A stretch of 64,000 nt of DNA. Origin: Monilinia fructicola. Lineage: Eukaryota > Ascomycota > Leotiomycetes > Helotiales > Sclerotiniaceae. Where the stretch lies: contig VICG01000005.1 in NCBI GenBank assembly GCA_008692225.1, positions 1,893,001 to 1,957,000 of the forward strand. The letters run 5' to 3'. Below are positions 1 to 64,000 of this stretch, piece by piece; position 1 is the stretch's first letter; each line of letters opens with the position of its first letter. The notes under the pieces were generated by a model. It had not been told where the DNA came from. It did not search any database and was given only the letters and a program-made list of their open reading frames with translations. A program made the translations under genes and the position numbers.

Positions 1-527
1 TGTTGTGCTCGATGTCCGTTTATGAGATATTTGCTGGTACCTCCCAGGACAATTTGTCGAGTAACACTGATTTGGGCATATTCCTCAAACCCAATGGGCG
101 ATTTCTTCTTGTCTCGATTATCAAAAACGATCGTCACGCTGGCTTTTGTCACTCCAGCTTGCCCACGCTTGTATATAAGGTCCTAAAGAGGTCGGTCAGT
201 ACGTTTCTTACCCATAGGAGGGGTTATAATGTACCTGAAGATTCTGCGCCCGGACTGTCGTCATGTTCGTGATACCAAGAACAAAACATATTGAATCGAG
301 AATATTAGACTTGCCGCTTCCATTGAGACCAGTGATGGAATTGAAACTCTCGTCCCTAAACTTGAGTGTAAGTATTGGAGCAAAAAGATCTTCGGTTTGC
401 ATTGTTTACCATCCTGAAATGACTGTACGCACGGCGTACGATTTGAAACCCTATTGACGAATTAGTTGAGAAATTTGCGGAGTTCAGAAGGAAAAGTTAC
501 ATCTATAATGACTTCTACTACCCTCAT
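1..527 (-). CDS. smc2: Condensin subunit SMC2, N-terminal part (gene runs off the left edge)
   Basis: SMC2 is an ATPase of the condensin complex that compacts mitotic chromosomes in the nucleus. Reading leftward, four exons can be pieced together: 527-501 (MRVVEVIID), 450-410 ([14 protein letters not shown]), 355-235 and 182-1. They give the N-terminal ATPase head with Walker [10 protein letters not shown], followed by the SMC2-typical [19 protein letters not shown] and then [16 protein letters not shown] and [20 protein letters not shown]. All three introns are short with GT/AG ends. The start at 527 is chosen because the first exon supplies the conserved IIDGFKSY entry across intron 1. About 135 residues are present; the coiled coil, hinge and C-terminal head lie outside. 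The family call is very secure because the sequence around Walker A is SMC2-specific rather than SMC4 or cohesin-like. Confidence 0.95.
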
Positions 528-2950
528 TATGGCGGTGTTGAGTCGTAATATCGTCGGTCGTATCGTCGTAAATAAACATTGATTTGTTTTGCGCGGGTAA
601 GTAAACAACAATTTGGTCCTGCAGCAACGCGGATAAATATTTCTTCCGTTCCGTACCCCTCCAACCCTTCGGCAATTTCACATGAATTTCATATCAGTGA
701 ATTTCTTGATTACTCTGAAACATATTTTGCACGTTACGGTAGGCAATTCTATTTGGGACAGATAATCATGTCAATGTCACCCGTGGACTACCAATGAGAG
801 TCAGAATAGTAGAGAAGGTAATAAATCCATCGATAATTTGTTATGCTTAAAAAACACGCAGAAAATCTATTATATAGAGCCTTTTATATCTAGGAATAAA
901 AGAACTATGAGGCTCTTGCAGTGTATGAAAACACACCCTCTGACTCAAAATTGTAATATTTCCCAGTACCAAATCTCCCCCGAAATCAAAAATCTCGAAT
1001 ATCGACCTCATAGTTCCAGGACACTCTCACAAGTGTATATCACTTGATACTTCAAAAAGAAATCAAGATGGAGAAAAAATAGCAATGGCATTGTACTTAA
1101 ACTCCAGGGGCTTTTATATGATGTTTGCAGAACTTGATGTACATACTCTTATGCAGCATAACATAATTGATTGGACAGTAGATTCATGTGGAATAAGATG
1201 GCAGTAGGCGCGGTTGATTGTTCAGATTGAAAAGGTATGTTATGAGAACTCGTCTGGGGTGCTGAGAAGGCTTTGATATTGCAAAGTTCCGAATACGGAA
1301 ACAGTAGCAAGCTGGAGCTCTTATGCTCTACCAGACTTGACGATGTAAAATTTGACTTTATTCAAAGGCGGAATGTACGGTGTATAACAGAGGGGAGATA
1401 AGATCTCTAGAACAGGCAGATATCCAATCAAATGTTGATCCATGAGAAATGAGGGTTGTGCCCTGACCGGTTCGGATTGTGAGCTATATTGTGCAGACGA
1501 GTATTTCATCCAACCATCTCAATATCATCCGGCGTGAGGGTTTCGATATATTCTTAACATATGGCTTGTACCCGGCCTTCAATACCATTCGGCCGAAGCT
1601 GTGAGGATACAGTAGTACAGTAACACATTGCTGGACCATACATCAAAGATCCCGATACTGGATCTGTGAAGGAAAGCAATGGGAATCTTCCAGCAAACAT
1701 TCGGCATATATCCCCTGTAAACGACCCATCGTTCCCAAAAACTCAAATCAAAATTCCACAGAAGATATTCGCAAACTTTCCCGAAAGATGAATGTATGGG
1801 CGTGGTTGACAAAAGAAAAATCGGGGAGGGAACCTCGGAATGCTCCACTCCGAACCGTGGACCGGACCCGTAGTAAGTACAGCACTGTACATATATGGTA
1901 AGAACCGCATCTGGAACCAGAATCCATTGCTTAAAATGGTGGAGCCTCATAGGCATACCGATACAGTATAACCTTATTCTGAAACTCTATTCCAGAATAA
2001 CGGGTGGGTGTATGTGCGTTGGGAAGATGACATCTTGAAGAGCAGGGTTTATATGCCATTTGATATGAACACGAGGTTCGCATTATCTCTTAACGTGTAA
2101 GCATCAGGCGGCTAAGAGGGGCGATTTGTTGAACGTCGAGCGCTGTATAATCTTCGAATATTCACAACCGAGAGACGAGGAGCTCGTCTGCTGATACTTG
2201 GAGAATGGGAATACTCCGAGGGTAAGATTTATGATGCTGCACCTCTCCTCTCCATATGTATCGTATCTGATGTTTGACAGATGCATGCAAATACCTCGAG
2301 TCACTCTGCATGTCGTCTGTATTCACTTCCAGCCAAAATCCAAGCGATGGACAGTCAAAACTTTCATTTCTAGTAATCCATGAGCTCATTTGTAGTCGCA
2401 AACATTAATGTTACCAGTCAATATGGGCATATGATTTCCATATTTCATGAATCAACGTCAAATTGTCCATGGCCAGTCACTTGTGGACTTATTTCCAGTC
2501 ATGGAGGTCACTATTCATAGTCAATATGTCAACATGGAACCAAATTGTATCTTTCTAGTCACCAGTCTTACATGTTCCCAGTGACTTGCTCTCCCTCCAA
2601 CCTCGCCAAAGCCACGTAAAATGTGCTTAAAAGGATCGCAGTATTCCCCCTTCTGGTATGTTAGAAACTAACTCGAACAAAAATACCAGACACATGATAA
2701 ATCAATCAAAACCATCACCACTCGATATCAAAAACAAAACAATCAAAAATAGCTTGTCAAATCATTTACCATCTCACACTGTCATTTCTCAGTATATAAT
2801 ACAGATCTCGATAAAAAGCACTTCCTGGACCCGCACACTATTGCATCAAGGCCAAACCCTCGAATATTCAATCCAACATTCAATCACATATTCCATCTTT
2901 TTTCGGCATGGACCTCTCCACTCACCGGATCAACCGTATTCGCTTCAAAT
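528..2950. other. Intergenic region upstream of smc2, no convincing gene
   Basis: Only short open frames on both strands. The longest (minus, about 1579-1956, 125 codons) resembles no family I know and has no visible intron context. The first few hundred bases must hold the smc2 promoter. A stretch near 2400-2580 repeats words such as CCAGTCA and ATGTCAA but no ordered repeat is apparent. Confidence 0.5.
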
Positions 2951-3488
2951 ATGCCCTTGAGATACTGCACTGAGGAAATAACATGTATAGAGTTTCTTGC
3001 AATCCGCACACAAGTAGACGTACCTGGTCCCCCAGACGGACACCGTAATATATTTGATGTGGGATGGGAACATGATATTCTTGAGCCAGATAGCATGGAA
3101 GATGTTTGGGAGGAATTAGCAGAAAACTTAACGCTTCGAGAACCTTGGAAATATTACAAGGAAACGCATGACACCAAAAAAAAAGTACACGGCCGAGGAT
3201 TACGCCAAAGAGTACACGGCCAAGGACCTAGAGAGTTACTATTATTACAAGGGCGGCAGAAAGGATGGTCTAGCAGTAGATAATGAAAGAGACCTTCGTC
3301 ATCATTATCACGACCTGGAAAGGAGTACTAAGGATTCAAGCGTCAAGCTTGGAATGCCTGCAGGACCACATGTAACCTTTTCAAGCGATATTACCAATGG
3401 ATTCAGACTTGTCGAAACACCTTATGGTCCCGAGCTTTTTCCAATTCTGGGACCCCAAACTCAGAGCAACACCATGCTCAATGAATAA
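2951..3488 (+). pseudogene. Small hypothetical protein gene with a frame break at an A9 run
   Basis: I do not recognise this protein. Two overlapping frames read as one protein. The first gives MPLRYCTEEITCIEFLAIRT then FDVGWEHDILEPDSMEDVWE and ends in WKYYKETHDTKKK. The second takes over at KYTAEDYAKEYTAKDLESYY and runs to the stop at 3486-3488. The switch falls exactly on nine consecutive A bases (about 3176-3184); eight would keep one frame of about 178 residues. The product would be acidic and Tyr-rich, without signal peptide or membrane segment. The true start may lie upstream, since an ATG at 2908 opens a short alternative frame. Whether the break is a real mutation, a base-calling error or an unrecognised intron cannot be decided here. 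Confidence 0.45.
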
Positions 3489-5421
3489 TCAAGTTCAGAA
3501 AACAAAATCAAGGTGTCCTGTATTCTCTTCTGGATAACCACGTTCACCGCGTTTGGAGGAGAAACATGGAATGTTTCTTATTATATTTCGCCCTTTGGGT
3601 CAACCTCTTGCAGGACATCAGAGCTTTGTTGGGCGTTGTGGATTTAATGAATGAATTTCGGGGTTTCTGAGATATCCTGCAGATATGGGTATAGCTTCCT
3701 TCTCTTTGAACTTTTCACTTGACTTTCTCCTCGTCGAAAACCCGCTTGCGTGTTTATTTTATTTCAAGATATTCCAGTTCGGGTATCGTGATATTTCTTC
3801 AAGAACCATCTGGCTCCAAAAGCGCATGATGGTTGTTTTTTTGTCCTGAATATCTCTCGCTCTTTTGAGATACCGGGGCCCTAGTCATGGATCTTTTTTA
3901 AAAAAAAGGTCTTACTTAACACTTGTTTGTAGACAACTCAGAATTGCAAAGGTTCTTGCGACCACTTGGCAGTCAATGAGCTATCTAACAAGTGAACGTG
4001 AACGTAAATGTTAACTTAAACATGGAGTTTTTGTGTTTGTGACATTCAGTAAGGAACAAAGCAGGTGTTCATAGGTAATACTGATAGTTCCTGATTGCTT
4101 TCAATGGCTATCAGCGATAGTAATCCATGCTTAGATTTCTGAAACTGCACTACAGTTTTTTCGAGAACAAACAGCCATTTGGACATAAGTATATCAGCTA
4201 TAACTCAACATTAGAAGGTTAGCATCTAATGATAGACTACCTACCCAACAATGCTCATTCGTCAAGAGTGTATTAGCAATGTATGAGAGAAAAAAACTGT
4301 CACCCTTACTACTTCAAGCTGAATGAGTTCTGCTCAACTCTGTGCCGATCAAGAATACGGGAGGTTATACTCTTGCAGCCGCACTAACAATGACGAGAGA
4401 TATCAATGGCCGAAGTATGACCATTGGCCAAGCCTATGTCATGATCGTCACGGAAGCAAGTTGAAAGCTCCGGAGAAGTCTCCGTGACGTCTCCATTTTT
4501 GTTTGCAAAGGCCCTGGTCTTTGAGAGAGCATGTGGACGACTTGATTTTCCGGGATTTGTATTGTAGACTTATAGTAGCGTGGCATGAAATCAATTTGAT
4601 GTCTTAAATGGGGGGGGGGTATCTCAATTCTCGAATACTTCGGCTTCAATCACAAATTGTATTCAATGAATGTAGCTTTGTGTCGTTTGATAGGGCTGGA
4701 CCCCTGGAATATCATGAGAATGCACGGTAAAAACTTCCACCACTGGAAATACCCATGCCGGCCTTGTACTGTACGGAGTAGAGTTACTGAGTGATGGTCA
4801 CATCAAGTGAATGAACCTACTTTATTGGCCGAAAGGTTAAAGCTTATTGGCATTTGGGCTAAGAGCCCGAACCCGATGAACGAAGGTATATGAAGAATTC
4901 GGTGCAATTCTATGAGTTGAAAGATGCGATCAAGGATCCCTGAGCTCAAGGAACTTGCCAATGACTTGATGGACACATCATACATGTCAAAGTTAAGAAT
5001 TTGTGGTGGAGTGGATAGATATTGTAGTTTACCAGTATTTAGCTCTTGTGCTTTGACCGGAGAACCACTTGAGAAGTTGAGATCAATCACTTGGGACAAG
5101 TACTGGGTGGGTATTAGGAAGTCAGTCTAAATTAGCATCAAAAGATTCTGTTTGGAGAAGTGTGGCTTTCGAATCGAAATTTCTGATTCAAAAGATTATG
5201 ATACTGCAGTGATGGTGGTACAAAGTATTGCTATTTGATTGCTGGAAAAGAGAGGGGATATATATTAGAATCATGGAGGTTTACTCCGTACAATAGATAG
5301 TCTATTACTCGAGCACGCTTTGTGGTATAGGGAAATAATAGAACTAGGTATTGTATAGCCTCCATTCTAACAGCAATAACGAGATCCTTCTGCTGTGAAT
5401 GAATTAGTCCTAGAGAATAGA

Positions 5422-5534
5422 AAGGGTGAAGGGTGAAGGGTGAAGGGTGAAGGGTGAAGGGTGAAGGGTGAAGGGTGAAGGGGTGAAGGGATGAAGGGAT
5501 GAAGGGGTGAAGGGGTGAAGGGGTGAAAGGGTGA
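5422..5534. repeat. Minisatellite, 7-bp unit (AGGGTGA)
   Basis: At least eight perfect 7-bp AGGGTGA units are followed by 8-bp variants with an extra G or A. The unit is not the usual fungal telomere repeat (TTAGGG). Confidence 0.9.
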
Positions 5535-6923
5535 CTGATTGATGGATGGATTGATTGATGAATTACCTACAGTAGTATCCCTCAAACCCTTTTTCCCTCT
5601 CTCCCCATTTATCCATCCATCCATTCATCCATCCCTTTTGGTAAAAGTCATTAACTTGATTCGTCTATGTAGATGCCGTAATTATGGCTAATCATCGGTG
5701 GAGGGATGGGAATACATATAAGATGGCTGGCAAGAACTAACGATCATCCTTTTATTTTATGTAGCAGATTCGCAAGTTTGTGTGATGTATATGGTCTGCA
5801 CTCTGATCTGTATGGTTGATTCATTGTTTACGGAGTTTATTGTTATCATTTCTCCTCCGTAATTGCAAGTACTGTACTGTGCTGTGCTGCATCGAAGGTT
5901 GATCTACACGGATAAATAAGTAAATAAGAAACGAATCATAAGTAAATTATATAATTACGGAATAGAAAAGGCTCTTTCAAACCCTTGTTCCTCTCCTTTC
6001 TTTTTTTCTTTCACATACATTACAGTACAGTAGCTATCTACAGAATAATCTAAGATCAACCTGGGCCTGCGGAGCTAGATCAATAATAATTAATATACAA
6101 TCCTTCGTACTACGCCGTTCTGCTTCGTATACAAAAAGACCTTTAGCCGGATTCTAGATAGGTAGAAGCTCTGCATTGTACAGCTGGAGAGCCAAGACCA
6201 ACGTCCAAATCAGATATACTTGTAAGTGAACAAACAATCCTAGTACATACATACATACATACATACGTACTTACGACTACCTACAGAGTAGATACGAATA
6301 AGTACCTACAGCACGATTCTACTAGGTGTTCCATCATGATACGAGTGATGTACTTACTGTATGTACTCCGTACTCCGTACAGTATGTATATAACCTCCAC
6401 CTAGCTTGAATGGAAAGTTAAATGATACATGTAACCTTCCCTACATCGAATACACTTAATCCACTGTAATCACAACAAAAATAACCATAAATCCCAAGCC
6501 ATGCATGTCAGTTCCCTCTATTTAGTCATTGTTTCATTTGAAGTGCAGAGGAAATACGGTACCCAGTTCTCCCCTTGGGTGTGTTCTGAACTTCTGATGT
6601 AGGAAGTACTAGGTAGTAGGTAGGCACTGTGACTACTGTATATGCACTTACAGAAAAGGATGATTGTCCCGTCACCTTGGTTCGGGCATGGTCGAGTGTT
6701 GGTCCGTCCAGACCTTGTCGAATACCTGCCACAAATTTCCTGATTGTGGAAAATACTCCGGCACTGCGACAGTCAGTATGCATCTACTTGTACTGTACAG
6801 TATACATACGTACGGTATATACACTAAACCGTCGAAACAGTTTTTCTTCTTCTTCGAACCATGAGATTGCATACTAGCTGAAAAGACTCCAGGCTGCTTA
6901 ATGGCACCACCATTGGCAGGATG

Positions 6924-6965
6924 AATGCAGAATGCAGAATGCAGAATGCAGAATGCAGAATGCAG
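6924..6965. repeat. Minisatellite, 7-bp unit (ATGCAGA)
   Basis: Six near-perfect tandem copies of the ATGCAGA heptamer about 210 bp outside the left end of the mobile element. Confidence 0.85.
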
Positions 6966-7165
6966 TCTGTAGATGATCATTCGTTGCTGGCCAGTAGACA
7001 AGCATTCGAATACAAACCTCTAAATAGTGAGGCTGTTACATACAACCTTCCTGTTACTTACTGTATTTGACTAGAGAACGTGAATGGTGAGCCAACCTAT
7101 CAAACTACCTTTACTGTATCGTACCCGTACCGATGCAGCCGGCTGATGCTTATTTGTTTGTACAC

Positions 7166-7173
7166 GTGCTAAT
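7166..7173. repeat. Candidate target-site duplication, left copy (GTGCTAAT)
   Basis: An 8-bp word identical to 16057-16064. It lies exactly 8 bp outside the perfect inverted repeat, as does the right copy. The length fits the 8-11 bp duplications of Mutator-like elements. The 8 bp between duplication and perfect repeat differ at the two ends. Confidence 0.55.
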
Positions 7174-7181
7174 GAGTCGAC

Positions 7182-7208
7182 AGGTCGGATGGACGTCCAT
7201 CTGAGCTC
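7182..7208 (+). repeat. Left 27-bp inverted repeat of the element
   Basis: Matches the reverse complement of 16022-16048 at all 27 positions. The middle is itself a palindrome (ATGGACGTCCAT); the flanks (AGGTCGG on the outside, CTGAGCTC inside) give it direction and show a true inverted arrangement. Confidence 0.9.
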
Positions 7209-7226
7209 CCGTGTACTCGGAAAAAC

Positions 7227-7262
7227 GTCGGGTGGACTAGTGGGGCGCGGCTGACCTTTTGC
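7227..7262 (+). repeat. Left subterminal GC-rich module
   Basis: Contains GTCGGGTGGAC (7227-7237) and, 15 bp on, GACCTTTTGC (7253-7262). The same two words recur near the right end. The first is in direct orientation; the second occurs both inverted (15946-15955) and, as GACCTTTT, direct (15984-15991). These are candidate transposase contact sites in an otherwise AT-rich element. Confidence 0.6.
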
Positions 7263-7781
7263 GAAATGGGTCCGCAACCTCTTCATAATTTATGCAGAAC
7301 GTCCGATCGTCGATCTCATTGAACAGTAGATTTGCGTGATTGAATTGATCGTACCTCTTCAATTGATTCTAATCATAGCCGTATGGAAACGTTTAATAAA
7401 CGTTTAATAAACGTTTTCAAAACGTTTCCAAAACGTTTATGCCCACCTAATTCTCAAATGTTATATGTCATCTATAAAGCAAAAAAGAGATTCGAGAATT
7501 AATTAATATTGCAAGCAACCTCAATTGAATCATTTATCTACCTTGATAATTAACGTTGTATCAATTCGAGTATTGCTTTTTTTCGTTTATATTATCTGAT
7601 ATTTCCCACCGAATTTTTATTCCAACTACAACTACTCTCGCTTACAACTTTTTTTCGATCTCCCCATCAGTGCTCTATCAATTCATTTAGAAATCACTTA
7701 CTAAACGTTTTCAAAACGTTTAGAAAACGTTTACAAATCGATTTAAATTCTCACTTATAGATACTTGATTTTTTTTTCGAT

Positions 7782-9111
7782 ATGGCATCTGGACCTAATG
7801 CAACTGTGAATACTCTTGTTTATTCAACGAAGGATCAACAAGCAGACGCATATCTTCGTAGTAACCCTCGTCCCTCTGGATGTTCTTTGTGGAAGTGTGA
7901 TGAAGTAAGTGTTATTCAATCTCAAAACGTTTAATAAACGTTTATTAAACGTTTTCAAATCGCTTTTTGTAGTATATTTATTAACATTTATTAATTATCT
8001 TAGAATGATGTTTATCAAGTGCCTGCGGGAGAAATATTTTGTCGTGCACCTTGGGGTCCACGCAATGAAATTTGTCCAAAACTCGTATGTTATCATTGAA
8101 TATAAACGTTTTCTAAACGTTTTCTAAACGTTTTCAAATCATTTAGATCAAATACAATGCTACCAACAATCTTCGTCTTCATTTGAAGCAAAAACATTCG
8201 GATCTTTCGTTTGATAAGGGGAAAAAGGGTAGTACGAGAATGGTCAGTACTCATTATTAAATAATTTTTAAATAACTTTAGTATTGTTCTTTCTATTCGT
8301 TTTGAAAACGTTTTCTAATCGTTTTTAAAACGTTTGCAGGAAGATCAAGCAGTCGCTCGGGAAGCATTCGCCCAATGCTATCGTGCTCACCTTGAGTACG
8401 AGAAGTCAATTGGTGAAGTAAGACAAGAAACTGATGATAGATTGATCTCTCAAAACGTACGTGATCTCACTATTATTTTTCAACCTTTTTGAAAGCATTT
8501 TATAAACGTTTTCTAATCATTTTTTAAACGTTTTCTAATCATTTTATAATCATTTTGAAAACGTTTTCTAAACGTTTAGAAAACGTTTTCACTTTCCAAC
8601 ATTTATTAATTTTATATGCAGAGTCATTTTCTCTCCATCAAAGAAATTGCGAAAGAGAAAACGTGATGAACGCAATCACGAGCAAGCACGCGTTCGAGAG
8701 GAAGCAGAGCAAATTGCATCTGCTGGACCTTCTCGTGTGGTGAAAGATTGCCCTGTACGCAAGTATAAGGGAGCTATGAGAGTAAGTTTAAACGTTTTCA
8801 AAATGGTTAGAAAACGTTTAGAAAACGTTTATTAAACGTTTTCGAGATAAGTTAACTAACGTTTGCTAATTGTTTATCAATTGTTTAGCCCAACGTAACG
8901 CGAATGCGAGCTGGCTGTGGGTTTAAACCCAATCAAAAATGTGATCATTGTGTTGCTGCTTCGCGTGATCGTTGTCCTGATGTTAGTGCACAGGATTGGA
9001 CTAACAATGGAGGTTGTATAATTCTTTTTGAATTATAGGAAACCTTCAAATAGAGTCGACGATGTTGAAGATGAAGATGAAAACGATGATGAAGAGGGTA
9101 GTGTTGAATGA
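7782..9111 (+). CDS. Element gene A: BED/C2H2-like zinc-finger protein
   Basis: Six exons can be traced: 7782-7904, 8004-8084, 8147-8242, 8340-8456, 8644-8781 and from 8889. Exons 2 and 3 give a finger with FCRAPWGPRNEIC and NNLRLHLKQKH (C-x9-C then H-x4-H), like the BED/C2H2 fingers of transposon proteins. Exon 5 is very basic (KLRKRKRDERNHEQARVR). The last exon has PNVTRMRAGCGF and a Cys-rich stretch KCDHCVAASRDRC. The acidic end (DDVEDEDENDDEEGSVE) is in a different phase from the preceding exon, so the final junction is unresolved; without an intron the protein would stop at 9038. Every intron with room for it carries AACGTT arrays. Likely a DNA-binding helper of the element, by inference. 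Paralogue of gene B. Confidence 0.65.
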
Positions 9112-9816
9112 GTTAGATTGGGATTTTCTTTATATTTGGGAAATATTCTTTTTGTTACTTCGAAATATTTTCAACTTGAATCCGAAATGTTTTTTAAACG
9201 TTTTCTAATCATTTTATAAACGTTTTCAAAACGTTTAGAAAAACGTTTACACAAGCAATTTTTTCATATTAACGACCTTTACGAATTCTTCAACTAGGTA
9301 GCATAATAATAAAAATATATGGTATTGAAAGAATTTTATTTAATAGTCATTTTGGTATGTATACAAATAAAGATCTCAGGTTAAATTCACCAATCTTATT
9401 ATAAAGAAGTATTAAAAAATATTAATCAAACACTTATAAAATATCAAAACAATACTTATAGAGTACTATATAAACACTTATATAGCACCATACAAACACT
9501 AGAAATCATCGATCATAATATAAAAAAAAGACAAACAATATATACCTACAAATTATTTAAAAAACGTTCTCTAATCATTTTCTAAACATTTCATAAACGT
9601 TTTCGAATCGTTTAATAAACGTTTTCTAAATGTTTTCTTTCTACATATCTCCTCAATCTCCATTGTTTAATTTACATTCTTCGGTCATGGATATACGTTT
9701 ATCCTTTCGCTAAGATATCCACTTTATTTTTGTATTAAAACTATAGTATTTCCACATCGTGAATCGTTCATTCTCTCTTCTAACTTTACTTTCAATCGTT
9801 TAAATCAAAATACATT

Positions 9817-11796
9817 ATGTCTACTACTTACCCTTCGTCTTTTTCTCAACGACCAAATCATTGTCCTCCATATGAAGAGATCAAATGCAATGTAATGTTA
9901 CCCTATTCTAAATCAATTCATTATTAATATATTTATAGGATTCGCAATGTACCAATAAATCAAAATGTGTTAAAATCTACCCTGGGGAAAGGTTTTGTCG
10001 AGTTCAAATTGATGAAGATGGAGAATTGTGCACTACAAATGTATGTAACTCAATTCATTTCGAATTCATTTTCTAAACGTTTTTCAATCGTTTTCTAATC
10101 GTTTTCAAAACATTTCCAAATCGTTTTTGATTCGTTCTATAGCTAATTCTTGATCAGCATCAATATAAAACAAACTAATGCTTTACTTCTACATTTGCGT
10201 AAAGTTCATAAAGAGGAAGTTCACTTTCATTCCGTTCAAGGTGTACCAAATACGGTATGTTGATTATTGATAAATAATTATAATCAACCTTTTTTTAATT
10301 TTATTCTTAATAGGCAATGAAAAATGCAGCATATAAGCATTTCAAAGCTGTATATGCTTATATTCAACAAAACACCAAAGAGAAAGATAAAAATATTGAA
10401 ACTAATGATTCAATCAACGAATCGTCGAAGGTATCTATTAAAAAAACAATCCGAAAATGTTTTCAAAACGATTAGAAAACGTTTTCAAAACGATTAGAAA
10501 ACGTTTTCAAAACGATTAGAAAACGTTTTCGAATCATTTTTCATACATTTTCTGATATCATTAAAATAGAATTCTCTACACTCAAAAAGCTCGAAGAGGA
10601 AACCTCCTACTCGACGTAAATTGAATAAAAGTCGACAACAACAACGCGCTGAATCTCCAATACTTTCTAGTGGAGATCAAACTCAAGAATCAGGACCACC
10701 AGAACCAGAGATTCCTGCATCCCCTCAAGATAACATTCCAATCCCCTCAGAAATCGATTCGGAATCGACTTCAAAACGTTCTGAAAACGTTTTGACATCA
10801 CAGCCTACGGACCCTTCAACTACTACTACTTCCTCTACATTAACACCACATTCAACAACACAACTACCTCAATCTGCTCCGAATCCTACTAGCAAAACGT
10901 TAGAAAAGCGAAAAAATGATTCCTCTGAAGAGAATAGTACTAATAATCATGAAATAACAACTACTGAAAGTTCTATTCTAGTAAGAATTCTATTCAAAAC
11001 CTTTTGAAAACGTTTAAAAAACGTTTAAAAAAACGTTTAAGAAACGTTTAAGAAACGTTTAAAAAAGGTTTATGCTAACTTATACAAAAAAGAAAAAACA
11101 ACGAATCAATCCATCTACACAAAAATTTATTGATATTTGTAATGATATCGATAGTGCACATCCTCCCACTCCTCCTAAACTTACTGTAAGATTGTTCCGT
11201 TTATTTTTCCCTCAGTTTGCTCGATGAAAGAATTCATTCTAATACGTTTCTTTATTATTATTAGCCAAATACTAGGCCTCGATTAGATACAAAGATGAGA
11301 TGGAATGCAATTGGTGGACCATTCGATCTACCATATTATAATCATTTGCCCAACGTTACTGAAATGTTAAAAATGCTTAAAAGGAGCTCGAAATGTTGTA
11401 TGAATTGTTCATCAAGACCATCAGGATGCAATCTTAAATATAAATCAGGGAAAAGCTGGAAGGTTTGCAAAAGTAAGTTGATATCTACTCAAATTGAAAA
11501 CGTTTTGAAAGCATTTTCAAAACGTTTACTAAATGTTTTCAATAGAATGTCCATGTCCTAATTGGCATGCACCATATTTCGTATCTGATGCATGCGATGA
11601 TATTAGAATGTTTAAACAGCCTGTTGATGAGAATGGGAATATGATTCGATTTCATAAAACGAATAATACTGATACTGATGTTGATTCTGATGCTGGTAGT
11701 GGTAGTGGTAATGTTAGTGTTATTAGTATTAGTGGTAGTGGTAGTGGTAGTAGTAGTGTTAACACTACTAGTAGTGTAGGTGATAGTGATAATTAA
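9817..11796 (+). pseudogene. Element gene B: paralogous zinc-finger protein, one frame break
   Basis: Starts MSTTYPSSFSQRPNHCPP. Exon 2 has YPGERFCRVQIDEDGELC, matching the PAGEIFCR finger of gene A, and exon 3 supplies the second half (TNALLLHLRKVHKE). Reading exon 3 in register with gene A needs one A fewer in the run at about 10168-10171; as given, the frame stops. Later exons carry a basic patch (SSKRKPPTRRKLNKSRQQ), a long Ser/Thr/Pro/Gln-rich linker (to 10980), and a Cys-rich C terminus (PNVTEMLKMLKRSSKCCMNC, then KECPCPNWHAPYF). The end is an Asp/Ser/Gly-rich tail, with the stop at 11794-11796. The PNVT motif, Cys-rich block and first intron position are shared with gene A, so the two arose by duplication. 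Confidence 0.6.
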
Positions 11797-12013
11797 ATAA
11801 TTGATATTATTATTTTCAATCATTTATATATTGATCGTTATGTTCTAATATTATATCAATCACTTTTGTAGAATTTAGGTTGAAAAATAGATCGCATTGC
11901 TATTCGAAATTGCTTTCTAAACGTTTAGAAAACGATTCGAAAACGTTTGATAAATGAATTGCTCTTAAAATAAAATAAACTACTAGGAATTTATCATTGC
12001 TTTTGAAGTGATA

Positions 12014-15000
12014 TTATGTACATTGTAGTTCCCTGATTTCTCGATCCCTTCGTGCTATTTCTATTTGTCTTTCTTTGAGTTCCAATTCCTTATTTGCAAG
12101 TTGTATTCTTAAATCAGCTTGTCTGACTGATTCTTCCAATGTAGCAGTTATATTGCTTTGTTGTTGTTGTATTGGAACAGATTGCTGTCTACGTGATCTT
12201 CTTATTCTAGGTGGTCGGCCGCTACTACTATGATTATAATCAGAATTAGATAATTGAGAAGATTGATGATGAATCTGTTGCTCTTCAGGAATATCGTCAG
12301 ATAACAACAGATTGTTTTCTTGTGCAAATTGTTGATTCTTCTTTTGTTTTAATACTAAATGAATTATTAGCGAATGGAATTAAATCATTTAGAAAACGTT
12401 TAGAAAACGTTTAGAAAACGTTTTCTAAACGTTTATTAAACGTTTATCATTAGATTAAAATACTCACAACTTCTTTTTCGCCTTTCATTTATTCGATCAT
12501 ACACAGAACGACCTCGCCATGAGTTTGTAACCCCTAATATTGCATTATCTCGACCACCAAAATTGATTCGAAGATCATGCTTTCGCCCTCTAGTAAATAA
12601 TTGTTAGATTGATAGTAAAACGTTTAGAAAACGTTTTGAAAACGTTTAAAAAACACTTACTTTTCGATCGAAATAGCTAATGATAACGCTTTGCCATAAC
12701 GATTAGTTTGAGCTCCGCTTGCCTCTACTGCATTTGTATTTCGAATGCAATTTCGAAATGTTGCTTTATCCCCTAAAAAGAATTGCTCGTTTAAACCCGA
12801 AATAATCCAATCCCATTCTTTATGAGTGCACCATCCCATCATATCTGGACTTAAAAATAAAACTGTTAATAAACGTTTTCTAAACGTTTTCTAAACGTTT
12901 AAAGATAGAGACGTGAAAACCTACTAATCCTGTCGAACACATTCTAATAATGCATAGCAATCGTTTTTTGATTTTGCAATACTTATATCTTTTAGAAGAC
13001 CTGCATAACCATCATTTGCAATGATACTATTATCAATTCCTCTTTGATAATGTACCAAGCAATAAATCATAGTAGATTGAATGTGAAATTGCCATGGACG
13101 ATGCTGTGGATCAATATCACTTAAGAAACAACCCCAACCTAAATCATTATTGATATATTAGTTAAAAATTCGTTGAATATTGATTAAACGTTTTCTAAAC
13201 GTTTAAAAAACGTTTTCTAAACGTTTAGAAAATGAAATTTGCTTACCATTTGCTTGTTTTTGCACACATATCCACCACAATTGCTTTAATTCCATTCCCA
13301 TGAATATGATGAAAGTGAAGAGGTGGTTGATCAGCATTTTCCAATGCTTCATTAATACATCGATACCAATTTTTGAAAAGTTGGTAGAAACCCTCAGCAG
13401 TTTCAACGTCGGTATATACCCGTGAAAGCTGAGTTACTATAAAATGGTTAATATATAATCAAAAAACATTTATAAAGTATTTTCGAAGTGAATATACTAC
13501 ATACATTGATCAATGTTTTCTTGCTCTATATATTGAGCAAAAATGACTTCACGCCATTTGCCAGCTGTACGTTTATAACTGGTATCTATTTGAAAAGTAT
13601 CGAGATTTTTCAAATATAATGCTTGATCCAAATAAAAACAATGAATTTCTCGACGATCACCATAATTATACATTCGTCGAATGTATTGTTGTGTTCCGAA
13701 TTTATTGTAATGATTAGCTCTATAATCATACCATACACCTAATAATATTAGTTAATAGATTTGAAAACGTTTAGAAAACGTTTAGAAAACGTTTATTAAA
13801 ACGTTTTGAATATATTACTTACCAGCCCATTCAACACCGTAAGGATACCTATCAATCTGTTCCAGCATTGCGATTGCTTGAATTTTTGATTTGTTATTCC
13901 ATGCAGGATGTGCATTCATTAACTGCTCGATATTCAACTCTTGACAGAGTCGATTCATTCCTTCACTTGCAATGATATCACCTACAAATTGCATTAATTT
14001 TTCGTTTTTCTTGTTAAATAAATATAAAATATAAATTACTTACAATACCCACGTCCAAAGTTGATAAAGTTTTTAACTCGATCAACAATTAATTCAGTTA
14101 ATAAAGCAGGACTTCGGGATGGTGGTGGAGGCACATGTGTATGTTCACCGTGAGAAGTGATCAGAATATAAGGGTGGTCTTGAAGATCGATTGGAACAAT
14201 GATATTGAATGTTACATCGCATTCAATACGTTGCAATGGTTGATTTCCATCATGATGAGGAACACCTAAAAAACTATTAATAAATAAGATACAAAAACGA
14301 GTTGAAAACGATGTGAAAACGATTTAAAAACGTTTTGAAAACGTTTTCAATATAAGTTAAAAATGAGTTAAAAATGAGTTAAAAATGAGTTAAGTAGAAG
14401 TTGAAGACGTACCACAATCACTTCGACGTGTTTGAGTACCAAATACTTGAAAGCATTCAGATGGTTGATTAGGGTGAAATCCGTAAGTTAATAAATCCAT
14501 CATATATTCCCAATTGATTGGTCTTGTTGGATTGATAGTATGATAATAATGTTGAAAGAATTCATTATTATTAGTTATTTTATTGCAGCATATATAATAA
14601 CGTGCATCACCATTGAAGTTCTAATCAAAAATCAGCTTCAACACACTTCGAAAACGTTTTTAAAACGTTTAGAATGTGATTAAACTTACTGTAGTATTGA
14701 AATGTCGAACTTCTGGTACTCCATCGCATAGTATTGTCTCCCCAGTATTAGGATCAATTTTGTAGAATCCACAGCCATACTTTTCAAAATGCTTTTTAAC
14801 TGTATGATAAGTTCTAAAGAGGATGAGTTAGAAAATAGTAATAAAAAACGTATTCTAAACGTTTTCGAAATATTTTCAAAACGTTTTCATAATGATACAT
14901 ACGTTAATGTTTCTTTTTGTCCCAAACCAGCATTATATTCCTCAGCAAAAACACGTTGACTAGAATGTGTTCGAATCCGTTTGTCTTCCCAATCGCTTGA

Positions 15001-15700
15001 TGTCCAACTAGTATGCGAACTAGAAATATAATTTGATGCATGAAGACATGCATTTATTCCGCTGCATTTTTTGATTGTACGTTTAACCTGAATACCTCCC
15101 ATCCAATGTGAAATGGTAGTTTTCCTGTGAAGTGATGATCGATTTGTATGTGTTGAATATTGAATCTAATTATAATTTATTAACAAAATGCTTTAAAAAT
15201 GCTTTAAAAATGCTTTCGAAACGTTTTCTAAATGGTTTCTAAACGTTTTGAAAACATTTAGGATATACATACCTTTGAACATACTTTATCTGCTTGCTCA
15301 GGTGTCAATTCATGTACATTGATTAAATTGCCAATTCCTCGTTTCTGAAGTAGGGGGATATAATGGGCAATCAATCACATAATTGATTTGTTCAACACTT
15401 AATGGTTCTTGTGCTCTATCTGAAAGTAGAAATATTGGATTCTCTTGAAGATTATCTATTGCTTCCTATTTATAAACGATTAGAAAACGTTTTAGAAACG
15501 AGTTAAAAATGTGTTCAAATAATCTTACTTGAATATTTTCATCCAAAGGATATAATTCTGGTAGTTCATCCTCAACAATTCTCTCTTCCAACTAATTCGG
15601 TATCCCAATTAGAATATAAATGTTCTCCTTCTGGTAGGGTGATACCTAATTCGTGTATTGTAGCAAGACAAGAACGACGTAACCAAGTGATAGGATGCAT
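12014..15700 (-). pseudogene. Element gene C: Mutator-like DDE transposase, about 13 exons, several frame breaks
   Basis: Reading leftward from ATG 15700-15698, about 13 exons follow. Exons near 14266-14043 hold a GCM/WRKY-like zinc-binding segment (ECDVTFNIIVPIDLQDHPY, then SHGEHTHVPPPPSRSP). The catalytic core follows: first Asp in FQIDTSYKR (13586-13584), second in AIVVDM (13272-13270), C-x2-H in CLVH (13061-13050), and Glu in NTNAVEASGAQTNRYGK (12725-12723). This order fits Mutator-like transposases. The C terminus has an AT-hook-like GRPPRIRRSRR and a charged coiled-coil-like tail ending REIRELQCT. Frame breaks are seen near 15585-15592, at a GATT duplication (15369-15376) and at an A5 run (13256-13260). 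This many introns is unusual for a transposase. Catalytic residues are my alignment by eye. Confidence 0.7.
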
Positions 15701-15945
15701 TTTGAAAAGAGAACAATAAATGAAAGAAAGAAAGGAAAAATCTATAAATGAAAGGAATAAGAATCATTATTTAAACGTTTTCGAAATGTTTTCTAAACGT
15801 TTGATAAACGTGTTAAAAAAGATAAATAAATACGGTGGTTGGGAGTGGATCAATTGTATAATAATGCTATCTAAATGTTTTCTAAACGTTTTCGAAACGT
15901 TTAGAACTACGATGTGGATCCATATTGCACAAAGTTATGAATTCG

Positions 15946-15991
15946 GCAAAAGGTCGGGTGGACCTGCGCGACGTTTTGCGGTTGACCTTTT
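15946..15991. repeat. Right subterminal GC-rich module
   Basis: Holds GCAAAAGGTC (inverted copy of the left GACCTTTTGC), overlapping GTCGGGTGGAC at 15953-15963, and then GACCTTTT in direct orientation followed by a T run. The module thus repeats the left one partly inverted and partly direct. Confidence 0.6.
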
Positions 15992-16021
15992 TTTTTTAAG
16001 TGATGCCCCACAGGTCCATAT

Positions 16022-16048
16022 GAGCTCAGATGGACGTCCATCCGACCT
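16022..16048 (-). repeat. Right 27-bp inverted repeat of the element
   Basis: Perfect inverted partner of 7182-7208. The reverse complement reads AGGTCGG, then the palindrome core, then CTGAGCTC. Confidence 0.9.
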
Positions 16049-16056
16049 ACATACCT

Positions 16057-16064
16057 GTGCTAAT
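16057..16064. repeat. Candidate target-site duplication, right copy (GTGCTAAT)
   Basis: Direct-repeat partner of 7166-7173, in the same orientation and at the same 8-bp distance from the inverted repeat. Confidence 0.55.
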
Positions 16065-17650
16065 CAATCGTCCGACAAAGCGTAAACATTATTAAATTAG
16101 ATTCAATACAGCATCGACTGATTCGATTTCCGTGTCCACTCCATTTTGGGATTTTATCCCTGCGCTCAGTGTGTAAGGTCATCATGCACCTAGCGAAGTC
16201 TGATTGTCCCGGCCCCTCATCATATCTCTACCAGGTCCTGGGGTATGCCTATATCCCGATCGATATTTTGAGACTATGAACCGGGGTTACAGGATTCTGG
16301 GATTCTGGAAGTCAGAATACCAAATTAGATATTGATGCAATTGGCATGGCTGTCCACTCAATGCTCACTTCCTTGGAAACTGGTGAACACAGCCTGTCAT
16401 TCTTGGGCATGGTAATTGCAAGTACCTGTTGAATACGATGGTCCGGTGTGGTTCCCAACAACTACGAGGGTCCTAATGTTGATTGTCGCTTTGGATACTA
16501 TGCCTGCTTGGTTCATGCGTCTAGCTAGGTAGTAGGACGAGAGGTGTTCCGCATTCTCTTAGTGCACATCATGACAGAACCTTAAAGATACTTACGGTTT
16601 CAGAGCTTCATCTTGAAGTATTCAGAAATCAACATCAGATATTTGGAACACAGTTCTTGACGGGCCTACAACGCCCCCTGGACCTTGTCGTCAGAACTTG
16701 CATAGACGGATAATGTGGCGCCCCTTACAACCATCTCCACATCGTACTGCAGCTCACCCACAATACTCACGACTCTCCCGTTCTTCATATTCTAGATTCC
16801 ATAAAAAAAATTACTCCTCTTTTAGAGAATTCTCATCTAAATCAACCCCACCCTCAACTATAGGCAGCTCCCAGAATTTGGGCCTACGACGCATTAACGG
16901 TCCTCCCGCAATCGATAAGGCAAATTAGTCTCTCGTTTCCTAGTCGTTATTATTTCAGTAATCAATGCTCAATACTTCCAGCTTCTTTCGGATCCCCCAA
17001 AGTCATTTACTCTTACTCCTTTCAGGACTCACATGTATGGAACCTTCGGCAGATGGATATCGTTTTTGTCTCATTCTATTAACCTTGTATGAATTCCAGA
17101 TCCTGACATCAGATCATACCAATCCTTGGACAGCTAGAATCTCCCTCGTCTTCTAAAGGCTTGCTGCATCCCGATTCTGATGCAGCTAGCTGGGCTTGCA
17201 TGTCTAGAAAAACCTCCAATAGCTCCATAGATTGAGTTTTGTATCGTTCTATCTTATCCTTAACCCCAATAATCAAGCTACTTGGCCAAAGAACGGTACA
17301 CCGCAACTAGTTCTGCAATCTATATCGCCATACACCACTGCAGGAGGGCATTGTGCATGAGTTGAGTACCTCCAGGACGGCCGAAACCTCAGCTGCTCGC
17401 GTGCTCATAGCCTTCATCATTGTGTATGTGTATGTCAAATCATTTGTACATCTACTGCTGTAGTTGAGCATCGCGCCCTTGACGAAGCCCACCAACATCG
17501 GATTATCATCGATAGCTACCCTAAATCATACCGTAGGGCAAATCACTTGATGTAAATGGTGCTTAGGGATATCGAGTTTTAAAGGACTGACATTGTCATT
17601 CATTCGAAAACACGGCGAGAGGCTTTGCCCACTCCATCGGTGGAACAGTC
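16065..17650. other. Intergenic region right of the element
   Basis: No convincing intact gene. A plus frame at 16698-16928 (76 codons) is Ser/Arg-rich and unsupported. On the minus strand, 17498-17109 holds two neighbouring frames that look protein-like (see separate entry). The last few hundred bases must contain the promoter of the Zn2Cys6 regulator. Confidence 0.5.
17109..17498 (-). other. Possible gene relic
   Basis: Two successive minus-strand frames, GFVKGAMLNYSSRCTNDLTY with KAMSTRAAEVSAVLEVLN (17498-17307) and KDKIERYKTQSMELLEVFLD (17306-17109), have natural-looking helical composition. They are separated by in-frame stops. No family is recognised. They could be a decayed gene, or chance. 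Confidence 0.2.
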
Positions 17651-20100
17651 ATGACTGGTACAGGTCGTCGAGACCTGTCTAGACAACCAACCCTCGATCA
17701 GCATCTTCTCACACTCGAAAGCAATCAGACACAGCACTCTCAGCAGTTCCGAAGCTCGGCTCGGTCTTACGCGGATTTGAACTACCTTTTTGGCGCTCAA
17801 GAGACAATGATACTTGGACCTACCCCCAAACCAAACCGGCGAAAATCAACGCAAGGTACGGAGCATGTTAAGCATCGTCGAACAAGGTCTGGCTGCTATA
17901 CTTGTCGCAGTAGACGGGTGAAGGTACACGCCATTCTGCATTCAACTAAACGCGCGCTAACTTTCTAGTGCGATGAACACCGCCCAAAATGTGATAGTGA
18001 GATTACGTGCTTATATTCTCGGAGAATAGAGCTAACCTGAGAATGATAGGATGTACAAAAGGCAATCGAGAATGTGTATACCCAGATGTGCAGAAGTCGG
18101 GAAAGGGCGCTTCAAGCACATCTAAAGTTGGAAATCCAAAGCCTTCAGAAAGTCCTGGCTCATCGGAAGATGAGTACGAGGACCGGGATGTAGAACGTCT
18201 GGAGGTCATCCAAGATGAAGATGAGATTGGAGCTCAAGCTACACGCCCGGAAAATAGTTGGAATTCTAATGCTAGCGCACCGAATGCGCAATCTTCCTCC
18301 CTGACCAAGAGTACTACACGACAGAGCTCTGAAACCCCTTCATTGGTACAAGACAAAGGCTCTTCTCCGACACCTTCAACTGAAGGCTCGATCGGTTATT
18401 CTTCATTCGAACAAGGTGGCATTTCTCGACCCTATGACCAAACATTCGCGAACGATTCAGAATCATGCAAATTGAGGAGTGACTGGTCGCACTTACCGGC
18501 CGATCTACAATTTTATTTAAATTACTACCGTCAGAACATAACCTTCTTGCATTATAGTCTAAGGACCAACCATGGTGATTTTCTTCATACGTTATTATTG
18601 GACGCCGCCCTCCGTAGTGAGCCACTTCTCTATGCGGTCGTTGGGTTTTCAGCTTTCCAGTATGCTGTGGAGAAGCAAGAAGGCAAAATCCAAGATTTTT
18701 TACAATACTACAACAAGGCAGTATCCTTACTTCTAAGGTCATTGAAGAAAGGCGTTCAGCATACTACAGGCATGCTCTTGGCTATTTTACAGCTGGCAAC
18801 GATTGAGGTGAGCCCTGTAGATTATGATACCAGGATGATGAACTGATTGCTTGTAGGAATACCTTGGGGACTGGGCAAATCTTTTAGGTCATCAAAAGGC
18901 TGCATACGAAATCTTGGTAGATCTGTATTCTCCACAGACAATCTTTGAGACGGACTTGGGCCGGGCCCTTTTCGGCTGGTATACTCGTTTTGATGTCATG
19001 GCTGGAATTATGGGTGGTTTTGATTCCGCCATCCCCCGAGAATGGTTTTCTTACTCGGAAGAATATTTCGAGAATCGAATCGCGCAGGATCCAGATAACT
19101 TAGTATGGAGAATAGAACATCAGCTTTCAACGATGCGTCTCGTGGGTAAAGACATGTCAACACTGTTTGCGAAGAAAGGAAAGGGGGAAATTCCCCACGA
19201 ACAGTTTGTTGTTGAAAATACAAAGATGACCCAGAGAATGACGGATTGGAAGGCCAACATGGATCCGGCCCTATTAGATAGCCGGTTTTTGGTCACAGAC
19301 TTCGCTGGAACACAGAAAGATCCGGAAGGCCTTTTCGACCCATACATACCAGGTGTACTTTATAGTGGCCCGCTTTGGGTGGTCAATTTAGACCTGATGG
19401 ACTGGTATGCTATGTTCCTAATGCATGGCCTCCACACAGCTCAAGCGATGCAAGCACTTCCTGATGTGGAACATATGAACTACCTGGCCGAAAGCCTTTG
19501 TCAGCTATACGAGGCTATATTACACTACCCGGAGACACCCAAGGGGGCTGCTGTTGGCCTTCAAGGGGGTCTGGGTATTGCCGCATTCTTCTTACCAAAA
19601 GACGAAGCACATACTATGTGGATGCGCCGAAAGTTGGCAATGATAGAGTCCCAGGGGTAATGTGAATATCCACTCACATATGTTCTGCTGCTAACATGAA
19701 AACTAGTTTCATACAAACTTTGGCGTTCAGGAGCAAAATGGCCGAACTTTTTCGAGATAATTCTTGTATGCATTGGTGGTTACCGAATGATGAAATGTAT
19801 CACCCAATAATTCGATCCATTCGAAAATTTGTCGAGGATCGAACCTCATTGCCAAAAAACGCCGAGAGCAAGGATGTACAGGACATGAAAGCAGTTTTCT
19901 CTGCTATGGATGTTAGTGACCAGAGCGACTGTTCACCCCAAATGACTAGCAAGGGCAAATCTACAGCATCAGATGTTGATGTTGCTAGCAGTTCGGGGTG
20001 GTCACCTGCTCAAACAAATATGGATTGCAATCAGAGCGAATATGGAGGCGGCTATAATAACGAACAATCTTCTTGGAATAATCAAAGTGGTGGACATTGA
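17651..20100 (+). CDS. Zn2Cys6 transcription factor
   Basis: A fungal binuclear zinc-cluster regulator acting in the nucleus. Five exons: 17651-17923, 17969-17996, 18050-18807, 18857-19656 and 19707-20100, giving about 750 residues. Two introns interrupt the zinc cluster, which reads GCYTCRSRRVKCDEHRPKCD then RCTKGNRECVYP, with all six cysteines present (residues about 82-107). Next comes a Ser-rich acidic linker (SESPGSSEDEYEDRDVERLE), then a region of the fungal-specific regulator type from about residue 250 (DLQFYLNYYRQNITFLHYSL, later EEYLGDWANLLGHQKAAYEI and DLMDWYAMFLMHGL). The C terminus is Asn/Gln/Gly-rich and ends QSGGH. The 28-nt exon 2 is a micro-exon. The regulated pathway cannot be told from sequence, and no metabolic cluster lies beside it. 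Confidence 0.88.
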
Positions 20101-20846
20101 ACAAGGGCATATTTCGAATGCCTCGCTCCAAGTCATCATAAGGAATCATAAGGAAGCACCATGAACCATGCTTGGTGTCCCAGCTTCTTTCGTGGTGGTA
20201 CTGAAACTAATGGGCCGGACGTAAGAACGCAGTATTCTAATTTTTAAACTATACCTTGAGGGCGTTTCAACGGAAGCAAAGGATGATGTCCCCAGCTTCA
20301 ACACCGGAGTAATACTATTGCAATGATGGCATGACTGGAGTTCGAGGAGTCACGGAGCGGAGTCCTATATTCCCTGAAGGGAGGTATGAAGAGTGATTCG
20401 AGGAAAGCGTCACTTGTATTTGTTGGATGACGATGACCATAGACCTTGAACAACGATAGGCCTTGATATTGAGCTAAATAAACAAAGCGATATACAAAGT
20501 GTAGATAGATTTAACTCGGCATACATGCAAATATTTCTATATTCTTATCTACATGTTTCCAGAGAGCAATGCGGATTTCACTTGAGGTTGATGTAAATTG
20601 ATTGTTCCATGTTCCATGTTTGAAAAGTTCTTGGTGGTGAGGGTTCCTTGTAATCGACTATCCCAAAAGTAGATTACGGGGAGGCATGTGTCCATGCGCG
20701 CAATAAGGTTCCCCAAGCTTCATGAAATTCAATGGTTAATTGCGCGAACGACCAGACTTTCACATCACATCTTGAGGCGCACAAGTTCTCGTCCGAAATT
20801 GAAATATAGTACGAGTAAATTGATATCAGGGTTTAGAACATCAACC
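20101..20846. other. Intergenic region and probable not2 promoter
   Basis: Holds the 3' end region of the Zn2Cys6 gene and the upstream region of not2. A 138-codon frame (20688-21104) overlaps the not2 start and its first intron and is judged spurious. Confidence 0.6.
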
Positions 20847-23579
20847 ATGAATCGGCCAGGTATGAGGCTCCTGAACTCCCTTCTTCCCCTCGATGTGCCC
20901 CGCTGCACGGCTGCAATAGAGAAGGGGGACAGCTTGCATTGGATAATACCTTGGATGGGAGTCAAATACCGGAAGTCAAGGAAATGCAGGGCATACCGGA
21001 CTCCCAGTGTTAGGAGTGTTTTAGACATTGGATCGCGGATGGATTGCGGATGGGTTATGGAGATGGTGAAGGAAATCTGCATGCAGTTGGATTTCACAAT
21101 CTAGATGACACCAGCTGGGATGCCTTCAGTGAAGGGGTGATCGCTTGACCTGCTAGTCTTTTCCGGGGGGATGAAATTGGGATCTCGCATCTGGTGCCAG
21201 CGGGAACCTGCGGCTAGAAGTGTTTGGTCGCATTGATCCGGGACAATCGTGGAGGCTGTTATGGCCCTTTTGTGCCAGAGGGATTGCTTAGGGAAAATAT
21301 GCTAACTCTATCATCTCAGGTATAGGACCGCAAGCAATGCGTGGTATACCTAATGGATTCCCAAATCAACAACAAATGCAGAACAGGAGTGTATCAAGTA
21401 GGATACCGCCCAGTGGAAAGATGGGTACGATTCATACCCCTCAGTTGGTAGAACAATACAAGGAGAGCGTATGTATGCTGATGTTTGTCGATGAGTTATA
21501 GCAAACAATGGAGCGACATGGGCCTTTGGGGGTGTACCGATGGGAGGAGCGGGTCTAGGGAATCCGCGTCCAAATAATGGACCCATGACAAGCTTTGCAC
21601 AAACAATAGGAGGGTCATCACAGCCAGCAACACCGCTAGATTTGTCGTAAGTCGTTCCTACTTTTTCTTCTCATAGTACACCACCTAGTCTTCATAAAGA
21701 CATTCCTTCTTTCTTCCTGAGATGTTTCCCTCAATCCTTCCTTCTCCGCATCAAATCCAGAAATGGATGAAGTATATCCATCAAAGGATAATGGCCTTAC
21801 ACGTCCGTACTCTCCAGGAAGGTATAATTATCCCCTCAAAAAACTCTCTTAATGAACAGCAAGTTTCATGTTACAGAGATACAATTTGTAGTTCTGTGGA
21901 ATCCAGCACCTTTGATACTGTCTGCTTCAATCCTCTTCCCTTTTCTCGTTAACCCTCTCGTTACTCCCTAAATTGACACTTGAATTTGCTAACGTTTGTT
22001 TCAGTGAATTTCCCTCACTATCAGGAAACCAACCACAGCATAATCAATCAACATGGGGAGCGACAGGGGCGCGTAACGTTGGTCCATCAGCAAACATAAG
22101 GTTGCAGCAGTCAGCTGGATTATCTGCACAGCATGCTGCTCAGCAACAGCAGCAGCAGGATGAGCTCTTCAACTCATCAACTCAATTATCAAATAATTCG
22201 GGCGGGTTCAGATTTGGGGCTCAAAGTGCAGTTGGGCAATCATCACAGCCAAGCAGCGCAGATGACTTCCCACCTTTAAGGAATTCAAATGGAGAGATCG
22301 GTCAAGATCGCGGTTCCAATTTAATACAAAATGTAGGGTTTGGAGCTGGTGGTGGAATAGGGTTTGGTTCTAGCAACCCAGCACAGCAAGCCAGGAGCAA
22401 TGGGCTCTTAAATGCTTTATCTGGTGGTAGCCGAGCTGCACCGGGGAATAGAGTTGCTTCACCAGGAAGCTTGTCAGGTGAGACTTCCAAAGGTGATTGG
22501 ATGTTATGTTATTGAACCCTTCGGCTAATCTTATTCACTACCAAGGCCCATCCACAAACAGATCTCCAATAGACTCCAGTCGCCAAGGTCTACAAAATCT
22601 TGGAGAGAATGAAATTGGGGTAAGATAAATAAACTTTTATAATTCATTGAAATCTTGCTAATCAACCTGCGCAGGGCTTTTCAAACAATCATTTTGGCTC
22701 TTCAAATCCAGTACCACTTCGAGAAGAAGATAATCAGCAACAATTCAATATGCCCACAGCAACTGGCTCGCGATCTGATGGTCCATCTACCCTAACACAA
22801 GCACAGGAATCCGATCCCAGTTCTGCGCAAAGGAGTGCTGAGGATGCAGACTCTAAAGTACAAGATCCACTAGCTCACATGAGTGACACCGACAGATGGG
22901 GACTTAAGGGGTTTTCTTATATGATGAACAATTTCCCTGACTATGCCGCCCTTGTTACTGGAACTGATATCAACCACTTGGGTCTCGACTTACTTTCTGA
23001 ACAGTAAGTATTTACTTGCTTACCTTCTACCTTTCAGAGTAAATATTCCCGCGGTGCTAACAAATACAAGACCCATCTCAAATCAAATTTACTCTCTCTG
23101 GGATAATGAGCCACCACGACCAGATGTCGCCCCTTTCAGTCTGCCTGAATGTTATCGCGTTCTTAATGTCGCTCCTCTCGAAAGCAAGATGCCCAATTTT
23201 AACGAAGAGGCCCTATTGTTCATGTTCTACAGCAATCCGGGTGACAAGCAGCAGCTTATGGCAGCTAGGGAGCTGTAAGTAAAGTATCTCTCTTATTACA
23301 TGTCATATGCTAATATATTTCTTGCTTGTCAGTGGCAATCGAAACTGGCGTTATCACAAAAAGCTGCAAGTTTGGCTTACCAAAGATGATTTGATGGTTC
23401 CACGTCAAATCTCCCAGCAAATGGAGCAAGGCTATTATATCTTCTTCGACGTCAAGTCTTGGTCAAGAGAACGAGTAAGTATTTACGCCATTGTATATAT
23501 AAGATGGTTCACTAACATGACCTAGCGCGAATTTACGTTGTCTTACGATGACTTGGAGAGACTCGAGGAACGTTTTTAA
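20847..23579 (+). CDS. not2: CCR4-NOT complex subunit NOT2
   Basis: NOT2 is a scaffold subunit of the CCR4-NOT complex, which deadenylates mRNA and affects transcription. Nine exons: 20847-20859, 21320-21424, 21502-21646, 22005-22477, 22546-22619, 22675-23003, 23071-23274, 23333-23474 and 23526-23579. They total 1,539 nt (512 residues). The first exon codes only MNRPG and precedes a 460-bp intron; this start is chosen because phase and sequence join to GIGPQAMRGIPNGF. The conserved N-terminal patch TPLDLSEFPSLSGN spans intron 3. The C-terminal NOT2/3/5 box is clear: YSLWDNEPPRPD, FMFYSNPGD, YHKKLQVWLTKDDLMVPRQI, GYYIFFDVKSW, ending LERLEERF. The middle is Gln/Asn/Ser/Gly-rich low complexity. 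No frame breaks. Assignment is very secure. Confidence 0.95.
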
Positions 23580-24288
23580 TCTCTTCAAAATCTGCAATCT
23601 CGCGAGGCTGACTGTACACCATGCTCGTCTATCTAATTACTACGGCCGCTACTTCTGTTTGCAGTGGGGCTTGGCTTTCTTTTTTAGCGGAGTACATAGG
23701 AGGGAATGACTTGCTTAGGCTGCTGGACTCATTATGGCTGGCTGGCGTTTCACGTATAAGCTTCTGCAAAGCTCGCCGGAAGGTTGTGATTATGGCAGAT
23801 CAAGGGATATAACGGATCAATAAAAATGATTGTGCTTGCTGCTTGCCTCGTTAACTTTCATGGGTTTCTTGCTACAATGCTAATTGAATTGAATGATGCA
23901 ACTTTGGAACCACCACCAGAGTGATATTGACACCAATACTTTTTTTGATTCCAAATTGATGATAATATTTGAATGGGCAGCTCACAGTAAGGCCTCGGGA
24001 AATATGATGACATTGTTTTCAAATCCGTCTCGAAAGGTGTATTACATTTCAAAAAAAAGGGCTCTGGTAACTAACTAATATACATGAAAGAATGACATCA
24101 TGATTCCCCCGGGACTTGACCGCAGCCAAGTCTGAAGCCCCCTCCAACCACCCACAACTCCTAGATATACATGTATGTACACAGGATGCATATATATAAA
24201 TGAATCCCCCATAGAAACTCCGAACCGATTTCATAGTAAAAGCCCCTCCCACCCGTGATATCTTGATATGAGAAAATAATCCATAACA
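23580..24288. other. Convergent 3' regions between not2 and the membrane-protein gene
   Basis: No gene seen. The region holds the 3' untranslated parts of two convergent genes. T- and A-rich tracts near 23939-23946 and 24048-24060 are the only visible structure. Confidence 0.5.
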
Positions 24289-26128
24289 TTACATATGTGC
24301 ATCGTAGTCGCGTAGTTCTTCCTCAATATGCTCTTCCTCAACCTCGATCGTCTTGACTACATCGATATGTATATCCCAGCCCCCCTCCCTCTCCCTGTCC
24401 CTGTCCCTCCCCCTCTCCTTCTCCATAGAGCGAGTGTGTCCACTGGACTCCTCGCTCGAAGTAGTTTCCCCGTTTCCATCCCTATCTCTGGTTCGACCCC
24501 TATCCCGTCGTACCGATCCTATGATTCTCCGTGGCATGCTCGAATTACGGGCTTTGCTCGGATCAACGTGGCTATTCACGCGACCATCAAAAAGAAGGGG
24601 ATGATGGGGCGCCAGGCACCGTTCCAATTTCCGTCTCCTCATCATACTTCTCGTTCGAATTTCCTCGTATGGTGTTCGTGATGCTTGAAAGTTCAAGAAT
24701 ACTCGTGCCTACTGTACGGTCGTGGAGAGAATCTTCGCCGTTCAAAGGCGTCATCGAACTCTCCCGGGTGAGAGTCCGGGGATGCGATTTCGAAGTTGAT
24801 GTGATGCCGAAACCCGGATAGGGAATTGGATCGCCCTTGGAATTGAAGTAGGGGTTGTAATTTGGGTGGTGATCGAAGTTGGTGCGAGAGAGTTGCGAAT
24901 TGAAGAGTTTGGGGATGTAGGTTACGAAGAATGCCTTGGTAGCGGGAATAGAGGTGCAGATCTTTTGGGAGTGATTAGTTTTGGGGGAAAGTGGAGAGGG
25001 GATGTTGGAACGTACAATTCCAATATACAGCTCAACGGCTGCAGAAATCCACACGGGATATGAAGCCCATACTTGATCCCATACTTGGGTGACTATGTAC
25101 ATGTAGTAGGTCCGGACTATACCGGCGAAACAGGAGAGGAGACCGAGAACGAAGAGGAGAGAGACGAGGAATTGCTGGCGGCGAGGGAGGTTAGTTGAGT
25201 ACTAGGAAATATCATTAGTGTCAGACTTGGATTACGAATTGTGGGGAGGAAACTAACCACTGTACGGATAGGAAGGATGACGACTAAGAAATCGGTAATG
25301 GTATTGATAATCCCTGCGAGTAGGAGTGTAGAAGATTGATTGATACAGTTCGGCTGAGGATCCAGGGTCAACTTCCAGTAATCTTGCGGGGGTCTGTTAT
25401 AATGTTAGTATATCATCCTGCATCTCAATTCATTGCTCTCCATCTTATCCCATCATGTCAACATCAAAGAAAAGGATCATTGGTTGACTAACCTACATTG
25501 GAACACCAACACGATACAAAATAGACCTCCCTGCAACCCCACTATACAAATTGCAGCTAGCGTGACCCTTCTCCAGAACATCGAGGCACTGGTTAACATG
25601 CGGCGGACGAGCATCAACATGGATAATTTTGTAAAGGTGCAGGCGGCAGCGAACATGACTTCTATTAGGAGGACCATTTTGAGACCAAATTCAACTTGAG
25701 ATTGAGGAATGTCGTACTAGATGACTGTTAGCGATGGACAAAGAGGTCCGTATGGCTGGGGAGCATCCATACTTGATGTCGAATCCACATAAATTTGAGA
25801 TCTGCCAGCAAACTCAAAATAAAAAATGCAGTGGTAGGAACCTAAATTCCCAGTTTGTTAGCACTTCCGTTCTTCTCATATAACACGTCTACCTTCTTTC
25901 AAAGTACAGCCTCTAGGAAAGACCAACCATAGCAAGCAAGATCATCACATCATCCGCCCCGAACGAAGCCCTTAGCCTTGTCCTCGTCCATATCCTCAAT
26001 ACCATAAAGCAACATAAAATTGTATACAGCACCACATTCAGAATAACATTTTCCCACCCGTGTGTTTCTGGATCGACGTAATTTGGCTTGGGCCACGAGG
26101 CAATTACCCAAGCTGGAGGTTGCTGCAT
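24289..26128 (-). pseudogene. Seven-helix integral membrane protein (fungal rhodopsin-like domain, PTH11-like), frame break near the 3' end
   Basis: Begins MQQPPAWVIASWPKPNYVDP at 26128 and reads leftward through about five exons. Seven hydrophobic segments are visible, among them VILNVVLYTILCCFMVLRIW, LIEVMFAAACTFTKLSMLML, TLLLAGIINTITDFLVVILP and LVSLLFVLGLLSCFAGIVRT. Family hallmarks are the acidic GADDVMIL after helix 1, YDIPQ in the second outer loop, PQDYWKL and NLPRRQQ. This fits the fungal rhodopsin-domain family related to PTH11-type receptors. The long cytosolic tail reads KYDEETEIGTVPGAPSSPSF then stops at 24587. Removing one T from a T5 run there joins it to DGRVNSHVDPSKARNSSMPR and an Arg/Asp-repeat tail ending DVVKTIEVEEEHIEEELRDY near 24289. 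The ligand is unknown. Without the repair the protein is merely shorter by about 95 residues. Confidence 0.75.
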
Positions 26129-27480
26129 ATTGCTATCTCCACGACTTCAGACGCAAACGCACAGCTTCAAATGAAAAGAATGGAATCGAGACTGAAATTG
26201 AAGAGAATGGAAGGTATAATGTTGATCGAATAAAAGATCGTGGAGTGTTAGAAAAACTACTAGTATTCAATATATTGAAAGGGTCCAAAAGAGAGTCAGG
26301 TTTATGTCATAACAATACGTCAAGTAATGTTATGTACAACAAGGACCAGTATAAGGAGAAACAGAAGTGAAAGAAGGTAAAAAGTCAAAAGAAAAGAGAG
26401 AGAGAGCGGAGACTGTAAACATTCTGAAGGGACTACTGGGTTTAAACCAGACGGGCTGCGGTTAAGCATCCTCGCTGTGACCGACAGATCCATGAAGCAC
26501 ATCCCATCTTTCGCATTTAGTCCTTCCATTTGCCTTCTCAAACGGCCTTACCGCGCCGCCGATGCGGAACATCCACGGTGATTTTGGCGTGGAAGTGTCA
26601 TTTTGCGGAGAATCCTTACTCGAAGATGCACTCTAGCCAATCCCAGATATGGACTCGGAGGCTCCAAACGATGAATCATAAGAGTAGAGGTATCTCTGAT
26701 ATGGGTAATATAGAGATCATGAATCTTTCATTCCCTGTTGACGTATTGATGTAGATTCCTTTGGAGCTCTCAGGACTCGTCACTCGTGGCATGGGGAGGG
26801 AACAAGGTTCAATCAAGACCACAAGCTTTGAGCTATCGAGATTATCCCGCAATTATCTCGGAACAGATTCATCCAATGATGAGAGAATAAGTTTCGGTTA
26901 TCAAACTTATTAGTCTTAATGAAACTTTCGATCAAGACTTCAATGAGAATATTTCAAAGGGTCAATTTCATTTCATGTCTGTGTGTAGTGTGTAGGTATG
27001 CACTATTGAAATTTGAAGAGCTCTCGGACAATAGGAAAATAGGACTATGAGGCTAATCAATTTTAGTATTGGGTAAACTTGTCAAGAATGACTCGAGGGG
27101 TTCAAGAGGAAATTATGAACATGCGCAGGTGAACATAAATATGAACATGAACATGAATATACACATAAACATAAACACAAACACAAACATCAACATGAAC
27201 ATGGCTTTTACTCTGTATACCAAGTTAACAATGCGGTGATGAATGCCCTCACGGAGTAGTCTAGTGTTTTACATTCGTAGACTATGCCAAATTGTCATTA
27301 TTCAGGTAGAACTACCCCGGTATCTAACGTAAATGCCAGTGCTTTTTTATTTTTGCGGTCAAGAACCATTCTTCTGATGATGAAAGTTCATAATCCATGA
27401 GCCATGAGCCATGACCAAGGAAAGGAAGAATTTAATGATATCACATTACAGACAAACTCCCTTCAGAAATATCCTTACAT
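26129..27480. other. Intergenic region
   Basis: No convincing gene. Contains repeated AACATGAACAT-like and ACATAAACA-like words (about 27118-27200). The right part holds the 3' region of the eIF3g gene and the left part the promoter of the membrane-protein gene. Confidence 0.5.
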
Positions 27481-28513
27481 CTATGAAGCCTTCTTCGCGA
27501 ACTCGACTCGTAAAATCAAGTGCTTGAAACCATAACCGTCCATTTTCTCGCATGCTTTCGCAGCGTCTGTTCTCTCCTGGAAGCTGATAAAGGCAAATCC
27601 CTTTGCCAAACCAGTTTCTCTATCCTTCGCCAGAAAGACTCTTGTGACCCTGCCGAAACGTTCGAACATGTCGCGAAGTTCTGGTTCTTCGGCCATTTCT
27701 GAGACCTATTTTTTATGTTAGTAAAGCAGGTGAGTCGGATGGAAAGCACTGAGCTTACGTTTGTAACACGCAGGGTAGCCAAATCATCTCTCTCAAACTT
27801 GCCACCACCCATTCTCTCACCACCAGCAGCACCGCCATTTCGAAGATGAGGTGGCACATATGAGGATTTGCCGGCACCAAGACCGCCAGGACCTTCTGGG
27901 GTATCTGCATGGCCAGCAGCAACATCGACTGCTCCTTCCTCGCCCAAAGGTGCCATTGTGCCCTTGAAGGGACACTTGGCTGTAAAATGCTCTCCACTAC
28001 AAATACGACATTTGACTTGCTTATCCTTCAACTTGTTCTTCATGGCCCCGGCGTCTGTAACCTCCTCCTTGGCATCCTTTCTCCAGTTTGTGCTTGGTCG
28101 GAAAATGATGTTCTCTCCTACACTTGTTGTATCCGAAGCAGGCTGAAGTTAAAAAAATCAGTCTTTATTTCTCCCTCAATTAAAGAACCTTCTAAACTCA
28201 CTCCTGCAGCATCCTTTTGGGATAATCCGAATTTGCTCCATGACTTTCTTTCGGCGACTCTTGGGTTGACAATCTCCTTGACCTTTGTAAATCTGATGCG
28301 GCGTGTAGTCTTGACCTTCTTTCCATCATCGTTGAATCGCCATGTTACGATAGTTTGTGTGCCATCTTTATTGGTAGTGGTCGTTGATTGCGGGAGTTCG
28401 TTAGAATCCTCGAGATCCTCATCATCGGCCCAATCTCGATTACTATGATTTGTTAGATTACGTTGACGGTTGAGTGCAAATATTGAATTTTCTCACTTTG
28501 CGACTCTAGACAT
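27481..28513 (-). CDS. tif35: Translation initiation factor eIF3 subunit g
   Basis: eIF3g is an RNA-binding subunit of the cytosolic eIF3 complex, which helps load the 40S ribosome and scan mRNA. From ATG 28513 a 17-nt first exon (MSRVA) joins [18 protein letters not shown], then [20 protein letters not shown] and [21 protein letters not shown] zinc-knuckle-like [17 protein letters not shown] follows, with VPPHLRNGG after it. The C-terminal RNA-recognition motif includes [31 protein letters not shown] (RNP1 KGFAFI) and [11 protein letters not shown]. Three short introns are visible. The order of domains and the N-terminal region are typical of fungal eIF3g. No breaks are seen. The gene is convergent with nothing close; its 5' side faces the mitochondrial Hsp70 gene's 3' end. 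Confidence 0.93.
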
Positions 28514-29437
28514 TTTGTGAATAGATGTGTTCTTTGTGGGGAATTTGACGAGCGTATCGCGACTAAGATACTAGCTTTTTTTCCGTATCAAGCCCTTAAG
28601 ATTCTCTCTGCTAAGATTCAATGGCAGAGTGGTTGATCGTGACCTCGATTGTGGGGTGGTGTCAGAAGTTCGACGTGAAGTTCTTATTTAAAAATATCGC
28701 TTTGAGTGGGTGGGTGAAATTTGCTAGGGCGAGCTTTCGTTATCAAGATTAGTCTAACCACTTTCGGCGCTAGTGGGGTAATATACAGTCTCGTCTTGTC
28801 CTCGCCTCTCGCCTCCTTATGAAGTTCCTCAACAATTTGTAAGCATTTCATCAATCGTTATCTTGCTTCATCTTGAATCCATGAAGCCTTTGCAGAATTG
28901 ATCGAGGTAGCATGGTGGCGCGTTTTCAAGTAAAATCCCTCTCACCTTGCTACTAAGAAGAAGATTCATCCCATTGGACACAGCAGGCCGAAGGTTTATT
29001 TCAAATCATAAAAGAGTGGATGGATGTTGCTAACTAAGTGAGCTTGGAATTTTACAAGACATGCCATATTATTTGCAAATTGATTCGATTGGGAGTGCCA
29101 TCAAATATTGGGGATCTTCAGATTAAATCATGAGAGGGGATGTCATATTATTCGTCGTCGTCTTATCCTAATTTTATACATTGCTAGAGTAATGCCATTT
29201 TCCATAATTTTGCCTCATAACACATTCCCTGAACGCTGAAATCAAGCGAACAGTATTGGTTGCTCCAACGCCTTTCTGTCCCAAAGCTATGAAGAGTAAA
29301 AAAAGTTGTATGTGACAACAAGGGAAATCGTTGCTTATATGCAACATATGAGTACAAGAATACAATGAGTGGTGCTCTACGCGCGCCCCCGGATATCGCT
29401 AAAAGAGTTGAGATGAAATTTGCCTATATTAAATTGT
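28514..29437. other. Intergenic region, promoter side of eIF3g
   Basis: About 0.9 kb without a supported gene. It holds the eIF3g promoter and the 3' region of the mitochondrial Hsp70 gene (stop at 29438-29440). Confidence 0.5.
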
Positions 29438-31675
29438 TCAAGGCTTCTTCTCGCCGTCCTTAGCCTCGCCTGCTGATGCGTTGCCCTCGGTACCCTCTGG
29501 CTTGGCCTCTCCAGACTCGGAGCGGGCCTTGTGCATCTTGTCGAAAAGGTTCAAGCTGGCGACTTGGAGCTCATCGGTCTTCTCCTTCAACTCAGCAGCA
29601 GTAACAGTACCTTCTCCAGACTGGCTCTTGGCAACAAACTCACGGAGAGCGGTGATCTTCTCACGGATACCATCAGCCTCGGTCTTGTCGAGTCTGTCAG
29701 CAAATTCGTTCAAAGCCTTCTCGGTATCGTTAAGGACACTGTCGGATCTGTTGGCAGCCTCAATAGCAGCCTTGCGCTCCTTGTCAGACTCGGCATATCT
29801 CTCGGAATCATCAACCATGTTTTGAATTTCTTGATCAGAAAGACCAGAACCGGAAGCAATGGTGATGGAGTGGTCCTTGTTGGTAGACTTGTCTTTGGCG
29901 TGAACGTGGACGATGGCGTCTGCGTCAATATCGAAAGTGACCTCAATTTGTGGGACACCTCTGTGGGCGGGTGGGATACCAACAAGCTGGAAGTTTCCGA
30001 GCATCTTGTTGTCGCGGACGAGTTCACGCTCACCTTGGTAAACCTTGATCTCGACAGCAGTTTGGAAATCGGCGGCAGTAGAAAAGATTTGAGACTTCTT
30101 GGTAGGAATGGTTGTGTTACGGTTGATCAATCGGGTGAATACACCTCCGAGGGTCTCAATACCAAGAGACAATGGAGTAACATCCAAGAGAAGAACATCG
30201 GTGACGTTACCGGCGAGGACACCACCTTGAATAGCAGCACCCATGGCAACAGCCTCATCTGGGTTGACGGACTTGGCTGGGTCACGGCCAAAGATGGACT
30301 TGACCGACTCGCTGACCTTTGGCATACGGGTCATTCCACCGACCAGGATAACCTCTTGGATGTCCTTGGCAGCAAGGTTGGCATCCTTCAAAGCTTTTCG
30401 AACTGGCTCAATGGTACGGGTGATCAATGGGTCAACGAGCTTCTCGAGTTGGGATCTAGAAAGCTTTTGGTTAATGTGCTTTGGTCCGGAAGAGTCGGCA
30501 GTGATGAAAGGAAGGTTGATATCAGTTTGCATGGAAGAAGATAACTCGATCTTGGCCTTCTCGGCGGCTTCACGGATACGTTGAATGGCCATGCGGTCAC
30601 CGGAAAGGTCAATTCCGGAGTCCTTCTTGAATTGTTGAACCAAGTGGCGAACCAAGTGGATGTCGAAATCTTCACCTCCCAAATGGGTATCACCGTTGGT
30701 AGATTTGACCTCGAAGACACCCTTTTGAATCTCAAGGACGGAAATATCGAAGGTACCTCCACCCAAATCGTAAACAGCGATGACCTTATCCTCATCCTTC
30801 TCCAAACCGTAAGCGAGAGCAGCAGCAGTTGGCTCGTTCACAACTCTGAGGACGTTCAAACCAGCAATTTGACCAGCATCCTTAGTAGCTTGACGTTGAG
30901 AATCGTTGAAGTATGCTGGAACGGTAACGACGGCATTTTGAACGGTCTTGGTAAGGTAAGCTTCGGCAGTTTCCTTCATCTTTTGCAAAACGAATCCACC
31001 AATTTGAGATGGAGAGTATTTCTCGCCACGAGCAGAAACCCAAGCATCGCCGTTTGTGTGTTGCACGATCTTGTATGGAACTTCCTTGATATCACGTTGA
31101 ACCTCAGCATCAGTGAACTTTCGTCCGATTAAACGCTTTGTGGCGAACAAAGTGTTCTCTGGGTTTACAACAGCTTGACGCTTTGCAGATACACCGACCA
31201 ATCTCTCGCCATCTTGGGCGAAAGCAACTACTGATGGAGTTGTACGGGCACCTATTGATCGAGTCAGCGCGGGGTTATGGGCATTGCGGTGGGTGCGAGA
31301 AACATACCTTCTGAGTTCTCAATAATCTTTGCAGTTTGTCCTTCCATCACAGCCACCGCTGAGTTAGTGGTACCTAGTGAAAAATCAGTACGCTGCGTTT
31401 TTCAATCAAGTTTGCTTGCCAAAAGCATCAGAGATGAACATACCCAAATCAATACCAATGACTGGTCCCTTGACCTTCTTGTCTGCATCATCTGAGTTCC
31501 ATCGTCTAGTAAACGATGTTCCTAATGGTGTGCGAAGAGGTGCAGAGCGTGTGACGGATGATGTTGCTCTTGGAAGCTATTGAAAAGGAAAAGTCAACTT
31601 CTTGTTATGCAATGCCTCTTAATCGGCGTTTTCAATTTCGAGACTTACAGCTCTGGAAATTCTGGAAGCAAACAT
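29438..31675 (-). CDS. ssc1: Mitochondrial Hsp70 (matrix DnaK-type chaperone)
   Basis: Mitochondrial Hsp70 drives protein import and folds matrix proteins, with ATP. Four exons. Exon 1 (from 31675) codes MFASRISRA, and exon 2 continues [20 protein letters not shown], a basic, Ser/Thr-rich mitochondrial presequence. The mature part starts near [20 protein letters not shown]. Hsp70 signatures follow: [37 protein letters not shown], and the interdomain linker region [19 protein letters not shown]. The end is Gly/Glu/Lys-rich ([10 protein letters not shown]) rather than EEVD or HDEL, as expected for the mitochondrial form. Length is about 680 residues, normal for the family, with no frame breaks. 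Its partners MDJ1 and Lon are encoded at 47.8 and 56.2 kb in this window. A large antisense frame here is an artefact. Confidence 0.96.
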
Positions 31676-32658
31676 CTTTTCTTTATCTTTGTCTCTTCTA
31701 TAAAACACAAAACCTAATTGTAGAAGTAATTATTGAATTAGGTAGGAGAAGAAGGAATGGGTATGGAAAAACAGATAAAAGTAGAGGGGTTGTTATGAAG
31801 ATTGAGGCAATGGAGGAGAAAATATAAATCAACGTCTGGCGACAAGGAAAAAAAATGTCAATTTTAGCGTGCTTTATCGATCAATCGGTAGAACATCATC
31901 GAATCGAAAGGCACGTGACAGTCTTATCTGGTCCAAGTGTTTATTACTGTGGCAAGGGTCTGAGGTATAAGCTGTGAGGCATGAAATTGTTTATCCACTT
32001 AGAATGCGGGATGAATGTACAGTAAGAATAACAGCCCTTAGTTGCAGATGCTAGTGGATGCTTGACATCGTCGTCATGAATACTCAGTACACGCCTTCAC
32101 AACCTCACTACTTCACAACTCTACAACTTCCGCAACTCCACAGCTCAGACTGGAACTTTAACTATCTACCTACAAACAATATATCCAGCAAATTCCATAT
32201 TGTACCTCGCATACCTTTGACAATTTGGGAGGCTCAGAGTTATTCCTTTCATCAAAGAAAGGGAAGTGTTTAAAAGAGCACGTCTGGGCGCATAAATAAT
32301 CTTCAGCATCCAACACATTTAATCTGATCCTGTTATACTTACTCTACTTTTGGTTTACATTCGGTTGTGCATGGTTGCAACATCTTAAGTGCATGACAGC
32401 ATGGCTGTCAAAGAAGAAAGCTCGTGAGTTTGTACAATGTAGTTCATGTTGTAAATATTTGACTTTGATCAATATGCCGATGCTGATCACTTGTGCCAAC
32501 ATAGATATCATCCTACAGAAGACTTGATTCACCTTTCACCTCGAAAATACTATCGTGCTTCCATAAGTCCAAGGTATGGAGGATAACCCATTGTGTGCAT
32601 GTGTTCTTGAAGCAGACCCGACGATGTAAAAGTTTCCAGTATTGCAGCAAATTCAACG
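31676..32658. promoter_or_regulatory. Divergent promoter region between ssc1 and the DUF2415 gene
   Basis: About 1 kb between two genes transcribed away from each other, so both promoters must lie here. I see no convincing heat-shock element array. GAAGAAGGAA occurs near 31748-31757 but lacks the alternating inverted GAA/TTC units. No gene is supported inside. Confidence 0.5.
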
Positions 32659-34909
32659 ATGGCTTCTGTTCAACAACTTTTCCGTAGATGGCCGGCTGAC
32701 GCTATGTTTGCTTTCCCGGCAGTGCATGTTTTTTACTACTTGAAATGATGATAATCTAACTTCCTATAGTCATTGGCAGTTACACGATTTGTTAAGTTCT
32801 CCGAAGCAGCATATTATATACTACCCAAGTTCGCATGACATCATTTGCCTTAATACCAAATCCCGCGAGCGAGAAGTTCTCACGACTTTAAAATATGAGC
32901 CGCGATGCTTAACAGCTGCGAAGGATTGGGTATGCGCTGGTGGAGATAGGGGACAATTCACAAGCTTTTATGTTGGAGAAGGAGAGAGACCTGGCAAGAC
33001 TGATTCGCTTCTGGAAGTGAGTGCTGATGCCGATGCTCGATTGCCTCTCATCCTTCAGCCAACTGCGAGAGTAATACAAAGAGAATCTTCCGAAAATTCT
33101 CGACGATCTAGTCCTGACGCTACCACTCCGCATGTATCGAAGAAGGTTGGTTCTGATGTCGTAAACTGCATAACACTATGGTTCCCATCAGAATTGTCGT
33201 TACCCATTGGATATACGGACCCTGTGGCTGTTGCAGCACTCAACGACAGTTCTGTTGCTATATTGAGTTTACATGACTCCGATATATTAGATACTCTTAC
33301 TTACCCTGATTATGTGAATCGTGCTGTAATCTCACCGAAAGGAGGTCTTCTCGTTGCGATGTGGGTTACAAGCTCACTCAATGCTCTGGAAATATATTGA
33401 CTTTTATATAGATGCGATGATCCCTTTCTTTACATTCACAAAAAACAGCTGAAACTGAGCTCGAGGACTCATTCTAGCTCACATGCCAATGAGTATGAAT
33501 GGGTATTTTCTGGCAGAATTCAGCTCGAAGGGCAAAGGCCAGCGGACAAAAGCGCCATGAGAGGTTCATTTGCAGCATGCTTTTCCAACTCTGGCAGATA
33601 TCTTGCTGTAGCGACTCAATATGGAGTTATCTCAATCTTCTTGACTGAACTTCTTACTGACGACAATGCCGATCCACTAGTAGTTAGCTTCACTACATCA
33701 CGACCTAATGTCGAACATGGTGCTGTAAGAGCCATGGAATTCTCGCCAAATCCATTTGATCTCCTTGCATGGACTGAAGCCAACGGCCGCATTGGGGTAG
33801 CGGATGTTCGAGATTTATTTAGTTCAAGGCAAATAATCAACATCGATTCTCGCGGGGAAGGTGTCGAACGAGTTTGGGTGACTGAGCGCTCGAGCGATCC
33901 TCTGACGATAGAGGGTAGGATAGATGCCAGACTTCGTGCTTACCGCAATGAGTCACCCTCTGATTCTCTTGCAAACTCTATACCGGACTTTTTGGGCTTG
34001 GATTTTGATCGACAGCAACTAAGGAGTCTAACCCGCGATTTGACAGATAGACATCAACTTCCTCCAACGGTGGATGAGATGGAGATATTGCAGGCACATC
34101 GAATGGCCCGCCGGCAAAGGGATGCAGCACGTGAGGCCCAAACACAAGAAGGTAGCTCTAGATGGGGCCCTTGGGATAGGGAAAGATCAGCTGATGCGTC
34201 AGTAACGCCACCTGAGGGCTCTGGTGCCATAGAACGCCGAATTTCTACGACTGATCTGCCTAGTGCTTTGCGAGAATTTGTAAATTCTGACCGCACCCCA
34301 GCTTCATTCCGAGCGTTCATTGACAGGCAAAATCAGGACCGGGAAAGGCGCGCCGTACAGAATGAAATTAGGCGACAATCATCGGTATTGAATGATACCA
34401 TAGTGGATGGTGAGCCTAACAGAACTACACGAACAAGCGCAGATACTTTCTCTGGCTTGGAACGGTTGTCACTAGCTCCTCGTATTCCCACCACCATAAC
34501 CTATGAAACAGCGCCTAATGCTTGGGCTGAATTTGAAGAAATATATCGAACACATTTTCCTCGAGATCCTCAATCAACGCTTCAAGCCGAGGGCGCAGAT
34601 GACGAGGGTCGAACCTTCGCTCGAAGATTAAGACAGCCTTGGCGTCCATTAGATGCACTTACACGCCTTAGTCTCGATGTGAGGCATGATAGCAATCTCT
34701 TGAGACGAGAGCGTGAGGGTAGAAGAGAGCCAGTTGATACTATGGGACTCGCCTGGAGCGAGGATAGTAGGCTACTGTATGCACCTTTCTATATTTCATT
34801 GCCAAAAACGCTAATTGTTTGTAGATATGTTGGTGCCGGAGATGGTATTCATGAATATCAGGTAAATTTGGTTGGACGAAAAATGTTTCCACGCCGTGTA
34901 TTGCAATAG
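32659..34909 (+). CDS. DUF2415 / WD-like repeat protein
   Basis: Starts MASVQQLFRRWPADAMFAFP, and a short intron joins LHDLLSSPKQHIIYYPSSHD. The N-terminal half reads like WD-type blades (CLTAAKDWVCAGGDRGQF, then VAALNDSSVAILSLHDSDIL). A second intron (about 33358-33410) and a third (about 34777-34823) can be placed. The stretch VRAMEFSPNPFDLLAWTEAN, followed by GRIGVADVRDLFSSRQIINI, matches the DUF2415 domain of fungal proteins. After a charged, probably disordered region (EAQTQEGSSRWGPWDRERSA) it ends with GLAWSEDSRLL, YVGAGDGIHEYQVNLVGRK and FPRRVLQ. About 700 residues. The function is not known to me; similarity to yeast Crt10-like proteins is possible but unproven. Likely nuclear or cytosolic, with no signal peptide. 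Confidence 0.8.
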
Positions 34910-35426
34910 TTGTATATTGAATGATATCTGGGAGGTAACCATCTAGGGGCTTCGGCGTTAGGGGCTTTACTGATCTGCGACTTAACTCGGAATTTGATGA
35001 CCATGAAATATTTGCTTGCGGAGAGAAAAAAAAAAGCTGGTTATCAATCAATCTTTTCTAGGTGCTACCAAATTAAGAATTAGTTCAACCAATCATTCCC
35101 CTTAAAAATATGCAGACATCCCTTATCACTTTTATCACTCAACTCAAGTCAAGTCATGTGACATTATGGCGAATGATGCCTAAACTAGACTAGTTCAAGC
35201 TTAATATCCTGGTCTGGCTAGGTAGTTATCTAAGAGACTCATACCAACTTATTAATATTATACTCCGTATGCTCCTTACTTATTCCATACCCAAACCCAT
35301 GATATTACCAGTAATGGGAAACGGTACTACTTTAGTCGATCAGCCCCGACCGGAGTTGTTGTCCAGTAGTCGAGAGATAACCTCAACTGTCGGCCAAAAT
35401 CTCACAAGCTCTTGAAAGTTGAGAAC

Positions 35427-35767
35427 ATGGCTGATCATAACCTTTATAGAATCGTTTTTGAGATGATCCCTTGACCTATGAAGAATTCATGGACTTAGCT
35501 CAAGCTCTTCAAGACGGCGAATGGTTCCCTGAAGATCTTGAAGAGGCTATAGAAGAGCACTTTGAAGTGCATGACGATCGCAATAGGGCGTACCATCACC
35601 TGCGGCCTCTTTTTGAGGAACAACAAGCTCTTCGTATGGAAAGAGAAAGCATGGTAAGGGAGAAACTCGCCAGTGCCAAGAGACGAGCAGATCATATCTG
35701 GGCTTATGAGGCTCAGAGTAGTAAATCTGAGACACTATCTGGAAAGACGTTATATATGGAAGCATAG
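35427..35767 (+). pseudogene. Hypothetical protein gene with a one-base deletion near its start
   Basis: The frame from ATG 35427 reads MADHNLYRIVFE and stops two codons after a further ATG. The downstream frame reads DDPLTYEEFMDLAQALQDGE, WFPEDLEEAIEEHFEVHDDR and AYHHLRPLFEEQQALRMERE to the stop at 35765-35767. One extra G at about 35462 would join them as IVFEDDPLTYEEF. The product would be an acidic, helical protein of about 113 residues with no recognised domain. It may be the first exon of a longer gene that includes the frame at 35941-36737, but no clear splice was found. The true gene structure is uncertain. Confidence 0.4.
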
Positions 35768-35940
35768 TCCATGTTTGTCGAGATCTCGGCTGCTCATCTT
35801 CTTCGTACCATTCTTGTATAGCACCACGTGGCCTAGTGAACTCTGCGTGTTCTTATAAGGAGAGGGATCATGCACAATGCGATACAAATGGTCCCTCTGA
35901 TTGTCCCTCTCATCGTCACATATGCAAATAAATTAATCTC

Positions 35941-36737
35941 GAGCTTCCAGACCCGCGAGGCACTTTGTCTTCCAAGAGTGCTTTGCATTTCGATCATTTG
36001 GAGGATGCGGCGATTTATCTTTTCGCGGTGAAGGAAAGGGACCGAGCTGCCATTACCCACTTGATGTTGCCGGCTTCCTATTCTTTATCGAGGCAACATC
36101 GAGATTCGGGCACGGTGCTTGGTGCGTGGGAGGCTATCATGAATTATTTCAGTTATCCTTGGATGAGAGGTGGTATGTTTATCCTCTTCTTATCCATAAG
36201 GTTCATTGTCGTAGTTCATACTCGATGATTAAACGGCTCAATCTCCACAGGAACAGATATATCGATGCGCGGTACATCCAACAGCCCTGGTACTCCTCCT
36301 ATTCATCGTGTTACTACCACAATCACCGCGACCGCATGGACAAAAAATAACAAGCCGGTTTTGGTGGCTCGAGCTGGGCCATCCATATTGCATCTCTGAG
36401 GTACAAAGGAGAACCCAAGGTGGATACCGGGGTAAACTCCCCGGAGTCAGTCTGGTAAGTCATCGCTCTCCAGCTTCACGCCCTCTCAAGCTCTTTCATC
36501 CACGGCCGCTTCCACCTTCACAAACCTATCAATCACCTAGCACAATCGATATCCCACCCCCATGACCACAACACCACCAGAGTCCCCTTCACAACCGAAT
36601 TCGCATATCCTCCAGACTGGCTACGATCCCTCCTACAATCCCGTCGATACCCCGGACTCAATTTCCATTTTTGGGATGCCAGTGGTGTTGGACACGTAAC
36701 TAGATATGAAGCATTCATCGAACGAAGCCTTGCATAA
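35941..36737 (+). pseudogene. Hypothetical protein segments, probably exons of one degraded gene
   Basis: Three protein-like stretches follow one another on the plus strand: ELPDPRGTLSSKSALHFDHL with DAAIYLFAVKERDRAAITHL and VLGAWEAIMNYFSYPWMR (35941-36171); GTDISMRGTSNSPGTPPIHR with TTTITATAWTKNNKPVLVAR (about 36252-36399, preceded by an acceptor-like cacag); and HDHNTTRVPFTTEFAYPPDW with YPGLNFHFWDASGVGHVTRY (about 36562-36737, stop TAA). The first two can be joined by a GT-AG intron; the second runs into a stop. I recognise no family. Composition is plausible for a host gene, so I list it as a broken or mis-sequenced gene with low certainty. Confidence 0.35.
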
Positions 36738-37461
36738 AGAAGCACATTCTGAGAATGGACCGTGGAAAATATTTGAATCCAGAGGGTCACCATTTGAGAA
36801 CCCGGATAGACATTTTTGGGAGGTTTGTTTGAGTGACCCAAAATGCTGATTTGGGAGACGAAACTGTGTGTTAGGAGGTCTATCATATAGTCTGATAGTC
36901 GAGCAACTTTGGTTTTCATCATGCAAGATAAACTCAGAGGTTGGAGACTATAATTTCAAGACTGTGATACCTGACGTTTTAATATTGGTGGTGAATTTGA
37001 AGATCAACAAGATATCATCTGGAGTTATCCGGAACAGAACAAATTTCAAGACGTGAGGCGAAGCTGCATATCAGAAATCCGGACAATGAATTTGAGATAA
37101 TAACCCCGGGAACCTCAATGCATAAAGTCTTTCGAATCGCTAGTTTTGATACCGACTTTGATCTAATAATTGGCGGAACTTTTGATTAGCACCGCTCTCT
37201 CTGATTGGTTGGCACAGTATAGCTTTTCCAATGTGAAAGTCGAAGTCCGATGATTCACTTTGCATGAATATCATTCTTCGCAATGGATGATTTGGTAGAT
37301 ATTCTCCTCATTGGGTACACATTCGCATCCTCTCCAACGCTCACATCCATTCCCCACTTTCAGCTCCATGGCCCTGCTCGGGCCTGTGGCTTTCTACAGT
37401 ATGCAATTTTCTCGCTAGAAGTTCTCATCTCCTGCACAACATGCGTCGTGCATCATGTAGC
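36738..37461. other. Intergenic region
   Basis: No gene supported. Short plus frames (36868-37056) lack family resemblance. The right end contains the 3' region of the secreted-protein gene. Confidence 0.4.
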
Positions 37462-38462
37462 CTACCACCCCATCGTCCAACCCCCTACAAAAGTAACCCC
37501 TACAGCCACGCCCCAAATTCCATTTGCCACCATCCTCTCTGCTCCGCTAGCACTAATAGTACTCGGATTGGCCAAACCGCCAGTCGACGTGCTACTCGTC
37601 CTGGCATTCGTCATTCTCGGCAACGTCGAAGTTGCCCCACTAGTACTCATATGCGTAATGCCCGACAATGTCGAGAAATTCCCACCCGCACTCCCCGTTC
37701 CATTTGTCCCGGTTCCATCTGCTCCTGCTGTAGATGTACTCCAAACTGTCGTCGTACCCGTTGGAGTAGGAGTTACAGTTTTCGTGCTGGTTATTTGTTC
37801 GATTTCTGGATTTGGGGTTGATGTACTAATGTGGTATGGCTCACTTGAGAATGGGTTGTGGGAAGAGTATGTCATTGAGACGGTGAAGAAATTAAGACTG
37901 TCAGGGTCGATCTGTCCACAGTTGTCTTTTTCAGTTTCCAGGCACTTCTTTTGGGCAGCAGCATCGTTTGAGTTAGAGGCGATGCAGCTTTGATATGCGT
38001 ATTCGCATTGGAAGGTAGGCATGGTTTGAGTGTAATATTGCAGGGCAGGGGAGGAGGAATTAGAACTACAGGTACATTCGTAGCAGAGGGAGTACTAAGG
38101 GATGTTTTAGTATTGGGCGAAGACAGAGGTAGATTGGCGGGGTGGTGAATGAATGAAACGACGCAGAACAATCAAAAGTAAACATACTGGATCACATATG
38201 TTCGTATCGTAGTCCCCCGTGCAAAGCGTTCCGCATGACTTTATTTGCCCAGCACACCATTTAGCTGTATCTCTCATTAGCCAATCATTCACATCTAAAG
38301 CTCCCCAACAGAGCAGAACTTGACTGAACTTAATGTGAACGACTTACAACGCAAAGCAAGACTGACAGCACTCGGGTCAACCAGCGGATCGCAAGACCCC
38401 GATGACGCTTTCACCATCATCGCGCATTGCGCAACTATAGCAAAAACTTGTACGATTCTCAT
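37462..38462 (-). CDS. Secreted Cys-rich protein (DUF7707-like) with Ser/Thr-rich stalk, probably GPI-anchored
   Basis: From ATG 38462: MRIVQVFAIVAQCAMMVKAS is a good signal peptide. Exon 2 gives YVNDWLMRDTAKWCAGQIKS with CGTLCTGDYDTNICDP. Exon 3 gives YSLCYECTCSSNSSSPALQY, FQCEYAYQSCIASNSNDAAA and QKKCLETEKDNCGQIDPDSL. The spacing of cysteines (QIKSCGTLC, CYECTC, CEYAYQSC, QKKC) matches fungal DUF7707 extracellular proteins. The rest is a Thr/Ser/Gly-rich stalk, likely O-glycosylated, ending in a hydrophobic segment (ANGIWGVAVGVTFVGGWTMG) that fits a GPI-anchor signal. About 285 residues. Two short introns with clean GT/AG ends. Likely a cell-wall or surface protein; no enzymatic motif is seen. 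Confidence 0.8.
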
Positions 38463-40206
38463 GATGCTGAGGATCAGCGGACTTCCACTTCAGAGTGAAG
38501 AGAGACTAATAATGATAATAACAATAAACCAACCAAATCGCAAATCACACAAAAAAACCACGAAGAAAGCGAGCGCGACAATTTGCGAAATGCAAAGAAG
38601 TATATCGTTATATACAAATGTGAATCCGCCCGTATGTGTGTATATCAAGAGAACGAACTTTAAATAAATCGCACCGTGCACATAGCTGCATTCATTGTAC
38701 GTCGATGTGTTAAAGCGAGTGCACCCTACGACAATACCATATATCCATATGGATCATCTCAGTCAAATCGAATCAAAATCAAACACATGAAGTACATCTG
38801 ACAGTATATCGAGATTCTCAACTCATTTAAACAAAGCAGCTGCACACACCGGCACACAAACTTTATGTAATTACGCCGTTAGGCGCACTGTTGTACCTCT
38901 GCACTTCGTACATCTGAAGGTTTCGTGGCTTGGTCGCCTTGTCTGCTTGCTTACACTCGTGGCACGCGAACGGAAAAAGTGGTTGATAAAATTTTGTTCA
39001 TGGGGTTCATGGATGATGGGGGTGATCTGAATACGAAGTGCAGTTGCTCGCCAGCTAGCTCCCCTCCATATATCCCCAGACCTTGCATGACGAAGCAACG
39101 AATGAAGAGCGACTGCCCTTCTCAAAATGACGGATATTTGACCGTTTCGGGTAGCATGCCCGAGGCAGAAGGATGACCTGGGTACTTGGATGTGCCTGGA
39201 GATCCGATATGTACGGTACAGTACTGTACACTCCCACCTCCGTAATGGTTGTACCCGAGTCGGTATATTGCGAGAAGGCGGCGCAGGTACGAGGTTTTCT
39301 TCCTGGACAATTTGATGCTGTTTTGGGATGGGAGGGACAATCAGAATGGGTTTAGTCACCTGTGACCTGATAGAGGTAACGGTCGGTTCAACTATTCGTA
39401 TTAAGTGGATTGATTAGCTTTGTGGTTCGGCCTTGCGTGGGGAGCTTGCAATTGGTACCGTCCACATTGTTACCGCACAAACTTTGTGTCACATGGCTCC
39501 TGGTAAGGTTAAAGTAATGATTTCTGATATATTAAAGGATACTTGATCAACATCTAAGATGATTATGAGAGGTTCCATGTCATTCGAGCGTTTGTTGCAA
39601 ACAACCATCATCGATCGACGTACATGTCGGTACGTGGATGATCCTTCCTCTGCTCTTGGTACAAAGCATATACTATCGGCGAACTTTCAAGCATATCCAA
39701 TGCATCCTGCTCCCCCGAAAGACTGGTCTAAGCTTCTGCTCCCTTAAAAAATAAAGAGTTGTACTGTACTCAAGTGTTGAGATAAACATGACAAGATGAT
39801 AATGTAAGTCGTGTATATAATCTTTCCAGCTCTTTAGGTTGGTATCTTAATTACATTGAATGGGAAAATGAATGATGATAAATGGCTGAAGGAGTTATCG
39901 TAGCAGAACACCTGAGATCCTAAAGTAGATTAATATCTCATAATTCTCCTGCAGCATAATTATATATGTATCTTGAGCTGCCCTAACCTGATATGTCCTG
40001 TCATGTTCTGTATCTTCTTGTATGTCATTATGATGCTTATACCTGGACTTTCGGAATAAAAGAAGAAAGACCCTCCATGTCATTTTCCCAATCGTTTCCT
40101 GTCCCTATCCACTTCGATATCAATAACCCCGTTTCCACAGCTCGTTAAAAATAGTATACAACCAAAGGTTTACCTCATGAACATTTTGTGCCTGAACCAG
40201 ACTCCC
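38463..40206. other. Intergenic region
   Basis: About 1.7 kb. Overlapping frames at 38871-39359 on both strands (162 codons minus, 83 plus) have unnatural composition and no splice context, so no gene is called. The left end should carry the promoter of the secreted-protein gene. Confidence 0.5.
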
Positions 40207-43200
40207 TCATAAGTCACGAGGAGGTGGATGTGATTGGCCACCCACAAGATTGATACAATTGCTCAACAATAATGCAGCTTCATTCAACAGTTCCCATCGC
40301 GTTTTCTCGAAAACAGTCCGAAGTACCATGAGCATTCCAGTGCATCCGTTGAATCCATTTAGCTTTTTTAGTTCCTCAGGATTATCAACTGAGCCAAATC
40401 GTCGCAAGTAGGCTCGCATATCGCGTACTTGATCGTCGAATGAATGGGGAGCAGGAACTGGAGCGGTGGTCGGCCCTTCGAGAGCAAAGCCGTAGCACCA
40501 TACGATCAAAGCAGCGAAATACAATACCCATGGTCTATTGAGAAGAATATCGTCGCGGGCTGAGTAGGCGAATGGAGGATCTGGTTGTACGTGATCATAG
40601 CCGTGGGAAACCGAGGCGGATTCTTTGGGGAGTAGGACTGTGCAGAGGAATTTGATAGCATAGAATGTGGCATCTCTAGCCTTGGCAGTTGGCGCCCAAT
40701 TATCTCTCATTCTTCTTTGAGCACTATTTAAGTCCTGTGACCCGATTGTACGGCCAAGAAGACGTTTAGCTCGAGCAAATATTTGGCAGTCAACAACATC
40801 GACGTGCATTGCCATGTGCGCGAGGTGATGTAGAACCGTCCTGGATTGGTAGACAACATTATTTTCCTTACCGGTGTAGGCATATGGTCCTGTCATAGTT
40901 TCAGATTGTCGCATCAAAGATAAATCGAAATCCCGCATCCACAGGTCGAATGCTCGAGTCAAAGATCCTCTCCATTTATCCCTGCCGCCTAGTGCCTGCG
41001 ATACACCTAATGAGTTGACTTGTAGATCACGTTGATTCATATGCCAGCTAACACTCAACAGGCCTGCCATTAATATTGTACGCCCAAAGGAATTTGTCCG
41101 CACTTCCTGAGCATTGAGAGTTCGTTTGAGACCTTCCAAAAATGAAATAGGTTTCACCCCATTCGCTTGGAGGCTTGACTCCAATCTACCAACTTCAGCA
41201 CTACTTGTGGCAGTCCACATGGCTTCATCGCAAGGCAAAGGAAGACGCATCTCGTGAGCGACCATAACGGTGGAATGCCCGAACATTGTTGCATGTGTAG
41301 AGTCTATAACAAAGGCCGCGAATGCAGCGCGTCTTGTGGCTTCATTTGTAATCCAATGATTCCACCATTCGTCAGGGGTATTGGCCCCAGAGGTTGAGGA
41401 CTGACGGGAACCATTGTGCCCCTGTTTATCATCTCTCACACTTGGGGGTGAATCCAATGCAGAACGGCCTATCAACGAGCTACCACGACGCATCAAAGTG
41501 ATTGTAGTTGCGTGGTGAATGTGAGCTCTTTCATGAAGCGCTCTCGTCGAATACATTTTCTCATATAGTTCTAGTAGCAAGAGGGCCTGGAACACCCATA
41601 ATTTTGCTGGGGGCCGGAATTGATGGTCGCTAAATATTTCCCATCTGAGGTGCCAAGCTAAGAAATTCGATAATTCTGCGCCAGCTTGAGTCACTTCTTG
41701 GCCGTGCAACTTGTCAAGACAGGATGCGCCAATAGCCATCATTGCAATCAAAAGGAGGTTTGGTGTCTTGTCAGGAGAAAATGTTGGTTTGTGTACTGCC
41801 ATGTAGATTAGCAAGCTTGAGACGACAAGACTATGAGAAAATTGATAACATACATATGGGCATTTGATCACTAAAATGATACCAGTAACTGCCGATGTAT
41901 GTTTGCATCATCTTTCTACTCATCATATGTCTTTCATCGCTGCGGTCCCCGTCAAGAAGTGCTTCCTTCTGCTTGGCCACGGGTGCATTTCCAGTTTCGT
42001 TGAATCTTTCCTTGATCAAGTCGATTATGGCCTGGCTTTTCTCTTCTGACAAAACTGTCTCTGGCAAGCTGGTGTCAAGCAGACTTTTCACGGCCATGGG
42101 ATGATGAGATTGGTGAGTATTCTGAGGATAGAAACCTCCAAGACCGATATCATTGGTGAAGTATGGGGCATAATACTGAGCTGTGGCATCAGGATAGCTA
42201 TTGGAGACGTAAGCCGAATACAGATGAGACGAGGAGATTAGTTCGAAATACTCACTTTGCATAAGGCTGTTGATTCATATGACCCATGTCGTTTTGTTGA
42301 GTGCTAAAAAGATATGCTACGAAATCTTCGGGAATGGCGAACGGTGAACGGTTATAGCACCCTTCGCCGCCAAACACAGGCATGGTGTTTGATGCAGCCA
42401 TCTGATCCAAAAGCATCATATCTGGACCTGATTGTTGAGCTTGGCTGATATCGTTGGAAAACTCAGTTGAAACCGGAGTATGAAATGACTGTTCATGCTC
42501 ACGGGATGAAATCGAGTTCACAGCCACATTCGCAAACCCTGGGGGTGGTAAGCTAAAAGGGGGAAAGTTTTGATGACTTATATATGCCTGCGGGCTATGC
42601 GACTGATTACCGCGGTAGTTTTGACTGCTCGAGGCGGTTGGTAGCATGCCATAATGGCTGCCACTCGTTTGCAACGGCCTCGAAAATTCTAGCGATTTGG
42701 AATCAGGGGTTCCAAAGCTTTGGTGTCGTTGACCTCTGCTATTAGAGCCAGCAGATGATGAATTCTGGCGCATGGGAACCACATCAGAATCAGTACGCTT
42801 GTAATTCACCGATGATAATCCATCTGCACTACTGGTTGAGCCAATGCCAGAATAGGTTCCGGATGCTGGGTTGGTCACTGGTGAAAATGGGGTAGGACGA
42901 ACATCTTGTGGAGACTGGTATTGTATTTGACTTGTCCGTATTTTGGGCCCAATCAGACTCGGCCTCATCAATTCAGGTGACGTGGACCCGTGAAGTGACT
43001 GTAATTTTGGGATCTGTGACACTGGAGACCCTTGACTTAACATCGAGTCTTTTCTGTGCAGTTGAGACCCTTTCGCAGTATGCCGGTCTCGATGCCGGTT
43101 ACACAAATCCTGCCTGACGAATGTTCTTGAACAACCTTCATAGTCGCAGTTATATATCTGCTTTGGTTGATGATTTAGCTGATGACGATAACTAAAATGA

Positions 43201-43590
43201 CAAAAATCAGCAAGACGAAGCAAAGGATGTTTTCAAGATTATGTAAACCTACAGATGTTCGGCCCTAGAATAACTCTTCCCACAGCCTTCCTCAGAGCAT
43301 TCGAACTTTTTGTCCAGACCCTTGCGACTTCTTCTCCGCTTCCGCGAGGGACCGTCATCCGCAGAATCATGAACGTCTCTAGCTTCTCCCTGCGAAAGCT
43401 CACCTTCGTCTTCCGCAGTTTTCGAAGATATGCGGCTTCGGCGTCTACCGCGATTCTTATCGTCAATTTCTCCGTTGGGCCTGTTTTGTAACAGAGGATC
43501 GGTCATTTGCGACATAGCAGGCGTATCAATTTGAGCCATGATATTATTTGCTGCCAAGGTAAGACGATTTGCTGCTAGTATTGAAGTCAT
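40207..43590 (-). CDS. C2H2 zinc-finger transcription factor with fungal-specific middle domain
   Basis: A nuclear regulator of about 1,060 residues, read leftward in four exons. The start at 43590 opens MTSILAANRLTLAANNIMAQ; an in-frame ATG 17 codons on is an alternative. A basic run (SRKRRRSRKGLDKK) precedes two C2H2 fingers: FECSEEGCGKSYSRAEHL joined over intron 1 to YRHQLNH, and YNCDYEGCSRTFVRQDLCNR with HRDRH. A long Ser/Gln/Pro-rich linker follows. The conserved fungal regulator domain starts with SQAIIDLIKERFNET and runs through the intron 3 joint QMPI-LHKPTFSPDKTPNLLLIA, then MAIGASCLDKLHG and WVFQALLLLELYEKM. The intron 3 acceptor is chosen to give LHKPTF. The stop is at 40207-40209. 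Targets are unknown; domain order resembles fungal regulators of carbon or lipid metabolism, but that is not proven here. Confidence 0.88.
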
Positions 43591-44502
43591 AGTCTCATAC
43601 TCTCTTGTACCAAGCGTCGCAAGAAAGTATCATGCAACACTCTGTTGGAAGATGATGTTAAGAGCTTTAAGAGAGTCGAGATTGGCGCATAGGGTGGCGA
43701 AGTCACTCTACTATCGACCGAGGTCAGACTGGGTGAAGCATGTTATGAATGAAGGAAACAAGACAAGGCAAAGCAAGGCAAAGCGAGGCAAAGCAATGCG
43801 AATGAGTAAAGATGGATGGTTAGCTAGGCATAATGCAAAACGCAGCAGTATGACCCAAGAATCTCATATGCATCAAGTAACGCGGGGAAATGTGCTGTAA
43901 GCTCCCTGGTCAACACAAGAGTACTCTACGTCGGACAGATCATGGAGTCGCAACGTGAGATGAGGCTAGGTCATGCAAGAAGACACGCGTTGGTCCGAAG
44001 CTGACGAGCGCGCATAAGGCGCTTGCATGAGATTAGAAAAGAAGATGATAAATAAAGATTGAAGATTAACATGATGTACGACTATAAGAAGTGTTTCTAG
44101 TTACTCACTCATACTCCAAATAATTCAACATGTATATGGAAGATAATGAAAGGAGACGTAGAGCAGGAAAAGAAGAAATATCTCGTACTAAATTTTTGAG
44201 TTTCGAAATTTCCCAGGTTCGTGCTTCGTGCTTCGTCAAGCGTAGATTTTAAAGTGTCTGGGGCCGGAAGCTTTTGTTTTAGCGGATCAGTACTTGAAGC
44301 TGTGGATCACACATGGAAGAACCTGCGGGGACAGGGACGTCAGACTTGGCTTGATCAGGATGTTTCTGGATCGGGCGGTTTCAATCGGTCTGATGTAGGG
44401 TGGGAGTAGGAGAGGTCTCCACGTCGGATGAGGAAATATATAGATAGATAGATTGATTGATAGAGGGAGAGGGAGCGAGGGAGAGGGAGGGAGGGAAGGA
44501 GA

Positions 44503-44569
<67 letters not shown>

Positions 44570-46459
44570 TGATTGATTGATTGATTGATTGAAAGGCCGT
44601 CTTCTTTCCCTCTCCCTTCTTCTTTGGTGTACTTCGCTGAGGATTAAAGTAACTTTCCAGGTGACCAAGATTCGTGTGTGTTCGTGAGATATTGTTCCGA
44701 TGGGTTAGGTGATGATGTTATTTGAGGTTGTTATGTAGGATTGTAGGACTGTAGGATTAAAGGCTTTCCCAAGGAAATGAAGACCTTGCTTACGAATTGA
44801 ATTTTGGTTAAACTTGCAGAATTCAACTTGGCGGGAAAGGCGATTAAATGAATTCGAGTGGTTGGATAATATATTAATTAACCTTGAAATTTCAGTTTAT
44901 CAGCTGCATATCTACATACCTACCTGGTACCTACCTTGTTCTTTTCTTGTGCCGTGTTAGAAGTCTTAAAGCAGGAAGGATATTTGTGTTCAATGTTCAT
45001 CCATCAAACGTTTGCTTTTTTGCTACTCGGTGCCTGGAGCAAGTTTCAGTATTAACCTTGGATAGATCTCTGGTAGCAGATCTCCAACCGTCCCATCTTG
45101 TTGGGAGATGTCAAACATAAGATTGATTACATTGAGACTTTTGATGGGCGCCGGTAAGAAGTCTTCGAAAAGTCATGTGGGCTGTCTGGCGTGTCCACCC
45201 GTAGGTGGCGTGTCTAGTAGAATTGAATGAAGGATTTGGTGGTGATATTTGCAATAAATCAGACCTGCTACGTCAACCATCTATAAATCAATATACGACA
45301 AGTCCGGGTATACTTGAAACTCTGCTTGATGCTATGTGATCTAATCAACTACACTAGGTCGTTTTACTACTACCTAGGTAATTATGGAGGTCTACGGGTC
45401 TCTTCGTTCATTCTTCTTTCTGCTCAAGATTGAGAATACAAAATAATCCTCAAGCCAAATAGGAACTTTTTATACACTAGGGAAGGGAAGAAATGAGGGG
45501 CAGATACTGTATGTTTGCGTCTTGGCGTCTTGGAGTCTTGGTATGTTTGAATCTTCCTTGCAGAAATGAGCCACCAAAATCATTGGGACGGATCAACAAC
45601 CTCTTACTTTTCTTGACTTTTCACCCCTCCAGCCATGAAGATCGTTCAGGGTGTTACTGTACTGTATTATAAGTACAGTAGCGATACGCCGTCACCGTCG
45701 CCGTCCTCCGATCAAACTCGCTTGACTCCTTAACCTTATTTTACCTTAGTAAGTCCGTCGATGTTAAAATGATGTTGGAAAAACAAAAGGAGATTCTGAT
45801 GTGATCATTTTTATTTTCTGTCCTTACGGGTACTTGGAATAATTAAAGAAGAAGAAGAAGAAGAAGATGCACAACAACAATCTCGCAGATCTCGCAGATA
45901 CTGTATGATGGTCTTAAAAGACATACAGTAGTAGCCACCGGACCTAAGAAGTACCTACATAGTAGAACTAACATCGCTGTCATTCCCCAGCATCAGACGA
46001 AAGATTGTCCAAGTACCATTGTTAATGTGCATTAGCACCTACGCTACCTTACCTGACTGTACCTTCTTCTCTGACCTTGCCTACCTACCTAGTACCTGCG
46101 GCCTGCCTGCCTGCCTGCCTACCTGATAAGGGACGTACCGTAGCATCAAGTTCTGTACTAAAGTGGCTCTGATCCATCCGTCATCCGCTAATAATAAATT
46201 TAATCCGGGGTATTGTTCCAAACCTTGGACGCCCCAATAAACTTTCCCGATGGTGTGTCGGAACTTTTTCATTCACTTGTAAGATTCACCACCTCCTACT
46301 TATGACGAACTTCAAATTGAATAATTATTCGACAACAAATCGAACCATTCGCACTACCAATGTAACGCGTAGCCTATTCCACTCCTCAACTTTGTACTTT
46401 GACAACTCAGCACACGGATTGTTAAGCTCCTAGAACTATATCCATCAATCTCTTTCACC
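43591..46459. other. Divergent intergenic region with microsatellites
   Basis: About 2.9 kb between the C2H2 gene (minus) and the SAP30-like gene (plus), so it includes both promoters. Besides the GATA/GA satellite at 44439-44591 it has an AAG run at 45849-45867 and many ACCT/TACC words near 46076-46120. No gene is supported. A 78-codon plus frame at 44884-45120 is unremarkable. Confidence 0.5.
44439..44591. repeat. Compound microsatellite (GATA, GA, GATT)
   Basis: Blocks of TAGA, then GAGG/GAGA, then (GA)n, again TAGA, and finally GATT, about 150 bp in all, in the 5' region of the C2H2 regulator. Confidence 0.9.
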
Positions 46460-47120
46460 ATGAAGAAAGCGCCTCGTCCAACGCAGCCTGACGATTCAGA
46501 AGCATCAAGCACTAAAGAGAAAGGAAATTCAAGTGCCACGCCGGCTACGAATGGAAAAGGCAAACGAGCAGCAAACAGCGCAGTTAATGCAAATGCATCA
46601 GGCGCGAATGGCACACCTACTGCATCTGGTGCTGGAGCAGGAGCTGCGGCAAGTACCAATACGGACGGCAATGTGGGAGTATGAACCCTCATTACCATAT
46701 GGGAGAAGGGAGCACAATAGCTAACAAGTCATTTCTCGTATAGATACAATGGTCAGAATTTGATCCAGCCATATTGCACCGCTATCGATACGAACACGGA
46801 ATGAATACTCCTCCAGCCTTCAATAATTCGTACAATCAAACGGTTCTTTCTCAATCGAGTATCGGTCGCATGTCACCAAGTATGGTCCGCAAGAAAGAGC
46901 ACAAGAGACAGAGCAAAGATCAATTGGCCAACGCTGTACGCAAGCATTTCAACAGTCAGTCGGTCAACGAAACCGAGGTTATAGTCAATTTCTTGTACAA
47001 AGTTCGATACCAAGGTCAGTCGAAATAATCGTGCGGTTGCTTTGCAATGCAATCCAAGCTGATTATGTGTAGATAAGAAATTCCGCATGCGATTCATGCC
47101 ACAGCTCCGTCATACCTAGC
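46460..47120 (+). CDS. sap30: SAP30-like Sin3-binding protein (histone deacetylase complex)
   Basis: SAP30 bridges Sin3 and the Rpd3-type histone deacetylase in the nucleus. Three exons. The first (46460-46681) is a low-complexity, Ala/Ser/Asn/Gly-rich N terminus (MKKAPRPTQPDDSEASSTKE). After a short intron the second starts IQWSEFDPAILHRYRYEHGM and carries the Sin3-binding domain: TPPAFNNSYNQTVLSQSSIG, RMSPSMVRKKEHKRQSKDQL, AVRKHFNSQSVNETEVIVNF, LYKVRYQ. The third exon completes DKKFRMRFMPQLRHT with the stop at 47118-47120. About 180 residues, typical of short fungal SAP30 proteins that have only this domain. No frame breaks. Confidence 0.87.
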
Positions 47121-47751
47121 AATCTGCACAACCTGGGCGAACACACCAAGTTAGGAGTTACTCGACCTCGACTCGAATAGCATCCAAAGACCTTCTTGCC
47201 GGTCTGATAATACAGTAATTATACGGGTAAAGGGGTGGTGGTGTTATAAGGATAATAGGGCTGGACTTATATGATACATTTACAAAGTACTCGAATGAGC
47301 ACTTTCCATTCTGGGAGTTATGGGTGTTTCCAAGGCTGCTGTGAGTTGTAGTTATGTGGAATAATGACAGTTACGATCAATGGACAGCAGGATGAAACCA
47401 ATATCTTTTATACATTAAGCAATTCATCCATCAATGGGAAGGCTTTGCTTTGGGTTGCAGATTAAACTTTTTGATTCACGTTTGAGGTTTCTTCAGCCTT
47501 GCGATTTGTAATGGTTTTCCGGGATTAATTCCGCTAATCCAATCAGAAGTGCGCTATGTCAATTGCCTTGCCGGCAAAGAAAAAAAATATTGGAGCTTTC
47601 CAGAATGATCGTTGATATTCATGATACTTTTAGCTTTGCCTCAACCATACATTGATTGACCTGCCACAGTCTCTGCTGTTTCTATGAATATTAAAAATTT
47701 TGATATCTTCAACCCACCCATACGCGATAATTATTGTTCAATTCTATCATA
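47121..47751. other. Intergenic region
   Basis: 3' region of the SAP30-like gene and the promoter of mdj1. No gene or ordered repeat is seen apart from an A run at 47580-47587. Confidence 0.5.
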
Positions 47752-49420
47752 ATGAAGACCGGTACAACAGGCCTTTTGTCAAAGGCTGCCACTCCATCTA
47801 GAATTTTATGTTCTACACCTGCGAGCCGCCATCGAACATTGAAGCGGGACGAAAACAAACAGCCCCAAGCGCGAAATCTTTCAACAATATGCACCTCAAG
47901 GGGCAGATGCAGATCGTCCCAGCAGGACTTATCAATAAAACCAATACAGAGGCGGGTGTGTATCTCTCCTGTCAAATCGCATTGCGAAGTACTGACTCAA
48001 ACTTCTTTAGTCGTTTCATGCATCAGCGAGTTACCAAGCCACGAAGAACCCCTATGATGTTCTCGGAGTAGACAAGGGTGCCTCTGCTTCAGAAATCAAG
48101 AAGGCATATTATGGTCTTGCTAAAAAGTTCCATCCGGATACAAATAAAGATCCAAATGCTAAAGATAAATTTGCTGAAGCGCAATCTGCTTACGAACTCT
48201 TGACCGATCCACAGAAGAAGGCAGCTTGGGACCAGTATGGATCGGCAGCATTTGATCAAGGAGCAGGACCCGGACCCGGTGCTGATCCATTCGGCGGTGC
48301 GGGGGGCTTTGGAGGATTTGGTGGATCTGGCGGGTTCCCGGGTGGTGGTTTCGGAGCTGATTTCAACTTTGAAGACTTATTCAAAGGTTTCACCGGAGGG
48401 AAGAGGGGTAGAGGTCGGAATCCGTTTCAACAAGAAGAAATATTGGTGGGAGACAGCATCGAGGTTCAAACGAGTATTTCGTTCATGGAAGCAGCAAAAG
48501 GGACCAGCAAAACCATCAGCATATCACCATTATCCACCTGCAAAACATGTACGGGGAGTGGCATGAAATCTGGAACGAAGCGATCAGCATGCAAGTCTTG
48601 TGGAGGGAGCGGTACACGCGTGCATTCTATGGGTGGTTTCCAAATGGCTTCGACATGTGGTGCTTGTGGGGGCCAAGGAATGTCGATTCCACCTGGAGGA
48701 GAATGTAGGACATGTTCTGGAAATGGTGTGGTGCGTGAGCGCAAAACGATCAATGTTGATATACCTGGAGGCATTGAGGATGGCATGCGATTGAGGTTGG
48801 ATAGAGAAGGCGATGCCCCAGCTACCGGCCAGGCTGCGAACCCCAACGGTCCTTCACAGCCGGGCGACCTTTACGTACTCGTTCGAGTAGCTACGGATCC
48901 AAAATTCAGTCGCTCGGGGTCTGATATCTTATATACTGCAACCGTTCCTTTCACAACCGCATTACTTGGAGGCGAGGTCAAGGTACCGACCTTGGATGGA
49001 GATGTGAACATCAAGGTTGCAACTGGAACCAGCACTGGGGACAAGATTACTTTAGGAGGTAAGGGAATGAAAAAGTTAGAGGGACGTAGAGGAGGATATG
49101 GGGACCTGAAAGTCGAATTCAAGGTCAACATGCCCAAATATCTGAGTGCTAACCAGCGAACAATTGCGGAAATGCTTGCCGACGAGATGAACGACAAAAC
49201 GGCAAAGCGTATCATGAATGTTGGCCGCTCCTCGAATTCCTCGTAAGTTCAGTGTCATGTTTTCAATTCAGGCACTGACCGAGATAGATCATCTTCCCCT
49301 TCGAATACTGAAGAGAACCACAAACAAGAAGGATTTCTCAAATCCGTCTGGCATAAATTTACAGACGGTGCCAATTCGCACAATGAAGGCGACAAGGAGG
49401 ACGAATCCAAGAAGAAATGA
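47752..49420 (+). CDS. mdj1: Mitochondrial DnaJ-type co-chaperone MDJ1
   Basis: MDJ1 stimulates the ATPase of mitochondrial Hsp70 in the matrix and helps hand substrates to Lon. Exon 1 (from 47752) codes a basic presequence ([20 protein letters not shown]). Intron 1 ends before [20 protein letters not shown], which opens the J domain; HPD is present in [19 protein letters not shown] Gly/Phe-rich stretch follows ([20 protein letters not shown]). Next come four CxxCxGxG-type zinc motifs ([32 protein letters not shown]) and the C-terminal substrate domain ([20 protein letters not shown]). A second intron (about 49243-49288) leads to a short charged end ([14 protein letters not shown], ending DESKKK). 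About 520 residues, all type I DnaJ domains in order, no frame breaks. Confidence 0.94.
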
Positions 49421-50092
49421 AAGCCACGAGGAAAGTCCGCTGTATAATAAATGGCAAAAACCTAAAGAATGCCACTCTGTATAAGTGATAGGGGTACAAT
49501 GATGGAGCCAGGCGTCTCCTGAAGGTACGAATGATGGCCGTTACATCCACCAATGCACACTTTTAGAATACGTAGTTTAGAAAATGTCCATGGCCCATCC
49601 TTAGTGTAAAATTAAACGACATCTCAACTCACATCTGTGGCTTGACAAGCCTGTGATGCTACGATCAATATACCCATCCACAACTTGTCTTCTCCTCACC
49701 TTACCCTTCCTCCATAACGGTTCTCATCTTCGCCTGACCATGCCGAGTTCGTCCCACTCCTGTCTGTACCTACCGCGAGCGTTCATCTCGGGCCACATGC
49801 ACGTCGACCTCTCGAACGTGATCGAGCTAGGCCCACACGAAACCTTTCCTACCAATCAAAAGCGCGCCGTGCAGGGCTGCCGTGACGCCTCCGTGCCGTC
49901 TGCATCGAACCTGCTGCTGTAGTGAATTTTTTTGTTTTTTTTGCAATGGTTTGGCACACGGCATCAGTCGCTCCCCCTTCGAATTCATTTGCCATGGTCT
50001 GTCTCGTGGTGGGAACCTGGGAGACTGTGCAATGCGTACTCCGTGGATAGCCCCGATGGGCGGGGCTTTTTTTTATTGTCCGTCTCGCAGGT

Positions 50093-50142
50093 GGATGGAT
50101 GGATGGATGGATGGATGGATGGATGGATGGATGTATGGATGC
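50093..50142. repeat. (GGAT)n microsatellite
   Basis: Twelve or so tandem GGAT units with one GTAT variant near the end. Confidence 0.9.
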
Positions 50143-50505
50143 ATGAGCTTGGTCGTTCGTGTGCTTGTACTGAGTACTCCCGTTCGTAGTCACATACGCA
50201 TATGGGGGGGTTAGGGACTGGACTGGACTGGACTGGATTGGATTGGACTGGAGTGGACATTCATTGTTCATGGCAATTCCGAGGTGATGATGAGGGATGG
50301 TGTCGTCGCTCTTCTGTCGGCGTCGAATGGTTGCTCTTTGCATTGTCCCCCTTATCGCCGCAGGGCGCTTATGGTGTAGGCTGATGCCCTCTGGTTGGAG
50401 GGCACTTGCCCCCTTTTGTTGTTGGAGGGGTGGTGGCTTGGAGGGGATCTGTAGAGAGGGGGGACAAACGGTTGGGGGTTGGATGGGTGTTTCTTCATTT
50501 TTTTT

Positions 50506-50525
50506 GGGGGGGGGGGGGGGGGGGG
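50506..50525. repeat. Homopolymer run of 20 G
   Basis: Twenty consecutive G bases directly after eight T bases. Runs of this length are hard to sequence, so the true length may differ. Confidence 0.85.
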
Positions 50526-51279
50526 TTGGTCTTGGGTTGATGGTGGTGGTGAGTGGGTGGTTAATTAGGTAGGTAGGGACATGGTGTGGATGGGGATGAT
50601 TCGTTTTTATTGAATGGGGATGAAAGGAACGTTTGTGATGACGGCACGGGAGGGGTGGTGAGTAGGGGGTATGGTAGGGAGGGAGGGTATGGCATGGTAA
50701 TAAGAAGCGAATAGAGATTTTGGAAGTGTGGTATCAACCTTGGAAACTTATAATAATAATAATGTTGTTATATTACAAGTTATTCTTTTTGCGAAAGGCA
50801 TGAGAGGCAAGAGTATGTAGGATATGTATGATATTGGATGTATGATATAAGGAGCAAATCGAGATCTCGGATTCTCATACATGTATACAAGTATATGTAC
50901 TTAAATTACTAGGTACTTGCAGTACTAGTACTGACTCTGTATGACCATATGACCGCCTGATAATTCGTTATATTTCTTTCTACTCGTATTTATCGATTTA
51001 TCAAACTTCTTCATGAATGGTGACGATACAAACTGCTCTTTACTTTTTTCTGGCGCTTATCTGAGTAAATCTGGGCCTGATAAAAGGCCGCAGAAAAAAC
51101 AATGTGGTTGAGTTAAGCAGAGCACAGTTAATAAAAGGCTTTCCAAGGCCGGTGCCCTGTAGTCCCACAACCCAACCACAGACTGTACTCTACCCTACCC
51201 TACCCTACCTATTACCTACGTAGGCAGGCACCGTACAGTAGTATGTATGAGTGAATACCTGGTATCCAATATCTATGGA

Positions 51280-51470
51280 TGGGTATGAGTATGAGTGTGA
51301 ATATAAGTATGAGTGTCAGTATGAGTGTCAGTATGAGTGGAAGTATGAGTGTGAGTATAAATGTAAATATAAGTATAAGTGTAAATATAATAAATATACC
51401 TAAATGAGTATAAATGTAAGTGTGAATATAAGTATGAATATGAGTGTAAATGTGAGTGTGAGTGTAACCT
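51280..51470. repeat. Degenerate GTATGAGT / GTGTAAATAT repeat field
   Basis: About 190 bp built from variants of 6-bp words (TATGAG, TGTGAG, TGTCAG, TATAAG, TGTAAA) that differ at one or two positions, giving a 6-bp purine/pyrimidine periodicity. Confidence 0.8.
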
Positions 51471-52300
51471 TGGAAATGCAAGTACCTAGCATGTACCATG
51501 TAATTACGATGTACTATGTACTATGCCCATATACAGTCTGTGAGTACGAGCCCAAATTGATGAAAGCTTTGGGCACCTGGGCATCTACTGTGCTTGTGAT
51601 ACTTGTGATCCCCGTGGACTTGTGATACTTGTAACAACATAACTGTAATACTTGTAATACTCCCTCTCTATCCACCTTATTACCTAGGTAGTTAACTTCT
51701 TCCACTTATGATTAATCGATAATAATAATAATAATAATAACATGAATAATAATAATAAATACCTTGAATCTTCATACCTTGCTTGATACCTCACCTTCCC
51801 TACCTGCCCTACCTGCCCTACCTTCCCTACCTAACCTTCCCGTCCCTAGGAATACTTTCACTTCCTGCATGTCACAAGCGTTTCCTATTTCTTCTTCAAC
51901 CTCTCAAATTTCTTAACTTCTTAAACTCATTAACATAATAGCTCATTACCGCTTTTCCTATCTTAATTTGATAACTATGACACACCCATGATATATGATT
52001 GGTATTTTGCGCAACTATAGTCCAGAGGTTCATTCTTTCAAGATACGGCGCAACCAAATAAACTAGCAACTTAACTTAACAAATCTTACCACTGACGACA
52101 ACCAACCCCTCCTCCCCACCGCTTTCCATCCCATCCACATTCGACGAATATCGGTGTGCACGACCTTGATAATTATATCTGTCTTTTGACCATCGCTAAG
52201 ATCCGCTGACTCTTCTCTGAAGTCATCCATATCCTTTTCACATTTTGCCTGGGCATCGACAACCAGGGCGTCGTCGAGCACCGTCCGGCTAGATTGCGAG

Positions 52301-55300
52301 ATGCAAGCACCGATGATATCAGCGCCTCTCAAGGCAACCAACGAGATTGACTGGATACAGCCGCTGAAGAATTATATCAGGCAGACTTACGGTGATGATC
52401 CGGAACGATATGCGGAAGAGTGTGCTACCCTCAACCGCTTGCGACAGGATATGCGAGGGGCGGGCAAGGACAGTGCTGCAGGAAGAGATCTGCTATACAG
52501 ATATTATGGGCAGTTGGAACTATTGGACCTGAGGTTTCCAGTCGATGAGAATCACATCAAAATTTCCTTTACTTGGTAGGGATTTGATGGAGTGAGGGGT
52601 ATCCGGATCCTGCTAACGAAGCCCCCAGGTTTGATGCTTTTACACACAAAGCCACGGCACAGTACTCTCTGGCATACGAAAAAGCTTCCATCATATTCAA
52701 CATTTCCGCCGTACTATCATGCCATGCAGCCCATCAAAATCGATCAGAAGACTCCGGCCTCAAAACCGCATATCACTCTTTTCAAGCATCCGCTGGCATG
52801 TTTACCTACATCAACGAGAACTTCCTCCACGCGCCCTCTACAGACTTGAGTCGGGATACGGTCAAGACTTTGATCCAGATTATGCTTGCTCAAGGCCAGG
52901 AGGTTTTTCTGGAGAAACAAATTGCCGATGGAAAAAAGGTCGGATTGTTAGCCAAACTTGCTAGCCAAGCGGGCTATTTGTACTCGCAAGCCCTCGAAGG
53001 AACTCAGGACAACGTCAATAAGGCCATATTCGAGAAAGTATGGCTACTGGTAGTACAAGTAGGTGCTTTCAGTTATTTTTGTTTGCTTTCAGGGAATACA
53101 ATTGTGGCCAAATCGATGTCCAAAGGTTAAATGGAGACTGACGAAGAATAGATTAAAGCGAATTACATGTCCTCTCTAGCCCAGTATTACCAAGCTTTGG
53201 CGGATGATGATGCAAATTCACATGGTGTAGCTATTGCACGATTACAAGCAGCAGAAATCTCGTCCAAAGATGCCAATAAACTTGCAAATAGTTTCCCTGG
53301 AAATGTTCCAGTCAATTCAAATTTCACATCGGAGACAGGCTCAACTCTAATAGAGATCAACAGGCGTCATCTTACCAATGTCCAAGAGAAACTTGCCGAG
53401 CTCATCAAGGATAATGACTATATCTATCACCAGACTGTACCGGCAGAAGCATCCCTGACCGTGATTCCAAAGCTCCCTGCCGCTAAAGCGATACCTGTCA
53501 GCGAACTCTATGCTGGTCAAGATATTCAGCGTATCACGGGACCGGATATTTTCCAAAAAATAGTGCCCATGTCTGTGACCGAGTCGGCCAGTTTATATGA
53601 TGAAGAAAAAGCGAAATTGGTGCGGGCAGAGACAGAACGAGTAGAAACGGCCAACAGTGAGATGGCTGCAAGCTTGGACTACCTGAGATTACCCGGAGCG
53701 TTACAGGTCCTTAAGGGTGGCTTTGACCAGGAACTGAGCGGAGGCGAAGATTTCAGAAATTGGTGCGACGATTTAGCCGGGCATGTTTCTCCAATGTCAA
53801 CCCTTGATTCTTTAAAAGCAAGCAAAGAAGCCATAGTCTCAGTATTGGACAAGAGCGGTAAGCAATTGGATATGGAGGAGAGTGTCTGTGAGAAGATGCG
53901 ATCGAAGTATGAAGGAGAGTGGACTCAGCAGCCGAGCTCACGGCTTACATCCACCCTTCGAAATGATATACGAAATTACCGTGAAGCCCTTGAGGAGGCT
54001 GCTCGCAGTGATAATCAGCTCTACTCAAAGATCTGTCAACATGAGGTTGACTTTGACGAAATGCGTTCGGCTGGTGAACTCGGCGAGTCTGATGTGCTCT
54101 TCCAAAGAGCTTTAATCCAGGTTGGTGGCAAGTCAAGGAATTCTGCCGGCAGTCCCAATACCCGAGAAGGAAACCTACTCGATGATGACTTTGATGATGG
54201 GAAAAAGAGCGTCGCAGACCAGATAGCGAAGGTTGAGGATATCCTCAGGAAATTAAATCTTGTGAAGCGGGAGAGATCGCAAGTTTTAAAAGATCTGAAA
54301 GAAAAGGTACGCGACAGAATGTGGGCCCACGTTTTTCCTTGGCTAATCATAGGGTAGGCACATAATGATGATATATCACATGTCCTCATTCTTAATAAAA
54401 AATCCATCTCGAATTATGAGACGCAGCTTTTTCAAGCAGAGCTTGAGAAGTACCGACCTCACCAGAATCGTTTGTTGGCTGCAAACCACAAGCAGTCATC
54501 GCTAATGAAGGAACTCACGCTCACGTTCAATGATCTTCTACAAGACAAGAGAGTTCGATCGGAGCAGAGCAAATATGAGACAATCACTCGACAACGGTCA
54601 TCGGTAATGTCAAAGTATAAGAGAATTCATCAAGAATATCTCGATTTACAAGCAGGCCTCGAAGGCGCAAAACAATGGTATACCGAGATGAAGGATACCG
54701 TGAACAGTCTCGACAAGAATGTGGAGACGTTTGTTAATAACCGTAGGTCAGAAGGCGCTCAACTTTTGAATCAAATTGAGCAAGATCGAGCGAGTAATGC
54801 AAATGGACATGCGGATAGGGAGCGCGAGCGTCTCAGAGGATTGATGGAACGCATGTCCATGGATCCGTCAACTTCACCAACTTCCAGCAAACCTCCACGT
54901 AGAGGATCAAATGCATACAGCAACACATCACCATCGACGAGATATCCTAGTACGAACTTTGCTGGGCAATATCAGGTACCAACGTCACCACCGCCACAAA
55001 CGACAAATTCGCCATCAACACGAGGCTCAGTATCATCTCCTACCAACGGGGGATATTACCCTCAACAACAACCCCAAAGAGCTGATCCCTACAGCTCAAT
55101 TCCTGGAAGGTCCTCACCATATGGCCAGTACAACCCAAGCACACATTCGCGCAACCCGTCACATCCCATTTCACCTCCACCAAATCAGAGCCAATTTCCA
55201 CGTTCCCCTCCGCCGACACAAACCCAATTTCAACAAAATCAATACCCGTATGCGACAATGGCACCGCAACAACAGGGGCAGTACGTTCCAGCTGGTTATG

Positions 55301-55479
55301 TCCCCCCACCTCCACCACCTGGACCACCACCTCTTGGCCCTCAACAAACATTTCATCAACCGAGTGGCTCCTTGACGGGCCAAACTGAGTATGGATATGG
55401 GAATGGTGCTGCTCATCAACGCGCTCCGTCACAGCAAAGTGCGAGCGATCCATGGGCTGGGCTCAATGCTTGGAAGTGA
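52301..55479 (+). CDS. bro1: BRO1-domain endosomal sorting protein (Bro1/Vps31, Alix family)
   Basis: Bro1 binds ESCRT-III (Snf7) on endosomes and helps ubiquitin removal before cargo enters multivesicular bodies. Start MQAPMISAPLKATNEIDWIQ. Exon 1 (52301-52575) joins at W-FDAFTHKATAQYSLAYEKAS. The BRO1 domain spans about residues 5-390 (ERYAEECATLNRLRQDMRGA, FNISAVLSCHAAHQNRSEDS, FTYINENFLHAPSTDLSRDT, NYMSSLAQYYQALADDDANS). A coiled V domain follows (KLNLVKRERSQVLKDLKEK). The third intron (about 54307-54357) joins EKAHNDDISHVLILNKKSIS. The C terminus is Pro/Gln/Ser-rich, with GYVPPPPPPGPPPLGPQQ, and ends ASDPWAGLNAWK. About 980 residues, normal length. The N terminus fits Bro1 rather than the paralogue PalA/Rim20. 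No frame breaks. Confidence 0.93.
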
Positions 55480-56213
55480 AGAGTTTGATGTTTATCAGGG
55501 CATTTTTAGGCACGGGAAGGAATGGAAAACTCAGGGTGACATCATCTATGGGAGGAAAACGGCGCCGAGGATGAAGGCATTAGTGGATGGAAAGTTTGTG
55601 ATACCAATTCATAGCGGCAATGGTACGGAGGAAGGCAGAAAAGGTATCTGTATCCCTTGAATGGCAGAACTGTCTAATAGTCCAATAACCGTCGTGTATT
55701 CAATTTGCAAAGATATATATGTACATACCCATGGTCAATGTTGCCAAATGTAGCCTAAGACTACAAACATCTAAAAGGACAGAAGACTGAAAGTATACGA
55801 ATAACGCTAGTAAATGATAAGATGTAATAATCTCCTCGACAACAGTCCAAGTGAACCTTGGAAATTGGAGATATTATTTATATTTCAATACAATTTTGAC
55901 TCAATTTTATATTGAATTATAAATTTGGGGGATTCGAGACCTGCCGGGATTACGTTTTGCCGATGTCTCGGGGTACCGATATTGCCGATGAGCTTAGAAA
56001 GCAGCCTGGTACCTACATCATGACGAGCAGATGGTGGGAGGGAAGCTCATAGAATAATTGTCACCGTCTACGATTTGCCATTGTCCTCCACATCAGCCAT
56101 TTCCCCACGTTCTATATCAACTGTTTGTATTCTTTTCTGCCATACATTTTAGACGTATTTCTGTCTCTTGTCTTCTCTTTCTTAATTATTCATTTTCTCT
56201 ATAATCAATCGCT
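55480..56213. other. Intergenic region between bro1 and pim1
   Basis: 3' region of bro1 and promoter of pim1. The first part (to 55660) stays open in one frame beyond the bro1 stop but has no family resemblance. Pyrimidine-rich sequence precedes the pim1 ATG. Confidence 0.5.
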
Positions 56214-59200
56214 ATGCTCTACGGGCAAAACCTACCGTGGCGGATTGCGCTTCGAAATGTAGCCATTAAACAAAATTCAGAGGCCTCGAATACGATTTTG
56301 AGGAGAACAGTCAGACAATATCATGTCAGACCCGCACAATCGTCGGCATCTTTACGACCTCTCTCGATTCATCCATCTCTCGGTGGCGTCGCAAGATTTT
56401 CAACGTCTCCTTCTCGACGGAAAGACGTCCCGAAGGACCTCTTCGATCAAGCGGAAATAACAGCAGCAGAAGACAAGAAAGAAAAAAAGGCAAAGGCAAA
56501 GACTGTACCGGTCGAGGGATTCAGTGGCGAGAATGAAGTACAAACCAAGAGCAAGACGGCTGAAGCATCATCTTCTGGCACCAGCTCTTCTTCTGGAAGT
56601 GCGGTTGATGCGAAAGGCAGTAGTGCTGGGGGCGCAGGGGATTCTGGTAGTGGTGATGGCGGAAAGAAGGGCCGCAAGGGAGCGTCCGAAAGGGCTTTGC
56701 AGAAAGCCACGGTTCCAGAGGTGTATCCACAAGTGATGGCAATTCCCATCACCAAACGACCTTTATTTCCGGGATTCTACAAAGCTGTCACCGTCCGAGA
56801 TCCCAACGTTGTGGCCGCAATTCAAGATATGATAAAGAGGGGCCAGCCATACATTGGCGCTTTCCTATTTAAGGATGACAACATGGATAAAGATGTCATT
56901 GAGAACATAGATGATGTACATGACGTTGGAGTTTTCGCACAAATAACCAGCGCTTTTCCAGTCCATGGAGATGATTCCGCTCTGACTGCGGTGCTATATC
57001 CACATCGTCGTATCAAAATGTCTGCTCTGATTAGCCCCGAGCGTGAGAGTGCTGATGCGAAGAAGACCGAAGGTACGCAAGCTGATCCACCGGTTCCTGA
57101 AATCATCCCCAATAATTCTACAAAGGAGGAAACTTCTGAGAGTAAGGGTGATGTTGTAGCAAGCTTTGAAGAAGGGTCGGTGGCGCAAACAAATGCAGAG
57201 CGACCTGTATTGCCCTACGAGCCCATATCGTTTCTGAAAAAGTATCCGGTCAGTTTGGCAAATGTGGAAAATTTGACGGAGGAGTCATATGATCCCAAGA
57301 GCCCTATAATTCGAGCCGTCACAAACGAGATCGTAAATGTTTTCAAGGAAGTGGCAACGCTCAATAGCCTCTTCCGAGATCAGATTTCTACATTTTCCAT
57401 GAGTCAGTCCTCGGGCAATGTTATGTCAGAGCCCGGGAAACTCGCGGATTTTGCCGCTGCCGTCTCTGCTGGTGAAGTCTCGGAGCTTCAAGATGTCCTT
57501 GAGACTCTCAATATCGAGGAAAGATTACAAAAGGGGTTGACTGTCTTGAAAAAGGAGTTAATGAATGCTCAGCTGCAGTCTAAAATCTCAAAGGATGTGG
57601 AGAACAAGATTCAAAAGCGTCAACGTGAATACTACTTGATGGAACAGTTAAAAGGTATCCGCAGAGAGCTTGGAATTGAATCCGATGGCAAGGACAAACT
57701 GGTTGAGAAATTCAAGGAAAAGGCAGCTAAGCTTGCGATGCCAGAGGCTGTCAGAAAAGTTTTTGATGAGGAGATCAACAAATTAGCACACCTCGAACCA
57801 GCTGCGTCTGAATTTAATGTCACGAGAAACTACTTGGATTGGTTGACTCAAATTCCCTGGGGTCAGCGTAGTGCAGAGAACTTCGGAATTACTAATGCTA
57901 TGACCGTTCTTGACGAAGATCACCATGGTTTGAAAGATGTAAAAGACCGCATCTTAGAATTTATCGCCGTTGGAAAATTGAGAGGCACGGTCGAAGGTAA
58001 AATTTTATGTTTTGTTGGTCCTCCTGGTGTTGGTAAAACAAGTATTGGTAAGAGTATTGCCAGAGCTCTCAACCGTCAATACTACAGATTCAGTGTTGGT
58101 GGTCTCACAGATGTTGCGGAAATCAAAGGACACAGAAGAACATACGTTGGGGCACTTCCTGGGCGCATTATCCAGGCGTTGAAAAAATGTCAAACTGAAA
58201 ATCCGTTGATCTTGATTGATGAGATTGACAAAATTGGAAGAGGTCATCAAGGTGATCCAGCATCTGCCCTCTTGGAATTACTGGATCCGGAACAAAATAC
58301 TTCTTTCCTCGATCACTACCTCGATGTTCCTGTCGATCTCTCTAAAGTCTTATTCGTCTGCACCGCGAACATGACTGATACCATTCCTCGACCTCTACTT
58401 GATCGTATGGAGATGATCGAATTATCTGGATACGTTGCTGATGAAAAAATGGCGATTGCAGAGCGCTATCTTGGACCAGCAGCCAAGGAGTTGGCAGGAT
58501 TGAGAGATGTTGATGTTAACCTTAGCAAGGATGCTATTGAGGAGCTCATCAAGTCTTACTGCCGGGAGTCTGGTGTTAGAAATCTCAAGAAGCAGATTGA
58601 AAAGGTTTACCGCAAATCTGCTTTGAAGATCGTGCAGGACCTTGGAGAGAGTGTTCTTCCCGAAGAAAAGGCTTTGACTGAAGAAGGCAAGGCAGCCTTG
58701 GAGGAATCCAAAAAAGACCAAACGGATGTCAAGGAGACTCCTGAAACAATTGAAAAGGAGACGACTGAAGTACCTCGAGTTAGTCTCAAGGTTCCCGACG
58801 ATGTGCATGTCACAATTGGTAAGGATAACCTTAAGGACTATGTAGGTCCACCAGTTTTCACCTCAGATAGACTATACGATGTCACTCCTCCTGGAGTTGC
58901 AATGGGTCTAGCCTGGACGCAAATGGGTGGGGCTGCATTATATGTAGAGTCAATTCTCGAAAGTGCTTTATCGCCATCATCCACTCCCGGTCTCGCTACA
59001 ACTGGCAACCTTCAAGCCGTAATGAAAGAATCAACCACCATCGCTTATTCCTTTGCCAAATCCGTCATGGCGAAGAATTTCCCCGACAATCATTTCTTTG
59101 ATAAAGCCAAGTTGCATCTTCATTGCCCTGAAGGAGCGGTCCCTAAGGATGGACCATCGGCTGGTATTACTATGGCCACTTCTTTACTTTCTCTTGCCCT

Positions 59201-59587
59201 TGATCGTCCCTTGGACCCGACGATTGCTATGACAGGTGAACTGACCGTTACTGGAAAGGTTCTGAGGATTGGGGGGTTGAGAGAGAAGACTGTGGCTGCC
59301 AGACGTGCGGGGAGCAAAATGATCATTTTCCCGGATGATAACATGAGTGATTGGTTGGAGCTTCCAGCTGTAAGTAATTTTCTTACTTTTCAAATCACTG
59401 GCAATATTAGAAGCATATGGATACTAATGAGAAAAAACAGAACATTAAAGATGGAATCGAAGGGAAACCCGCAAAATGGTATTCCGATGTCTTTGACCTC
59501 GTCTTCCCAAACCTAGATAAAGAGGTGGCCAATGGGTTGTGGAAGGATCGTTTGGAGAAGAAGAAAGGCGATAAGGAGGATGAATGA
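56214..59587 (+). CDS. pim1: Mitochondrial ATP-dependent Lon protease (PIM1)
   Basis: Lon degrades misfolded and oxidised matrix proteins. Exon 1 (56214-59369) and exon 2 (59441-59587) give about 1,100 residues. The N terminus is a mitochondrial presequence (MLYGQNLPWRIALRNVAIKQ, later SLGGVARFSTSPSRRKDVPK), followed by an Ala/Ser/Gly/Lys-rich linker. The Lon N domain starts near VPEVYPQVMAIPITKRPLFP. The AAA+ module has Walker A GPPGVGKTS (about residue 601) and Walker B LILIDEIDKIG, with RRTYVGALPGRIIQ between. The protease domain has the Ser of PKDGPSAG (about residue 977) and the Lys of GLREKTVAARRAG (about residue 1023). Exon 2 ends VFDLVFPNLDKEVANGLWKD and GDKEDE. Acidic insertions (KDQTDVKETPETIEKETTEV) are usual in fungal mitochondrial Lon. 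No frame breaks. Confidence 0.96.
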
Positions 59588-62500
59588 GTGCATTTATAAA
59601 GAGGGCAGCGATGTAAATATTAGATGAATCGGGTGAATTTGGCTATTTCGGTAAAGCGATCGATGTTTTTTTTTTTGCACATGACGATTGACGAGCGGAT
59701 ACCACACCACACTATCTGGATGGATGGATCAGTTTGGCATTTCTGGCGTTGGACATTTTTACGGGTCAAGAAGGAACTCTACTCTACGATGGCATTCGGG
59801 TGGAATGATGGCTGGGGGAGAGGTTCATATATGGGATTTCCCCCTCCATGGCAAACGTGCTTGGCTGAAGGGGGGGAGTAGATAAATCATGTTACGGCGG
59901 TACTTGCTGCGAAGAGATGTGACAGCCCAAGATAGGCAATCATTGCACGCATGGTCTTGGGTGACTTGATCATTCTACATCCTCGAGTATATATAGGTAC
60001 GGGAGATCTACTTGAATTTCGTGCATGCTCGTATACCGCATTGCGTTTGACGATTAGCATTTGATATAGGTTGCCTCAGGCATCTCATCGCTCTCCTTCC
60101 TCCTTCCCTCTACAGTAGCTTAGCTTAGCTTCACCTCGTGCCCGATGCCCGTCCCGTCGAGCAGCAGAGGAACGCCCCCACGTGGACGTGGACGTGGACT
60201 TGGACGTGGGGCGGGGCAATCAATCAATCAATGGCCATGCTATGTCTTGCCTTGTCTTGTCTTGCCTTGCCTTGCCTTGCCTTGCTATGCCATGCCATGC
60301 CATCTTCCCACCTCCCATGATCGGCTTTGACATCGCAGGCACCCCCCTCACCCTCACCCTTAGCTTTGGTACCCCCTTCCCATTGGCGTCGGTTGGTGCA
60401 TGTGTAATATCATCTGACGTCGCACCGCACCGCACCGCACCGCGTTGGATGCGGGATACCCTCGACTTTGAGCTTGAGCTTGCTTGGGCGCCTTACCTCG
60501 TTCTGGCTTGTGTCGCGCTTGTGATTCTGCGGTATTTAATGGGTGTGTGTGGTGGTGGTGGTGGTGGTGGTGGTGGTGGTGGTGGGGGGGGGTGGTGATT
60601 ACGTCCGTTCGCGGTTCGGCGGTGTATGGTGTATGGTGTACCGTGTCTTGCCTTCGGGTGTGTGCCCGGATCAAGGGTTGTGGTTTCCGGTGGTGTGGCG
60701 ATTGACTGATTGTTATTGTTATTGTTGGTGTTGGTGTTGGGGTTGGTGTATCGTACCGTACCGTACCGTACCGTACTGTTATGTTGCGTTGTATTTACCT
60801 ACCTACCTACGCTGTACAGAGTATACCGTATGTATGTTGTATGTTGCATGTTGTATGTTGTATGTACAGTATGTGGTGGGTGGTGACTCGTGACTTGTGA
60901 GGTTGGGTGGGGCTGGGTTCATCGATTGCGGTTAGGATTGGCGGGTTAGTTACTGTACTGTAGGTCTCGGTACGGAGGTGGTGCGGGGACCAGCAGGTTT
61001 ATTTTAACGGCGGGCGGGGCGACCCCTTGGTTTGGGAAGGTTGGAGGTGGATTTTCTTGCTTCGGGAAGGTTGGGTTCGCTATTGTAGGGTTTTGATTGA
61101 TTGATGGATGGATGGATGGATGGATAGATCATTATAGGATGCAATGGGATAGGCTAGGTTGGCTGGTTCGTTTGTTCGGGCTCGTGCTGAAGAGTAGATG
61201 TAGGTTAGGTTGGGTGTAGGTGGAGGTGTCAGCGTAAGCACACCTGGTAATTAGATTCGATATGATGCAGCAAGGCTAACTAACCATCAGCCAAATCTCA
61301 TTGCAACTTCATCGTATGGTGGTGTTTACTTCATTAACCTTAGCTACGGGATGGTCGGTCGGCTGGTTGTATGCAATTTGCGTGTAGAGTATAGCTCCCA
61401 ACCCCCCCAACGGTCGACATCGGAATCGGATATTTTAGGGTTCTCGCCTCACTAAGGAGTAAAATGCTAGGGTGGTGGCAGAAGGTTAGATAGGGGGCTA
61501 GGAGCCTAGAAGCACATGATTGCATACGTGGGCAATTCATATCAAGAAGCCTTATGTATACCCAAAGAGTGGCTTGGCTTGTTCATGCCCAACGCGATGA
61601 GTGAGATCGCGATGCGATGCGATGCGATGCGATGCAATGGGCTTTTTGATGATTTGATGATGAGGGGTATTGGAAAGAGGTACTACTAAACGAGTAGTGT
61701 GTATGTATGTATGTATGTATGTACTGGTGTATGTCTGTGTTGAGGAAAAGATGAGTGTGCTACTTACTATCTTTGACTTACTTGGTACGTAGATGGAATG
61801 TTGAGTACAGGAAAGGAAGTACAGTAGAGTGACACGGTTTTGAATGTCCGTGGTCATGAAGTAAAGTTGAATTTGTTTCGTCTGGAGATTTGTTGGGAGT
61901 GAAGAATACCGAGCGACGGCGCGATGAGATGAGGATGGATGTGATGTGACGTGATGCATTGTGATGTATTGTGATGTATTGTGATGTATTGTGATGTATT
62001 GTATTGTGTTATGGTGTATTGTATTGAATTGTATTGAATTGAATTGTAAACTAAGCTAATGGAAGCTAATGATGAAATGATTAGAACTACCTACCTAGGA
62101 ATAGTAATAGGTGGTGGTATACAAGTCGAAATATCTGATGACAGGTACGTATGTATGTATGTATGTATGTATGTATGTATATATAATCTCGTCACCGTTA
62201 TTCTATCACAAATGAAGCCATCTAGATTTAGGATCAAGTTAACCTTGGGATGGTCAAGAGAGAGAAAGATCATGGTGGCTGTAATTATGCATGTGCGGAG
62301 TAAACAGTCTGTCTGATGAGACTCATGAGAGTAACCTGGAATGATGAAAGTGAGGCAATTGGAAAGAAAATAGAAAGAAAGGCGAACCAGTGGAACAACC
62401 AACCAACCAACCAACCAATCAATCAATCAATCAATAACAAATAATAAGTAATTAATGATATCTCACCACCACTTTACATCCACATCCACATCCACATCCA

Positions 62501-63268
62501 CATCAAATCCCCTTGATCATTGATGAAGCATCCATGATGTGCTCCTCCGTATGTTCCTGAAATCAATCCATGGATCCTGGCTGCTGTCAACTTGTCATCC
62601 CGCCTCCCATAAATATTTCTGCCACCTCATAAAATTAGATTCCAATTCTCTGGGGGAAAATACACTCAACCTCAACCTCAATCTCAACTGAGTCAACTCA
62701 CTTCCAACTGCAGGTGCATGTGCATCCATGGATGTGCATGTGCATCATACTCCGTACAAACCGCAGCAAAGCACAGCACACCACAGCACACACAGCACAC
62801 ACAGCACATCACATCACATCACATCACATCAAATGAAATGAAATGAAATGATGATATTTTATTCGGTCTTCTTGTTTTTTCCCACGTTCCTTTAATTTGG
62901 AAGAAAAGAGTACGGCCGTCTTTTTCTTTTTCTTTCCTTTTCTATACTGCATTGCATCTTCTCATCCCCTTTTTTCTATTCTTGAATCAAGCAGCAGGCA
63001 ATATCGATCGATTCATCCATCAATTGTTAATTGACATGTTGTACGAACAAGGCAAGGCAGGGGGAAATCAATCAAGTTGACTTGATTCACGACCTTCTCG
63101 AGGAAGGAAGAGATTCAATAAACATCGACGTCGATATCTCTAAATGATATACCTTTCTTGCTCCCTCATTCTTCATCTGAATGCTGTTGAATGCTATGAT
63201 ACCCTTTCTCTTCTCAATATATTGAAATAACGCACTGTGTGTCTTTCCTTCATTTTACCGGCCATCTA

Positions 63269-63302
<34 letters not shown>

Positions 63303-63528
63303 ACACAAACAATCTATACTCTACCCCGTACAGTCATCTTACAAGGCTACCGAACCATTGATGTGATCCTGTTGAAATAATTCATTTATATTACCATCTT
63401 CTGGGTTGTCATATTGTTTCTGCAGATGTAGGAATATATTTCCTTTTGGCACGTCTATTTCAATGTTAGCGTACTGACAGATATCCCAGTTTATGGGAAG
63501 ATACTGGTTCAAATTTATCAAAAAGAAA
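59588..63528. other. Microsatellite-dense intergenic region of about 3.9 kb
   Basis: No gene can be supported. Repeats seen: GTGGAC words 60182-60210, (CTTGC/TTGTC)n 60243-60300, CCGCA words 60421-60440, (GGT)n 60549-60593, (CCGTA)n 60752-60776, (GATG)n 61099-61124, (GATGC)n 61612-61637, (GTAT)n 61700-61722 and 62148-62178, (TGATGTATTG)n 61950-62005, (CAAC/CAAT)n 62397-62434, (CCACAT)n 62474-62502, (CACAT)n 62805-62830 and (TTGC)n 63271-63301. Long frames here are translations of these repeats. The right end should contain the promoter and leader of the gene at 63529. Confidence 0.6.
60549..60593. repeat. (GGT)n trinucleotide repeat
   Basis: About thirteen GGT units ending in a short G run. 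It makes open frames coding poly-Val, poly-Trp/Gly or, on the other strand, poly-His, which should not be read as genes. Confidence 0.9.
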
Positions 63529-64000
63529 ATGGCGCAAACGGAGCCAGGCTCACCGGCCTCAAACGATCAAAAAATTTCTTGGTTTCGAAAGTTCATTTTC
63601 CCTAAGAAAGACGAGAGCCATACGCCGCCGCACTCTCCCCCAAATGAAGCTCAACCTCCGGGGTTAGCTCGCCGGCTTTCGAGAAGGGTTGTCCCTGGAC
63701 TCCCAAGAGCAGGTACCTTCAAAAGACAACAATCAGAGTTGAGGGATAGACTAGAACCGGTCAAACCAAATGCAGATGAACGACGGGCAGCGTCAGTGGA
63801 TCGTCGACTGAATCCCTTGCACCGGTCATCCTCAGCGGTTCTAAACCGTGGCCCGAGAACCAGCGCACCGGAATTTCTGGAAAGGGTTGAAACGATCGAT
63901 AAGACGATCGATGATGTATCTGTGCGACCACCTACGGCCACTATAAATGACCATGAGAATGAATCTCAAGAATACGTGGATCTCTCCAAAGAAGAGAAAC
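63529..64000 (+). CDS. N terminus of an unrecognised basic, probably disordered protein (runs off the right edge)
   Basis: Open without stop from ATG 63529 to the window end, 157 codons. Reads MAQTEPGSPASNDQKISWFR, KFIFPKKDESHTPPHSPPNE, then GLARRLSRRVVPGLPRAGTF, KRQQSELRDRLEPVKPNADE and later RSSSAVLNRGPRTSAPEFLE. It is rich in Arg, Pro and Ser, with no signal peptide, membrane segment or named domain in this part. Composition and the long stop-free run support a real gene; the opposite-strand frame (63651-63941) is its shadow. A long regulatory gap lies upstream. The function cannot be given from this portion. Confidence 0.75.
   Translation, partial: MAQTEPGSPASNDQKISWFRKFIFPKKDESHTPPHSPPNEAQPPGLARRLSRRVVPGLPRAGTFKRQQSELRDRLEPVKPNADERRAASVDRRLNPLHRSSSAVLNRGPRTSAPEFLERVETIDKTIDDVSVRPPTATINDHENESQEYVDLSKEEK

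Follow-up and report, generated by a model that had tools for sequence, protein, structure and literature searches.

A multi-gene DNA transposon of the ascomycete Monilinia fructicola carries, in its introns, its spacers and the regions just inside its ends, short arrays of the palindrome AACGTT that recur at 11-bp intervals. In the places examined these arrays are confined to a single family of elements, and the short members of the family retain them at near-constant distances from both ends. Judged from these features of the sequence, the arrays are probably cis-acting landing pads with multiple sites, on which a DNA-binding protein encoded by the element itself and specific for this sequence would dock.

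The element occupies positions 7174-16056 of the window, the 64-kb stretch of DNA that was analyzed as a whole, which is part of a genome assembly of 44,028,109 bp in 20 contigs; for this species a genome of 44.05 Mb and the operation of repeat-induced point mutation (RIP) have been described (PMC8959702). On either side stands the 8-bp target site duplication GTGCTAAT, read from the sequence at 7166-7173 on the left and 16057-16064 on the right. The outermost 8 bp are unlike at the two ends, being GAGTCGAC on the left (7174-7181, forward strand) and ACATACCT on the right (16049-16056), and are followed inward by a 27-bp inverted repeat common to both, AGGTCGGATGGACGTCCATCTGAGCTC, at 7182-7208 on the forward strand and 16022-16048 on the reverse strand. 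With up to three mismatches allowed, the genome contains 64 matches to this repeat on each strand; a perfect 14-bp palindrome, GATGGACGTCCATC, can also be read inside it. Forty short loci fetched around inverted-repeat matches comprised 36 elements with paired ends and four loci without them. The 36 short elements share the inverted repeats and the duplication length of the autonomous copy, and their left and right terminal 8 bp are identical to those given above in 32 and 28 cases, respectively. The duplication is perfect at the exact border in 19 of the 36, matches at seven of eight positions in four more, and in some others is displaced by a base. Individual loci show peculiarities of their own: several inverted-repeat matches lie within 0.2 kb at L104 (C2:1454174-1456338), with no normal element between them, L087 apparently has two left-type ends, and one end of L110 is shifted by a base.

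Three genes were modeled in the element, the models being our own and adjusted by eye. Gene 1 (7782-9111, forward strand) encodes a Cys/His finger protein, and the database protein P0002 (252 aa) that corresponds to it comes from another copy. Gene 2 (9817-11796, forward strand) encodes a second finger protein, and gene 3 (12014-15700, reverse strand) a putative transposase, 57% of whose model, the C-terminal part, is covered by the database protein P0001 (486 aa). The products of genes 1 and 2 have in common the stretch GExFCR...ExC...TNxLxLHLxxxH, of the form C...C...HLxxxH (BLASTP E 5e-6, in one comparison), and gene 1 has a zf-BED match at a Pfam E of 0.11, below the Pfam cut-off. We call gene 3 a putative transposase because of its size, because it sits in a mobile element with many copies, and because its product is one that we take to resemble fungal DDE proteins. 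The spliced model of this gene has no Pfam match above cut-off, and neither a hAT transposase domain nor a hAT dimerization domain appears in it in Pfam at E values up to 1; a DH_ALS2 match with a low nominal E-value falls below its own cut-off and was taken as chance. Pfam searches of exons and spliced models, a search of solved structures, protein searches and an AlphaFold model gave no assignment to a transposase superfamily. The sole database relative found for gene 3 is the same gene from the same species, and its AlphaFold model has a pLDDT of 40, with only a C-terminal helix confident. No match was obtained in Rfam at gathering thresholds. The count of 24 introns used below excludes two apparent ones close to the beginning of gene 3 that are probably not introns, the window copy differing there from the other copies compared by single bases that are likely sequencing or assembly slips.

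The original prediction had spoken of some 80 copies of AACGTT where only a few would be expected, and the counts agree with it: of the 90 copies in the window, 83 lie in the element and 7 in the 55.1 kb outside it, and 500 dinucleotide shuffles of the element contain 5.1 copies on average and at most 14. Likewise, the arrays stop at the element ends as had been stated, the first AACGTT beginning at 7388 and the last occupying 15896-15901. The recurrence every 11 bp is equally plain, with an 11-bp peak in the autocorrelation: 35 pairs of sites are exactly 11 bp apart (the shuffles give one at most), and of the 53 neighbor gaps no longer than 70 bp, 49 are multiples of 11 and four are 11k+1. 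The wider unit of the arrays consists of AAACGTTT (77 copies) and a 3-bp linker, and where gaps span a missing unit, 10 of the 16 in-phase units read ATCATT, AACGAT or ATCGTT. That the phasing is helical, as was also proposed, is plausible, although the period of 11 bp departs a little from 10.5, and tandem repetition of any unit of this length yields the same spacing without a structural demand. The strand orientation of the linker relative to the genes was considered and dropped, since no gene but gene 1 (11 to 2) gave a suggestive ratio; in gene 3 it stands at 11 to 9 in the gene sense.

Single arrays of the window element hold one to five AACGTT. From the left, a subterminal array of five sites (7388-7437) and a single site at 7552 precede an array of three sites just 5' of gene 1 (7704-7731) and the arrays in the introns of that gene (7926-7953, 8105-8132, 8307-8334, 8505-8587 and 8791-8863). 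Two spacer arrays follow (9197-9247 and 9563-9623), the second of them upstream of gene 2, which has arrays of its own at 10478-10527, 11009-11059 and 11499-11526 and a single site at 10076. Beyond the spacer array between genes 2 and 3 (11920-11947) come the intron arrays of gene 3, those of the first half at 12395-12444, 12619-12646, 12872-12899, 13187-13225 and 13766-13805, and the rest at 14329-14345, 14653-14669, 14858-14885 and 15220-15247, with a single site at 15486-15491. The right subterminal arrays (15774-15801 and 15885-15901) are at the same time upstream of gene 3, and the starts of all three genes are preceded by arrays. Sites are present in 19 of the 24 modeled introns (five of five in gene 1, four of seven in gene 2 and ten of twelve in gene 3); 57 copies fall in 2,208 bp of intron, 22 in the spacers and ends (1,886 bp together) and four in 4,789 bp of exon, figures that are near rather than exact in that the borders of three introns are approximate (no GT or AG at one end). 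The clusters were thus rightly placed in the introns and spacers of all three genes. Their avoidance of exons holds for all but four of the 83 sites, and those four, at 10775 and 10786 (together 10775-10791), 10896 and 11352, all lie within gene 2. Such avoidance would follow without any rule of its own, since reading frames would be broken by a unit that is 11 bp long and often contains TAA.

The distribution between introns and ends bears on a narrower form of the landing-pad explanation, with which it overlaps in probability, namely that the arrays serve transposition only, as subterminal repeats to which the transposase binds, like those of Ac or En/Spm, the intron arrays being by-products of the spreading of the unit. 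Subterminal repeats of the Ac and Spm types are well known, and the short elements with two arrays keep them near their ends. However, a subterminal function does not need dense sites in introns, yet sites are found in most introns and are denser there than in the spacers and ends. We therefore view a role restricted to transposition as possible but rather unlikely.

The short elements are 461-2,334 bp long, and from this length and their low G+C content we infer that they have no genes of their own. They contain 404 AACGTT in 36.5 kb, against 6 in the 25.7 kb of their flanks, so that the DNA around them is poor in the motif, in agreement with the original prediction, and of their 288 gaps no longer than 60 bp, 220 are multiples of 11. 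Counting as an array two or more sites, 33 of the 36 have at least two arrays; an array may hold up to 10 AACGTT, and the longer of the short elements (1.1-2.3 kb) have up to five arrays. For the 21 elements below 1 kb with at least two arrays, the distance from each inverted repeat to the nearest arrayed site is 151-173 bp on the left in every case; on the right it is 153-195 bp in 18 elements and 73-74 bp in three (L110 was left unflipped in this comparison, its end being shifted by a base). L108, at 461 bp, has a single array midway between its ends and no matching duplication. A RIP-aware consensus of the short elements matches the ends of the autonomous element at 98% over 65 bp and 91% over 118 bp. 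Between ends and arrays there is little else: the interiors of the 21 elements below 1 kb have 3.4% G+C, compared with 34% in their 150-bp ends. These small elements look stripped to ends and arrays, which would make them the best evidence for arrays acting in cis.

The bare interiors themselves admit more than one history. C:G to T:A change amounts to 6.6% in the ends of the short elements and 15% over their middle columns, arrays included, and the in-phase array units show about 6% (30 single changes in 258 units). The linkers within the arrays have 19% G+C, compared with 24% in the window element; because this linker G+C is kept too, what is retained is the array and not AACGTT alone. Both the light C:G to T:A change and the kept linker G+C weaken the view of the bare interiors as a footprint of RIP. 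These interiors may be ancestral, A+T from the start, and need not be the footprint of selection. At 3.4% G+C, the interiors of the 21 elements below 1 kb (among L071-L110) hence offer little for RIP to mutate.

The arrays are also tied to the family in the genome at large. The genome contains 210 matches to a 19-bp array word, and the 100 of these that were listed form 18 clusters, all 18 of them inside elements bounded by the inverted repeats of the family (compared by eye). A neutral 11-bp minisatellite that slippage and conversion had amplified inside one element, and that settled where coding is left unbroken, would account for the avoidance of exons through frame disruption, and it fits the whole-unit length change of 22 bp that separates one near-identical copy (C3) from the window copy. 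It would not lead us to expect distances as constant as those on the left in 21 of 21 elements and on the right in 18 of 21, in interiors that are nearly A+T, or the confinement by which no array word lies outside the family among the 100 of 210 matches listed. A neutral origin is accordingly improbable. The same near-constant distances from both ends in the short copies are beyond an intron-spreading repeat, which the original prediction had offered as another reading, if it is taken alone.

Ten full-length copies were found in the genome with a transposase exon, three of them RIP-mutated. In nine of them the bounding inverted repeats stand at a distance of 8.8-8.9 kb, and the tenth (C8) aligns over its whole length; all matches listed in protein searches of the genome fall within these ten. 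Five copies show no substitutions relative to the window copy over 3.2-4.7 kb each, and C3, apart from its difference in length, shows two over 8.7 kb. Many of the small indels among the six near-identical copies are likely sequencing slips. The window copy has a few private small indels relative to the six others, some in coding exons, which are probably assembly slips. At C11:101282-111149, only about 0.1 kb separates a full-length copy from a short element. Of the mutated copies, C4 is affected lightly: over 5.9 kb it has 234 substitutions, of which 233 are C:G to T:A; in the parts of this copy that were read there is a strand imbalance, with 161 G to A and 72 C to T in window orientation. 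Identity to the window copy is 83.4% for C16 and 86.0% for C8, and C:G to T:A changes make up 1,459 of 1,476 and 1,229 of 1,249 of their substitutions, respectively; this dominance is the mark of RIP. The two diverged copies carry the arrays, as the original prediction expected of other copies, keeping 51 (C16) and 52 (C8) AACGTT with 18 and 17 neighbor gaps of exactly 11 bp, and the arrays are at the same places, since both copies are colinear with that of the window.

Protection of AACGTT sites from RIP was considered and rejected. Site cytosines are changed in 43 of 166 cases (26%) in C16 and 38 of 166 (23%) in C8, against 67 of 144 (47%) and 66 of 144 (46%) for other ACG cytosines, but in a matched though small control, ACG in AT-rich surroundings, the figures are 10 of 33 and 9 of 33. 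Because AT-rich ACG is spared equally, RIP lends no support to protection or selection. A regression gave a site effect on RIP of z -6.6 over all cytosines and z -2.9 for CpG alone; we discount it, the matched ACG control being closer even at 33 per copy. An older exon list, with the same four exon sites, was used for the comparison of RIP contexts. The outermost 120-140 bp of C16 and C8 show lighter RIP than the element interior (28 of 143 cytosines changed in the ends of C16).

RIP acts on the family, and in Neurospora it can sense short homologies spaced 11 or 12 bp (PMC4858203), a rule now in print whose agreement with the period of the arrays is an intriguing coincidence. That the 11-bp phasing interacts with the homology search, the arrays being a decoy or bait, is nevertheless most improbable. 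The arrays, with one to five AACGTT in the window element and up to 10 in the short ones, are short, whereas the search integrates over hundreds of base pairs, and over a 100-bp stretch a spacing of 10 bp was strongest and spacings of 11-15 bp weak (PMC4858203); moreover, three of the ten copies have been RIP-mutated, arrays included in the two that were read throughout (C16 and C8). Still harder to credit is a role in splicing or as intron-length elements, which the presence of arrays in most modeled introns might suggest, as arrays are also found in spacers, ends and short elements and five of the 24 introns do without.

Binding sites for the element's own proteins, which the original prediction had put forward, remain the best reading, and one that gains from the near-constant distances at which the short copies keep their arrays from the ends; the analysis shows the anatomy, from which we infer that a protein binds, and which protein it is and what would follow are proposals. 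The likeliest binders would be the two finger proteins that genes 1 and 2 encode and that are related to each other; the transposase would come next. In the scheme that we favor, the palindrome would be bound as a dimer by a protein of the element, probably the gene 1 or gene 2 product, and the 11-bp repeat would place dimers on adjacent sites at roughly the same side of the helix, where they could bind cooperatively. The pads that lie some 150-200 bp inward from the two ends would aid the assembly of these ends for transposition, and through those upstream of genes and within introns the protein would be distributed over the element, serving gene control or freedom from silencing. One may speculate further, with the odds leaning against it, that this fungal family has evolved, independently of the VANDALs, its own anti-silencing or RIP-evading system operated by a small finger protein on the arrays. 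Under such a system, the finger protein would coat the element by way of the phased arrays in promoters, introns and ends, and autonomous and short copies alike would stay active although the genome mutates its repeats. If a protein of the element does bind the arrays, the family would be a fungal counterpart of the plant VANDAL anti-silencing systems, and one in a lineage where repeats are mutated as well as silenced. The window copy with six near-identical ones (compared over 3.2-8.7 kb each), the three RIP-mutated copies and the 36 short elements make up a natural experiment, in which the short elements hint at the cis requirements of mobility.

Among known systems, the Ac/Ds elements of the hAT superfamily resemble the Monilinia element in their 8-bp duplication, perfect here in the window copy and in the 19 short elements noted above, and in the AAACG common to both motifs. 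The repeats of the Ac/Ds transposase, AAACGG, occur in subterminal arrays only, whereas the Monilinia motif is palindromic and phased, and no hAT domain was found. The hAT target consensus is nTnnnnAn; the duplications of this family depart from it, with T at position 2 in 8 of 20 and A at position 7 in 6 of 20. En/Spm (CACTA) elements likewise have arrays of a short motif near both ends, kept in defective copies, and their accessory protein TnpA binds these subterminal repeats; the sites there are subterminal and not in most introns. CACTA elements are marked by a 3-bp duplication and CACTA termini, in place of which the Monilinia element has an 8-bp duplication and the termini GAGTCGAC and ACATACCT. 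An element of Monilinia fructicola is known under the name "Mona", to which the short elements might be related. A surface-level search of the open-access literature on Monilinia transposons, on anti-silencing, on subterminal repeats and on the motif turned up no description of the AACGTT-array family, and AACGTT was not found in the papers retrieved for the motif, which is weak evidence of absence. Minisatellite-carrying MITEs, such as those of Porphyromonas gingivalis, are similar in being short inverted-repeat elements with internal tandem repeats (PMC4596501), but the Monilinia arrays are common to the autonomous partner and are placed nearly symmetrically.

The claim that no system like this had been described was too strong. 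The nearest parallel in layout is that of VANDAL21 and VANC21 in Arabidopsis, the VANDALs being elements with a MULE-type transposase; we liken the Monilinia element to VANDAL21 by layout alone. Both are multi-gene DNA transposons in which arrays of a motif lie in introns and in the non-coding DNA between genes and at the ends; in VANDAL21 the short motif that forms these tandem repeats is bound by VANC21, and the two coding-region probes tested in that study lack it (PMC5735166). VANC21 also causes loss of methylation (PMC5735166, PMC10398659). In contrast, the Monilinia motif is a CpG palindrome with 11-bp phasing, in an element that has clear 27-bp inverted repeats and whose fungal host has RIP. 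What is new beside the plant system is thus the RIP-exposed fungal setting, the 11-bp phasing and the retention of the arrays in short elements.
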